Shown: positions 1 through 64,000 of the stretch, one piece after another
How the letters are laid out: each line of letters opens with the position of its first letter
Numbering within the stretch: the first letter of the stretch is position 1
Assembly (NCBI GenBank): GCA_010093705.1
Contig: MU006107.1
Coordinates: 41,611 to 105,610 of the forward strand
DNA from: Patellaria atrata CBS 101060
Lineage: Eukaryota > Ascomycota > Dothideomycetes > Patellariales > Patellariaceae
Length of the DNA stretch: 64,000 bases
Direction of reading: 5' to 3'
Notes under the pieces: model-generated
Seen by the model: the letters and a program-made list of their open reading frames with translations, nothing else
What the model was told of the DNA's origin: nothing
The model's database searches: none
Program-made: the position numbers and the translations under genes

Positions 1-942
1 CGAGTAAATTATGTTCAAATCAAAGAACTTGGAAAAGGCGGACAAGGCACAGCATACTTGTTCCGAAATCGATCCAATGGTAAAGAAATCGTCGGTAAGG
101 TTATTACTGAACGTAGATTTCAATGCCTAGCTCATGAATTCAAGATTTTCAAGGCCATGAGTCCCAGTAATCGGATCATCGATATCCTCGGTACGATCGA
201 GCACTACCCGAACCACAACGAGACTCTGCTCTTGCTGGAGTACTGTGATGGTGGTGACCTACACAAGTGGAAGAAGATGAGCAGTAAGAACGTGCTTGAG
301 AGTGAAATCAGGTTGATCTTCGAGCAACTCGCTGAAGCGATATTCTTCCTCCACCATAAGTGTCCAGAGACAATCATCCACAATGATATCAAGCCGTTGA
401 ACATCCTCTTGAAGACCAACAAGAGCACAGGCAATATGGACGTCAAGCTCGCTGACTTCGGTATTTCCCATAAGTTCAAGAAGTATAGACCAGCGATTGA
501 GGAGGAGAAGGCCGGTGGCACTCCAGGCTGGTTCGCACCAGAGTTCCCCCGTCAATCACCTGCGTCAGATGTTTTCGGCGTCGGCGCAATAATTTACTAC
601 CTTTGTACGGGCCAGCAAGCTGGAATTGACCATCCTGGTCAAAAGCCACCCTATCTCCTCGATATCTGCGACTTTAGGAGCAAACGGCTGCGCAATGCGA
701 TGGAGACCTGTTTAGAACCACGATATACTGAACGAATCAGCTCAACCAACCTTCATCGTACCTTGAATTGCAATGGTCCACTTCCTAAATCATCTAGGAG
801 CGGGAACCCTCCACCGTCCTCGATGCCGGCGCCCCCGGCGCCGGGGTTTAGTAACTTCAACCAGCCACGTGGGAGGGACTTCTCCGACCTCGATGACCGT
901 ATACGCCGTCTACGACAAGGAGATCCTGGAACCTTCTTTTAA
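1..942 (+). CDS. Serine/threonine-type protein kinase, 5' end outside the window (partial)
   Basis: The reading frame is open from base 1, so the gene starts to the left of the window; no ATG near base 58 is needed (that codon is TTG). A glycine-rich loop (GKGGQGTAY) lies within the first 20 codons, followed by the ATP-binding lysine context (EIVGKVI), the catalytic loop HNDIKPLNILL, the DFG motif (ADFGIS) and the APE motif (GWFAPE). The catalytic loop reads HND where most kinases have HRD, so this is a non-RD kinase, which in other families often means no activation-loop phosphorylation is needed. The kinase fold ends near codon 250, then a Pro-rich tail ends in a charged stretch (DLDDRIRRLRQGD). 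The domain is clear; substrate and pathway cannot be told. Confidence 0.85.
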   Translation, partial: RVNYVQIKELGKGGQGTAYLFRNRSNGKEIVGKVITERRFQCLAHEFKIFKAMSPSNRIIDILGTIEHYPNHNETLLLLEYCDGGDLHKWKKMSSKNVLESEIRLIFEQLAEAIFFLHHKCPETIIHNDIKPLNILLKTNKSTGNMDVKLADFGISHKFKKYRPAIEEEKAGGTPGWFAPEFPRQSPASDVFGVGAIIYYLCTGQQAGIDHPGQKPPYLLDICDFRSKRLRNAMETCLEPRYTERISSTNLHRTLNCNGPLPKSSRSGNPPPSSMPAPPAPGFSNFNQPRGRDFSDLDDRIRRLRQGDPGTFF

Positions 943-2144
943 AAAGTGAATGGTGATAAATTTCGTTTGGAGGTCAAGATATGATAATCGAGAAAGTAAG
1001 GTGAGGTAGCTTGAGTGACTTAAACTACATGTGAATTTACATAGCCCGGTTGAAAGTAAATAAAATGTGAAAGATGTATCTCCATTATTTTGAACTTTTA
1101 AAAATTTGGTGACTGCAATAATGATGATGACTTCGAGCGAATGTGAAGTGCTGTCATATAATGAGTAATGATAACTCACATAAAAGACACTTCTACAAAC
1201 CTTGGAGAAGATAATATAAACAAAAAAAATTTTTAAAAAAATAAAACCATTAAATTAATTAGGCTTGTAGGCCTCCTTGAACCCCTGGATGGGTTTTTGC
1301 TGGCGTTGCTCCATTGACCTGAGGTTTACCGATAAACCCGCCCGGAGGGAATCGAACCGACAACGTTTGGGGAGGGGAGAGGGATTGTAGTCAGACTGCC
1401 GACCGCTTTGCCATTATTAGTTATATTAAGAATCTCTCAAACCCAAATGTAAAGAAAGGGTGCGGGAGACTAGAAAGGGGATATCACGTGTGGTGCTGGA
1501 GGTTGAGAATGATACACCTAATCCATTGGGAAGCGTGGAAGGAGCTTTATTTCTAGAATTCTTGATTACTGTGATATATTGTGTCCGATTTATCGTTGAC
1601 TTAAGAATGTGATTGTGATAAGTAACCTATCATCCACGAGTTGTACAAGTAGCTTGACGCGTTATTGACGCGTTCGAGGCGGACTGACTAGTTCATCTCT
1701 TAATATAGCAGCAGGAGAGTATATCATAGACACTCATATTTTCCCAGGTAAAACATAGTGACAGATATGACATAAAATGTAAATGAGTTTGTCTTGTGAT
1801 GTTCCTCGACGGGAGTCAAGGGTTGCGCTTATCGATAAGGACCTCTGACCTCTTACGTCGGTATTCTCTAGAGCTCCAACCTAACCAGCTTTTTTAATAT
1901 CGTGATTCTCTCACCTCAAGTCGCTCCCTTCTACCTGATTTTAAGAAAACTGTACATTTGACTTCACTTTCACTTGCGATAATAAACCCCTTACCGTCCG
2001 AATCTTTTCAAGTTGGCCCGCTTTTCTGAGATCGTACACTTCCTCCAGCGCAACGTTCCAAGTTCCCTCCAGAAAGAACTTCCTAAAGCCGCATCAGCCT
2101 GGTTGTTCAAGATACAAGCTGGCCGAGAACGGCCAGGCGCGACA
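943..2144. other. Intergenic, AT-rich; contains a degenerate tRNA-like stretch
   Basis: No convincing gene. At about 1335-1415 the minus strand reads like a tRNA D-arm (TGGCAAAGCGGTCGGCAG) and T-loop (GGTTCGATTCC), but the acceptor and anticodon stems do not pair (see findings). The last 130 bp hold the 5' leader of the DDHD lipase gene. Confidence 0.5.
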
Positions 2145-5100
2145 ATGTCGACGCCAGACAAGCAGTCATATCTTTCCGCTGGCATTAATGCCATAACCCC
2201 CTGGGGATCAAGAAGCGCAACCCCGCAACCAGGACAGAAGAAGGATGGAGATGAGCGACCATCAAATCCACGGCTTGCATCGCAAAGAGGTGGAGATCAC
2301 ACAGTTAGTGGTAGACCTAGACTGAGCTTGAAGAATTATCCGAGAGACTGTCCACCACTGAACGTCCAGTGGTACCATGCAGTTGATGTGCGTTTTACCT
2401 CCATGGCGCCGTACTACTGATAAATGTGCTATGGCTGACTGGAACTGATGCGCAGATACCTAAACGCAAGCCGTTTCAGACAAACCTGAAGACAGAAGCC
2501 CTCCCCCCTGCCCCTAAGAAATACGTTCCGTTTTCTATCAGAGACTCTCGCGCTATTGAAGCTGCATTCCAGAAGATTGCCGAAGACGAGGACACTGCTG
2601 AGACAAGACGTGCGCGTGGTGATAGTTCTGAAGATTCATCTGATAGTACGGGACGAGAGAACAGCGGGAAATCAAAGAGAACCTTGAAAGTTCCTGTCAA
2701 CGAGGACTTTTTATTTGACGTAGATGTGACAGAGAGGGAACTGTCACCGGCTTATTGGCAAGGACATGTGTATCATGTCCGCAGAGGCACTTGGTTCTAC
2801 CATGGTATGCTCATATACATGACTTTGCGCGATATTATCTTTAACTATCGATTTAGAGGGCTCTACCCTTCGACCGTGCGACGAAAACCTCGCAAATCAG
2901 TTAGAAGAGGGTTATTTGAAGACTAAGGCATGGACCGTTCCTTCATCTCAACATAAACGTTCTGCATCCCAACCTCGTTCGAGACCAACATCCGCCCTTT
3001 TTGGAAATGACACCAGTAGCGTTAGCAAGCTCGAGGCTTCAACTTCCGTAGACCCAAAGGGTTCATCTGAAAATCAACAAAAACCGAGTATAGCTCCGAC
3101 TACTGGAAGTGAGCTCTCTAAGGGTAGTCAAATTGACACTTCTACGAAAACTCATCGCCTTTTCGGAGCACACATGAATTCCGTTGTCACGTATCAAGAT
3201 GCCGCAACAGCATGGTTATTGACTGACGATTTTCTATCTCGAATGAGTAGCACAATGTATCAGCGATTCGCTGGTGGTGGCCACTTCGCCGGTGTAAAGT
3301 TGATGAGAGGTTACGTTGACTTTAGCAAGAAGACGGATGGTAAGGACGGCAAACGCCCTCCTACACCTACATCAGCTTCAAAGACAGAGATAGGCGGCGA
3401 CAAGACTGATAAGTCTAAGAACCCTAATTCCATTAACCCGTCGGAAGCTACAACTTCAAATTCTCAGGAAGAAACCACAAGAGCAGGTTCTGCCAGTCCA
3501 GTTTCAGAGACCCCAAGACAGACGTTAGAAAGACACATGTCGTCGCTAGTGGCTTCGTCTTCACGGGAGGATCTAGAAAGGCAAGAAGAAGAGGTACGTC
3601 AACGTGATGAGCAAGAAATCCAGGAAGACTACAAAGACGATGACGGTGAGGATCAAGCACGCGATATCGAGCACCTACTTCTTGTCACACATGGCATTGG
3701 TCAGCGATTAGGCTTGAGGATGGACAGTGTTAACTTCATCCACGACGTCAACACCCTTCGCAAAACATTGAAAGGCGTGTATACGGCGTCTGGGGACTTA
3801 CAAGACTTGAACCAAGAAGTGGACAAGTTACCTAAGAACTCTCGGATTCAAGTACTGCCAATCTGTTGGAGACATCTCCTTGATTTTCCAAAGCAGAGTT
3901 TGAGACACAACCGCAAAGAGCATGATCTTGGAGACGCTGAAATTAATGACGAAGAATACCCTTCCCTAGAGAACATTACCGTTGAAGGTGTCCCTGCAGT
4001 AAGAAATCTAATCACCGATCTAGCGCTTGACGTCCTCCTCTACCAGAGCCCCGTATACAAAGCTCACATTTCCCAAGTCGTACTGAAGGAGTGTAACCGC
4101 ATTCACGACCTATTTAAGCAACGTAATCCATCCTTTAAAGGCAAGGTAAGTCTCGTTGGCCATTCCCTCGGGTCCGCAATCATGTTCGACATTCTCTGCA
4201 AACAAAAGTCCGACCAATTCAATTCCCGAAACCGCCGCAACAGACGCTCAGGCGATCACTCCAAAGGCCATAGTCTCAAGCTCAACTTCGACGTCGAAGA
4301 TTTCTACGCCCTCGGTTCCCCGATCGGCCTCTTCCAGATGCTCAAAGGCCGTACCATCGCCGCACGTCCTTCCTCCGGAGGTAGTGGCTCCATTCCCGAA
4401 ACCCCAGACGATCCTTTCGATAATCCCTTCAACGATCCTGACAATCAGACCTCGCCGGATAACTTCGAGATCACGGTCTCGTCGCCCAAGTGCGCACAGA
4501 TCTTCAACATTTTCCACCCCACCGATCCCATCAGCTACCGTCTCGAACCTCTCATCTCGCCCGCCATGTCGGCCCTAAAACCTCAACCACTACCCTACAC
4601 CAAGAAAGGCATCTTCGGGGCGCCCGTCGGCGCCGGTCTCACGGGCATCGGCGCCAGGGTCGGCCAGAGCGTCTCCGGCCTCTGGACCAGCTTCAGCTCC
4701 GGCATCGCGAGCAGTCTCCTCAACCGCAGCCTCGGCATCTCTGCCGAGGACGCATCTAAACTGGGCAATACAGCTCGGGCTCCGCTCTCGGGTGCCGGCG
4801 TCCCGTCGGCTCTACCGATGCAGAACGAGATGGCGATTGTGAACGGAGAGGGGAAAGAGGGGGAACAGCATCCGCCCACTTTGATTGACAACGGCCTCGA
4901 GACTCTGTACGCGGGGTTCCAGAAGCGCAGGCTCAGCGCCACGAGCGACGGGATGGAGCAGGGGATCGGCGACGCGGGGATGGGTGGGCAAGAAGCGGAG
5001 GAGAAAGCGAGGAGGTTACGACGGGAGGAGGAGAAGGTGCGTCGCCTCAATGGGAACGGCCGCGTGGATTACAGCATCCAGGAGTGAGTTTCCCCTTTCC

Positions 5101-5340
5101 TTTTCCCCGAAACTGATGTTATATGGATGTAGACATGGCTTGTGGAGTACTAGTAGGCGACTAATGAGCGTGTGCGGCAGGGGCGCTTTCGACATCTCCC
5201 TCATCGCTAGCATTGCCAGTCACCTCTCTTACTGGGCTGACGAGGACGTCGCCCATTTTATGATTTCGCAGCTTTTGGCTAGGCAGAGGGTTGTTAGAAA
5301 GGGGAGTAGGGAGAGTTTTAAGGGCGTTGGTGCCGCTTAG
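2145..5340 (+). CDS. DDHD-domain phospholipase (PA-PLA1 / yeast Ddl1 family)
   Basis: Exons 2145-2387, 2456-2804, 2857-5083 and 5181-5340 give 992 aa. The family comprises intracellular phospholipases A1 acting on phosphatidic acid and cardiolipin at mitochondrial or ER/Golgi membranes. The N-terminal part has the family signature around RRGTWFYHEG and RPCDENLANQLEEGY; the latter appears only after removing the 52-bp second intron. The lipase motif GHSLG (VSLVGHSLGSA) is near residue 630, and the DDHD domain runs from about residue 675 (FYALGSPIG, FHPTDPISYRLEPL) to the C-terminus. The apparent stop at 5085 is inside a 97-bp intron: joining 5083 to 5181 restores the conserved tail (SLIASIASHLSYWADEDVAHF). 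The start is the first ATG in frame; the ORF upstream of it begins only with TTG. Low-complexity, Ser-rich or acidic linkers lie between the blocks. Confidence 0.92.
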
Positions 5341-6507
5341 CGGTGGGTGTCTGCATACATTGGGGTTCTCAGGAGGCCGGATTGAGATAGTTGGGATTGG
5401 ACCGGGCGTATTGGGTCTTTGGGGAAGCGTTTATGAGGTATGGTATGTTTGTAGATGGTAGATTAGGACGACCTTAGATTCTCCAATGCCCAAGCTGATG
5501 AGTGATGAATCTTTTGTTCACAGTATTGAGATGAGGCCGAGTGTTGAGAGTGAGATCCTTTATGGCTGATTCCCACTTGATTATCCTTCGCCTTCTTTAC
5601 TCCGTACCTCTTGTGTATATTTGATAGTACTCAGAGAGCCGAACTTAACTTAGAAAACGCACGAGCCACCCTTTCCAAATCAGGTAGTCACGGCGACACC
5701 TCACTCTTCCCGTCACCTTCACACCGCAAGGTTTCTTAACATCCGCACCTTGCACGGATGATGGTCTGCTGACACCCCCTTCATAGATCGCACGTTATCA
5801 ATCACAACTTGGACACTCGGGGCTGCAAGTGAATCACGCACACTAACCAGATCCAGTTTAAGATATGGCAAAAGTGACAATATCACTCTGGTATCGAATT
5901 CATGAAGAGTACTAAGGTAGTGAACCAGTCTACCCAAGTCATCCATCCACTCAACGCCCCGTCCAAAATAGACCAATAAAACCAACCCTCTCAGACGTGA
6001 AAATCCGATAGGTCCAGAGTCCTCCAATGTCCAGCTTCAGTCACGGAAATAAAAACCTGCTTCTAGAGAACCCCAAAAAAGAGAAAGCCACATCCACCAT
6101 AACGCCAGAAAAAGAAGACCCACAGACCCACACGGCCCAAGAATATGGCCATTCGCGCAGACATAGCCGCGCCGTCCAATAGCGCCTTCTACCAACGGCG
6201 GCAAGGACGCCAGATTTAGAGTGTCTGCCAACCGTCGGGACGACCCGTGCGCCAAACAACAAAAGCAGCGTGAAGATCTGGTCGGAAGACCCGATACCAT
6301 GGTACCTTGGCGGGGAACGGGTGTTTGTGGGGGAAAGCCGTGGGGGGGCGAAAGGGGTTTAATACAACGACAAGTGTCGGAAGAAAAGTTCAAACGGCTG
6401 TAGAATGGAATGAAATATGTACAGAGAATGAAAATTGTTGTAGGAGTGGCTTTTTGAGGTGCAGGAAATGGAAAATCTAAGGCTTTGTGGTTTTGGCAGA
6501 CCAAAAT
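5341..6507. other. Intergenic between convergent DDHD lipase and KxDL genes
   Basis: About 1.2 kb with no recognisable gene. The longest frames (minus strand, about 5719-6027 and 6037-6504) are short, weakly protein-like and lack convincing starts; most of the segment is probably 3' UTR and spacer of the two flanking convergent genes. Confidence 0.5.
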
Positions 6508-7181
6508 TTAGAAGTCGTCCGCAGGAACCGGATATTGCTGCGAGGCAGTCTTGTAGTGTTCTGGGTATTTGCGTGCTGCTCGCTGGTTAAGAGCACTGGT
6601 ACACCGAGTTAGAGGTGAGGATAAACTGAGTACAGTGTTTGACCTACGTCACGCGCTTTTGAGTCCATTGCAAATCTTGCTGAACTTCTTTGGCCGCCTT
6701 CATGCCATCAGCAAAATTCGCTCTGGTTGCAGTGAGGCGAGCTTTGGCTAGGGCTTGCAGTTCCATCAGCTGTCGCGTCTTCGCGTTAAGCTGGCCGGAT
6801 CTGATTCCCACCAATCAGCGCTACTTTACAGCAAGAAGGATATCTGAAATGGAAGTAAACTCACGTCTGGGCTTGCTTCGCGAGACTGCGGTCCAGCGGT
6901 AGCGGGTCAAACGCGCCACTTAGGCGGTCGCCCATGTAATCAAGTAGGTCAACACCCGCAGATGTTTGCGAACTTTCATAGTCACTCGCGCTGCCAGCAT
7001 AGCTGCTTGACGCTGCGGAAGGCTCGTAGGATGCAACACCAGAAGTGGTACCGCTGTGGGGAGCTTCAGGTGGTGAAACAGACATACGGCTGTAAGCAGC
7101 GTTCTGTGGTGGCGTATAGTAACCTCCTTTAGTAGGTACGTTGACAGGAGCACTTGGGAAAGAGTAGTATGAGGAAGACAT
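6508..7181 (-). CDS. KxDL-domain protein (BLOC-1/BORC subunit Kxd1-like)
   Basis: Exons (minus) 7181-6865, 6800-6648 and 6595-6508 give 185 aa. KxDL proteins are small coiled-coil subunits of the BLOC-1/BORC complexes, which act in endosome and vacuole positioning. The N-terminal half is Ser/Tyr-rich and disordered, ending in VDLLDYMGDRL and DPLPLDRSLAKQAQTSGQLN. The second half is a helical segment (KARLTATRANFADGMKAAKE) followed by VQQDLQWTQKRV, which I take as the degenerate KxDL box. The last exon adds RAARKYPEHY to the C-terminus; using the TAG just after the second exon would cut the helix short, and GTAGGT...CAG removes it cleanly in phase. The family assignment is by recollection of fungal members, so it is moderately sure. 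Confidence 0.75.
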
Positions 7182-9305
7182 GTTTAGGTGATACAGCAGG
7201 TTGAGTCAGGTAAGACGTGGATATAGACAATGTTTGGTTGTGATATAAAGCTGTCGACGTGTGATAGCTGTAAGGTGTCTGATGATAGATATATGAATGC
7301 TTGGCTAAGTATACTGAGACTTTGCAATCTTAGAGAAAAAAGAGAATCAGAAAAGATTCGACTGAATTCCAAAATTCAACCGCCTTTTATACCTTCACTT
7401 AAGAGACTAAAACACCACACTCTTCACGTTAGGGTGGAATGGTCTGAACTCCTTTACATTTCTATCAATCATTGACCCCGCTCATGCCGTGATAAAGATG
7501 CATGATATTTGGTCCACTGAGACAGGATGAGGGCTCGAATGGCTCATCATCCTTTCATCTTACGAGTCTCGAAGGTTCCTCAAGGCCACTAGAGCGTGAA
7601 AGATTCAGAGGCCCCGGTATAGATTGGCTTACCGGAAGAAGATCCATTGGAGAGTGGCAAAATGCTAAAACTTAGATACAGTTTTTGATATCAGGTCCGT
7701 GAGCCGGGGAAGCAAGATTGGCGGACGATTGATGAGGGGTTAATTCAAGGAAAGCCATTTGCTCGGGCCGTTGTTGGTGACACTCTGGGAGGAAGGGCAA
7801 TAGCAGAGGTAGCAATTGCAGGCAAGCGCGCAAACGCGAGCATGGAGGCAAAAGCAGCGATGTAGATTGCTGTAGGTACATGGGTAAGGCCTGATGTACG
7901 GGCTAAAGAAGCATGCTCTGCTGTCAAAGTTGATGTGTTGTCAATCGACGCTCGTCTGGCGAGCCACTGCTTTTCTCCGACACTTCATTTGCAATTCTGT
8001 CAGCGCTCGAAAGGGAAAGTGGAAGAGCAGGAGACAACGCCATTGAACGATGTAATGCTGCAGGTGGATGAGGGCTTCTGTTGGCCAAGATGTCAGTGAT
8101 AGAGCGGCTTCGCAGGAAGTATCAATTCTTTGTTCAATTTGTGGGGGAACACTTGGTACTTGGTGGTGGTGATGATGGTGGGGTGTCTGAAGGGAAGAAA
8201 TTTTGGACGGTAGCGAGAAGGACGACGTAAAGGACGGATTATCGTCGTTCGGACCTTTCCAAGACGCTTGTACGTTTCTGTATAAGCACTATAACCATAC
8301 ATTGAAGCTACAGTATATTCTTCCAGTCATCTTGAACAATCGGAACTTCAGAAGACCGGCCTAAATCTATACAGTACCTATACATCCTTCTGGACAGGGC
8401 AGCAATGCTGAATGGTCAAACACGCGAATAACAAATGGAACAATGACCATTGGACCGGCAGATATATCAGTCTAGGATCTAGGGTAACAGGTGGAAGTCG
8501 TTGCAGGTCAAGTTGTAAGATACTGACAGCAAGTATGGATGATATTGGTATTGAAGCACATCTCAGTCAGATAAGTACTCGTGCCTTCAATCATGACGCA
8601 GTTATACCCAAACCGTACTACAGATCCCTTGCATTACCTCGCTACTCACGCTATCAGAGATTTTCGGTTTGCATTTCTCGTGCGCTTCTTTGTCGTATAC
8701 GACGGTTGGACTGGCGGTGAGTTCTCTGACCCAGCCTGGTAGACGTACGGTAGTGTTTAACGCTTCATGTGATCCATCGGAGCATGTGGGTTGCGCATCG
8801 CCTAGTCGTAGGTACCCTATCATGCTTTTCCCCATTCTCAGGCCAGTGAACCCCCTAAGGCTGCGCAAGACTGTGCCTATCCGTTCCGAACCCACATTGA
8901 CTTCACCAGGAAATAGAAAGAATGGCCCGATGCTCGCAATCCTGAGAGCGATCATTGATGATCTACGGCTTTGCCCGCTATCTCTTGTAGAGTGCTGGAA
9001 GAAGACCATACGGGCCAGGGAGAATACACTGCGGCGTAAAATCACGTTTGGCTCGATGCCACTCTGTACACCACCGTTGAAATCGTGCCTAAGGGGTTCA
9101 TTTCGGGCGTCTGTTGTACCACCCAGCTCACAACTGTCAAGCCTCCACGCGAGCTTAACATGGAGACTTGAGACCGCTTCGTTACACGATAGAATGTCAT
9201 TAAACATGCGACTAAGGCGCTTTTCACTACCTTATTGTCCAACAGTAACGCCATGCCCTGTATCGTTGCTTCTATGAATGACCCATTAGTCTAGAATGCC
9301 CGACT
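7182..9305. other. 2.1-kb gene-poor stretch upstream of the KxDL gene and downstream of SEC18
   Basis: No recognised gene. Short minus-strand frames at about 7670-7930 and 8000-8050 have some amphipathic or Ser-rich content but cannot be joined by plausible splice sites. A pair of antisense 200-codon frames occupies about 8600-9280 and is listed separately. The rest is probably 3' UTR of SEC18 and promoter of the KxDL gene. Confidence 0.4.
8602..9207 (-). CDS. Hypothetical 201-aa ORF, doubtful
   Basis: An uninterrupted minus-strand frame starts with a true ATG at 9207 and ends in TAA at 8602. It contains no motif I recognise (sample: LRSLRGFTGLRMGKSMIGYL). An almost equally long frame runs antisense on the plus strand (about 8669-9277), though without a proper ATG at its beginning, so base composition alone may explain both. 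It lies about 100 bp downstream of SEC18 on the same strand and could be 3' UTR. It is reported because a 200-codon frame is longer than chance usually gives in this window. Confidence 0.2.
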   Translation of the reverse strand: MFNDILSCNEAVSSLHVKLAWRLDSCELGGTTDARNEPLRHDFNGGVQSGIEPNVILRRSVFSLARMVFFQHSTRDSGQSRRSSMIALRIASIGPFFLFPGEVNVGSERIGTVLRSLRGFTGLRMGKSMIGYLRLGDAQPTCSDGSHEALNTTVRLPGWVRELTASPTVVYDKEAHEKCKPKISDSVSSEVMQGICSTVWV

Positions 9306-11934
9306 CTATATGTAACCCCTGGCTGCAATTGCTGAAGACATCACTCTCGCGAAACGTCCTACCATGTCCTGGTCCTGTTTCGCTGTTTCAATTCCAGTAA
9401 GGATCTTCTTGATACCAACTCCGATATCTGCGCCACCCGTGATATCTTGAATCTCACTGATTGCTCGATGTTGGTCTTCATCAGAGAAAGCTCCCGATTG
9501 CTGCATCACTCGCGCGAGCTCATTTTGTGTATTGACGTTCGGTACGGATATCTCGGCGTCAAATCGATTGAATATATCTAGTTGTTGCAATACAGATCTT
9601 TCTGTCGTTGTTGCGAAAATGATAAGTCGTCGGTTCTAAAATCCTAATGAGCCAATGTCACACAAAATAACATCGGAAACTTTTTACCTTTGGTGGCTGC
9701 TTTCCTAGTAGAACCTTCAACGCGACAAGTACCTGGTTGCTAAACCGTGGTCCTATCGGCACCCAGTCGACTAGAAGCTCTATGTTGTCGATGACTATGA
9801 CGCTCAGGGGACTCTTATACGCGTCCCTGAATGTCTTGTCCAACTGTATCACTTTCTGCATTTCAGAGAAGCCAACCATATCCTCGGGACTGACCAGCTT
9901 AATGAAAGGAAACTCCGAGTCCATGGCCATTTTGGCTGCCAGGGCCGACTTGCCACTTCCTGGAGGACCATGTAATACGACAGAGAGCAAAGGCGTAGAA
10001 TCCGGCTTGCGGACCTGATTAATATACAATCCACCTTCATCCAGGATATTCTCAATGTGGTTCGAGAAATGGAAGATACCCCATCGGATGCATTTCCCTA
10101 GCTCCTCTTCTGCTACGCCAAACAATGGTTTGACTTCGTCAAGAGCGTTCATGAAGTCCTGACGCTGAACTTTCATGTTCACAACATCATCGCTAATGCC
10201 TGCCATGGTGCCAACCTTGATATGCCTACTAAAAGCAAATGACGACGCAGCTTTGACGAGACCGTTGATTTCAGCACCGGAAAAGTTCTTAGTCAAACGT
10301 GCCAGTTCTTCCAAATTGACGTCCGAACCCATCACTTTGTTATCTCTCATTTTGGAAGTATGGATTTTTAAGATTTGTGCTCGACCGTGTTCATCGGGTA
10401 GTGAAATCTCCATGTGAACTTCTAATCGTCCAGCACGAAGAAGAGCCTCGTCGATCATGTCCATACGATTTGTCATACCAATTAGCAGGATGTTGTTTAG
10501 TTGGTCCACTCCGTCTAGTTTTGAAAGCAGCTGATTGACAACACTGTCTCCAACACCAGTCCCACCACCGGCACCTGAACCTCTTTGCTTGCAGACGGCA
10601 TCCAATTCATCGAAGATAATGATGTGAAGACCACTCTCATCACCTTTTTCTCTGTATTCCTTCTCCGCATCCGCAAATAGTTTACGAATATTCTCTTCGG
10701 ACTGTCCGACATACTTATTGAGGACCTCTGGACCATTGATAACTTTTGGTTCTCGAGCGTTCAACATTTTACCGATCTGACGTGCTATAAGGGTTTTTCC
10801 CGTACCGGGTGGTCCGTAAAGTAGGATACCACGAACGTGCTGAATGCCTAACTTTTCAACAAGGCCAGGAGGAAATATACGGGAAGCAAACGCTCTCCTG
10901 AAAATAGCACTAAATTCAGTATCAAGACCACCGATGCCCATATCCTCGAATTTGAAATCCGGCGTCACAATTGAATTCGCCGCTGGTCGTCTATTGGAAG
11001 CCTTTAATCTGATATCAGTCCTCGCATCTTTGAAAAAGTCTATTTTGGTATGTTGCATTAGTATCCCTCGCGCGCTCGGGTCTGATACTGTGGGGCCACT
11101 TGATCCCTTTTCCATTGAAAGATCACCAAGTGAAGCAGTTCTTATGACCATTCTAAGGGGGATGTTTTTGATGTCCATGAGGAGCCGTTGCCCAGGAGCG
11201 AGGATCTGGTTCTCGTAGTTCTATCAACAAGTTAGTAACTTTTTAAACAAAAATGGATATTTTTAGTACCTTAATGAATTGGTTTGCAAGCTCGTCTTGG
11301 TCATACGGTACCTCCGTTATCTTCTGAACGGATGCGAAGCCTACTTCTACGTCTAGAGCAGCCAGATATTGTTGGGCCCCCCGTCGAAAATGATCGTATG
11401 GTTCAACATTGACCACATCCTTAGGTCCCAATGTTATGCCTGCCCAAGTCCTTTGCGGATCTGTGAAACCAATTTCACCCGGCAAACATCCATCGGTAGG
11501 GCGTGCGGAGAAGACATAACTATTGTTTACGATGATATACAAATCTGTCCCATCGCTGGAAGCGGGGAAGTCTCTTGGACAGATGGCAACTCTAGCACGA
11601 TCATCAGTAATAGATCTTGAACTTTTACTCGCATCTCAATAGCATACATGTTGCCAAATGCATACGCATTTCCTCCTGGGCTTCTAACAGGTCTAAGCTG
11701 TAGAGGTCCCCCTTGTGGTTCTCTTCTCATCGGAACGCGCTGAGGAGGCTGGTAGTCTCTATCACCTCCGTGAGGTTGCCCATTCTCGTATCCCCCACTC
11801 ATTCGAGAGCCATAGTTCCCTTGTTGCGGCGGAGGTTGCTGACTTGGACGGTCGTAACCGCCTCGGTGGGACTGTCTTGCGGACGCATCAGGGCGAGAGC
11901 CGAAGGGATTCGGGAGATTATTACGGTTAAACAT
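9306..11934 (-). CDS. SEC18: Vesicular fusion ATPase Sec18/NSF
   Basis: Exons (minus) 11934-11648, 11591-11270, 11220-9688 and 9635-9306 give 823 aa, the usual length for filamentous fungi. Sec18/NSF is the hexameric AAA ATPase that, with alpha-SNAP/Sec17, disassembles SNARE complexes after membrane fusion. A Gly/Pro/Gln-rich N-terminal tail precedes the N domain (YIIVNNSYVFS, DPQRTWAGITLGP). The D1 ATPase carries Walker A GPPGTGKT near residue 340 and Walker B IIIFDELDA near 413, with the arginine-finger region LLRAGRLEVHME. D2 carries GPPGSGKS near residue 618 and the degenerate Walker B VIVIDNIE, as in other NSF proteins where D2 mainly drives hexamer formation. Introns are 49-56 bp, GT...AG, and each join restores conserved sequence (for example ANQFIK/NYENQI). 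It is divergent from the PhzF-like gene. Confidence 0.97.
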
Positions 11935-12346
11935 GATAGCTACTGGTGTTCGTCAAGCTCCTATGCGGTGAAGATATTTACAGAGCCTTTGACGCCACGT
12001 ACCGGCAGCTTGAATGCAACAAGAACTAGTGTTTAGAGGGCTATACAGCCTTTAGGATTCATGAAAAGGCTTGTTTAGTCTTGATAAACAAAATAGATTT
12101 CAACTTGCACAGTATTCTGGTGAAAGGTTCCAGGGAAATAGCGTATGGGTCAAATAATGGTTCTGCCTGTAGGTGTATCACCACTCATCAGCTGTTTCAG
12201 CGGGACAAAGCTCAGGTAAAACTATATGAGCACGGGCCACTAGAGTGTGCGCCATTATGGTTGAGTCAACCTAAGGAGGGGACTCTACAGAAATACTGCT
12301 TTTGGTAATTTTTTTTATTTCTTAAATACTTATTTTTAACTATACG
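11935..12346. promoter_or_regulatory. Divergent intergenic promoter region, SEC18 / PhzF-like gene
   Basis: The 412 bp between the two start codons must hold both promoters. A T-rich run (about 12303-12318) lies just upstream of the PhzF-like ATG. I see no clear TATA box or other named element. Confidence 0.5.
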
Positions 12347-13303
12347 ATGACGACACTGAACGAATCATTACTACTGGATTATGTGACACTTGATGTGTTC
12401 ACAAGGGATATTTTCGCAGGAAATCCGCTCGCCGTAGTAAAGGTCCCGAAGACTGTTACGCTTCGTCAGGATCAGAAACAAGTCATCGCCCGAGAATTCA
12501 ACTACTCAGAAACTGTGTTCCTTCATGAGCAAAAGGATGGCGAGCCACACAATGAATGGATAATCGATATCTTTTTGACAAATGCCGAGGTGCCATTTGC
12601 TGGACATCCCACAATTGGTACGGCATGCCATATTCTACCCACATTGGCAATTCCGTCCAGGAATGTCTCCCACCCGCAAAAGACAATCGAAGGGTCATTC
12701 TTGACGAGAGCTGGGAAGATAGGTTTGGCATATGACCCCGATACACACGTTGCTAAAGCTTTGCTACCACATAATGTTCACGTACATAAGTCGACATATA
12801 GTGGTGATGACCTGAGTAGATTCCAGCCGACTTTGGCACGAGAGCATCCTACTCCATCACATTCTGCCGTAGTATCTATAGTTAAAGGAATGACGTTCGT
12901 GTTGGTACGTCTAGGTCATGAACATGAGCTTGCAGCTGTCACTACAACATCTCTTCCGGTTGAATGCATTCGAGATGAAGAGTGGGATGAGGGATTCGTT
13001 GGAACTTATTTCTTCGTCGAAGTCGACAGTTCTGATAATGGAACGAGGAACCTGAGGACGAGGATGATCGAAGGATCTTTGGAAGATCCAGCAACGGGGA
13101 GTGCAGCGAGCGCTCTTGCAGCTTTCTTGTCGATGAAAGACGGGAAGCCGGGAGATACGGTCAAGTTTGCCATAACTCAAGGAGTTGAGATAGGGAGAAA
13201 ATCTCACATTGGCGTCGAGGTCTCTCTAGCCAAGCAAGGCATTGAAGCTATACGTCTCAGTGGGACGGCGGTGCCAGTGATGGAAGGGAAGCTGAGGGTG
13301 TGA
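12347..13303 (+). CDS. PhzF-family isomerase/epimerase-like protein
   Basis: A single exon of 318 aa. The PhzF fold is a two-lobed, diaminopimelate-epimerase-like enzyme; members isomerise small metabolites, and most fungal ones have no assigned substrate. The N-terminal signature DVFTRDIFAGNPLAVV is followed by FNYSETVFL with the expected catalytic glutamate (E55), then VPFAGHPTIGTA and, in the second lobe, DPATGSAASALAAFL (substrate-phosphate and anion-binding loop of the family). Length matches the family. No phenazine genes are nearby, so a role in phenazine synthesis is not implied. The start is the first ATG after an AT-rich leader. Confidence 0.9.
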   Translation: MTTLNESLLLDYVTLDVFTRDIFAGNPLAVVKVPKTVTLRQDQKQVIAREFNYSETVFLHEQKDGEPHNEWIIDIFLTNAEVPFAGHPTIGTACHILPTLAIPSRNVSHPQKTIEGSFLTRAGKIGLAYDPDTHVAKALLPHNVHVHKSTYSGDDLSRFQPTLAREHPTPSHSAVVSIVKGMTFVLVRLGHEHELAAVTTTSLPVECIRDEEWDEGFVGTYFFVEVDSSDNGTRNLRTRMIEGSLEDPATGSAASALAAFLSMKDGKPGDTVKFAITQGVEIGRKSHIGVEVSLAKQGIEAIRLSGTAVPVMEGKLRV

Positions 13304-15043
13304 ATGATTGAATATATTCTTCTATACAAATTGTTACTCTGCAGCCAGTGTCAGATTTACTTGAGTACTATTACTACTATACCAACTCTAACCATGCTCT
13401 AACGTGTGAAGGAAAAGTGTAGCCAAGTACAAGTACAACATGAAGATGTTGGACTGTTCGAATAGCCCGAACAGCCAAGATTTTTGTTTTTTGTCTCTAA
13501 GTCGAATAATATCATACGTTCTGGCTCCTTTTCAATGTTGGAGGTCTGAGATTGTTGGATCAAACATTTCAAGGCGAAGTCACCGTTGTTCCACCGTCAT
13601 TATTGCTTTCTAGCCCCGAGGATTCTCTTTTGTGCTCCCATAAGCTTGCTTAACATCAGGTAAAAGTGAAAACGGACCGAACACACCGACTACAGAAAAT
13701 CAAACGTATATTTCCTGTTTAGATTCCTCGATAGGACCGAAAGTGTGGATTGAAAGCTACCTTGAATATCGTTAGGTATACGTGAGTTGTGTCAAGGGGG
13801 ATAAAGATCCCAGAAACGGAACTGAGAGATCTATGAACAAGTCTATGGCGAGATTCACGCTATTATTGCAGAGCCTCAAATCCTTTTTGAGTAATAATGA
13901 TGAGAAAACATCAACTAGCGGCCGTGTATCCGGTTCGGCGTTTTACGGCTTGTGCAATTGTTTTCTGCCTTATGAAAAGTTGTAGGGGTTGATTGAAGCA
14001 TCGCTTGTCAGAGAGAAACGGGTCGCGACATGCCAGTCTTCAAGAATCAGTTCATCAGTCAGCCAAGAAGCTCTGGAAATTCCATAGCTGAGATATGTCG
14101 AACACGCTTTCATACAAACGGTACCTTTGAATACTGTAATCAACGAGGGTTCTGGATATCGGCCCAGTTCTGGTGCAGACACTTCCCAGAATTCCAGATC
14201 CTCTACCGGGCGAGCTGGCTACCGTACGTTAGCCGTCTGCAGGAGAGGGGTCCTGTTTCCTCGTGCTCGAAATTCATCTGGTGCTCTGATTGACGGGAGT
14301 GGTATTTTTAATGAAAGGAGGCTCGGGCTCGTGAGACGTGCTATGGCGATCATACAGAGGCGGCTCTGGTGCGCGAAGTGAGAGGTCGCTTACGGATTTC
14401 CTCTTACGGTAAGGGTCAAAACCCCTTGGGTCTCAGACTGTATGCTTAGCACCTCCACCTCAACCTCATGCTCAAACACGGGCTGTTTCCTCCTAAATAA
14501 CCACAACTTGCACACCCGCAAGGAATTTTGGAGGTTTGGAGAATGAGCAGTGAGGTCAACTCGGTCAAGGGTTCACATCTCGACAGGCTTCGAGCCAAAC
14601 CAGACCCAAACCAGACCAAACCATACCGAACTCAGACCAAAAGTAGCTTCGTCTCATGCCTCGTGAGACGCATCCACCCTCATCGTAAGTTTCAAGGCAT
14701 AGCGGCTCTAGGTCCGCATTGACGGTCGACCTCTTTTCCGCAAGTCGCCAAGGTGGTAATAAAGCTGGCCTTCACGCCGCTCAGAAATTCATTTCATTCC
14801 ATCATCACCAGCGTCTTGTGGCAGTTCTTCACTTGAGGGTTACGTTCCTTTTAACGCTTCCTCTTTCCTCTCTTTTCTATACAGACCACGTTGAACGTGT
14901 CTGCTTTATTTCAGTTCTTGTATAATTGCACTATACCGCAAGCCGGTTTACCCTCCTTTCAATCCAATTCCGCTAACCTTCCCTTTCTCCCTTCTCTCCT
15001 GCCATTTTTACCGTTCGTTCCGGTTTTTGAACTATCTTCAAAT
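13304..15043. other. 1.7-kb intergenic region upstream of the secreted repeat protein
   Basis: No gene seen. At about 14590-14640 there is a short degenerate direct repeat built on CCAAACCAGA. The final 150 bp before the ATG at 15044 are pyrimidine-rich (many CTTT, CCTT and TCTC blocks), typical of a strongly expressed fungal promoter and 5' UTR. Confidence 0.5.
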
Positions 15044-16664
15044 ATGCGTTTCACAAGCTTCGCAACGGCAGCGGCCTTGACGGCTGGTTTGGTGCTTCCA
15101 GTTCTGGCTCAGGATAATAATGGCCAGAACAACGTCTTCGGCGGAGGGCAGTTCGGACAGGGTCAGAACGGTGGACAGAACAACGGCGGCTTCAATGGCG
15201 GCCAGAACAATGGCGGCCAGAACAACGGCGGTCAGAACAATGGCCAGAATGGTGGACAGAACGGCGGCCAGAATAATGGTGACCAGAATAACGGCCAAAA
15301 TGGTGGACAAAATAACGGCCAGAACGGTGGTGACCAGAACAATGGTGGACAGAATGGTGGCAACGCTGGTGCTACAACACTTGACCCAGACAACGTTCAG
15401 ACAGGATCCCAACAGGATGGAGGAGCTGATGAGGCTGCTGGTCAATCGCCATCCTTGATGTAAGTGAAACGATTACTCAATTCATAACCTCTGCTAACGA
15501 TCATCAGTGATGAGGCAAATTTCATCAACTTCTGTACTGGTAAGACCAAGACCAATGGCCTTCAGGTCATTGCTGGATCATGTAACGGTGTTGTTATGGG
15601 TGATATTCCACCTAAGAGCAACATGGTCTCATCCATGCTCATCTTCCCGGCTCCCGGTGATGATATCGCAGCGGACACCGATTTCAACATCGAAGTGCAA
15701 GTCAACAACCTTGTGGCTGGTTCTTTCACCAATCCCGATAACACCTATTATGCAGCTCCTCAGTTCCTCGAGGGCAACAACGTCGTCGGTCACACTCACG
15801 TCACTGTTCAGGATATGGGTGGCAGTCTCACGCCTCAGAATGCTCTACCTGCCGATACCTTCACTTTCTTCAAGGGTATTAACGATGAAGGTAACGGTCA
15901 GGGTAGGCTACAAGCTATTGTCGAAGGTGGTCTTCCAGCTGGTTTCTACCGTGTCTGCACAATGACCTCCGCATCTAACCATCAGCCTGTCCTCATGCCT
16001 GTCGCTCAACGTGGTGCTCAGGACGACTGCACTAAGTTCACCGTCGGTCAAGGCAATGGTGCTAACAACGGTGGTCAAAACAACGGAGGCCAGAACGGTG
16101 GCGATCAAAACGGTGGCGGCCAAAATGGTGGTGCTCAGAACAACGGCGGCGATCAGAATGGCGGCGATCAGAACAACGGTGGACAGGACGGCGGCGACCA
16201 AAATGCTGGTGGTGATCAGAATGCCGGTGGTGACCAGAACGCTGGCGGTGATCAGAATGCTGGAGACAACGCTGGACAAGATGGCGGTGCTGATGCTGGC
16301 GCCGATGCTGGAGCTGACGCCGGTGCCGATGCTGGAGCTGATGCTGGTGCCGACGCTGGAGCTGATGCGGGTGCCGATGCTGGAGCTGACGCTGGGGCTG
16401 ATGCCGGTGCCGACGCAGGTGTCGATGCTGGTGCCGGACAAAACGTAAGTTAATCCTCTACCTTCTTCTATAACACAATTTAACACTCAACAGAACGGTG
16501 GTCAACAGGGCGGACAGCAAGGAGGTCAACAAGGCGGTCAATTCGGCGGCCGCGGGCGATTCGGTGGCGGACGCTTCGGCGGACGTAATCGAGAACGCTT
16601 CGGTGGCCGCGGTCGCTTCGGCAAGTCTCGCTCCAGGTTCTCTGCTCGCGAGTTCACGGCATGA
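15044..16664 (+). CDS. Secreted Gln/Asn/Gly-repeat protein with a conserved central domain
   Basis: Exons 15044-15459, 15508-16444 and 16494-16664 give 507 aa. Residues 1-22 are a signal peptide (MRFTSFATAAALTAGLVLPVLA). Then come QNNGG/QNGG repeats (about 27-113); a non-repetitive domain from about 140 to 318 (NFINFCTGKTKTNGLQ, VGHTHVTVQD, FFKGINDEGNG, YRVCTMTSASNHQPVLMPVA, DDC); more DQNAGG repeats; an Ala-Asp-Ala-Gly block (about 397-445); and an RGG-like basic tail (RFGGR) on the last exon. The central domain occurs widely in secreted proteins of filamentous ascomycetes, but its function is unknown to me; its His and Cys residues could bind metal or form disulphides. The likely location is cell wall or extracellular matrix. 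Both introns (48 and 49 bp) have TGCTAAC or TTAAC branch sites. Confidence 0.85.
15117..15362 (+). repeat. In-frame QNNGGQ-type coding repeat
   Basis: Imperfect repeats with units such as GGCCAGAACAAC and GGTGGACAGAAC encode QNNGG/QNGG. Synonymous third positions vary between units, so the array is not freshly expanded. Confidence 0.85.
16287..16434 (+). repeat. In-frame GCTGAYGCTGGW (Ala-Asp-Ala-Gly) tandem repeat
   Basis: About a dozen 12-bp units encode ADAG. Alternate units differ by GGA or GGT/GGC at the Gly codon, suggesting duplication in 24-bp steps. The array runs to near the end of exon 2 of the secreted protein. Confidence 0.85.
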
Positions 16665-17817
16665 GCGGTTCATCACACCAAATCTTCAATCGCATCAGAA
16701 GAAGGGGAACGTTGGCTCCGGGGTTGGTCGGTATAAAAGGGTCGTCTCGCTGTATAGAAAGGGAACCTCATCTTCACAGGTATTCGGGATTGGGAATGAA
16801 GCAAAGCCGGTATGACTACAGTACCGGAATAAAGAAGGGGTAAACCGCAGCGGTAATGGCTTCTTTTCTCGAGTATTACTACAATTTTTTTTTTCGAAAG
16901 TCTATTTACTGTCGCATAGAAGAATCATGGGCACGCTCGATGTGTTGTCCCATTTTCTGATGTCTTCGTCTGTTTACATATTGCATCTTTTTCCCTTTCT
17001 ACGTCTGTGATGATTGCGTTGTGGTATTGTTTATTTAGATTAGAAACTTATAGCTGCAAACTCATTCATACTCTGGGAGTTTGGGGTAGGTAGTACAAAA
17101 TGGTAAAAGTATTACAAAACAGCACAAACATTCCCACTGCACTACTAATTTCAAAATCTCTTTCAAGGACGAGGAGATAGAGTTTGATATGCAGTAACAA
17201 ACCCCTGTCCCGCGTTTTGGATCTAATGCTACTGTAGTTCTAGCCGAGCGAGCGACCTGAGGCTGAAACTTGGACCCTGTGGAAGGGAGGGTTTCAGAAG
17301 CGACCGCCGCGGAGGGGAGGAACGAGCGGCGTGCGGGAGAAACTGGAGCCGGTGGAAATTCTTTTCCTTCTATGGTCAAGGGGATATGAGGGAAATGGTA
17401 TGATGTTAAGAGGTCGCGCGATATGGAGCTCCCGGGTGGGAAGTTGTTAAGCAGGGGAAAGGGGTTGAAGGGTTAGATGTATATTTTTCTACCACAACGA
17501 CGATCAGTAAACTGGTTGATCAATTGAAGGTGCCGTCTCTACACGGCGGCTATGGCATACACAGTATCTTTCATTCATGCAAGTAAGTCGGAGGTTTTCA
17601 CGCGGTTAACAATCCTCAGGGGAGCATTTGCGTTTCAAACGCTCTGGTTGGTCGATGGCTCCAGTAAGATCTTCAATATCAGAAACACCAAGATATTGTT
17701 AAACCAGTCGAATTGTGGAAAAGAAGGGTATCTCAAAAATAACTTTATGATCAAGTGCATAAACACCGAACGTCATACTTCCACCCGGACGCCCAATAAC
17801 CACCATCATGACCACAT
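16665..17817. other. Intergenic, convergent 3' ends
   Basis: A polyadenylation-like AATAAA lies at 16828-16833, downstream of the secreted protein. No recognisable gene follows; a minus-strand frame at about 17062-17379 is Pro/Ser-rich with no motif. The segment separates this gene from the convergent MYST gene. Confidence 0.5.
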
Positions 17818-19067
17818 TTAGCTTTCACTCCCCTCTCCTTCCTCGCCCCAGACTACCCCAACGAAACAGTCCATATCGATCGGCTCCCTCAAATCCACCT
17901 TCTGTCTCTGCACCCACTCCCTCACGAGCGCCTTATTCAGCACGACATCCGCTCCACCTTTCTTCCGCTGCTCCAGAAGCTCCATCTCCTTCAGCGTCGT
18001 GATGACATCGTCCGGCGCGATGTACGTGTCCTCGCTGATCTCGCGGACAGTGAAGGTCTTTTTCGAAGCGTGTGCAAGTATATATCGAGCGAGTGTGCTG
18101 AGCCAGAAGGAGAGGTAAGCACGACGGCCGAGTTCGGAGAGAGCTATGGAGGGTTGTCAGTTAAAGTCTCGATATCCGTGCTCCTTTTATGTGGTATATG
18201 GGGAGATCGATGCTGTATGGTGGATGATTGAACTTCATGGGCACATACGCTTCTCCGGTCCTCCCAACCTGCCTTCTCTCTTACTCAACTCATAACTCAC
18301 GCCCATGAGTATCTGCCCGGCTCCTTGTCTCTGCCACGGTGGAAACACAATAATACAGGCAAGGTTATTGTTATCCCAACTCATCTTCTCCTTGCTGAAG
18401 AAGCCTATGACCTGCGATTCCCGGGTGTCGGGGTCGGAGTAAACGAGGAGGTAGTAAAGGAACGTCGTGACATCGTAGAAGACCGATTTCGTATCGAGGA
18501 ACAACTTCGCGAAAAGGGATATATTCTGCGTGTACAGCTATCCCACAACACCCAAATCAGCACATATTCCCCCTATCATCACCCTCACTCCCACGCATCA
18601 CGAAAGTCAATTAAGGGATGGTCAAAATAACATACCTTCTCCTCCTCCCCATCAACCTCCCAAATCCCATACCCACCCCTCTCATATATCAAACTCCCCG
18701 GTGCGCACTCCCTCCCCGTCTCCCCACTCCCCACCCTCCGCCTACACGCCGCGACATGTCCCACGAAACTTCCCGCATCAACGGAATACCTAAAGCACCA
18801 CTTACACACCCACAGCCTCTCAGTCCCCGCGCCCACCAGCTCTTCAGGGTAGAAACTCGGGTACCACGGCTTGATCAACAGATCGCCTAACACGACTTCC
18901 TGCACGTTCGGCTCGAGTGCCTTGCTGGGTGAGGATTTGGGGTTTTTGTTCGGCGTGGTGGGGAGCGCGAGGTGGACGTTGCTGGCGGCGCTGCTGTTGG
19001 AGATCGGGGACTCGACGTGGGTTGGTATGGGATTGGGGGTTGGGAGAGAGGGCGATGAGGTTCGCAT
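17818..19067 (-). CDS. MYST-family histone acetyltransferase, Sas2-like
   Basis: Exons (minus) 19067-18636, 18537-18249 and 18143-17818 give 348 aa. MYST enzymes acetylate histone lysines using acetyl-CoA; Sas2 acetylates H4K16 in yeast. A C2HC zinc finger has C88, C91, H104 and C108 (VCKWCFRYSVDAGSFVGH), followed by LYTQNISLFAKLFLDTKSV. The catalytic cysteine is C205 (LACIIVFPP), the acetyl-CoA loop is QRQGAGQ, and the catalytic glutamate is E239 (GGPEK), 34 residues after the cysteine as in Esa1. A winged-helix-like C-terminal part follows (PLSELGRRAYLSFW). There is no chromodomain, which argues for Sas2 over Esa1. The N-terminal start is the least certain part: a Pro/Thr-rich frame continues upstream in another frame and may belong to a 5' exon or UTR. 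Confidence 0.9.
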
Positions 19068-19616
19068 TGTTGGGTGGTGGTAAGATGGGATGGGAATTTA
19101 GAAAGCATGTGAGAGCGTGATGGTTGCGGTGGGGGCGTGGGGACCCCTTGGACGCGAGTTGGTGTGGGGAGACGCGATGTTGTCGGTTGGCGAACACGTG
19201 GCGAAGTGGACTGGAACTTCAACTTGTCACGATAGAACAGATTATTCGAGATTTATCTGAACCCCCATAGATTCAGAGTTAACTATCAAGTTGAGAGTTC
19301 TTGACTATGATACCATTGATAGGTAGAGTCAAGATAATGGTGCTGGAGAACTGCATACAGTCATCTCGAGCACAAACGGGTGCACATCGCAGTACACAAA
19401 TAACAGCCTCCATGCCAACTCTCAACCGTTTCCACACATGTCAAGTCCAGTTTACGAATTGGTAAACCCAGAACAAACACATACCATCATGCACAGCGTT
19501 TTAGCCATCGAAACTCAACCATCGAGCCGCGTAGAGTGTCTGGTCAGGCGTAGCGACTTTCTAGGTCGGTCTGGTCCGGTAAAGTTTGCTCGCTGGTGCT
19601 TACCGAGCTCTTCTTG
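19068..19616. other. Intergenic, 5' side of the MYST gene
   Basis: Holds the promoter of the MYST gene (minus strand) and the 3' end of the BTB pseudogene. No other feature is seen. Confidence 0.45.
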
Positions 19617-21035
19617 TTAATTATCCACTGTAACAGCAAAACGATTTAACAGGTCTTCGAGAGGACCCGAGTTATTCATGAGCGCTCCTCGGCTTCGAAA
19701 GGTTGCCATGATTGCGCTTAAATTGCCCTGAACATACATGGAAATCTCTTCGCGAATCGCAGCGTCACCATCGGGGGTATCATCGTAGATCCAATTAGCA
19801 ATACTCATAATGTCCTCGGGGTCGCGAATGTCTTTAATGCGGTCTCGAAAAGTTGTTGTGACTTTCTGCTTCAATGGTTGGACATCATACTGTTTAGTGT
19901 CAGCATGCATGCACTTTGATCTTCAAACCCTGAAGGGAAACTCATTTTATCGCTCGCAATGTATAGTAGAACCATCGACGTTATGTCATCGAACTTTTCG
20001 GCAGAGTTTTGGGTGTTGACGGGAATCGAGTCGATAAGGGGTATATCAAGACCATAAAGAAATTTCAACAGCATTTTCAACTGTTTCATCCTTCTCTTTG
20101 AGAATGATGAGGTTTGACAGTGATTCCTGTTCATGTCAGCACCAACAATGTGAGCAGCATCCAGAGAAGACTCACTATAAAGCCGCTTTTACAAGCGGCA
20201 GTGAAATACCTAGACCTAGGACAAACCCTATTTTGGTAAGTTGCTTGAATATTAAGAAAGAACGGTAAGTTCGCTCTTACACAGCTTTGTGGACATGGAA
20301 TTCGACGGATGTAGTAGCAATAACCATGTCAGACCAGTCGCAACTGATCCAGAGACTATTCAAATAGCAGGAATTAGCCAGATGTTGGTATGAATGATGA
20401 AAACTTACTGTTTGAGGCACTCGTCGCTTGTATTCATCGTGCCGAATTAGGTGGACGGTTTGGATCGATGGGATTTCGGGTTGGGTATTGTCGATAGTAT
20501 CGCTCGACGATGGATATAGGTTCTCCATTGTCGCTCTACGAACAAGGATAGGAATTAGTGAGGGCGTTATTGAAACTCCTGGAAGTGAAACTTACTTATT
20601 GACTCTGATAACCTCCCAGTCTCGCGAGAGTGCTTGTTTGAACTCTTCGAGGTATTCGCGGTCAAGAAACGTCAGATTCAACCATTCAAACGTTCCAGAC
20701 GATGCTTGTCCCGTCAAGCTCACTCGGAGATCGGGTGAACGAGCCCAATATAAGGTGTTTTGCTTCGATCCCGCGCGGAAACGATGGGTCGTGTCTTGAG
20801 TGGTCACCAAAAAGCGTTTCGACCTGAATCTGTACTTGAGCTGCAGACCCGGCTGGTTCTCCAAGTGCTGAGCAGTCTGACAAGATGTCAATCCATAGCT
20901 CCGGCTCATCTTATTCTCGGTAGGTACCCATGAAGGAGAATCGTAAGCCAAGTGGTGTGTTTGAGGGACTTTAATGGGGAAATGGAACAAAGTGAAGACA
21001 AACGGAAAGTTCAAACACGCCATGTTATCTATCAT
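19617..21035 (-). pseudogene. BTB/POZ-domain protein gene, apparently decaying
   Basis: Read on the minus strand, an N-terminal region of unknown type (20596 upward, then 20535-20409) is followed by a clear BTB domain: CDWSDMVIATTSVEFHVHKA, then across a 53-bp intron VVCPRSRYFTAACKSGFI, then ES plus LSNLIILKEKDETVE, then MLLKFLYGLDIP, IASDK and, in the last exon (19889-19617), YDVQPLKQKVTTTFRDRI. BTB proteins mediate dimerisation and often serve as Cul3 adaptors. Three defects stand out. The frame shifts by one base in an A-run near 20074-20077 between DETVE and MLLKFLYG. The donor after IASDK (19945) reads ATGAGT where GTGAGT is expected. A good-looking 53-bp intron (20356-20408) would break the frame if removed. 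Sequence error is the alternative for one defect but less likely for all three. Confidence 0.75.
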
Positions 21036-21317
21036 AAAGATACCTCGTAGGTGAAGGTGAAGCGAGTTCCTACTGAAGAAATCTAATTCTGAAGTTTACT
21101 TTTGAATTTTTTTTTTCTAAACGTACAAACCTCCGACTCGCGCCTACAACTCCATCCAGTGCCGAAAGCGTGCACAAAACAAACGCCTGGAAAGCCATGA
21201 GCATGTGGAATAATTCTTACAAATAGACGGTGGAAGTAAGCAGCATGCCATGGACAAACAGCCTCAGGGACTAACAGATACTTCGTGGCTGTGATGTGGG
21301 TCTCGCGCTACGCTATT

Positions 21318-22853
21318 CTACCAAGTGGTGGGGATACGAGAATACTCCTCGTGGGAGAGCTTCAAGTCGTCAAAGATAGTATCGTCACCTAAAGTGCCAC
21401 ATAGTCAGGAAAACGACAGAGTCAATACCTGTTCAGGAGTACTTACCGTCTAGATGCTCGACACGAAGCTCATCCTCATGCTCCAACTTCTCCATTTCCT
21501 CCAAAGGTGTCTCCTTCTCATCGTTCTTCTTGTCTTTACCAGTGGGCTCTACAGCCTTTTTCAGATCACCATCCTCATCTTCACCTATCAGGAGGATTTG
21601 CGCCCTATCGTAGTCAAGATATTCAGGCTTCACAGGCACCCAAGCGTAACCAGCGAACTCCTCGATAATCCTACACCCGTTGGTCAGATATTAATCACTA
21701 CCTTCGACTGTAAACCTTACTTCTTTGGGTATTTGGGGCCATCAGGTAAATTCGCGTTCGGTGGAGGGCGGCGTTCTGGATTCTTAACGCTAATGAAGAA
21801 GCTTGCCCGTGATCGCAGTCCAAGCTCATTTTGCACCTCACCTAGTTCAGATGGTATCGTGAGCATGTAAATGAGATGAGTTGTATCACCGGTTCTGGTG
21901 ATCGAGTAGACGCCTTCGCCGATAGGAGTAACGGCAGGAGTATGGCGAGTTCCCACTGTCTTAGTTTCATAAGTTGAGCCTCCGAAGTAGTTCTCCCTCA
22001 GATCCGCAATGGTGGTACCGGCTTTATCGACGAAAGCCAAAAATCGGTCCCGGTGTCTCTTTGGGAACACCTTCTTTGGGAGTGCGAATAGACGGTTGGT
22101 ATTCGAGTCTTCTATGGTGCCTTCACCAAGCTTCGCCCCAAGGGGAATCGGGCGGAGAACAAAGTAAGTACGAGCAAGATCACCGGCACCTTCCGGATCC
22201 TCGATACCGACGCGACCCCGGGTGAAGAAGTAGATGATGCCCTTCTCTAGGACATTCGAAGGAACTGCTGACTCCCTTTCTGCTGACTTTTCGATGGCGC
22301 CGTTTTCGGTTTTGCTATCACCCGCCGATTTCTTCGAATCTTTAGCTTCCGTTTCCTGATCCTCCACTTCAGCTGTCTTCTCCTCCCTGGCTTTCTCCAC
22401 TTCTTTCGACTCATCTTCCGGTCCCGCACCACTCTCTTGGCCATCGGCTTCTTCAATTTCCTCCTTAGAGCCACCATTAGGATTTACATTCTCGGTCTCT
22501 TCCTTGCCGTTCGTTTCAGCAGTATCTTCATCCATGTTGACATCCTTGGATCCTTCGTCCTCCACGTCAGGCATGGTCTCTTCAATAGTCTTCTGAGACT
22601 TTTTACCCTTCAGTTTGGATGGAGATTTTGTCTCAGCACTGTCATCTTTCATCTCGACGTCTTCTGGCTGGTCTTCCTCCTCAGGCATTGTCTCTTCAAT
22701 AGTCTTCTGAGACTTCCTTCCACGCGTCGACTTGGCGGGCGATTTTGGCCCAGCTTTACGTTTAGTACCAGCCGTTTCCTTAGGAGACGACTTATCATCC
22801 TGCTGCTTTGCAGGACTGGAGCTCGAAACTGCACTACTGCGTGTAGTAGGCAT
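21318..22853 (-). CDS. Conserved fungal protein of unknown function with acidic/basic N-terminal tail
   Basis: Exons (minus) 22853-21721, 21670-21447 and 21388-21318 give 475 aa. The first ~195 residues are low-complexity and charged (Lys/Glu/Ser/Asp), with two copies of a ~34-residue segment built on KSQKTIEETMP. From about 195 to 440 there is a compact conserved domain: GIIYFFTRGRVGIEDPEGAG, ARTYFVLRPIPLGAKLGEG, RLFALPKKVFP, GTRHTPAVTPIGEGVYSITR, YMLTIPSELGEVQNELGL. I recognise this domain as widespread in filamentous ascomycetes, sometimes labelled a BTB-domain transcription factor, but I see no BTB fold in it. The short last exon encodes IFDDLKLSHEEYSRIPTTW. The basic/acidic tail suggests a nuclear protein (inference). 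The start is the first ATG in frame. Confidence 0.8.
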
Positions 22854-23437
22854 TTTGGTCAAATGCAGATATCTACAAGGTCAATTGAAACGGGAGGGGT
22901 ACTATTGCAATGAAAATATCTGTTTTTGAGATGAAGACTCTGAGATTGTAAGTATATGAGTGATGAGGAGTGGAATTAAAGTCGAAATCGAAGTTGTCGC
23001 GTTATGCCCAGATGACGTCACGTGTAAACCGGGCAAATATGATGTTCCACGCTATACTCTATAGGTACGGTAAATTGAGTTATTAAAACCTAAAAGGAAC
23101 GGACGGAAACGGAATGGAACTCTTGGTTAAAAAATACATAACATCTCGTTACTCAGGCAACTGTAAATCTCAAAACTTCCCCTCTCTTATCACAGCTCCC
23201 GAATTCCTGTACGATTGTGCTTGAAATGTTCTACATTGTTCCCTTTCGTAAGAATGAATCAGGCAAAGAGAGTAGCGTTATGAAGCAAATTCCGGATACT
23301 ATTCCCCTAGGTAACCTGTTCCTGAAGGTCAAGTCAGTATTCGCAAGTTGGCAAACATCCGGTCCAACGTATCCATATGCTCTGGTCGAACTTGGGTGTG
23401 CATAGTCAATAGTAAATTCCAAACTCTTGTCCTAACC
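22854..23437. other. Intergenic between co-oriented minus-strand genes
   Basis: Promoter of the unknown-function gene and 3' UTR of HEM4. Nothing else recognised; a plus-strand frame at about 23217-23405 is short and motif-free. Confidence 0.45.
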
Positions 23438-24415
23438 TTACAGTGACATGCCCTTCATGAACTCAGAAATACCCTCCGCTACACCCTCCGGACTTGGTTT
23501 TTCCGCGCAAACATCCGGCTCAAACCCGAACTCACGGAGAAGAAAATCCCTCGTCGTCGGGCCAATCGTGATAACATATGTCTTCCTCTCCTCAACAGCA
23601 GGTTGCGCCGCCCTACCGGTATCCCGGTCAAGCCATCGCAAACACTCGAGCATGGCCTTGCACCCAGTAGGCGAGAAGACCACGACCCACTGACACGGGA
23701 CCTCCCCCTCACCATTTCTCTCAAGGATATCCGAGAACGTAGACGCAAAAGCCGCTAATTCCCCCGTCTCATAGACCTCCAATTCCGTGACAATGATCCT
23801 CTTTCTCTCCGGCAGTTCCGTGGACCACAGCGTCTTGGGAATGATATCCCGTCTCTGCTCGCCCACGAGGAACAAGATGCCCTTCTTATACCCATCTACG
23901 CCATCCGGCACCTCGTTCAGCCCGTTGTAATGCTCTAATATGAACCCCGCCAACGCCTGCCCGTTTCCCGTCTCTTCACCCAGGATGGGACATTTCAGTC
24001 CCAACGCCCTCAATCCCCGTGCGGTGGCAGGTCCCACGGCGTAGAAAACGGTATCCTGCGTCAGCAGTTCGTCCACCTTATACTGCTGCAAGCGAAGGTC
24101 CTGTATGACCTTGGTAAACGCCTCGACGGCTCGTTGCGAGGTGAAAATGATGGCGCCATATTGAGCCGATCGTCTACCCCATCTCTTCCCGTCTACGAAG
24201 CCAACAAACCCCTTCGTGATATCGGCATTTGAAGGCGCTGTTATCGTCTCCCGGAGATGCTTCAGCGAGTCTTGCTTGAAGCGGTGTTCGAGCACAGGCA
24301 CGAACTGGGGGTCGTAGCGCCCACAGTCAAGAGCGCGAAGATACTCTTCATACCCATCGCTCGGGCTCGATTTCGTCTTCAAAAGCAGAATCGGGACTCT
24401 GAGCGGGTCACCCAT
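23438..24415 (-). CDS. HEM4: Uroporphyrinogen-III synthase
   Basis: A single exon of 325 aa. The enzyme closes and isomerises hydroxymethylbilane to uroporphyrinogen III, the fourth step of heme and siroheme synthesis, in the cytosol. The two-domain fold of the family is visible: first-domain pieces VPILLLKTKSSPSDGYEEYL, then IIFTSQRAVEAF, the hinge region VFYAVGPATARGLRALGL, then ILFLVGEQRRDIIPKTL, WVVVFSPTGCKAMLE and the C-terminal ITIGPTTRDFLLREFGF with PSPEGVAEGI. The upstream in-frame start codon is GTG; the ATG at 24415 is the sensible start. It is divergent from ERV1 with only 199 bp between start codons. Confidence 0.92.
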   Translation of the reverse strand: MGDPLRVPILLLKTKSSPSDGYEEYLRALDCGRYDPQFVPVLEHRFKQDSLKHLRETITAPSNADITKGFVGFVDGKRWGRRSAQYGAIIFTSQRAVEAFTKVIQDLRLQQYKVDELLTQDTVFYAVGPATARGLRALGLKCPILGEETGNGQALAGFILEHYNGLNEVPDGVDGYKKGILFLVGEQRRDIIPKTLWSTELPERKRIIVTELEVYETGELAAFASTFSDILERNGEGEVPCQWVVVFSPTGCKAMLECLRWLDRDTGRAAQPAVEERKTYVITIGPTTRDFLLREFGFEPDVCAEKPSPEGVAEGISEFMKGMSL

Positions 24416-24614
24416 GTTTCGCACATCGCTCCCGCATCTCCATCCTCACTCGCTCCGTGTCGTCATCAATCCAGAAAAAAAAATGTGTTATCGGCAAAAC
24501 CCCGGCACCTACTTCCCTTTTTGTTAATATATCAAACCTCATCAAGAACAGGCCAACACCGAATTCCCGGGGTCGGAGTCCTCGGTTTCAAAAAATGACT
24601 TGCGCCCATCCGAC
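24416..24614. promoter_or_regulatory. 199-bp divergent promoter between HEM4 and ERV1
   Basis: Two start codons face away from each other across 199 bp that includes an A-run (about 24475-24482). The segment must supply both promoters and both 5' UTRs, so joint control of the two genes is likely (inference). Confidence 0.6.
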
Positions 24615-25360
24615 ATGCCAGTCACCTCCACGCCCTTCCCCATCCTCTCGCAATTCCTCTGCCAAGTCGAGAAACTGACCGGCGTACCCCCCCAACCCCT
24701 CGACGCGCCTGGCTCCGCGATGCTGGACGGCGAACCGCCCAAAGAGCTGCCGAAGGGCGTGGTCATCGGCCCGGATGGGAAACCGTGAGTATACACATAC
24801 CTTATCCTCAATCGGCGTCGCGAAGTCTGGGAGCTTATCGTGGGATGGGAGACAGATGCCGCACCTGCACGTCCTCAGCAGCATGGAAGCAGATGCTTAA
24901 ACAGAAACAACCAAGTAGCACCAAACCCTCATCCTCACCTACCTTCCCACCCACCGCGACGGCGACCGGCGTCGCCGCCGCAACAGCCTCGACGATAAAC
25001 ACCTTCGACCGCGCCGACTGCCCACCAGACGTGGAGCAGCTCGGCCGCTCCTCCTGGACCCTCCTGCACTCCATCACCGCGACCTACCCCCGCAACCCGC
25101 CCGTAAGCCTCCAGCAAGAGACGCGCGCCTTCGTAACGGCGTTCTCGAAACTTTACCCGTGCTGGACGTGCGCGGAGGATTTCCAAGCCTGGTTGAAAGA
25201 CGACCGGAACGCGCCGAAGGTGAGCTCGCGGGAGGAGTTCGGGCGCTGGATGTGCGAGGCGCATAATGCCGTGAACGTCAAACTGGGGAAGGAGAGGTTT
25301 GATTGCGATAGATGGGAGGAGAGATGGAGGACTGGGTGGAAGGATGGGCGTTGTGATTAG
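24615..25360 (+). CDS. ERV1: FAD-linked sulfhydryl oxidase Erv1 (ALR type)
   Basis: Exons 24615-24784 and 24856-25360 give 224 aa. Erv1 re-oxidises Mia40 in the mitochondrial intermembrane space and passes electrons to cytochrome c; it is also needed for cytosolic iron-sulfur protein maturation. The shuttle-disulphide pair CRTC is at C58/C61, recreated exactly at the intron junction. The ERV/ALR domain starts at CPPDVEQLGRSSWTLLHSI, with the active-site CWTC at C159/C162 next to FAD, then the WMCEAHNAVN motif (FAD-binding His/Asn) and the structural pair C190/C207. The linker between CRTC and the domain is Ser/Thr/Ala-rich. An earlier ATG at 24595 opens a different frame and is not used. Confidence 0.95.
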
Positions 25361-26389
25361 ATATGCTGCTTTTAGGTGCTCTCTTTGGGACTGAGTGTGC
25401 AAAATATGGGGCCCAAAACTGGCCTTGGTTAGGATAATGTGAGTTGTGCTGTACATATGTATTACGAATATATACGTCTCTATCTATGGCTTAGTGCTAT
25501 ATTTGGAAACCTAACTATACGGATTATATTTTCCTTCTGTGAAATGAACGATAGTAGTGTACTGAAGATCATCATATTCAAACCTGATCAAATCCACTTG
25601 GATCCGCTTCTCACGTTCCACTGCCGAGTGTACTGACTGTATCCGGGCCATGCAAGTAAATTGAAACTCTGGGTAGAGGACCGGAGTTTGAAAGTAAGGA
25701 GTGGATCCGAGTGGCTTAGATACGCGTTGATAGGATCACCCATATAGCCGATAATGGGATAGGAAAGCTGAAGATTTGCTAACCTAGTCACACAAATCAT
25801 CTTCACGGAAAACGAATATTTGCAAAGGAGAATAGCGAAGTCTATATCATCAATTCAATGGACCGATGCTTTTCCATAACTTCCTAAACAAGACGGTGGA
25901 GCGCCCAGCATACGGTCGTTCCTCCCACTGACTCGGCTATTCAACCGTAATCCCAAATAACAGATCCTGCTTCTCGAAGAGCTCTTCAGAGTTGTCCTAA
26001 ACATAAAAGTGCCAGCCCAAGAGAAAATGTTGAAATTTCTCCCAAACGCCGACGCTAAAACCACTATGCCCCAAATCTTGCTTTGCGGTCTACGAGACCT
26101 TTCTGCTAGCGGAGTTAAACCGCTCGTCTAATCCCTGATCTATGTTGAAACTTGCTTGTTGAGATCGGATAATAGAAACGAAGAAACACAAAAAGCCCCC
26201 TATCTATTAGAATGGGACTATTCGACTCGAACTGATGTGACGATAATTACGTTTCCAAAGAAGCCCGCCGAAAAAAGGATTATTTTTTTTTGAAGCAGAT
26301 GAGTTGAACACCTTTATATGCTGGTATATGTAAAAGAAAACGTTAAAGAGCAAACATCGACTTTTCATCACAGTCGTAGCAGGCGTGAT
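25361..26389. other. Intergenic between convergent ERV1 and SAM synthetase
   Basis: 1.0 kb with only short frames. It contains an imperfect inverted repeat around 25597-25715 (GATCAAATCCACTTGGATCC... and ...GGAGTGGATCCGAGTGG) that could fold, of unknown meaning. No gene seen. Confidence 0.4.
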
Positions 26390-27723
26390 TTACAACACCA
26401 ACTGCTTGGGCTTCTCCCAGGCGAACTTCTGGTTGGTGAAGTGACCGTTCTTGGCCGTCTGGAAGTAGATAGGATTGGTGAGGTTGAGTTCCTTGACGAT
26501 AACACCGGGTCTGAGATCGAAGTTCTTCCTTATGATTTGAACGAGCTCATCAGAAGTCTTCTCAGAGGTGCCATAGGTTTCGACGAAGAGAGATAGTGGC
26601 TCCGAGACACCGATGGCGTACGAGAGCTGGACGAGGGCACGGCGGGCAAGACCAGCGTTGACGAGAGATTTGGCGATCCAGCGGGCAAGGTAAGCGGCCG
26701 AGCGATCGACCTTGGAGTAGTCCTTTCCGGAGAAAGCACCACCACCATGGGCTCCCCAACCACCGTAGGTATCGACGATGATCTTACGCCCAGTCAAACC
26801 GGCATCACCCTGAGGACCACCAATGATGAAGAGGCCGGAGGGTTGAATCTAATACTGTATTAATGTGAGCACTAACGATGTGAAACCGTGCCACTTACAT
26901 GGTACACAGTCCTCTCATCGAGAAGGTGCTCCGGAATGACCTTCTTGATGACCTTCTCCTTGATCTCCTTGCGGAGCTCCTCGGTAGTGATATCTTCGCT
27001 GTGTTGAGCAGAGACAACGACTGTGTCAACTCTCTTGGGGACAACGGCGCCACCATCGTGCTCGTACTCGACAGTGACTTGGGTCTTAGTGTCGGGTCTC
27101 AACCACGAAAGGGTGCCGTTCTTCCTGGACTCGGTCATAACGCTGTTAAGCCTGTGGGACAAAAGAAGAGTAAGGGGCAGGAGCTCAGGGGTCTCATCAG
27201 TGGCATAGCCAAACATGATGCCCTGGTCACCAGCACCAAGCTTCTCAAGGGCTTCGTCCAAGTGGAGACCCTGGGCAATATCTGGGGATTGTTGCTCAAT
27301 GGCAACTAGAACGTTACAAGTCTTGTAGTCGAAACCTTTAGAGGAGTCATCGTAGCCAATATCCTTGATAGCGTTGCGGATGACCTTCTGGTAGTCTAGG
27401 CGAGCCTTGGTGGTGATCTCACCAAAAACCATGATCATACCGGTCTTGGTAGCGGTCTCGCAAGCGACCTTGGAGAGGGGATCCTCGGCAAGGCAGGCAT
27501 CGAGAACGGCATCAGATACCTGATCGCTATTGTATTCAGTAATCGTTCTCGACGGTCAATTGAACTGTCGTGCTCAGGAATGAGAGACTCACGCGATCTT
27601 ATCAGGATGGCCTATAGTAGCGTCGTCAGAATTTCTCGACAGATATTAAAATACTGAAGGGATTGGTTTACCTTCTCCTACAGACTCCGAGGTAAAGAGG
27701 AATGTTTTACCGCCTGCGCCCAT
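26390..27723 (-). CDS. S-adenosylmethionine synthetase
   Basis: Exons (minus) 27723-27672, 27611-27593, 27526-26899 and 26848-26390 give 385 aa, normal for the family. It makes S-adenosylmethionine from methionine and ATP in the cytosol, the methyl donor for all methyltransferases. Visible motifs: [20 protein letters not shown] (ATP/methionine binding; GHPDK is split across three exons), [36 protein letters not shown] (methionine site), [30 protein letters not shown] and the P-loop-like [19 protein letters not shown]. The second exon is only 19 nt (27593-27611). All introns are GT...AG, 50-66 bp. Confidence 0.97.
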
Positions 27724-28873
27724 TGTAATTGTTAGTATCTTATGTTGATGTTGTATGAGATTCGAAAAAAGAAGTTCGGTTGAGAAATGGCGCAATAGGG
27801 TGATAGAAAAAAAAGTTGACCGCGAGATCGGAGAATCGTTTATGCCGTACCCTTACTCCCAGTGCCATTAATTGCTCCGCTAACCATTTTCGATGATATA
27901 TTGATAGTGGGAAGAGAGTAGAAAATTAACAATGTATGCGAAATCTCAGGTGCCGAAGATACTGTTGTGTCACAGGAATTCTTTTTATCTGGCAGATGTT
28001 GGGACGACAAGGAGGCGGGAAACGTGATGTTTTTATAGGTTGAGGTCAGTGGTCGGAATCCGGGAAGAGATCAATATGATGACAAAAATTTCATAGCACA
28101 AGCGTGAGAAGCTTTTTTATTTTTTTGTACTGCAGGTAACAATGACAAGGAGCCAAAATGGTACAGGAGCCGAATGGGAACTGATGGTGCTGCAGGTGTA
28201 CAGCAGTCGACGCTGTACCTGTGCTTTAGGACCCGTTGTGCTCGAAACTGTCAGATTGCGGGATTCACCCAAAGGAGTAGCACACCGATCCAGACGCCTT
28301 GCATATTCGGCGTCGTAGGCCTATTCTATATCGCTTGTTCGCCATACTTCCCCAACTTTTGGAGGAGAATTTGGAAAAATTTCTGCAGAATTTGGCCACT
28401 TTATTATGGTCCGAATTCGTCCGTAAAGCCTGCGGTATCTTCGCCGTGTAAAGGGAAGTTATCACCTTTCACCTCAGTACTCTGTACTTTTATTGTTGTA
28501 TTGGAGGGTACATATAAAACGACATGTCACCCCCTCTCCTCCATGAGAATAGCTGCATTATATAGAAAACGTCATGTAGCTCTCCTAAGTCGTGCGTATA
28601 TCTGACGAAACCAACTACTTACCTAATGTAGTACTCTACAGAAGCTGACATTTGTGAATTTAACCATTATGTAGATGATAGGTGAAATGTTATCTTCCAT
28701 CCATGGCTCTACCTAAAATATATTTTCCGTGATCTTAGATTTGGCACGGTACAACACTTCACAACCGACCAACATGAGATATTGCCCATACGCAAATCCC
28801 CAAACTCGCACATCCCATGCCACTCGAAACAACCTTTCTTGTCCCATAAAGCTATCAATACCCGGTGCCCAAG
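27724..28873. other. Divergent intergenic region, SAM synthetase / GPN3
   Basis: 1.15 kb holding two promoters. A plus-strand 143-codon frame with an ATG at 28174 is rich in Cys and aromatic residues without any motif and is probably not a gene. A T-run lies near 28112-28126. Confidence 0.45.
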
Positions 28874-29849
28874 ATGAGTAAATACGGCGTTCTGGTAATG
28901 GGGCCCGCAGGTAATTCCTCACCGTCCTTCCCAAGCTCCCCGCGATGGAAAGACCCAAACTAACACCACCACCCACCCCCTCCCCCCAGGCGCAGGCAAA
29001 ACAACCTTCTGCAGCAAGCTCCTCGAGCACCTGCGCAACAACAAACGCTCCTACTTCTACATCAACCTCGACCCCGCCGCCGAAACCTTCACGCATGAGC
29101 CCGACATCGACATCAAAGACCTGATCTCGCTCTCGGACGTCATGGAAGAGATGTCCCTCGGCCCTAACGGCGGGCTGATCTACTGCTTCGAATTCCTCCT
29201 CGAGAACCTCGACTTCCTGACCGAGCCGCTCGAGCCCGTGACGGAGGAATACCTCATCGTGATCGATATGCCGGGGCAAATAGAGCTGTACACGCACGTG
29301 CCGATCCTGCCGGCGCTGGTGAGGCATCTGATGCGCGGGAGCCTGAACGTCAATCTCTGCGCGGCGTATTTGCTCGAGGCGACTTTCGTCGTGGACAGGG
29401 CGAAGTTTTTCGCTGGCACGTTGAGTGCGATGAGCGCCATGTTGATGCTGGAGATGCCGCATGTGAACATCCTGTCGAAGATGGATCTTATAAAGGGTAC
29501 GGTGCCTCGTCGGGAGCTCAAACGCTTCGTGAACCCGGACATAGGGCTATTGGACGACGATCCTACGGTTCCGCAAAAGGGGAATCTGATGGCGGGACGG
29601 TTGGGGGAGGAAGACGATGTTCCGTCGAGTAGTAAGAGTATAATGACAGGCACAAGCTTTCAAAAGCTGAATAGAGCTGTGGGACAGCTTATTGATGATT
29701 TCAGTATGGTGCAGTTCCTGCAGTTGAACGTGGAGGATGAGGACAGCATCGGAGCGGTATTGAGTTACATTGACGATGCTATACAGTTCCACGAGGCTCA
29801 AGAGCCTAGAGAGCCGATGGATGAACTTCAAGATGGATTTGAGGAGTAA
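28874..29849 (+). CDS. GPN3: GPN-loop GTPase 3
   Basis: Exons 28874-28910 and 28990-29849 give 298 aa. GPN GTPases act as dimers in assembly and nuclear import of RNA polymerases II and III. Walker A GPAGAGKTT is recreated at the junction of the 37-nt first exon and the second exon. It is followed by YINLDPAAE, the name-giving Gly-Pro-Asn loop (SLGPNGGLIYC), the G3 element IDMPGQIELYTH and the G4-like ILSKMDLIKG. GPN3 is favoured over GPN2 by overall resemblance and by the long acidic C-terminus (AVLSYIDDAIQFHEAQEP), so the paralogue call is a little less sure than the family. It is convergent with the JmjC gene. Confidence 0.93.
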
Positions 29850-30310
29850 GATTTAGAGGTAACTGCCATCTGGCAATTGGTTATGGCAGATGAATGTAAT
29901 AGACACCATCAACCCTGATATAGAGAGTCTTTATGAAGCATAGCGAGGCGCTGGTGGGTATAATAACATAGAAATCAAAACACATAATAAATAGATGGCG
30001 GTTTCTATGCCAATCTTAAGCTTTAACTCGACTATTCTCGAAGTAATACAAGACGAAGAACATGAACCTGCTCCTAAAATATTATTGATCCCTCTTTCCC
30101 CTTTCCCTTTCCCTTCCCTTCTCAGAAGCAGAGCCCAATACGTACTATCACACTATCCGGGTATCAGCTAGTTTCTTTCTAAACGCCAGGAACCGATACC
30201 TAGAAACCCCATGCTCGCCTTAACGCCGCCCATAGAAACATAACCAGAAATCTAGAATGATAAAGATATAACCGCGGAAACCTTCCAATGCAGATCCTCC
30301 ACCCAGCGTC
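29850..30310. other. Convergent 3' spacer, GPN3 / JmjC demethylase
   Basis: 461 bp between facing stop codons, AT-rich, with a pyrimidine tract (TTTCCC repeats near 30093-30122). No gene. Confidence 0.5.
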
Positions 30311-33300
30311 TTACTTGATCCTCCTTAAACCAAACTCCTCAGCCTGCAACTGCATAGCAAGTTTCATACTCGCTTCTTCCTCTTCCGTCCGGGACGGGCT
30401 CCCAGCTTGTTCCTTTCTATCCACTGATTTGCTATCCCTCTTTGAACCGGTATTTACAACCGACATCTTGCCCGCAGTACCCTGCGTTGTTTTCCGCGCC
30501 GTGACTGGTGATGAGCTCTTTGCCTTTGATTGTGTCAGAGTTCGGTTGAGCTTATGATCTAAAGTCCCGTTTGTGAACCGGTCGACAGGTTTTGATCCCC
30601 GCGTCGACTGTCGAGCGCTTCTAGGAACCTCCAATGATGGAATAACGGCGTGATCAACACTCTGGGTGGGTAAGAGCTCGGGAAACGATGGTGCTTCGGA
30701 TAAAGGCGATGATGGATCGGGAACATCCACATCCTGTTTTCTAGCCACGGGGGTAGTTGGGCAAGGAGTAGACGCTTGAAATTGCTTATCTTCACCATGT
30801 ACATGAACTCCATTCGTGAGCGGAGTCTCAGAATCTAGATTGCGTACGAGATCCACTGGCGAGCCCTCACGAGCTAGATCCGCCGTAGAATTCTTAAGAG
30901 ACGGATCAACCTTAGAGTTCTCAAGAGTCGGAGCTACAGTAAAATCTTCCAGGGCCGGATCCAATGCAAAATTGTCAGGAGCTGGATCCACCATAGAATT
31001 GTTAAGAGCCGGATCCACCATGGCATTGTTAAGAGTTGGCTCCACAAAAGAACTGTTAAGAGCAGGATCTACCGCAGAGTTTTCAAGGGCCGGATCCATT
31101 GGCATCGCTGTAGCTAAATTAGTCGTTGAAACCTCTATATCATCTGCGTTTGAGATTGATGGTTCAACCCCTCTATCAGGGGAACCACCAGCGCCATCTA
31201 AACCATCGAGCATCTGGTCGGCCATTTCCAGCGAGGGATCTATAGGATCCATTGACATTTCGATATCCGGTGTATCCTGAATTTGCACATTTGTAGAACT
31301 AAGCGTCATGAGCGGTTGGAACATATATGGCTTCTCCGAAGGAACATCTTCCTCTATGATTTCCTCCTCCAGGGTAATGGCGTGTGCAACCTGCGCTTGT
31401 GGGGCGGTCATTATGTCAGTATGCGTAGGTTCAGACCTGAGCTTCTTTGCGCTCCCTTGCTCTGCACCACCAGTACTGGCGCGTTTTTTGTTCGCAGAAC
31501 CACGGGGAATAGGAGATTCCTGCGCTCTGATTGGATCGATGTTACCGTATTCATCGTGTATACAGCGGCGCTAGACAAGCAATCAGTCTCGAGTATACGA
31601 CGTAAGAAAGCAAAAGACTTACCTTGCTTCTCCTACACTCCAGGCAGGCTTTGTTGCGGCCTCGCTTTCCATCGCCTGAACCAAATTGATCTTTTGTGAA
31701 AGGTGGAAGAATCGTTTGTGGCGTTTTGTATACTCGTGGAGCAGGGGTTGCTGCTTGGCTATTCGTTGCACTCGTAACTGGCTGGGAGGGCGTATTCTGG
31801 TTATTGATCCATACAGCTACCATAGTGGATGTCCCTGGACGTGACGAAGGTGATGTATCGAGTTCGTCTTTGTGTTTACATCTAATTCTCCGTCGTCGGC
31901 ATGCATCGCACGCAATGCGCTTAGGACCGAGAACGGACGTCTTTGGCGTGCTTGTAGGTTTGTCCATTGGAGCAGGACTTTCGTTCTCTGCTACAACGCT
32001 TTTACTCTTCTCTTCTAGAGCTTGACGTTGACGTACAGATTGTCGGTCGGGAACTGTACGCTCCAAAGCTGCCTGTTTTTCTAGTCTTTTCAGAGCAGCA
32101 GCACTCATCTTTTTCTCGCCTGCAGGTTCGCCAGCTTCGGGAAGGATACCATTGGGGTGTGCCCACTGGGGTAGATCTTCATTTCCTCGCTTCCAAGCAA
32201 CCCAGATGGCAAATGTCCTAATCAGATCTAGAGGTTGTCCATGTCCTTTTGGAATCGACTTTGCTACTCGCTCGCAAACTGTAGGAGCAACACCTTCGAT
32301 CCTGCCCATAGACAGCATGACAGTTCTCAGCAAGAAGCTTACCAAGTCTGGCCAACCGTCAACTTCTCCCCTGGAATAGTACTTTGAGTGATAGTTCGCT
32401 CTCCCAGGATGAGAGTTATGACCGAACTTGTTGGGTTCTAAATAGATCGGCTTCTCCCTTACGAATTGTTTCCCCTCGTAGAAAAGTTCTCTAACTTCGT
32501 CTGGGAGAGGGTCCTGCTTTAGGTAATCCAACAATGCGTACCACATTACCTTCTGAAAGAAAGGATATTTGAACTTCTGAGGGACTTTGGTGGTCTTCTC
32601 CACTTCAACGACTCGAAGTTGCATAGAGTAGTGCATTCTGGTCAGGAAGTTTCCTCCAATGACTAAACTGTTCTCGGGTGTCCATACTGAATGAATCCAT
32701 CCTGAGGGAATGAGCATAGTATCACCTTCGGATAGATCCACGCGATAGCATTCCTTAGTCTGTTCAGGTAGCCAAGTATGGTTCATGGCTGGAGAAAGGC
32801 ACCACTGTTCGTAGGCTTTCAGGTTCTGCTTCTTGGGTGGGATGAAGAAGAATGTTTTCTTGCCCTTGACGATGTGGTAATAGACTCCAGAGCCTCCGAA
32901 ATCAATGTGGAAGTCTGTATAACAGTCTTTTACTGACATGAGACAGTAAAATCCTACACTCTTTCTGTTTTTGTCCTCTTCCGGCCATACCGCATCTTGA
33001 AGGTCAAGTTCCCGGACAATACGTGGTCGTCGAATTAGTCGACCGAGCTTGCTGTCAGCAACCTCCAAACTAATGACGTTATAGATCTGCTTTTCGCCTT
33101 TTTGTTCATAGTATTCTCGCCATTTGCGCATATTCCACTTCTTGCTTGCATCCTCTCCTTCCTGATCTTTCACATTGATCACTTCCAGTTTCCTTTCTGG
33201 TGAAACAAGTTCTTCAACTGCACGAATGTTAAGGCCATGGGGAATAACCATATCCAATTTATCTTGGCCATCATCAGGGACAAACTCGGTCTCAAAGCCA

Positions 33301-35392
33301 AAATCGACGTCCACGTGCTCGGTGTCAACAAGAGGTTCTGTTCTCTCTGCACCAGGAGGACCCGGACGAGGATTCCATTCCGCAGGAATTACACAAGGTT
33401 CTGTCCACAGCCCGCATCTTTCAAAATATTCAGCAGTTGCCATTTCTGGTCGGATACGAGCAAACATTTCTTGCTTTAAGAAGGGCAGAGTGCCATCTTT
33501 TATTCTGCTGATGTAGTGATGTTCCATGTTATCGTCAGATGTTCTTAGAACTCCTTCGTTCAAGCCAGCGTAGTCGACTTCGTTGTGAGCTCGCGATGAT
33601 TTTCGTACATCTACGCGACGGTTAGGTTAGCATCAAAGACGAGAAGTGACAGGAGGAGAAATTACTCACATGTCGTAGGTCCGTGCTTAGGTCTGCATGG
33701 CCGACATATGAACTTGTCAACACTCTCAACGTCTCTTTTAGTTTTAAATCCCGCACAGGCCCAATGAAACCAGCCTTTGCAGCCGTCGCATTGGATCCAT
33801 TGCTCTACGTCACCTACAATAGCGTCTTGTGAAAGAGAGCAACCTGCACACTCTATGGCTGGCTCAACAATCTTAGATTGTTTTAGTTTCTTCCCTTGGC
33901 TAGTCGCGGAACTATGCCCCAAAGGTCTTATAATCAATCGAACATCAGGAGGAACTGAGCATGCGCGCCTCAGATGGCAGTAATCGGTCTTTGGAGAGTG
34001 TTCTGATACGAAATCTGAGAACGAGGATCTTCGGTATAAAGGGAGGTCAGCTCGTGGGCTATTGCGAGAAATACTTCTAACACTACGCGACTGCTTGCGT
34101 GAAGAGCCTCCAACTGAAGGCCGACCATCCACACCATCCGCTAGGAGACTTTGGGGCGAATGTAAATGACTTGTCACCTCCACAGTAGCAGCAGAACGGT
34201 CTCGCTGAGCTTTGGATGATCCTTTATTGCTCTTTTTACTAGTTGCAGTTTTCGCACGAGATCCTCTTAGCTTTCCTTTTGGCCAGCCTTTATAAGCCTT
34301 TGGCTGCTCCTTCTTTTCGTTGGCCTCTACTTTCGCGTTGGCGTGATTTGTCGGAAAGTCTAACTCCTCAGGCGGAGTGTGAGTTTGGAAATTCGACGAT
34401 ATGGGCTCTTCATGATGTTGTTCAGGAGGAGGATCGACTCCTAAGCCGTTCACGTTGTGAGAATACTGGGTTACCTCTTCCTGAATGTGCGTAGTTTCCC
34501 GATAACTAGCACCGGTGTTTATAGCCCCACTTAAAGGAATTTGATAGCTGTTTATGTTTATAGAGGAGGATATTGATTTAGAATGGTCGGATGATGTGAG
34601 CGCGTTCGTAGAAGACGGGATTGGTGGCCGGATCCCATTATTCCAAGTGGGTGCCGGTGCTGGAGCACTACTCCTAAATAGTGCCAGGAGTGCTTCACTC
34701 GCTTCATCTTCTGCTTCTGAATACCGTCTTGCACCGGGGTAATATGCGCCCTGTACCTTAACATTGTAGGTGCTTGATGATGTAGGCGCGATCCTGGCTG
34801 CTTCCGCCATTTGCTCCACATTGTACGACCAATCAGACGGTACATGACTAGACGACGGTCTTGACAAAGATTGAAAGTATTGCGGAGAAGTCACAGCTTC
34901 TGAACGAGCGCGTTTTGCTGGGCGTTCATTCAAGTCCGAGGGATGAGCATGGCGCGTGGCGCGTTTTGTATGCTGCCCGAGATTCAAGGAACTATGAGCA
35001 TAGCGTGGAGAAGATCGTCCTGCATTGTGCACATGAGATTGTGGTTCGAAGGTCGGGCTTGTGGCTAGGGCGATATCCGCTAATTGATTCATCGGAGATC
35101 CATGGATTTGCGTCTGGCGCGCAGACTGCGAATGGATGCCGGTTGTTCCATGCTGTATGCTATGATTCTGATTTATCAGATCAACTTCAGATTCCGCCGA
35201 GGGAAACCTTGCTTGACGGATAGATTCAAGACTTTGGTAGTGGTTGAATTGGCGGAGGGCATTTGTTGTATTGGGTCCGCCGGATGTGAGAGAAGGATTG
35301 ACTGGGAGTGTGGGAGAATTGGGTTCGTATACTGGAGAGGGTTCGTCAAATGAGCGCAGTGTCCCTATGAATTCCCGCTTAAAAGATGGCAT
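30311..35392 (-). CDS. PHD + JmjC histone lysine demethylase (JHD1/KDM2 type)
   Basis: Exons (minus) 35392-33670, 33610-31623 and 31570-30311 give 1656 aa. JHD1/KDM2 enzymes are Fe(II)/2-oxoglutarate dioxygenases that remove methyl groups from H3K36. A disordered Ser-rich N-terminus leads to a PHD finger at about 514-574 (IECAGCSLSQDA, WIQCDGCKGWFHWACAG, FICRPCRPKHG). The next exon begins YVRKSSRAHNEVDYAGLNEG, joined exactly over a 59-bp intron. The JmjC core has the iron ligands H809 and D811 (TDFHIDFGG) and H881 (GWIHSVWTPENS), with the 2OG lysine region YHIVKGKK. After it come two Cys clusters of CX2CX6C form (ACDACRRRRIRC and, across intron 2, ACLECRRSKRRC), then a long disordered tail with 11-residue repeats. 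The two large frames could be taken for two genes, but the splice and domain order support one. Confidence 0.93.
30845..31105 (-). repeat. 33-bp coding minisatellite in the JmjC demethylase tail
   Basis: About eight diverged 33-bp units encode 11-residue repeats of the form VDPALNNSMVD / VEPTLNNAM / VAPTLENSK. Units differ by several codons, so the array is old; it lies wholly inside the last exon and keeps frame. Confidence 0.8.
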
Positions 35393-36527
35393 CGTGAAAT
35401 AGATCGGATGGTATGAGTCGTTGAGGTGCGGTACTTGCGGAGCTTTCGAGTGTTGCTACCGCGCCAAACGACCCTCGACGGACGAGCCGTGACAGAAGAA
35501 ATTGGAAAATAGCATAGACTAGGTGATCACTTAGGAAGAGAATTGCGACAATATATAGAGACGAGAGCGCAGTGGGAGCTATGGGTTGGTTTCCGAGATT
35601 TGGTGCGGGTGGTTGAAGTTCAAGATCGATCTACCATCCCGCTTCGCGCCAAGACCGTTCATAATATGTAGCACTGTCTCACATTTGAAGATATGCTATG
35701 AGATATCTACCTATGGGCTTGAAATATAGTTGGGAATAATTATAAGACTGCAGTTTGACAAAGTATTCTTTCTTCCGTCAGGTTTGTCAAGCATCTATCT
35801 CATTATTGTGTACTCACGTACCCTAATGGTGCGCAGTACCCTACCCACTCCGTACGTAATAGGTACGAGAACACGGTATCCCTACCTCTCTAGAATCCAT
35901 ATTGATACGTGCGATGTTGTTGCGTCCCATCGTAGGTAGTTATACTGTGGTACAAATGGATTCCAGAGCTTCCCCTGCCAGACAAAGTGTGTTCAATGGT
36001 TTTCCGTTCCTATCAAGACCCAGACCATTTGAAACGGACAGTCGTATATCTCCAATAGCCGGGTTTTCAGGGCTATAATATCCCATGCTATCTCATTCTC
36101 CATCTACTCTCTCTTCATCATTACAAGCCCGTCTGTTGTAGATCCTACTCTTTGTTCGAGGGGGACGGAAGTTGAGACGACAGTAATGGTGGTTCACGGA
36201 GGTATGGAGGCGGTTGCGCTCCTATTTATGCGTTGTCAAGTAGCTGCAAGGAGTATAATTCAAGGGGAGATATGAGATAGGGTGCAGATGAAGTCGAGTA
36301 AAAGGTCAACACCTCATCTCAGGTTGGTGTTTCCAAGTTGGGATGGACGCCAAGACAACCCTTCCCTTAGATTTCGTGATTGTCCTTGTTGGTCGCCTTC
36401 TCCGCCTTCGAGCTTGAGCCTCTAAACACCAACCCAGTTTCCCCCTCCCCCACGATACCCGTCGCTTCAGTAATCAACTTCGGATCGATATTGCGACTTG
36501 CTTCAAGCATATTACATTCGCAAAGAG
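35393..36527. other. Divergent intergenic region, JmjC demethylase / SF3B6
   Basis: 1.1 kb between start codons. Contains short repeats of ACCTATGGG/TACGTAATAGGTACG type near 35706-35867 but no gene. Promoters of both neighbours are expected here. Confidence 0.45.
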
Positions 36528-37122
36528 ATGAGTCGAGGTGGAAAATTAGCCCCAGAAGTTAACCGGTGAGTTCCTATGTCTTGATTCGTGGCACCTGTCA
36601 CCGAATACATACTGACATTGCTTGACACCCAGTGCTCTCTTCGTAAAGAACCTAAAGTAAGATATAATCGCGAATATTCATCGCGTAGTGCTATCGAAAA
36701 TATAGTTCACTAACCCCTATGCAGCTTCAACGTCACGACAGAGGAGCTCTTCGAACTCTTTGGCAAGTTCGGCCCTGTCCGGTATGTCCTTTCGTATATC
36801 ACTCCGAAACTTCTTACTGATTGATATACGCAGTCAAATACGTCAGGGAATCGCAAACAACACCAAAGGAACCGCCTATGTCGTCTATGAAGATGTCATG
36901 GATGCAAAGCAGGCATGCGATAAGCTAAATGGCTTCAACTTCCAGAATCGCTATCTAGTTGGTGAGCAAAATCCCCAAATGTTCGATATGTTGATATACG
37001 TCATCTAATTTTTTGGTCAAGTTCTTTACCACCAACCTGAGAAGATGCAGAAGGCACAGCAAGATCTCGCAGAGCGTCAACAAAATCTAGAAGCTCTCAA
37101 GCGCCAACACGGCATCGATTAG
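36528..37122 (+). CDS. Splicing factor 3B subunit 6 (SF3b14/p14)
   Basis: Exons 36528-36565, 36633-36656, 36725-36781, 36834-36961 and 37022-37122 give 115 aa. SF3B6 sits next to the branch-point adenosine in the U2 snRNP. The protein is one RRM: RNP2 ALFVKNLNFNVT, the helix [21 protein letters not shown]1-like region [17 protein letters not shown], then [20 protein letters not shown] and the C-terminal helix that packs on SF3B1. Five exons in under 600 bp, one only 24 nt, is the densest intron pattern in the window. The first exon encodes only [13 protein letters not shown]. All introns are GT...AG (52-68 bp). Confidence 0.95.
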
Positions 37123-38051
37123 CAATTAGAGCGGCCCACAGAACGGCGAGCTGTGGACCAGCGTTCCATCTCAAATCCTAATACCGGAATTCCGAAGAAT
37201 ATGAGATCGGGTGGGGCGATTAACGAAGCTCATGACAAATCGCTGCTGACAGTGCATGGTGATACTGTCGATTGTTCTTCCTCTTCTTCAAAGCAGGCCC
37301 AGAATGTGATGTCTCGCTTCTCTTTGGCGGCGTTAAACGGAGTTTATGAAAAGGTCCATCGGAGAGTGGCTACCTGATTGATGTCCCTTGATGGACTTTT
37401 TAGGATGAAATTGCCGTAGTCTACTATCATGACCAATGGCATTATGGATTATTTATGGCTTATCAGATCAGCTTCGATATGACTTCAAATTGGATTTAGC
37501 GGTATTGCTGGCTGAACGTGGAAATCGGTATCATTTATCAATAATCATTTGGGTTTATCTTCCCCCTTAACTGAGTGCCCTAACCTACATGTGAAGATAC
37601 ACCAAACTACCATGCTGAACGATTGTCCTTTGACCCCACGAAAGATTTACTTTGTTGCCAGCGTGAATATCGTTCCCCTGCTAAGGTTAGCCTTTATCAT
37701 CCCTCAGTCTCGGATCCTGTTCCTACAATATATCATTGAGAGCCTCACAGTATAGAACTCCTAACCCAGACATCCCTCCAATCTCCACATCGACCCCACA
37801 TTCCTCATAAAGCAGCGGATAACCTACATTCTCACACGTAAGGCCCATAACAGCTCCCTCTCGCAAAACCAGAACGCACTCCCCTTACAATTCCCTCGCT
37901 CCCACAATTTCTATTCCTCTATGGCTTTGTTGACTCAGTATGCGCAGGAAGGTAGCTATAACACAAAGCAACCTTCTGCTCCATCCCATTTAAATCCCCA
38001 TCTATGCTATTGATTCTTCCCCCATTCCGCGAGATACAAGTGACAGAAAAA
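37123..38051. other. 3' flank of SF3B6 and spacer
   Basis: A 75-codon frame at 37153-37377 is directly downstream and most likely 3' UTR. Nothing else recognised up to the doubtful ORF at 38052. Confidence 0.4.
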
Positions 38052-38474
38052 ATGCCGCAAAACCCCAACCGCATCCCCCCGACAACCCTCCCTATCCTCA
38101 CACAAACAGGCACAAACACCTCCCCCCCAATCCAGAAATATACCCAAGTTCATATTCGCCCCGCAGCGCCCACATCCCCGTTTCGCCGTGGTGCAGTCGT
38201 GTTGACTTTCCTTTGTCGGTTATCCTATCCTATCCTTAATTTCCTTCACTCTGGTCCGCATCCCGTCGACGCTGACTTCTTCGCTACGGCGGAACGTTAT
38301 TTTTTATTTCTTTTGGGATTTTGGGATTTGCTGGCGGGAGTTCTTCGTGTAGGAATGGGAGGGGGAAGGGGAGGGGGGCTTTTGGGTGGGTCTTGTGGTT
38401 TCTGGGGGTTATCGGTTGGGTTGGGAGGTGCGGGATATATTTATGTGGATGTGGAGGAGTGGAGGACGAGTTGA
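38052..38474 (+). CDS. Possible small membrane protein, unconfirmed
   Basis: An uninterrupted frame from an ATG in good context (AAAAAATGCC) gives 140 aa. The N-terminal third is Pro/Thr-rich; the middle has two hydrophobic stretches (RRGAVVLTFLCRLSYPILNF and RYFLFLLGFWDLLAGVLRVG); the end is Gly-rich, also hydrophobic. I do not recognise the family. Codon choice and flanks are not distinctive, and the Gly-rich end may be an artefact of the G-run DNA there. It could equally be chance. Confidence 0.3.
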   Translation: MPQNPNRIPPTTLPILTQTGTNTSPPIQKYTQVHIRPAAPTSPFRRGAVVLTFLCRLSYPILNFLHSGPHPVDADFFATAERYFLFLLGFWDLLAGVLRVGMGGGRGGGLLGGSCGFWGLSVGLGGAGYIYVDVEEWRTS

Positions 38475-39078
38475 GGGCCGCAGGTAGATTCTATGGGTTC
38501 AGTCGTATCGGAGTAAAACATAAATGAAGTTTCCATGATAAGGTCGAAAAGGACGCAGGCCATGTACGGCACGATGAGTGTACTAGCATGTATGTCTACG
38601 CTGCGTATAAGAATTCCGCAGTGTGACTCTTCCGGTGAACATAAAGTAGGTTTCACGTCGGAAACTGGAAATCGGGGAATACGTGATGCTTATCGAGCGG
38701 TTTACATAGGTTAGGTTTCAGTACAGCTTCTTCGAGTTTGAGTGCAGTGGTATAATACTCTGAGGCAGAAAGTTTCATAATACCGGTGATAAGGCCGGTG
38801 TCGAAACATACTCCGCGGATAGAGTACTACGATTCACGAGACAGTCATCTTCGGAATCTGGAAGGGATTTGATTCAGGCGAGGTTTCATGGTTTTGGCTG
38901 TATTTGTCTTAGGGGATAGAGGAGCTTGCGCCTCCGTCGAGAATAAAATAACAGAATGAAGATGGGGAATCTCTTTCGGTAGATCACGACACAGATTCGC
39001 GGGCAAATATGTTTTTTGTAAAGAGTGCGAGAAAAAGGCCTGGAGACGAGTCTATCCACCACCGAAAAGAAGAAATAG

Positions 39079-40161
39079 GTGGGGCCAGGAAAGGACAAGG
39101 AACGCTCTTTGATTATTTTACTCAAATTATGTCTGGAGAGGTATACACGCTCTCAAGAAGACCCTCGACGGACAAGGTACCAACACAGAAATTCAGGAGA
39201 GCGCCATCAAGAAGTCCAGAAGAACTCATCAAGGGTCAAAGAGCGGCATTTGAGCGCGCATGAACAACCTTGGAAAGGTTACAAGGAAGCCCGAAGCGTT
39301 CATAGAAAGTCTCAAAGGCCTCCTAACTGGAACTCCAACACTTTTGAAAGGGTTCCGACCCTCCACAAGAATGACCTAAGTGTCCAGGAGAACGTAGCAA
39401 GAGCCCAGGGACCATACAAGCAGCTTTCCAATCAGCAAGTTGTAGCAGAGGACCTTTTACACCGGGAATAGATCCTCGTAGCCTTCGAAGGGTTGTCAAA
39501 AGACATTCAGATAACCCTAGAGGAAGCTGAAGACGATATACTGTGGTACCTTAATCCATAACCAAAATTAACATGGAGAATCTACGAGTTTTGTTGGGTT
39601 GATACTATGAGAATCTCGACTGAGTACATACATTACTTCTAATCGTCGTCAATGTACTGGGAGGACCACTTTGAGTTTCTATTCAGGCGGATTACAATCT
39701 TGAATGAGCTGGTAGTATTCGATATAGAAAAAGCGAAGAGAGACTGGAAAGCCATGATGATAAAATGGTTGGAGATAAGATAACAGACCAGGAAGAGCTT
39801 GAATTACATGCTAGAGGCCATCCATGATGCCGGGAAGAAAGTGGTCATCGTTATAGAAGGAAGACAAGAAGAGACGTTGATAACATTGGCTAACTGCGGA
39901 CCAAAATTTGATATATGAATTCTGCAGAACGGGACGCGATATTCCGAAGATCATAATTGGATTGATAACTTCTTTAATGCTACTAAGATTCCGGCATTTA
40001 AAGTCGCTTTCCTTGCAGGCGGGAGTGAACCGGTTGCTTCGGTAATGAAGCGAGGATTGTTCTCCATGGAGTATAACAGAGGGTATGACGTTGGACTCGT
40101 TATTCACGAACTCAAGCATAACGTAGGTCCTCCTGTTTGGTGGTGGGTTTCGACTCCTTAG
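39079..40161 (+). pseudogene. Stop-riddled pseudogene of unknown origin
   Basis: One reading frame carries protein-like sequence for over 1 kb, interrupted by five stops: TAG 39469, TAA 39559, TAA 39640, TAA 39781 and TGA 39916, before a final TAG at 40159. Segments between stops are charged and regular: ERVPTLHKNDLSVQENVARA, ILVAFEGLSKDIQITLEEAE, DDILWYLNP, WEDHFEFLFRRITILNELVV, LNYMLEAIHDAGKKVVIVIE, WIDNFFNATKIPAFKVAFLA, GLVIHELKHN. The stretch DAGKKVVIVIEG followed by an ETL helix loosely recalls a HAD-type hydrolase fold, but this is weak. Each stop is one C-to-T change from CAG, CAA or CGA. The 5' boundary is uncertain; an overlapping frame at 39009-39263 may be the original start. Confidence 0.6.
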
Positions 40162-43100
40162 GATTTTTTACGGATGTTTTTTTCGTCAACCACAAGGGAT
40201 CCATAGGAACTACGAGGGACTCTGTGTGTTCACAATAGGCCTCCTGTATATTTTGTCCCCCTAGAATATTTCCTAGTTTGTTGTACCCCTACGACCGCCT
40301 TAGTTCCAAACCACAGTTCGCTTCCTCTTTAAGTTGTCTTTGGTACGACTGTACCGGAAAAGCTGAAACGTACTAGGGCTTGTAGTTGTATAACCAATTT
40401 TACGGTATAAATATTTATTGTATGATACTTCGGACTTAGAAACTCACCTGTATGTAAATGTTGAGCAAGCGTACAGAGATGTAGGAAATAAAATCGTGAC
40501 AGGGAAGAGGATTCCCTCAACTTAGTTATTTGATACGAAGAGTACAGAAACCAATGCAGATCTTTTACACAGAATCCATTAATCGGACATAGACTTTACG
40601 GTACCGTAAGCAGCGCGTTGTGCAGCGTCTGAATGATATAATATTTAAAGACTGCTCGTTGTGGTCAGGATAATGATGCTTCAAATAGCGGATAAATTAG
40701 GGGCTGGTAGAGACAGCCGCGTACGAATTGCCCAAATAGAAGAGGATAAAGAAGAATATATGAACAACTGTCCAGAGAGTAGGTGGTAGCGGAAATTATA
40801 GCGTCCAGATAACACAAATATGAATACTTAATATCGAAAAGAGAGATCCATACTTGACACAACTTCAAGTCACTGGGATACTAGATTCGATGTCATGGTC
40901 CTCCGTACATGGGAATTTCAGTTTTCTTTCTATTCCTCTACTACTAACAAGGCTACATCGGACTTCTGGTCATCAAAGATCCAATATCGTACGGGAGGAA
41001 CGGTTCATCGGCGGACGGTTCATCAATAGCAAACCGGATCTCGAGAACGACGCCATGATTATCCGGTAAAGTCCATACATTTTTAGAGTAAATAGTTCTA
41101 GAGATGAAATTGAGTCCTGATAAATGGTGGCGTATGTGTAAGTGAAGAAAGCCCGCATGCTGGGTTTCTGGAAGCTTAATAGGTGAAAATATTTGTTTCA
41201 GGATAATGAATGCTCAGAAGAACGGGAGTATAGGTATTCTGTCCCCAGACTTCCGCACTCTAGATGTAGCAGCGGTCGTATGCAACAAGAAACTTCTATC
41301 ACACGGCCGACAAATGATATTCTGATGGCAAACCAGGTCCGAGGCCTTGCAGGTACTGCTGCAGTGCTTGGGAATCTGCAGAAGATCCAACAGGTCAAGC
41401 GAAGAGCTTTATCCGACCATTACCAGAAGGCCAAGTAGACATGCAAGACAGTTCTGACAGAATTCTACTGTTTTGAGTTGATTTTAACAATGAAGTAATA
41501 TTTCGTGCATCGAATGGCTGGCCAGACCTCTGGGGGTTGAACCTGTATCATTATTTGATATCGTGGAGTCGTAGGGAAGTCGTCCAGCACTCTAGCATGA
41601 AGAATCGGAGTTCTTTTGGGTCTTGACGAGTCAGCGGTCTTGCCAGATGCGAGCTGTACTCATCTCTTCATCTCCATGCATTCCCTTTTCGTGCCATATC
41701 ACCCGATCCACCCCACGAAAGAGGCGTATCTCCGCACGTAGATAACCCTTTATACAGTCGACAAGCTGGCCATTATTCGCAAAGTGATCTGGTTAGGTTT
41801 ACGGATGGCATCTTACGGTACCGTCACATACAGTATTTGAAGCCGATCATCACCCGATCCCTTTAATATCCCCTTTAGCTAAAGTTTAAACTCCTGAAGA
41901 TCTTTAATCAATAGTCGACTTAACTTTAAGAATTGTCAATTATTACGGATAGTCAACACTTGACAAGTCAGTCCAACATAACATCTCGGGACCTCACCTC
42001 CCACAGTCTGAATTTGAATTCTGTACATATCAAATACTGTATGTAGACAGACAGACTCTGGCTTCAGCATCGGAACGGAAAACGTGTGAGAAACAGAGGC
42101 TTACGCCGGTTTCGCTATTTCGTGACCCTCCACTTTCCACTGCTGGCCAGTAGTTACGCGTTAGGCAGTCTTGAATTTCTCAAACTCCCTCCACAGAGCC
42201 GACGCGCTCGGACGTTATTCAACGCCTCAGGTGCAGATTTTGGTTAGCCGTTGGTTGGCTGCGGGATCGAGGACAAGGTCTGATCAAGGGGAGTTGGGCA
42301 CTGTTAACTGTTCAACCAGACTTTTGAGCCCTTTCGTCTAGCCTTATCCTAACTTGAGATGAGTAATTGAGTGGTCGAAATAAAATCTCTCTCCTATCTT
42401 AAAGGGAAATTCTTCCCTTTGGAGTGTTTTGGGCCGAATTCAGGGGTGCTAATTGGTGTATATCCCTCAATGTCCTGGTCCACTGAGGCTCTCTAATTGG
42501 GATTCCAGGTTAACGGGTGGGACGGGGTGCACGTATCAAGTACAGGCTCGACCTATCCTTGATAACAGCACAAGTGTCATTTTCTTAGTTCTTACAGAGT
42601 AGCTCTCGGTGCTCCATCAACTCATCAAGCACATGCAACGATGCACACGCGATGCAATCCCGTCACTCCCCAAATTCCCATGGAGAAAGGTCCAAGTGCC
42701 CCTTATGAGCTAGGAGGCCAACATAAATTTCTTTTGCATATTTTTTGTGTCTCTACGCGTCTTTCGATTCGTTGCTAACGCTTATCCCGGACGCCAGTAT
42801 TCCGAATTCTTTACTCTTTTCGTTTCCCCTTGTAGGAATAGTTAGGATTTGGTAGAGGGTCCTTCGGTGTGAACGACGGGGAACCTACCTAGCCAGTCAG
42901 TTTAGAATCAAACCCATGTTTTGAACTTCTTTGAATAATTACCTACGTCGATCACTGTAGAACTAAAGGCAGTGTGCAAGACTGCATGTGCAACTGTGCA
43001 AGTGCAACGACGCCGTGGACGCCAGCTGGGTTGTTCGATCACGCTCCTTCTTCTGTCACAGCCTTCTCGTCCGTTTCCATCGTGTATATCGAAAAGTTTA

Positions 43101-43872
43101 GAACGCGCAAGTCGCGGTCACCTTCGTTCTTTGACGTGTTGCCCTTTCAGCTGCTTCCCCCCGCCAGCAGTGCTGTTATTTACATTGCATACATTCTCCT
43201 CTTTCAATCTTCGTCCTTTTGTCCCGTCGGGGTTATCAGTACGTGCATTAACGTGCAGCCTAATTTGTATACCAGGTCACAGCTTCTGAAACAGAAAGCT
43301 CGTCCAAGTGGTCACGGTCAAGCCAGGTGCGTTTTTGCAGGAGAAATCCATTCTTTGAGTTGTACGTGTGTTCGACTGCAGTCACCTCAATTCACTCAAT
43401 TGATATATCATGAGCTAAAATATTTGACGTACGCAGGTAGCAGCTTCCCGTCCCGTCAATCCCACAATTGAGCGTGGTTGCGCCTTCCGAATAAGACGTG
43501 TGGCCTTGAATTTCCCCAATATTGAATCGAGCAGGTGCGAGTCTCCACAACAGACCTTCAAAAGTTACACGAACACGGAACGTCACCCTCGTGCCTCTAT
43601 GAGTTACACATAAGTTTTCGACCTACGGTAGCACCTCATGGATGAGGGGCTGAGTTTCTATTGCCAGGACTAAAGGTGAATACATCACACCTCCTCAAAA
43701 GCTATATCAGTAGAAGGTGCTTAATATGACGGCCTGGAAAGCATGCTAATTGGTCTAATCGTGTTAGAAGAGCGATGAGTCGAGAAGATTTGTGGCTATA
43801 TCTCAACTATTCTGAGATTTAATTACGGTAGTGTCGACGCCAGCTGCATCTGCGGTACTACTAGAATCAATC
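40162..43872. other. 3.7-kb gene-poor tract upstream of the Num1/ApsA gene
   Basis: No intact gene. At about 40980-41325 two frames can be joined by a GT...AG pair (donor near 41069, acceptor near 41202) to read ENDAMIIRIMNAQKNG and GILSPDFRTLDVAAVV, which looks protein-like but ends at a TGA and matches nothing I know. The final kilobase (about 42760-43870) is rich in CTT/TCT blocks and frames without motif; it is likely promoter plus long 5' UTR of the downstream gene. Confidence 0.45.
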
Positions 43873-46800
43873 ATGGCTGCCGATTATTTCCAAGACCAGT
43901 CGGTCTTCTCCTCGCTCCACGACCCATCTGCGTCTCCGAATCTTTCCTTTCATACTCCAATGGTGTCGTCCTCACGGCGTTCCTCGAGGCATGGGCTCTC
44001 CTCATCACCGGCATCTGAACAGATGCAACCTGAAACCACACAAAATGACGAGAATATATCTGTACTTGACCCTCGGAGATTCACCCCTACATTGCACGCC
44101 AATCTAGTCTCGGAGATTCTCTCACTTCGACGTGAGCTCGACTCAAAGCATGTTCTGATTGAGGACCTCGAAACCAACTTGCACAGCACCAAATTGGAGA
44201 ATGATGATCTGAATAAGCAATTGTCGCAAAGCACCAAAGAGAATAAGTCCGCCAGGCTTCAGATGCAACAGCTAGAAACCGAAACACTAGCGGCATTAGA
44301 GGAATTGGCAAAAGAACGTGACGATATTAACAACGTCAATTCCGAGCTGAAAGACAAGCTGGAGACGGCTCAAAACAAAATCCGAAGCTTAGACGAAGAT
44401 TCAGGCCGCACCCAAAACATATGGGAAAAGGACAAGGATAAGTGGGACCGTGAAAAGCGTCAATTAGAGCGACGAGTTCATGTGACTGAAAGCAGGTTGA
44501 AGATGGTTTTGGAGGAGTTGGCTGCGCAACAGGCGCTTCAAGAGCACGGAATTGGTAGTGAGGGAGAAGACAATACTCACGATAGCGGGCTCGGGAACGA
44601 GAGTGACACCAATAGTATTCGTTCAATGAGTCGTAGGGGCTCAGGGAGTCGGAATGGACGACATACTAGGAACATGAGCAATAGTAGTGTCAAGAGCATA
44701 GGTCGACTGTATAGACATTCGCACCTTACGGGGTCCATTTCCGAGGCGCCTGAAAGATTCAACGGGCAAAGTCTTGCAGATGAGTTGAGGTTCGACGAAG
44801 AAGATGAGGAATTGGAAGAGTTGGAGCTCGATTCTGACGACTTTCCGGAACACGAAATGCGAGCTATACGAGCCCTGGAATCGCGGCAATCGAATTATCA
44901 GGATGAAAAAGCAAAACGGATACTTGGCCTGATGCACGACAAATCTCAAACCAACAACTCTATTGAGGAGGAGAGATCTAAAAGCACTGAGACTACTATG
45001 ACTCGTGACGAAGCAGTGGTTTCCAGGCAGGCGGTTATCAAAGACTACGTTGACAGTAGTAGTCAGTACTCACCGCCACCATCCCCACAACTATCTCCCG
45101 AGCAAAAAGAATCATTGCGAAGTTACGAGCAGACTGCGCTTGCAATGATGGAAGTTGAGGCAAACCAAAGGCGAAAACGGATCGCTGCCGCTCCTTTTGG
45201 TAATATCAGGCATGCATCTCCTCCACGTCCTCCGAAGACTGGCCCACCTATGGTCTCCGCAGCATCTCAGACAGTGGAAGAGCCGTTGAGTCCTCCGGCG
45301 ACCCCAAAGCCCTTCGTCTCTAGCCCACCTTCTGCGCCTCTGTCGGATGAACCCAAACCTAGTTTCTGTTCGGTTTCAACTCAAACAGATATCTCAGAGC
45401 ATAAAACGGTACCGGAGAATAAAAACACCCCTCCTATGACTCCCACACGAGCTCCACCACCAATTCCTATAAACATTCCGTCTATTGCGATACACCCGCC
45501 ACTTTCCGCACCTCCCTCGCCGGGAGAGGCTATTTTGCCACCGGGAACGAAGAACGCAAGTTGTCAGACATCCTCTGAATTACTTCCTGTGAAGCCGATG
45601 AGGTCAATTGCAGTACAAACAGAGGAAATTCGTGTCGACAGACGTCTAGCTAAACTACCACCACACCTTTTGCCTTCCGCTATATCGTCTATACCACCAA
45701 CCCCCACCTCTGAGCTGAAAACCAGTCCTAAAGAGTTAGGTAAATCGAAGGTCTCAGATAGCGCTCTAAAGAAGAGTCCAATCATGCGATTGACTCAGGA
45801 TATACCGTCTTCACCCCCCGTGATACCGAAATCAGTGCTTGGAGATATTGAAGATGTATACCCTGGAAATAATGATAATGGCCCACTGTCAAGGCACATA
45901 AATGATACTATAAGGCGTCCCTTCCGGACTAGTAGCCTCTTCGCTGGTTTTGATGGTCCCAGTTCCGACGAAGAAGATCAAGCAGAGGATCCTGATTTGA
46001 GTGACGAGGAGTATCGAGCAGCACCCCCTATTCCGCCGATGGCTTCAAGCCGAGGACTAAAGCATTCACGGGGATTTGCGAATCCTCCTACACCAGTTCC
46101 CGAGGAGAAGGAGGTATCACCAAATCCTCGGCAGTTCGACGGAAAACAAAAGGTCTTGGGGCCAGCTCCAACGTTCAACAGTGATCGGCGCTCATTTGAT
46201 AAGCCAGACAGAGAATCATTTGAGAGACCTGGGAGAAATTCGTTCGATAAACCCGCAAAAGTTGCAAAGCCCTTGAGGATATCTACCACAGCCCGTCAGC
46301 CAAGCGTACGGCGTACGGCCTTGATCCAAAGTGGAGCCGTAGCACATCTCCAGCATCGCTCACGTAGTCCAAGCTTGGGTAGCGTAGAGTCTAGCAATGT
46401 TAACAGCCTCGCACCAAAGCCTCCATTCCCGGTTCCAACAAGGTCAAGTTCACGAAGGGTACCAGTAAGCAAGAGTGAAGGATCCTACAGCCCTACGCCA
46501 CGAGGAGGTGGAACATTTCGCGGGGGACGTCCTAATAGGGGAGCTAGACACTCTAGGCAAGACAGTCTGCGCAAAGTGCGCTCCGCTGTAGTGATTCCAC
46601 GCACTGTCCGTCAACGTAGTCGATCGCCCCCACTTCCTTCACCACTATCACCTCTGTCACCAGAGAGCCCTCAATTACCGCCTCTGCCAAAAGACAGCAT
46701 TACTTCTTCACATTATGTCCACACTTCCCAACGCATCGGTCATCGTTCCCAACCAAGTACGAATACCTCTAATACAGGCCAGGCTTCAGTTAACAGTGCT

Positions 46801-47948
46801 GGTTCTACTAGCGTCGTTGACGCGATTGCTGCCACGATGGTCGGAGAATGGATGTGGAAGTATGTTCGAAGGCGAAAGTCTTTCGGTGTACCTGATTCAC
46901 CGCAAGATTTCGGTAGAACAGGGGAGGATGGTTCTGTCAATGTTACCGGCAGTGGTGTGCGACATAAGAGATGGGTCTGGTTATCACCATACGAACGATC
47001 TGTCATGTGGAGTAGCAAGCAACCTACGTCTGGCAGCGCCTTACTGGGCAAGACAGGACGAAAGCGTAAGTCATATCATGAACCATTCATTACGTCTCTA
47101 ATAATTTCGCAGTCACCATCCAGTCTGTGCTAGACGTGAAGGACGACACACCATTCCCTAAAGGCACTACGAATCAGCAAATCTTCAACCGTTCTATCTT
47201 GATCCTCACTCCTGCTCGCGCTTTGAAATTCACAGCAGTTTCGCGAGAACGGCACTATCTTTGGCTCAAAGCACTCTCTTTCTTAGCTCAAGCTGCTCCA
47301 GAATTAGATGCCTTGCCTCCACCCATACCGCCACCGGAACACGAAATACCATCCCGTAGTCAAGGTGCATCACTCCGTCGAGCTCCAATCCGGGACTCAG
47401 TCCGTCTCGCCAAGGACAAGAGGGCTCCTTCACTACGCCACTATAGCAGTCGAGCTGACACCATTCAAGAAGGTTATGTGGACAACAATTTCCCTGAGCC
47501 CGTCGTGGATGCTGCTGAACCTCCTACTGTGCCACGTTTCGGTGGTCATGGTCGAAAGCGGAGCATGACCCAACCGCGCATGCCACAGCCCCCACTCCCC
47601 TTCCGCAGCTTCTCGCATAACCAGGTCCCTTCAGTCGTTTCAAACGGATCCAGCGATATTTATGCCCCTCCATCGGTCCCATCTTCACTGTACAACGGCA
47701 GCAGTGCCTTTCCCGCCTCTTCAACTCGAACATCGGAAGCAAGCAGCGCAGCAAGACCCAACTTCTTCGACGCCGTCGGAACAGTGAGGATGGAGGCCTT
47801 CGTCGAGTCGAGGTATTCGGAGGAATCGGGACCCAGGAAACCACCGAGACGAAGGAACAGCCAGTTCAGCGGCATCTCGGATCCCAACCGTGGTGGCGGA
47901 GTTTACGAAACCGCGTTCCTGGACTTCGATCCGTTCAAAGGTTTCTAA
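43873..47948 (+). CDS. Cortical anchor protein with PH domain (Num1/ApsA family)
   Basis: Exons 43873-47065 and 47113-47948 give 1342 aa. Num1 of yeast and ApsA of Aspergillus sit at the cell cortex and anchor dynein and mitochondria, so they control nuclear migration. A coiled coil spans about residues 75-232 (ILSLRRELDSKHVLIEDLE). The long middle is Pro/Ser-rich with three short related motifs (AASQTVEEP, STQTDISE, AVQTEEIR), then a diverged Ser-Phe-Asp-Lys-Pro repeat (RRSFDKPDRESFERPG). The C-terminal PH domain (about 985-1120) has the family signature VGEWMWKYVRRRK, HKRWVWLSPYERSVMWSSKQ, then across the 47-bp intron IQSVLDVKDD and RSILILTPARALKF. The in-frame ORF extends upstream only to a GTG, so the ATG at 43873 is chosen. 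Confidence 0.9.
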
Positions 47949-49254
47949 GCGAGGAGAAGGAAAAAAAAATATGATCCTAACTATGATATTTCCTACCTCA
48001 AATCGCCCGGCCTTTGTCGACTGAAAAACAGCACTAAAAGTGCAAACCCCCCTCTTACGCTTTACCAGCATTTGTACTATCTTAAAAAATGTTTTTCACA
48101 TCATCATGTTTTTTTTGTATCATTTCCCTGGCGTTACGGGTTCGGTGTCTTCGGCATAGTGGATGGGGAAGCGATTAGGGGGTTAAAAGGCATGTTTTGT
48201 GGGCTCTAAGAAGCGTTTGTGGCTCGCGCTCGTCTTGTACTTTTCTAATATTGTAATCTGAGCAGATTACTGAATTCCTTTATTTAATCTTCTTGTCCGT
48301 GGGTCGTTGTTACGGCGCCGGATGGTGAGTTCAATACCCGAGTTTCGATGGTTTGTTTAGTTTAGTTTAGTTAAAGATAGAGGGGATGGATAGTGAATCG
48401 ATTATATTCTATGATGTGGTGTTTTAGATGTGAAGATATTGACTATTGAGTGCTATGGAGTTCTGTCTGGTTTGAGTGAATTACATATATTCTTGTGTGA
48501 GACGGTTGTTGCTAGGTCTAACTAAGGTATGGACAGTACATGATGTCTGAATAATAATGCGCTTCACATCAGGGGTTGAGCAACGGTGAAAATGGTATTG
48601 TTTGTTAAGTATTCCGTCACTGCCTCCCCTCAACTGCCTAAATACCCCGTTCTCCCATGTCCTCCTGTACACCACTGACAGCACCAGTCTTGCCAGTGCG
48701 TCTGCGCCAATGGTTGCTATGCTCAAATTGACCTATTCGCCTATACAGAAACTGTAAGATTGAGACTGTGAGGTTTGAAGGCCCTACGGTTATTAGGTGT
48801 TTTGTACGCCTGGGAGGATTGAGGTATCCTCGAGTCTGGAAGTGCAATATTTGGGTAAGGATGAAGGGGTTAGTGTGACTGGACGTTACTTTGGTAGGAT
48901 GACGGGTAGATTCATGGTCTGCTTCCAGAATGTTGTTGATGAGGTTCGGATCGGTTCGAACACGCTTATCAAATGCCACTTCGAAAGGCCGAACTTAAAC
49001 CCCGAGGATTGATCCAAGTGGTTCTATACGTAGGCGACTATCGTCTTTCGGTCGTCGGAGATGAAAGGATTGGGGACCTTCGGATCCTTATCGTGGCTTG
49101 TTCGAGAGGATCAGGCGGTACATCCTCAATGTTCTCAATAAAGCTTGGGTTTTGCCTTTCAACTCAAGGTAATCGCCTCTTCCAAGGTAATTGAGACATG
49201 TCCAGGAAATTGATCCAAGTGTCGAACAAAGTCGGCTTGGAAAAAACACACGAT

Positions 49255-49585
49255 ATAGAACTCCTCTCAGGTCCTTGAGGGGGTCGAGCAAGCAACCTGA
49301 GTTACTCCCAGAAACGTGCAAGATTGAACTATCTCAAGCCCGGTAGTGGGTCGAGGAGGCATGAACTAAGTCGTATGAAAGTACGCAAAAAAGAGTCTAT
49401 CTCGAACTCTGGAGGGAGCCGAGCTGCGCCGAACTGAGTCGCCCACGGTCACAGAACTGATCTCATAGCCTCGAAGGGGTCAAGCTCTCGAACTAATTCG
49501 GTCAAACAATTCACACAAAATAGAACTGACCTCAGATCCTCGGAAGAATCGAGCTCGTGAACTTAGTTGCCCAAACGACATAACT
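49255..49585 (+). repeat. Degenerate ~66-bp tandem repeat, about five units
   Basis: Units begin near 49255, 49320, 49391, 49453 and 49519. A shared skeleton reads roughly AGAACTxxxCTCAxxxCCT, then CGAGGGGGTCGAGC, then GAACTAAGTCG and an A/C-rich end. Units differ at many sites and no frame is kept, so the array is non-coding and old. Part-units may extend to about 49195 and 49612. Confidence 0.7.
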
Positions 49586-49654
49586 TCTCGAACTAAGTCT
49601 CCTCGAAAGAAAGATTAGAAAAGAGACGACGGGAGTTGAATTTATTTGATGTCT

Positions 49655-49755
49655 GTGACGCTATGCCCTTATTGGACAGCGGGGCAAGGGGAAACCTCGG
49701 TGGCTGTTTTCCCACTAGAGCCTTTTGGGAACTCAAGGTATCAGACGCATACTCA
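49655..49755 (+). repeat. Direct repeat copy 1
   Basis: Core CCCTTATTGGACAGCGGGG, ending near AAGGTATCAGACGCATACTC. Pairs with the copy near 50250-50345. Confidence 0.6.
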
Positions 49756-50249
49756 ACATTATATCCATCGTGAGTGAGTGAATAGATGGGCATGTATCCC
49801 AAATTCAGACACGCGATCCAACCTTCAAGGTCTCCTTGCAGAGGAGAAAAGGAACGGGAAGGAATTGATTCACTGAGCCCCGGTATCTGTGCGGACTGAA
49901 TACCTATCCGTGGAGATAGGTATCCAAACGAGAATTGATAGAGTACTATCTTCCACACGGAGTAGCCAATTATACTATGAAGTAACCATACGGAGTAATA
50001 CTACTCTTTTACTCCTTCCTCCCTTACTTACCCTTTCCTATAGATTCTGTTTCCCCTATCTCAGATGCCGTTACTCGTCTGCTCGTACCAAGCGCTGTCA
50101 GCTCCCGCTGGTCCTTATTTCTGTGCAACGTTTGAAACTGACCTCACTCTATACGGTTAACGTTCCAGCTGGTCTTCCAGCTGGTTTTCCAGCAGATGCT
50201 CAACCCTACGGAGATGCCTCCTGTGTGGTCGCTGTTGTCTTCGAGCTTT

Positions 50250-50345
50250 TGTGGCGCTATTCCCTTATTGGATAGTGGGGTTAGGGCAACTAAATGGAAG
50301 CTTGTTACTCCCTTTCATCATAGCCTAAGGTAAGCATATACTAAT
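50250..50345 (+). repeat. Direct repeat copy 2, differing mainly by C-to-T changes in its core
   Basis: Core CCCTTATTGGATAGTGGGG, ending near AAGGTAAGCATATACT. In the core, sites that are C in copy 1 (GACAGC) are T here (GATAGT). Confidence 0.6.
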
Positions 50346-50452
50346 TTGTTGCCTCCGATACAATTATATCTAAGTACGTACTGAAACTCAAAACAACCCT
50401 GAATTTGCACCTCATTTCTCTTGACTCACTTCATAAAGCCTAACAGCAAAGT

Positions 50453-53020
50453 ATGTCTTGTCAGCATGTTAATTCTCCAGGTAAGTCTTCACTAAGCGAA
50501 ATCATTACTGCACACACAACGGCATTACTTACTGTTAGCTAGATCTTCGTCCACCAAGGCCTACTCAGTCAGTCTATCGTGAAGATTGTACTCAATGCTT
50601 CAATTCTATAGTAAGCTTTTACTATCTACCCTCTATCGAATGCTCCTCACCAGCGGTATCCTAGGACGATCCGGATGGACTAGATATTTGTCTATACTGC
50701 TTCAACGGGGGCTGTCCTTCAGATCAGTCCCATGCCGTCGTCCACTATGAAACCACACACCACCCGCTCGTTCTGAACATCAAACGAACACGAAAGAGGG
50801 TAAAGCGTGATGAACCCCCCCAAAAGCTATCAAAGCTTGCCATTGCCGCCGAAACCGAAGAGGACCGCTACGATACAACGACAGAGGTCAAATGTTACCA
50901 ATGTGGGGTCCAAAACATCGATAAGGGAACAGGGAAACTCCCAGAAGTTGTGGATGCTGTTTTAAAAGCTAACACATTTGCGAGGCAAGAAGAGGTCAAG
51001 GCATGGGAGCAAGAGATGATACCGTGTGAGCACACACTTTGCTTAGAGCAACAGGCACCGATGCAGATAGAGGCTCAAAACTTAGCAAACTGCTCAAAGT
51101 GTGATCTGAAGGAGAACTTATGGCTTTGCCTCACCTGTGGCAATCTAGGTTGCGGTCGTGCTCAGTATGGTGGCGTTGGCGGAAATGGGCACGCACTTGC
51201 ACATACGGATGAGGTTCATCATCCCGTTGCTGTCAAACTCGGGTCATTGACGGCTGATGGAAATGCTGATATTTATTGCTACTCATGCAATGAGGAAAGA
51301 GTGGATCCCGAGCTCCCTGCTCACCTGGCGCATTGGGGTATCAACATTGCGGAAAGACAGAAGACTGAAAAGAGCTTGACGGAGATGCAGATCGAGCAGA
51401 ATCTCCGTTGGGAGTTTGCAATGGTTACTGAAGATGGAAAGGAGCTCCTACCCTTGTTTGGGGAAGGCTTTACTGGACTGAAGAATATGGGGAATAGCTG
51501 TTACCTCGCAAGTGTGGTGCAAAGTTTGTTCTCCATGCCCGAGTTCGTGGAGAGATACTATCATCCCAAAGATCCACCACCGCCCTCTCAAGCACCCGCT
51601 GAGGATTTGGAAACCCAGTTGCGCAAGATTGCGGACGGGCTCTTGTCTGGTCGCTATTCAAAACCCGATAGCGATTACATAATCTCAGAGAACACAGCTG
51701 AAGTACCTCACCAAAAGGGGTTGGCTCCAGCAATGCTTAAGCACCTAATCGGTAGGGGTCATGATGAGTTCTCCACCATGCGCCAACAAGATGCTTTCGA
51801 ACTTCTATTGCACCTCCTGAAGCTCATTACACGACAGCAACATCCTGCTCCGTTGAAGAATCCCGTAGACTCTTTCCGGTTCGTGATGGAGCAACGTTTG
51901 CAATGCATTTCATGTAAAAAGGTTCGCTATCGTATGGATGAGCAGGAAAACATTTCAATACCCGTACCGATCCGCCGAATGTCAAAGGAATTCCAGATGG
52001 AAGTTTCAACAGCGGATGGCAAAGAAAAGGAGAAGGAAAAGGATGAGTTTGAGCCAGTCACTCTCAAAGAGTGCCTCGACATTTTTACTGCTGACGAAAT
52101 GGTCGAATTTACGTGTCCAGCGTGCGGAGGTAAGGATGGTGCCATAAAGCGAAACGGTTTCAAGACGTTCCCTACAGTTCTTGCTATAAATGCAAGACGT
52201 TTTGAGGTTGTGGGATGGGTTCCCACGAAACAAGATGTCCCAGTCATCGTTAACGATGAGCCATTCTCATTCGATGCCTACAAATCTCTTGGACTACGGG
52301 ACGAGGAGGAGGCTTTACCCGAAGATGCTGAGCCCGCCACATCAAACAAATTTATTCCAAATGAGGCCGCTTTGTCGATGCTGGAAGCTATGGGATTCCC
52401 GAGAGTGCGGTGTGAGAAGGCGCTCCACGCAACGGGCAACTCTGATGCAGAAACGGCATCAAACTGGCTCTTCGCTCACATGGAGGATCCAGATATTGAC
52501 ACACCGGTAAGCTTTGGAGGTGGGTCAAGCGCAAAACCCTCCGCGGCAATTGATCCAGAGGCAATAGAGAACTTAGGTGCTATGGGATTCAATGCTCCTC
52601 AAGCACGACAGGCACTCAAAGAAACTGGCGGTGACATGGAACGTGCTGTCGATTGGCTCTTCAACCACCCTGATGCTGCTGGAGACTTTGGCGACGATGA
52701 TGCACCCGAGACACAAGAAGAATCATCAACCAAGGAAAGACCATTGCCTGGCGACGCAACTCTACCTGCAGACTTCCAGCTACACTCAATTATCTGCCAC
52801 AAGGGGAGTTCGATTCATGCTGGGTAAGTCGTCTCGTTCATTAGATTCTGAGAGCTATCAACCTAACACTCATAGACACTACGTGGCATTCATACGAAAG
52901 CAGCTTCCTGGTGATCCATCGCCAAGTTGGGTGTTGTTCAACGATGAGAAGGTGGCAAAGGCGGCTGATGTGGAGGAGATGAAGAAGTTTGCATATGTCT
53001 ATTTCTTCAGGCGGGTCTAA
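50453..53020 (+). CDS. UBP14: Ubiquitin carboxyl-terminal hydrolase Ubp14 (USP5/isopeptidase T)
   Basis: Exons 50453-50480, 50543-50610, 50665-52823 and 52876-53020 give 799 aa. The enzyme takes apart free polyubiquitin chains and so keeps the proteasome unblocked. An N-terminal variant zinc finger (CTQCFNS, CLYCFNGGC) comes first, then the canonical ZnF-UBP at about 175-265 (CSKCDLKENLWLCLTCG, GGNGHALAHTDEVHHPVAVK, IYCYSCNEE). The peptidase Cys box is GLKNMGNSCYLASVVQSLF with C311; two UBA domains follow at about 596-637 and 662-703 (LEAMGFPRVRCEKALHATG and LGAMGFNAPQARQALKETGG); the His box SSIHAGHYVAF carries H753, split by the last intron. This C-box/UBA/H-box order is diagnostic for USP5/Ubp14. 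The first two exons (28 and 68 nt) were found only by extending the N-terminal finger. Confidence 0.97.
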
Positions 53021-53539
53021 TGGTGTCTATCTGCATTTGTAACTTTTATATCAAGTTCAGCATATGCATTGCGAGTGGCGTAGAGTTGGCTTTTGAAAAA
53101 AAAAGCGAAGCGAGGGGTTGGTGGGATAAATAGGTATTAGAAAGCATGAACAGGTGTAATTGGGACACGAAGATGATATAGTTGTATACACAAAAGTGTT
53201 CGACTCTATTAGGAAGTATTAAAGAAAGGAGTAAAGAATATCTCCGTCTCCGTGCTGCTCGGCTTTGATAGAAGAAAATTGCCTCTTTGGGTTTAAGGTC
53301 TGCCGTAGTTTCTATCTATGTCATACCCGAGGATCTAGCCCGCTTTGAACAACCCAATCGCAAAGAATCTTGGACCCCATCCTTCGTCACAGAAGAACAC
53401 CCTCGCCCATATTTCATTCTTATCAGATTTCAACATCTACAAAAACCTAACCGCAACACATCACCCCGCCATCACAATACTACGATTGAACGCCCAAAAA
53501 TACACACTTCAAACAAATACGATATAAGGAATCGAAAGG
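53021..53539. other. Intergenic, UBP14 to ISU1
   Basis: 519 bp with an A-run near 53096-53104. It holds the UBP14 3' UTR and the ISU1 promoter and leader. Plus-strand frames here are Pro/His-rich and motif-free. Confidence 0.45.
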
Positions 53540-54454
53540 ATGATGAGGAGAGCGATCACACGAGTCCCGGTGCAGGCGAGCAGAGCTCTCCGCACCACCA
53601 CTGCGAGCCCGGCGATGAATGCGACGAGGACGGTGACGGTGACTGCTCAACAGACACAGAGCAGGAGGAGCTATCATGAGAAAGATAAGTCGAATTCTTT
53701 TCCTTTCGATCTCCAAAGAAGAGGTTTCGACGATGTGGCGGACGTGGCGGACGGGCGATATGTGAGAGCGAAGTTTGGCGTCTCTCTCTCTCTCTTTCTC
53801 TCTCTCGATCTCTACATCCCCCATCCCGTCTACCTGTTATACCGTGCCGTATCTCCTCCAACCTTAACAGTTTCATGTCTTTGTTTTGTCCTTTGGTCTT
53901 CCCAAACACCTTAAGCTAACACCCCCAAACTGCTCGACCACTACTCCCGCCCCCGCAACGTCGGCTCCATGCCCAAGGACGCGGCGGACGTTGGCACCGG
54001 CCTCGTCGGCGCCCCCGCCTGCGGCGACGTCATGAAGCTCCAGATCCGCGTCGACCCGGCCAGCAACACGATCGCCGACGTCAAGTTCAAGACGTTCGGC
54101 TGCGGCTCCGCCATCGCGAGCTCGAGCTACCTCACAGAACTGGTCCGCGGCATGACGCTCGAGGATGCCGGCAAGATTCGGAACACGGAGATCGCGCGGG
54201 AGCTTTGTTTGCCGCCTGTCAAGCGTGAGTTGTTGCTTTATCCTTCCTGTGTTAGCCTTTTGGTCTTTGGGAGGATGTAGGGCTGATACGAAGTCGTAGT
54301 TCACTGCTCCATGCTCGCCGAGGACGCCATCAAATCCGCCATCTCGAATTACTATTCCAAGAACCCGAAGGCGCGAAAGACGGATCTCGGGGCCGCTGAC
54401 GCCTCGATTCCGAAAGTCGAGGTCGAGACAGTTTCTGCTTCTTCGCCCGCGTAG
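53540..54454 (+). CDS. ISU1: Mitochondrial iron-sulfur cluster assembly scaffold Isu1
   Basis: Exons 53540-53684, 53931-54224 and 54300-54454 give 197 aa. Isu1 is the scaffold on which [2Fe-2S] clusters are built in the matrix. The N-terminus is Arg/Thr-rich (RRAITRVPVQASRALRTTTA) and fits a mitochondrial presequence. The mature part has SYHEKVLDHYSRPRNVGS, GTGLVGAPACGDVMKLQI with the first cluster cysteine, KFKTFGCGSAIASSS with the second, and CLPPVKLHCSMLAEDAIK with the Ssq1-binding LPPVK and the third. The second intron is ordinary GT...AG (75 bp). The first intron is not: only an AT...AC pair gives the conserved HEKVLDHY. A tail of about 25 residues (KTDLGAADASIPKVEVE) extends past the usual end. 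Two adjacent ATGs at 53540 and 53543 are both possible starts. Confidence 0.93.
53685..53930 (+). other. Putative AT...AC intron in ISU1 (246 bp)
   Basis: It begins ATAAGTCG after codon 48 plus one base (AAA G), and ends CCCCCAAAC before TGCTCGAC, giving the Val codon G/TG. A consensus branch site GCTAAC (53915-53920) lies 11 nt before the end. The donor matches the U2-type consensus GTAAGT except for its first base. A CT-rich run fills 53781-53817. At 246 bp it is more than twice as long as any other intron modelled here. Confidence 0.7.
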
Positions 54455-55070
54455 ATAACGCCGGGACTGGAAATTAAAACTGTGCTTTTTTGCCGCGTTC
54501 GGCGTTCTGTGATTGTTTGGGGGGTTTGTTTGTGTGCGTTGTTAGATAGCGGGAAGGGAGGCGGGAGATAAGACTTTCGCTATGCGATATTGTGGTTGAA
54601 GCGTTGAAATTTGAGTCTCGAGCCAATGCTTTGTGTGTTGTGCATCTCCGGGAATGGGGAGTGGTGAAAATGAAAAACCTTCCTACCTTAATGCTCCAGC
54701 AAATGGAGTAGGCTATCGTTGTATATATGTACTTCATTCTTCTATCCTCTCGGTCGACCAAATGCGTGACACCCTCGTATCGTGGTGAGATGCTCACGCC
54801 ACTTTTGGGATATGAGTCTCTGGCGTGGGAACTGATTCTTGGCGGATCGGATTCCCTGATGTCGTCGGGTAGAGGTGAGCTGGTATCTGTTATTGATACC
54901 GTACAATATGCAGATTGGGGGATTTGGGTTAGATTATATCAGATCGGGTCAGATACGAATCCAGCACTCCTACCTACCTTATCCCATACCGATCGAACAA
55001 ACTCTCAATTCACCAAAAAAAAAAAAAATGCACACCACAAACCAAGGACCAAATAAACCCATTTGCGGAA

Positions 55071-55101
<31 letters not shown>

Positions 55102-55330
55102 ATCACCCAGCTTGAGCTGCCTTATGAGCTACGGCTCCATCTACCCTTTCCACCTCACCGAAAAAAAGGAACGTCCCAGCCTCGCGGCCCACGAAAATCT
55201 TCCCACTGGCATCCCCAGCTATGCATACCAAAGCAAACAAAATAAACTAAAACGCCCGCTAAGTGACAACCGAAAATAGACAAACGAAACCGAATCCTTC
55301 ATTTTTTACAGTACACATAATCTCTCCCCC
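54455..55330. other. Convergent 3' spacer, ISU1 / FLC gene, with microsatellites
   Basis: Contains an A14 run at 55015-55028 and an AT/GT microsatellite at about 55071-55100 (ATATATGTATATG then TATATA repeats). No gene. Confidence 0.5.
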
Positions 55331-57565
55331 TTAATAACCCCTCCCGACCTCGACATCCGGCAACCTCGGCGCGCGCTCCTCACTCCACGTCCTCCCGTGA
55401 CTCAAACTCCTCGCATGGCTCTCGCTCCTGCCGTGTCCCAGACTCGCGGAATCGTTCAGCAGCGCCGTCCGACTGGGACTGTCGTTCCTATGACCGCGGC
55501 TGAAGCGGTTGGTGTGCGTGATATTGTCGTTTAGCGGGATGGGGTCGTACTGGCCCATTTGGGGGTCTGCGCTCTTGTACGCGGTGGGGTCCATGAGGAG
55601 GGAGTTGCGGGCATCGAGGGGGGTGAGGGTGTCGAGGTCGCGGTTGAGTTTTTCTAATGGTTGGGAGTTAGTATGATTGTTTTTTTTTTCTTGGGGGGGG
55701 GGGGGGGGTGGGGACGTACCAGCCTCCTTCCTCTTCTTACGGTGGGGATTAGCGCGGCAACAGACGACGATGGCATTGACAGCGATGAGGATGGCGAGGA
55801 GACCCGTCAACACTGCTTGTAGGACGATGAGGACGACGCCAGTGATGGTCTGTGTGCTCTGCGCGACGCCGAGTTCCTCCACGAAGACGAGGACGCAGAC
55901 GACGGAGAGCACACGGACGACTTGGATGGTGATGTTGATCCAGTTACCGGATTTGAGGGAGAAGGGGCGGACCCAGAGGAGCAGCAGGAGGAGAAGGGAT
56001 TCGATGATGAGTTGACCGCCGGCTTGAACGAGGCCGTGACCGCTGGCACCGGCGATGATACAACCTTTGGCGAACATGTAGACGATGACTGGGATGAAGA
56101 TCCACCAGTAACTCTGCTTGTAGTTTTCGTAGAAGATGCTGTATTTTCTCCATGTTTCCTTGTCCTCGAACAGAGCGTGAGCGTCACCTTCTACTTTTTT
56201 GAACTTGCTGGCGACTTGCCAAATCTTGAAGGTAAAATAACCAAGAACGGCGGTAAAGAGAGCTAAGGTAACACCGGCCAATATCTTAGCACCCCAGGAG
56301 TCACCGTTCGTGAATTGATAGATGCACCAAAGCGTCCAGATGCCATAAAGTAAGAGAATCAGATTGGTGATTGTTTTGGCCATGGTCCACCAGTATCGTT
56401 TCCTAAATCCAGTCAGGCTCTTAGGAAAACTACCAAAGAGAGCCCATCCTTCTAGAATGACTTTGAACAGAAGGATTCCGACAGCGATGGAAGCAACAAT
56501 AATGGCGAAAACAAGAAGAATGGTCATGAATGTGTTAGCTTGAGGGATCGATAGTTCTTCAACGTAAGCCTGGATGCCTTCCACATAGTGCATAACTTTA
56601 CTGTCACTGTTCGTCGTCGAGTTCGCGGAACCAATGGTTGTCCCATTAATCGTAGTAGTAAAGTCGCGAGCATACAGAAGGAATTCGTCGAAACTGCGTT
56701 TGTTAAGCGTACGAGCCTGATGTACGAGAGTTGCATTTCGAAGGAAGTCTACATTAGCCTCTGTGAGATTGCCACCTGTAGATTTCCTGAATGAGTCGAT
56801 GGATCGTTGCATGCCATCCCATTCGAATAGACCAGTGCTGAACGCGAAGTTCTTGGCAAAGTTCCTGTAAACTTGGGGGTATTGAACGCTGAGCATCCCA
56901 TTCATAGCCATACTCTGGAACCAGCCTAAACACTCTCCGAAGGTAGGACTAGGGGAAGCGGCTCCGGGATGACCACCGGCAGCTAATGCGGACAGACCAG
57001 AAAGAATAAGAGCACCACCAACTATACCACCAGCAGCATAAGAAACGGCCGGTACAGATGTTGTCTTCCCGTTCTTGACCACAGACTCGACACAAGCAAC
57101 TGGATCATCGCCACCATCAACTGGAAGTAGTTCCATTTTTGCTGTACCATCTATATCCGGGATATTGAAGGCGATATCTGGAATCTGTGATGCAAACTCG
57201 TTCGGAATATCCACATCACCAGCAGAGGCAAACTCGCCAGAAGGAACGGGACATAGTTGTGGGAACGATGTCTCTTCGTCACAGGGATTAAACTCTTTCG
57301 TGTAGAGTTCTCTTCCATAAGCAAATGCGGTAAGTTTTGCCTTGACCTTCACTTCTCTTGCGCTTGATCCGGCAACATCAAAGGTCACTCTGTTGGTTCG
57401 TCTGTCGAATTTTATATTCATCCTCTGAATTTGAATATCCGAGTTGCTAGAGCACATGCTGAAGCCACTGGTTTCAAGAATATCACCGGCCAGAGCTGTA
57501 AGCGGAAGTGTTCCTAGCAATAACAAAGGGGCAAACGTTGCCCGTAATCGTGAAGAGAGATGCAT
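55331..57565 (-). CDS. TRP-like/ML-domain membrane protein of the FLC (flavin carrier) family
   Basis: Exons (minus) 57565-55720 and 55653-55331 give 722 aa. FLC/TRP-like proteins of fungi sit in the ER, Golgi or plasma membrane and affect calcium entry, FAD import into the ER and wall integrity; the exact transport activity is debated. A signal peptide (residues 1-26, ending ALAGD) precedes an ML-like lumenal domain with paired cysteines (SGFSMCSSNSDIQIQRMNIK, EFNPCDEETSFPQLCPVPSG, VACVESVV). Then comes a TM segment (AAGGIVGGALILSGLSALAA), a linker with several N-glycosylation sequons, and the TRP-like block of about eight TM helices from TFMTILLVFAIIVASIAVGI to VCCRANP. The cytosolic tail is Ser/Arg-rich. 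The 66-bp intron contains a C16 run (transcript strand); removing it joins KRKEA to EKLNRDLDTLTPLDARNSLL. Confidence 0.9.
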   Translation of the reverse strand: MHLSSRLRATFAPLLLLGTLPLTALAGDILETSGFSMCSSNSDIQIQRMNIKFDRRTNRVTFDVAGSSAREVKVKAKLTAFAYGRELYTKEFNPCDEETSFPQLCPVPSGEFASAGDVDIPNEFASQIPDIAFNIPDIDGTAKMELLPVDGGDDPVACVESVVKNGKTTSVPAVSYAAGGIVGGALILSGLSALAAGGHPGAASPSPTFGECLGWFQSMAMNGMLSVQYPQVYRNFAKNFAFSTGLFEWDGMQRSIDSFRKSTGGNLTEANVDFLRNATLVHQARTLNKRSFDEFLLYARDFTTTINGTTIGSANSTTNSDSKVMHYVEGIQAYVEELSIPQANTFMTILLVFAIIVASIAVGILLFKVILEGWALFGSFPKSLTGFRKRYWWTMAKTITNLILLLYGIWTLWCIYQFTNGDSWGAKILAGVTLALFTAVLGYFTFKIWQVASKFKKVEGDAHALFEDKETWRKYSIFYENYKQSYWWIFIPVIVYMFAKGCIIAGASGHGLVQAGGQLIIESLLLLLLLWVRPFSLKSGNWINITIQVVRVLSVVCVLVFVEELGVAQSTQTITGVVLIVLQAVLTGLLAILIAVNAIVVCCRANPHRKKRKEAGTSPPPPPPQEKKNNHTNSQPLEKLNRDLDTLTPLDARNSLLMDPTAYKSADPQMGQYDPIPLNDNITHTNRFSRGHRNDSPSRTALLNDSASLGHGRSESHARSLSHGRTWSEERAPRLPDVEVGRGY

Positions 57566-59514
57566 TGTGAGAAGGGTTTAACGCCAGCAAGGGCGATGGG
57601 TGGGAGTAGTGGAAGCTGTGAGGGACCAAAGCTCTCGCCAGATGGTCCTAGGATGTCCACGTGAAAATGGTTATGGGTCGTGGAGGACAGCAGAAACAGC
57701 AGTGTTAAAACAGCAGTGTTGATTCGTAAAAGGGTGGTCGGTTTAAGTTTCAGAAGGTCTATTACAAAGGTGATATAGACAAGAGTAGGATCAACCTCCT
57801 TCGTGCCGTTCAAGAGGTAGGATTCTGAGCGAAAGTCGGAAGGAGAAGTGAGGCAAGTTCGTTAATCGGAGTTGAAACGAAGGTCAAATGGGAAAAGAGG
57901 AAGATATGGGAGGGCTGTAAATGCAAGGAAGCCCTAACGAGTGATGGGCAAAATACAAACAGTGGTAAAACGTAGAATAGAGAAGTTGAGGAAGAGGGTG
58001 TGTTAAAAGGTGTGAGAAAAGTATGAGGATAAGGGATCTGGTTTGATGGCGAGTGCTTGACCAGGGTCTTGGGCAGGTTTCACACTGCGCCCGCTTCTGA
58101 GATGGCGCTAAGATGAATCTGTACTAAACAGGAGAGAGGCCGCGAATCTCGTCTTGAATTGATAAATTTTGTAGTGATCAACTGAATTATTCCCCTGATG
58201 GTAGGTAAGGTACGACGTAATGTTAATGCGAGTGAGTATGCAGCCGGGGAAAAGAGGGAACATAAAATTCGAGAAACATTGTGGCACAAGCTACCTTGAT
58301 ATAAAAACTCGGACATTCCAGCTGAAGGAGGGGGTACAGTACAGCAGAGTAAGGTATCATCTGGACCTTTTACTACTACTGTACCGGTAGGAGACAACCC
58401 ACAGCCCTCCTGTAGTAACGCCCACAAGCGCGGTTTCGGGCACGGGAAGCCCATAGAAGCTCAGATTTCGAGCGAAGACTAGCAGAGAAAACCGTCACAA
58501 GCTCCTTTGGCATGGGAGCCAAGTTGACATGGCCACCACTTAAAAGCTTCCTCTTGATGCTTCTGTGAGCTGAGAGGTGCATCTTTGCTGTCTCTTTGCT
58601 TTTCGCGCACACTCCGATGAATGAATGCCACTTTGGATCAAGACATGAAGTGAGTGACTGGAGTTGATATTGTCATCTGAATTTATTCTTCCCCTCAGCG
58701 CATCTTCTTTCCTTTGACCTACGATTGTCTGCTTGATACCGTCAAGGTCTTGGACGCTATCCATCCTAAAATGCGCAAACTCTTTGTCGAGCTATCCTTA
58801 TCGTCATTATTGAATGTGCTCAGATATCCCGATATCGAAATCCTGTATCCGGCAAGCAGTCCCTTGAATGCTCCGTGAAAGTCTTTCCAGTTGCCGTGGC
58901 TAGGTACGTTGCGGTCTTGCAGCTCGTATTTTTTTTTTCTTTCTCTGGAGGCTGAGCAGTGCTATTTTTGGACCGTTGACTTCGGCGATACACGATTAGT
59001 CAGGCGGCTCAGGCCGTACTTCGACACTTTCACTCGACGCTTATTTGTACGTTCAAGATGAATAATCGTACAGTATACGTTGTCTTAACCTGTTGGCTTT
59101 GGTGTTATCGTCACACGTCCGCACGGGTGATTTCTAACGGTGGAAATGCGGTTGCGGTGCAAAGAAGCGTTGGATGAACAACGGGTTGACTTACTTTAGC
59201 ATTTTTCGCTTCTCTCTGACTGACAGTTCGCGTATGAAGACTTGACCACGTCAGTATCAGTAGTAGATCATGCATCACATGAGGGTACCTGAATCTATCA
59301 GTTATGAAGTGCTATCTCACATATTGGAATCAATCCAAAATTCCATATGTGGACGTCATTTAGTGTGAGATATAGAGCAAAGGCTCGTCTTCCCTTTATA
59401 TTCGTCTCTATTTGAATCATTTTTTATGACCGCGTTGTTGCGTAGGTATTTCAAGCACAGCCACTCTTTCATTTCTATCAACCGCTTCGTTCTTTCCATC
59501 TCTACCCAGCACGA
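57566..59514. other. 1.9-kb intergenic region upstream of the FLC gene
   Basis: Holds the FLC promoter (minus strand) and the 3' flank of the MFS gene. Only short, motif-free frames; no gene recognised. A T-run lies near 58929-58939. Confidence 0.45.
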
Positions 59515-61227
59515 TCAAGCTTTACGGCCAATTTCTCCACTTACAACTTCAACATTCTCATCTGCACTGGGTCCCTTCTCAATATTCTTTTCGACATCGC
59601 TTTGCACCACACCAATTTCACTTGCTCCGATTTTATCTGCAGGATCACGATACGCGGGAATAAAGTTAACAGCAAGACTATAAGTCCATGCAAGGACCAT
59701 GAACATCGTCGGAACAAGCATGGCAAATGCGGTACTGTCACGACGATCTGCTACAGCTGCGAGAACAGCAGGGACTATAATCTCTCTTAGCAATCATTCT
59801 ACTAGAGGGACTTGATAACGAGACGTACTCCAAGCACCACCACTGACACCAGCCACGATCAAACCAGCACCTCTCTTCGTATGTCTACCCAAACCGCGGA
59901 TACCAAGAGCCACGATTGTAGGGAAACACACAGATTCAAAGAAGAAGGTGAGTATCAGCATTGCAAGCCCAGTATTTTCTTTTTCCGTGATGGTAGCTGA
60001 ATTGAATATGATAACACACGTCAGATAGGCGAGGAGGACCCAGCGCGGCTTGATAAATTTCATAAGAAATGAACCAGAGAACCGGCCCACTGCAAAGCAA
60101 CCTTGCGCCACGGCGAGGAACTTTGCTGCCAGTGCAGAATCGGTGTTAGAGCGGATTTCCTCAGCATAGTTTATGAAGTAACTCGCGAGTGCAACTGTAA
60201 AAAGTGAGGATGAGTACACCGGACCTCGTGCTCTGGTGCATAGGGGAAACAAACCTTGTGCTCCAGTGTAAAGTGTCTGAGCTACCGCTGCATGGAATAA
60301 CCTATATTGTTTCCTGAACGGTTTGTCACCTGAACCCACATGTGTCTCTTCAGCCTGGAATTCCATATCCGCATCCGTAATCTCCGGTATCTTGCTGAAA
60401 AAGAATACGGTCGCCAAAATGAAGACGAAAATTGCAATGGCAAGATATGTCCATTGCACACTCTTCAGTGCTTCAACATTGTCATCCACGTGGGTAAAGA
60501 AAGCATAAGAACCGAGAATTGGACCAACGACGGTGCCGACGGCTTGAATGGCTTGTGCTATATTGATACGCAGCTCAGAGTAGCGTGGTGGACCGCATAC
60601 TGTTCTCGTCAGCACTACTATTTCATTATTGAACATCAGTAAGAGAATTACCAGCCATGAAAGGGTTCGCCGCTGTCTCTAAAGTTCCTAATCCACTACC
60701 AATTACGAAAGTAGCTGCGCAGAAACCACCAAAAGACTTGTTCAGACCTGCTGGCCACATACATAACGAACCAATACCGTAGAGAGTCAGGCCGGTAATG
60801 AAAGTCGCCTTGTAGCCATAGTGACGAAGTATCCAATTTGCATACCCGAGGGATGCAAGCGGGTAAGCACTGGAGTATCTCGTCAGTCTTCATTGCTCGA
60901 TTTCAAGAATCTCCTCCCCAACGGATATGATTGTCACATACCCAAAGTATGCCGCTTGCAAGCCTGATGATCTGGTTTTCGTGATTCCAAGAGTATTCTG
61001 GAAGTGCTTGTTCAGAGTGTCTAGCAATCCATATGCGAATCCCTATGGCACTACGTTAGATAACGTCTCTATTAGCAAGAAGTGAAGCTACAGGACCGTA
61101 CCCAGAGGAAGTACAAAATTGTTACTAGCGCAATCGGGAAAAGGGACTCCCTGAGTGTTATCTCAGCGGCATTTGTCCTTTTATTTCCCGCTCTCAGGTT
61201 ATGAGTCCTCGAGAAAAACCTTCCCAT
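59515..61227 (-). CDS. MFS transporter, fucose-permease (FucP/GluP) type
   Basis: Exons (minus) 61227-61102, 61042-60942, 60869-60652, 60599-60255, 60194-59829 and 59774-59515 give 471 aa. FucP-type permeases take up hexoses with protons across the plasma membrane. Twelve hydrophobic segments are countable after splicing, starting ESLFPIALVTILYFLWGFAY, with family-typical GLLDTLNKHFQ, FFGAYPLASL-like AYFGAYPLASLGY, GSGLGTLETAANPFMAV and GPPRYSELRINIAQAIQAVG. The second half includes ASYFINYAEE, AVGRFSGSFLMKFIKP, FPTIVALGIRGLG, GVSGGAWIPAVLAAVAD and VPTMFMVLAW. The C-terminal tail is acidic. The fourth intron (60195-60254) has a weak donor GTTTGT and is 60 bp with no stop, so retention would insert 20 residues. 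Substrate is inferred from family only. Confidence 0.9.
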
Positions 61228-62418
61228 CGTCCTTTTGAGCTAGCTTGCTATCCCAAGCTGTTAACACTACTTCTTCAAGCTGTTTACCCCAATTCTAGGT
61301 GGTAGGTCTAGGATCTCACGAAGAGGTAAGTGCTGCAGTAAGTAAGTACTTATCTGAAGCTCCAATCCATCGCCACAAGATCTCGAACCGATTAAAATCA
61401 ATTTGGAAGCTCCCCAAGAGCCGGGAGTTCAGTGATCATTTGTCGCGTTAATCTTCACCGAAGCAGGTCGAGGGGAACCCTGCCCTGCAACGATACCTGA
61501 GAAGTTCTCCGCCTCATCAGCAAAATTTACAACATCTTCAGCATGCATAGCCGGTATCTGCAGATGTTGTACCCCTGCGAATGCATAGTTGTCTATGATG
61601 TCCTATCCATGTTTGTCCCTCTGCTATACTCTCGCCGCGCACCCCGCAGCTAAAGTTCAGCAAGGGACTTCCAGAAGTCCATACGTGCGGTGAGATAGAT
61701 AGTTGAACAATCCCCATGGGGAACGATCAACGTTGATGCCATCCCGTTGGCGCAGGGACCGTTAAGAGGCTCGTGGGAAGTCCGAAATGGCGACTTACAT
61801 CAAAATACTCTAGGTACTTTTCACTACGCTCCCTTACCGAAGAGTACCCCTCTCATATGTCTCTTCTATAAGGAAAGACATCTAGCAAGAAGGATAAATC
61901 AATAGGTTGACATGTTAATAGAAATAATGTCATGATATAAGGTTAGTGGTAGTAACCTCAAAGTGTCTACCGTCTTGCCCCAGTGGATCCCAAAAGGATC
62001 CCAATATTTGAAGACCGTGCAGATGGCAAACACTTGGAACGCCGTCAACGGGGATTCTGCAAATACAGTAGGGTATGCTCTATCGCTCGGCCCGTGCCGA
62101 TCTCGACCTATTCTAGGTAAGCTATCTACAGTCTATTTCTATCGGATATCAGAACAGAAGAATACTTCGCGTCCATTAAATGATTCCAATTATAGTAGAT
62201 GACCCATGGGGAACAAAATCTTCGGTAAGGGATACTTTTACTGCTCTCACTCTCACAAGTGCAGTAACCAGTTTTGAATTTCATCCTGGATGAGGGTGAA
62301 ATCTATCGACCCAGGCCACATCGACTTCCCCCCAGCCGCATTCTTCCTCGATCACCATCCATCCAGCGACAACTTCGAAAGACATGGCCTTATCCAAGGG
62401 AAAGGGTTGATCTTCCAT
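61228..62418. other. Intergenic, between two co-oriented minus-strand genes
   Basis: 1.2 kb. A plus-strand frame at 61963-62202 has no motif. A short palindromic pair near 61705-61725 (CAATCCCCATGGGGAACG, containing CCCCATGGGG) and a related CCCATGGGG at 62204-62212 were noted. No gene recognised. Confidence 0.45.
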
Positions 62419-63415
62419 CTACAAACAACCCCATACGGCTAGAGCTCCAATGAGGAGTACCCAAGCACCGAAAGCTGCACTCGTAGACGCAGCACCTTTG
62501 GGCACGTTACCGGTGAATGAACCCCCCAGATACCAAGACCCGATATCAGTGAGCTCTCCGTCCTGGTCCAGCATAGCGCAGTTGGGACCGACGTTCGAGA
62601 CCGAAGAACGAAACGAACCGAAGAGGGAATATCGCTCGACAAATCTACAGCGTGTAAGCCATAAGGTAAATAACCCACACCACAAGCATATTCAACACGA
62701 AAACAACACCAAAGGAAACACACAAAACTCACTCCAACCGATCAAACCACTCACTACTCGTATTGTAAAACTCCTGCGTCGGCTCCAAATCTTCGTGGGG
62801 GAGATTATACTCCGTAACCCAAACATCCTTCCCCCGCCACCGTTCCCGCACCTGCCCCACAAAACTTGCCAACCCCTCAAAGTCCCCGTAGAAATGCACA
62901 GCGATGAAATCGGCCTCGCACCCCTCACAGGCCTCGAAGAACTGCCCCAGCCACGCTAACCCCCCCCCGTTCCCCCGCGTCGCAGGCGACCCCGCCCGTA
63001 TCCCCATCTCCCGCAACGGCTCGATCTGCTCCCTCCACAACTCGGCCGCCCGGGCGGGACTGATGGCACTGCCTCCGGTCTCGTGGTCGCCGTCGGGCTC
63101 GTTGAAGCCGAGGACGTGGGTGACGTTTGTCCCGGAGGAGAGGAGCGAGCGGACTGTAAGGGGGAAGTCGAGCGAGGAGTCATCGCCCCAGAGCATTGGG
63201 ACGAAGTTGAGGGGGGTGGAGAGGAGGGAGGGGGAGGGTACGGGGTCGTAGTTGTAGTACCAGGTTAGGTGGCCGGAGGAGGCGGCGTCGCGCCATATAG
63301 AGGAGTCGGAGTGCGCGGAGTTGGGGATGTGGATCAGGCCGCGCTTGGAGGAGGAGGTTGAGAGGATGGGGGGGAGGAGGGGGAAGAGAGGGAGGAGGGA
63401 GAGCAGTGGACGCAT
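62419..63415 (-). CDS. GPI-anchored glycoside hydrolase, GH128-type beta-1,3-glucanase
   Basis: Exons (minus) 63415-62733 and 62644-62419 give 302 aa. GH128 enzymes cleave beta-1,3-glucan; fungal ones with GPI anchors are thought to remodel the wall. A hydrophobic signal peptide (MRPLLSLLPLFPLLPPILS) leads to KRGLIHIPNS, WYYNYDPVPS and FVPMLWGDDS. The putative acid/base E106 lies in HVLGFNEPD and the nucleophile E202 in VWVTEYNLP, the family pattern. The C-terminal domain ends SWYLGGSF, then a Ser/Ala spacer (PKGAASTSAAF) and a hydrophobic tail (GAWVLLIGALAVWGCL) that fits a GPI-attachment signal. The upstream in-frame ORF to 63592 lacks a signal peptide, so the ATG at 63415 is chosen. The 88-bp intron is GT...AG. 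Confidence 0.88.
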
Positions 63416-64000
63416 GATGGATGGGTTCTCTGAATGAAGAGTATCGACCAGATATCTCTTCTGGATTTGGGGGAGCGAGTGGTGTGGTAGGCCGTCGTTG
63501 TTGTCGTGGGATAGTTTGACCCCTATGGCTGTGGTGGTACAGTATACGGTGCGCCCATAGAAAACAGCAATCGAGTACAGGTTCTTCTTCAAGAAAAGAA
63601 GGGAGCCCCTAAATACTTCGGGTGGACAAGATAATCAACACCAGCGGTGCCATCGTGTCGGTAACAGATACCGTTCTCGCGCCCAGCAGATACGTAAATA
63701 TCCAAGAAAATACTTATTGGAGTACGGGTACGCGGTTCTGGGCGGTAAACTTGGTATCTGGTGTATCCTTTGAGATGAGCCGTGACGCCAATTGTTGTAC
63801 AGGGGGGGAGCTGAGCCACTTCCGTTCCGAACCTTGTAATATCGTCCCTTGAACTCATTTCGTGCTTTCTCCTGCATTGGTATCAATTCGAAGATGTAGG
63901 GCAATAATCGTCATGCTAATCTTCATTATAACATACATTCTTCCATTCCCATCGTGTCCAGCTGAAGGCGTTGTAAAGAACAATATGGACTCTACATCCC
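63416..64000. other. Promoter side of the GH128 gene, window end
   Basis: No gene confirmed. A plus-strand frame at about 63622-63852 begins with GTG and a minus-strand frame at 63635-63904 overlaps it; neither has a motif. Confidence 0.4.

Follow-up and report, generated by a model that had tools for sequence, protein, structure and literature searches.

The gene at positions 53540-54454 (+ strand) of the window, which is the whole 64,000-nucleotide stretch of Patellaria atrata CBS 101060 DNA analysed here, is ISU1. It encodes the mitochondrial iron-sulfur scaffold and is composed of three exons and two introns. P. atrata is a dothideomycete, and its placement among the Leotiomycetes in an earlier note on this DNA was wrong. 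The features of the gene are listed below, where P0012 denotes the public protein M501DRAFT_997730.

53540..53684, + strand: ISU1 exon 1, with the mitochondrial presequence, SYHEK, and the first base (G) of a Val codon, from translation
53685..53930, + strand: ISU1 intron 1, AT-AC, 246 nucleotides, phase 1; no other join in the scanned range yields SYHEKVLDHYSRPRNVGS; in agreement with P0012
53685..53690, + strand: 5' splice site ATAAGT, U2-like, with G at +5 and one mismatch to GTAAGT
53912..53914, + strand: in-frame TAA inside intron 1; intron retention would give a 124-residue product without the Isu core
53916..53920, + strand: putative branch site CTAAC, with the branch A at 53919, 11 nucleotides before the intron end
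53929..53930, + strand: 3' splice site AC
53931..54224, + strand: ISU1 exon 2 (VLDHYSRPRNVGS ... LCLPPVK), from translation
54225..54299, + strand: intron 2, an ordinary GT-AG intron (GTGAGT...TAG) of 75 nucleotides, kept by the public model P0012
54300..54454, + strand: ISU1 exon 3 (LHCSMLAEDAIK ... to the TAG stop), its end reckoned from the 197-residue product

The fully spliced product is 197 residues in length. Its best match among solved structures is 5t0v ("Iron sulfur cluster assembly protein 1, mitochondrial", E 3e-60), and the Pfam family NifU_N matches P0012 with 139.4 bits. A profile search found a single NifU_N match in the 28.3 Mb P. atrata genome, so ISU1 must be spliced to yield Isu. 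The ISU1/ISU2 pair of yeast is essential, and human ISCU may carry an intron at the same residue. A scan of viral contigs for relatives kept 80 loci with 55-72% identity in the best segment, which were taken to be bacterial or phage IscU.

The junctions of the first intron read AAAG/ATAAGTCGAA ... AAGCTAACACCCCCAAAC/TGCTCGACC, with the intron extending from 53685 to 53930. All donor positions between 53651 and 53760 were joined to all exon restarts between 53881 and 53945, with any dinucleotides allowed, and within this range SYHEKVLDHYSRPRNVGS is restored by the 53685/53930 join only. The bases flanking the two junctions differ, and therefore the junction position cannot slide. The restored motif, YHEKVLDHY (residues 45-53), does not vary across an alignment of P0012 with 13 relatives, 14 sequences drawn from 120 listed hits. 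The pattern HEKV[LIV]DHY is present in 117 of the 120 listed proteins, P0012 included; the others read HERVLDHY (two proteins) and HPKVIDQY (one protein). The AT-AC intron in ISU1 described in the earlier note is thereby confirmed, with its coordinates, length, and ends exact.

Alternative joins were tabulated for seven dinucleotide pairings, including GT-AG, GC-AG, GT-AC, AT-AG, AT-AA, GA-AG, and AT-AC. The only tabulated GT-AG pairs in frame to DHYSRPR are GTTTCG at 53724-53915 and GTGCCG at 53844-53915, and one GC-AG pair (53778-53915) preserves SYHEK. With any of the three, HEK and LDHY become separated by foreign residues. The earlier note had named GTTTCG as the sole GT donor that keeps phase; it does keep phase, at the cost of the foreign residues, but GTGCCG keeps the frame as well. 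No GT...AG pair in the tabulated pairings or the join scan restores both the conserved frame and the motif. The candidates of the six other pairings and the other AT-AC pairs were rejected, as a single join yields the conserved motif. A GT-AG candidate at 53639-53723 (GTGACT...GAG, score 14.4) has no branch site and was rejected for removing SYHEK. An antisense origin was rejected from the sequence, since the reverse complement of AT-AC is GT-AT, which is not a canonical intron. A stwintron was rejected by reasoning only: its outer ends would still need the standard form.

P0012 shows 100% identity over 74% of the query and is the only such protein among the matches listed. It matches the AT-AC join without a single difference in 164 of 164 residues, and the exon 1 translation is identical to its residues 1-48. 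Intron 2 is retained in the public model and is read into at the C-terminal end. The annotation itself looks truncated, as retention of the GT-AG intron at 54225-54299 gives a wrong C-terminus in which LHCSMLAEDAIK is lost. A model that splices the AT-AC intron yet keeps the canonical intron 2 looks transcript-derived, because a homology-led model would have continued into the conserved LHCSMLAEDAIK, and because common ab initio gene finders are not known to propose AT-AC introns. From this odd structure, the most probable basis of P0012 is an assembled transcript that still contained intron 2.

P0012 and the window share one assembly, and therefore the protein cannot tell against sequencing errors in the first and last bases of the intron. 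Two such errors in an intron with true GT-AG ends are very unlikely. The end bases are known from this one assembly, common to the window and the public model, which leaves room for such errors; they would nevertheless have to strike exactly the first and the last base of the intron, and would have to yield A and C, the sole pair known to work. A genuine private double change at the intron ends is compatible with splicing of the AT-AC intron by the major spliceosome.

The internal signals of the intron are those of the U2 type. The first AG downstream of the branch A is at 53976, within exon 2, and none lies between the branch site and exon 2; the AG at 53915 precedes CTAAC. When the window was scanned for GT-AG introns no longer than 160 nucleotides, 42 candidates of mixed quality emerged. 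The branch distance is 9-12 nucleotides in the five with a GTAAGT donor, which the 11 nucleotides of the ISU1 intron fit, and 7-38 nucleotides over the full set of 27 in which a branch-like site was seen, many of these being doubtful. The joint chance of ATAAGT, CTAAC with its A 9-14 nucleotides from the end, and AC at forced boundaries is about 3.5e-8, computed from window frequencies and with the 9-14 nucleotide range chosen after the sequence was seen. The intron thus combines AT...AC ends, a donor with G at +5, and a branch site of the U2 type shortly before the 3' splice site, the traits of U2-type AT-AC introns. No unusual RNA folding of intron 1 was found (z -0.22).

The genome contains five U1-like loci (L008-L012), two U2 genes, and two U6-like genes. 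The U1-like loci are all below the curated cut-off and have a standard 5' end that reads ATACTTACCT, with L010 read on the complement. No variant U1 fitted to ATAAGT is present among these five loci. L008-L012 also share the 5' end ATACTTACCTTCTTGG, again with L010 on the complementary strand.

One U6 snRNA gene (L007 1501-1640, C1:675328 onward) matches its 105-position model up to position 63. It is apparently split by an mRNA-type intron (GTAAGT...GCTAAC...TTAG) that bears a B-box-like GTTCGAATCC. A U6 intron of this mRNA type is known in fission yeast. The second U6-like gene (L006 1501-1597, C1:639983-640079) is intronless, scores 59.8 bits, and is missing two bases of ACAGAGA. A T run is present, with a B-box-like AATTCGACTCC downstream, and the gene is either a pseudogene or a diverged U6.

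The genome search for U11 and U12 snRNAs proposed in the earlier note gave no match at E<=1 in a loose first look, and the same holds for U4atac; the 14 control genomes are all prokaryotes and provide no positive control. U6atac gave four matches, none of which reaches the 33-bit cut-off. The best, at 27.3 bits, falls on the U6 gene at C1:639983, and the others score 16.7-18 bits. U1 itself is below its cut-off, and therefore a diverged minor snRNA could be missed by these searches. Searches with two protein families of the minor spliceosome, CCDC84 and Ubiquitin_4, the latter of which we take to be the SNRNP25 domain, returned no match in the genome and none in the controls either.

Removal of the intron by the minor spliceosome as a U12-type AT-AC intron is highly improbable. 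The AT-AC ends and a CACCTTAAG stretch ahead of the intron end are in its favor. The donor ATAAGTCG does not read RTATCCTT, and ATAAGT lacks the U12 ATATCC, which bears out the earlier note's view that this donor does not fit U12. The likeness to a U12 branch site reported there is present but weak: CACCTTAAG departs from TTCCTTRAC at three positions, the closest 9-mer within the final 40 nucleotides departs at two, and 8.9% of random 40-nucleotide stretches of the window match as well. A relic of a U12 branch site was rejected on this ground, as the likeness is not above chance. U11, U12, and U4atac are unmatched at E<=1 in the searches above, and the best U6atac match is a U6 gene. Two surveys also speak against minor splicing in Ascomycota. 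The accessible part of one, covering more than 3000 eukaryotes, reports no convincing minor introns in this phylum (PMC10639083), and the accessible part of the other lists Ascomycota among the losses of the minor spliceosome (PMC2846911).

A GT-AG, GC-AG, or AT-AG intron that ends at the AG at 53915 and leaves extra residues before LDHY has an equally negligible probability: the GTTTCG, GTGCCG, and GC-AG pairs above and an AT-AG pair at 53685-53915 are all in frame, but with every one of them foreign residues would interrupt a block that does not vary among relatives, the AG is upstream of the CTAAC branch site, and P0012 does not use it.

Further AT-AC introns in the genome were sought with the short-intron pattern ATAAGT-CTAAC-AC, which excludes lengths like that of the ISU1 intron and covers short introns only. 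The pattern has 192 genome matches against 447 for a reversed control pattern, and therefore there is no excess of the short AT-AC pattern. One hundred of the 192 places, as 80 stretches, were scored for coding on both sides; these gave 122 pairs and 82 donors, with 31 pairs open. The seven best distinct donors were read singly. Three of the seven scored above the 6.0 of ISU1 itself, and the other open pairs scored below 0. No further convincing short AT-AC intron is present among these seven best donors from 100 of the 192 places. For the candidate in L077, an overlapping GT-AG intron is the better explanation, with which the receiver domain scores 57.6 instead of 51.5 bits. Those in L037 and L063 are open exons that can be read straight through, and the proteins at L019, L031, L076, and L061 are not recognizable by inspection.

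Taken together, the first intron of ISU1 has AT-AC ends and is very probably removed by the major (U2) spliceosome, a reading of the splicing chemistry drawn from sequence. The U2-type AT-AC interpretation in the earlier note is supported by the unique motif-restoring join, the match to the public protein, the presence of U1, U2, and U6 genes, and the lack of a minor snRNA above cut-off in the genome searches. In the proposed mechanism, U1 would pair with ATAAGT at every position except the first, and U2 would pair with CTAAC, selecting the A at 53919. U6 would read the AGT at +4 to +6 of the donor. The second splicing step would use the AC at 53930, with no AG past the branch site, and the first A and last C of the intron would replace the usual G-G contact.

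A broader form of this explanation holds that the AT-AC intron is ancient and became trapped in U2 form after the fungal lineage lost its minor spliceosome, that it is kept at the same position in the ISU genes of related fungi, and that its slow splicing throttles Isu production, with retention giving the dead 124-residue product. This is very unlikely. A route of U12-to-U2 conversion is proposed in the available text of PMC2831892.

The ISU1 intron is a clean case: it lies in a core gene, its AT-AC splicing is apparently obligatory, and the searches turned up no minor snRNA in this ascomycete. The intron may also serve as a natural test of the contact between the first and last intron bases in the second splicing step. 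Here a gene finder that accepts GT-AG and GC-AG introns only would get a core gene wrong.

The literature search for an AT-AC intron in ISU1 returned no match. Among annotated fungal splice sites, AT-AC accounts for 0.019% of 2,302,340 pairs in the accessible part of one compilation (PMC7072748). The ISU1 intron is a further example of the already known class of U2-type AT-AC introns. U2-dependent AT-AC introns exist in vertebrates, such as intron 21 of human SCN4A, and the sodium channel cases have a G at +5, as described in the part of PMC2831892 consulted. These AT-AC II introns share with the P. atrata intron the AT-AC ends, the +5G donor, and U2-type splicing (PMC2831892), which in P. atrata is assigned by sequence signals. 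Unlike SCN4A intron 21, the P. atrata intron resides in an iron-sulfur scaffold gene, and its host is an ascomycete whose genome yielded no minor snRNA.

C. elegans seems to lack U11, U12, and U4atac, and at least 42 of its 59 AT-AC introns were judged real according to the available text of PMC3033335. These are likewise attributed to the U2 spliceosome (PMC3033335). C. elegans differs in being a nematode, and the likeness is one of intron class.

Another close system is yeast, an ascomycete that has no minor spliceosome. There AT-AC is reported to rank next to GT-AG in efficiency, and in the accessible text one non-coding protointron uses AT-AC while no standard intron normally does so (PMC6726248). 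The SUT635 protointron and mutated yeast introns, like ISU1, represent use of AT-AC by an ascomycete major spliceosome without U12 (PMC6726248, available part). In SUT635 the intron is a non-coding protointron and GT-AG is used too, whereas in P. atrata the AT-AC junction is apparently the sole one and lies in a protein-coding gene. In P. atrata, a different ascomycete, the ISU1 intron appears to be a standard intron of the AT-AC kind.
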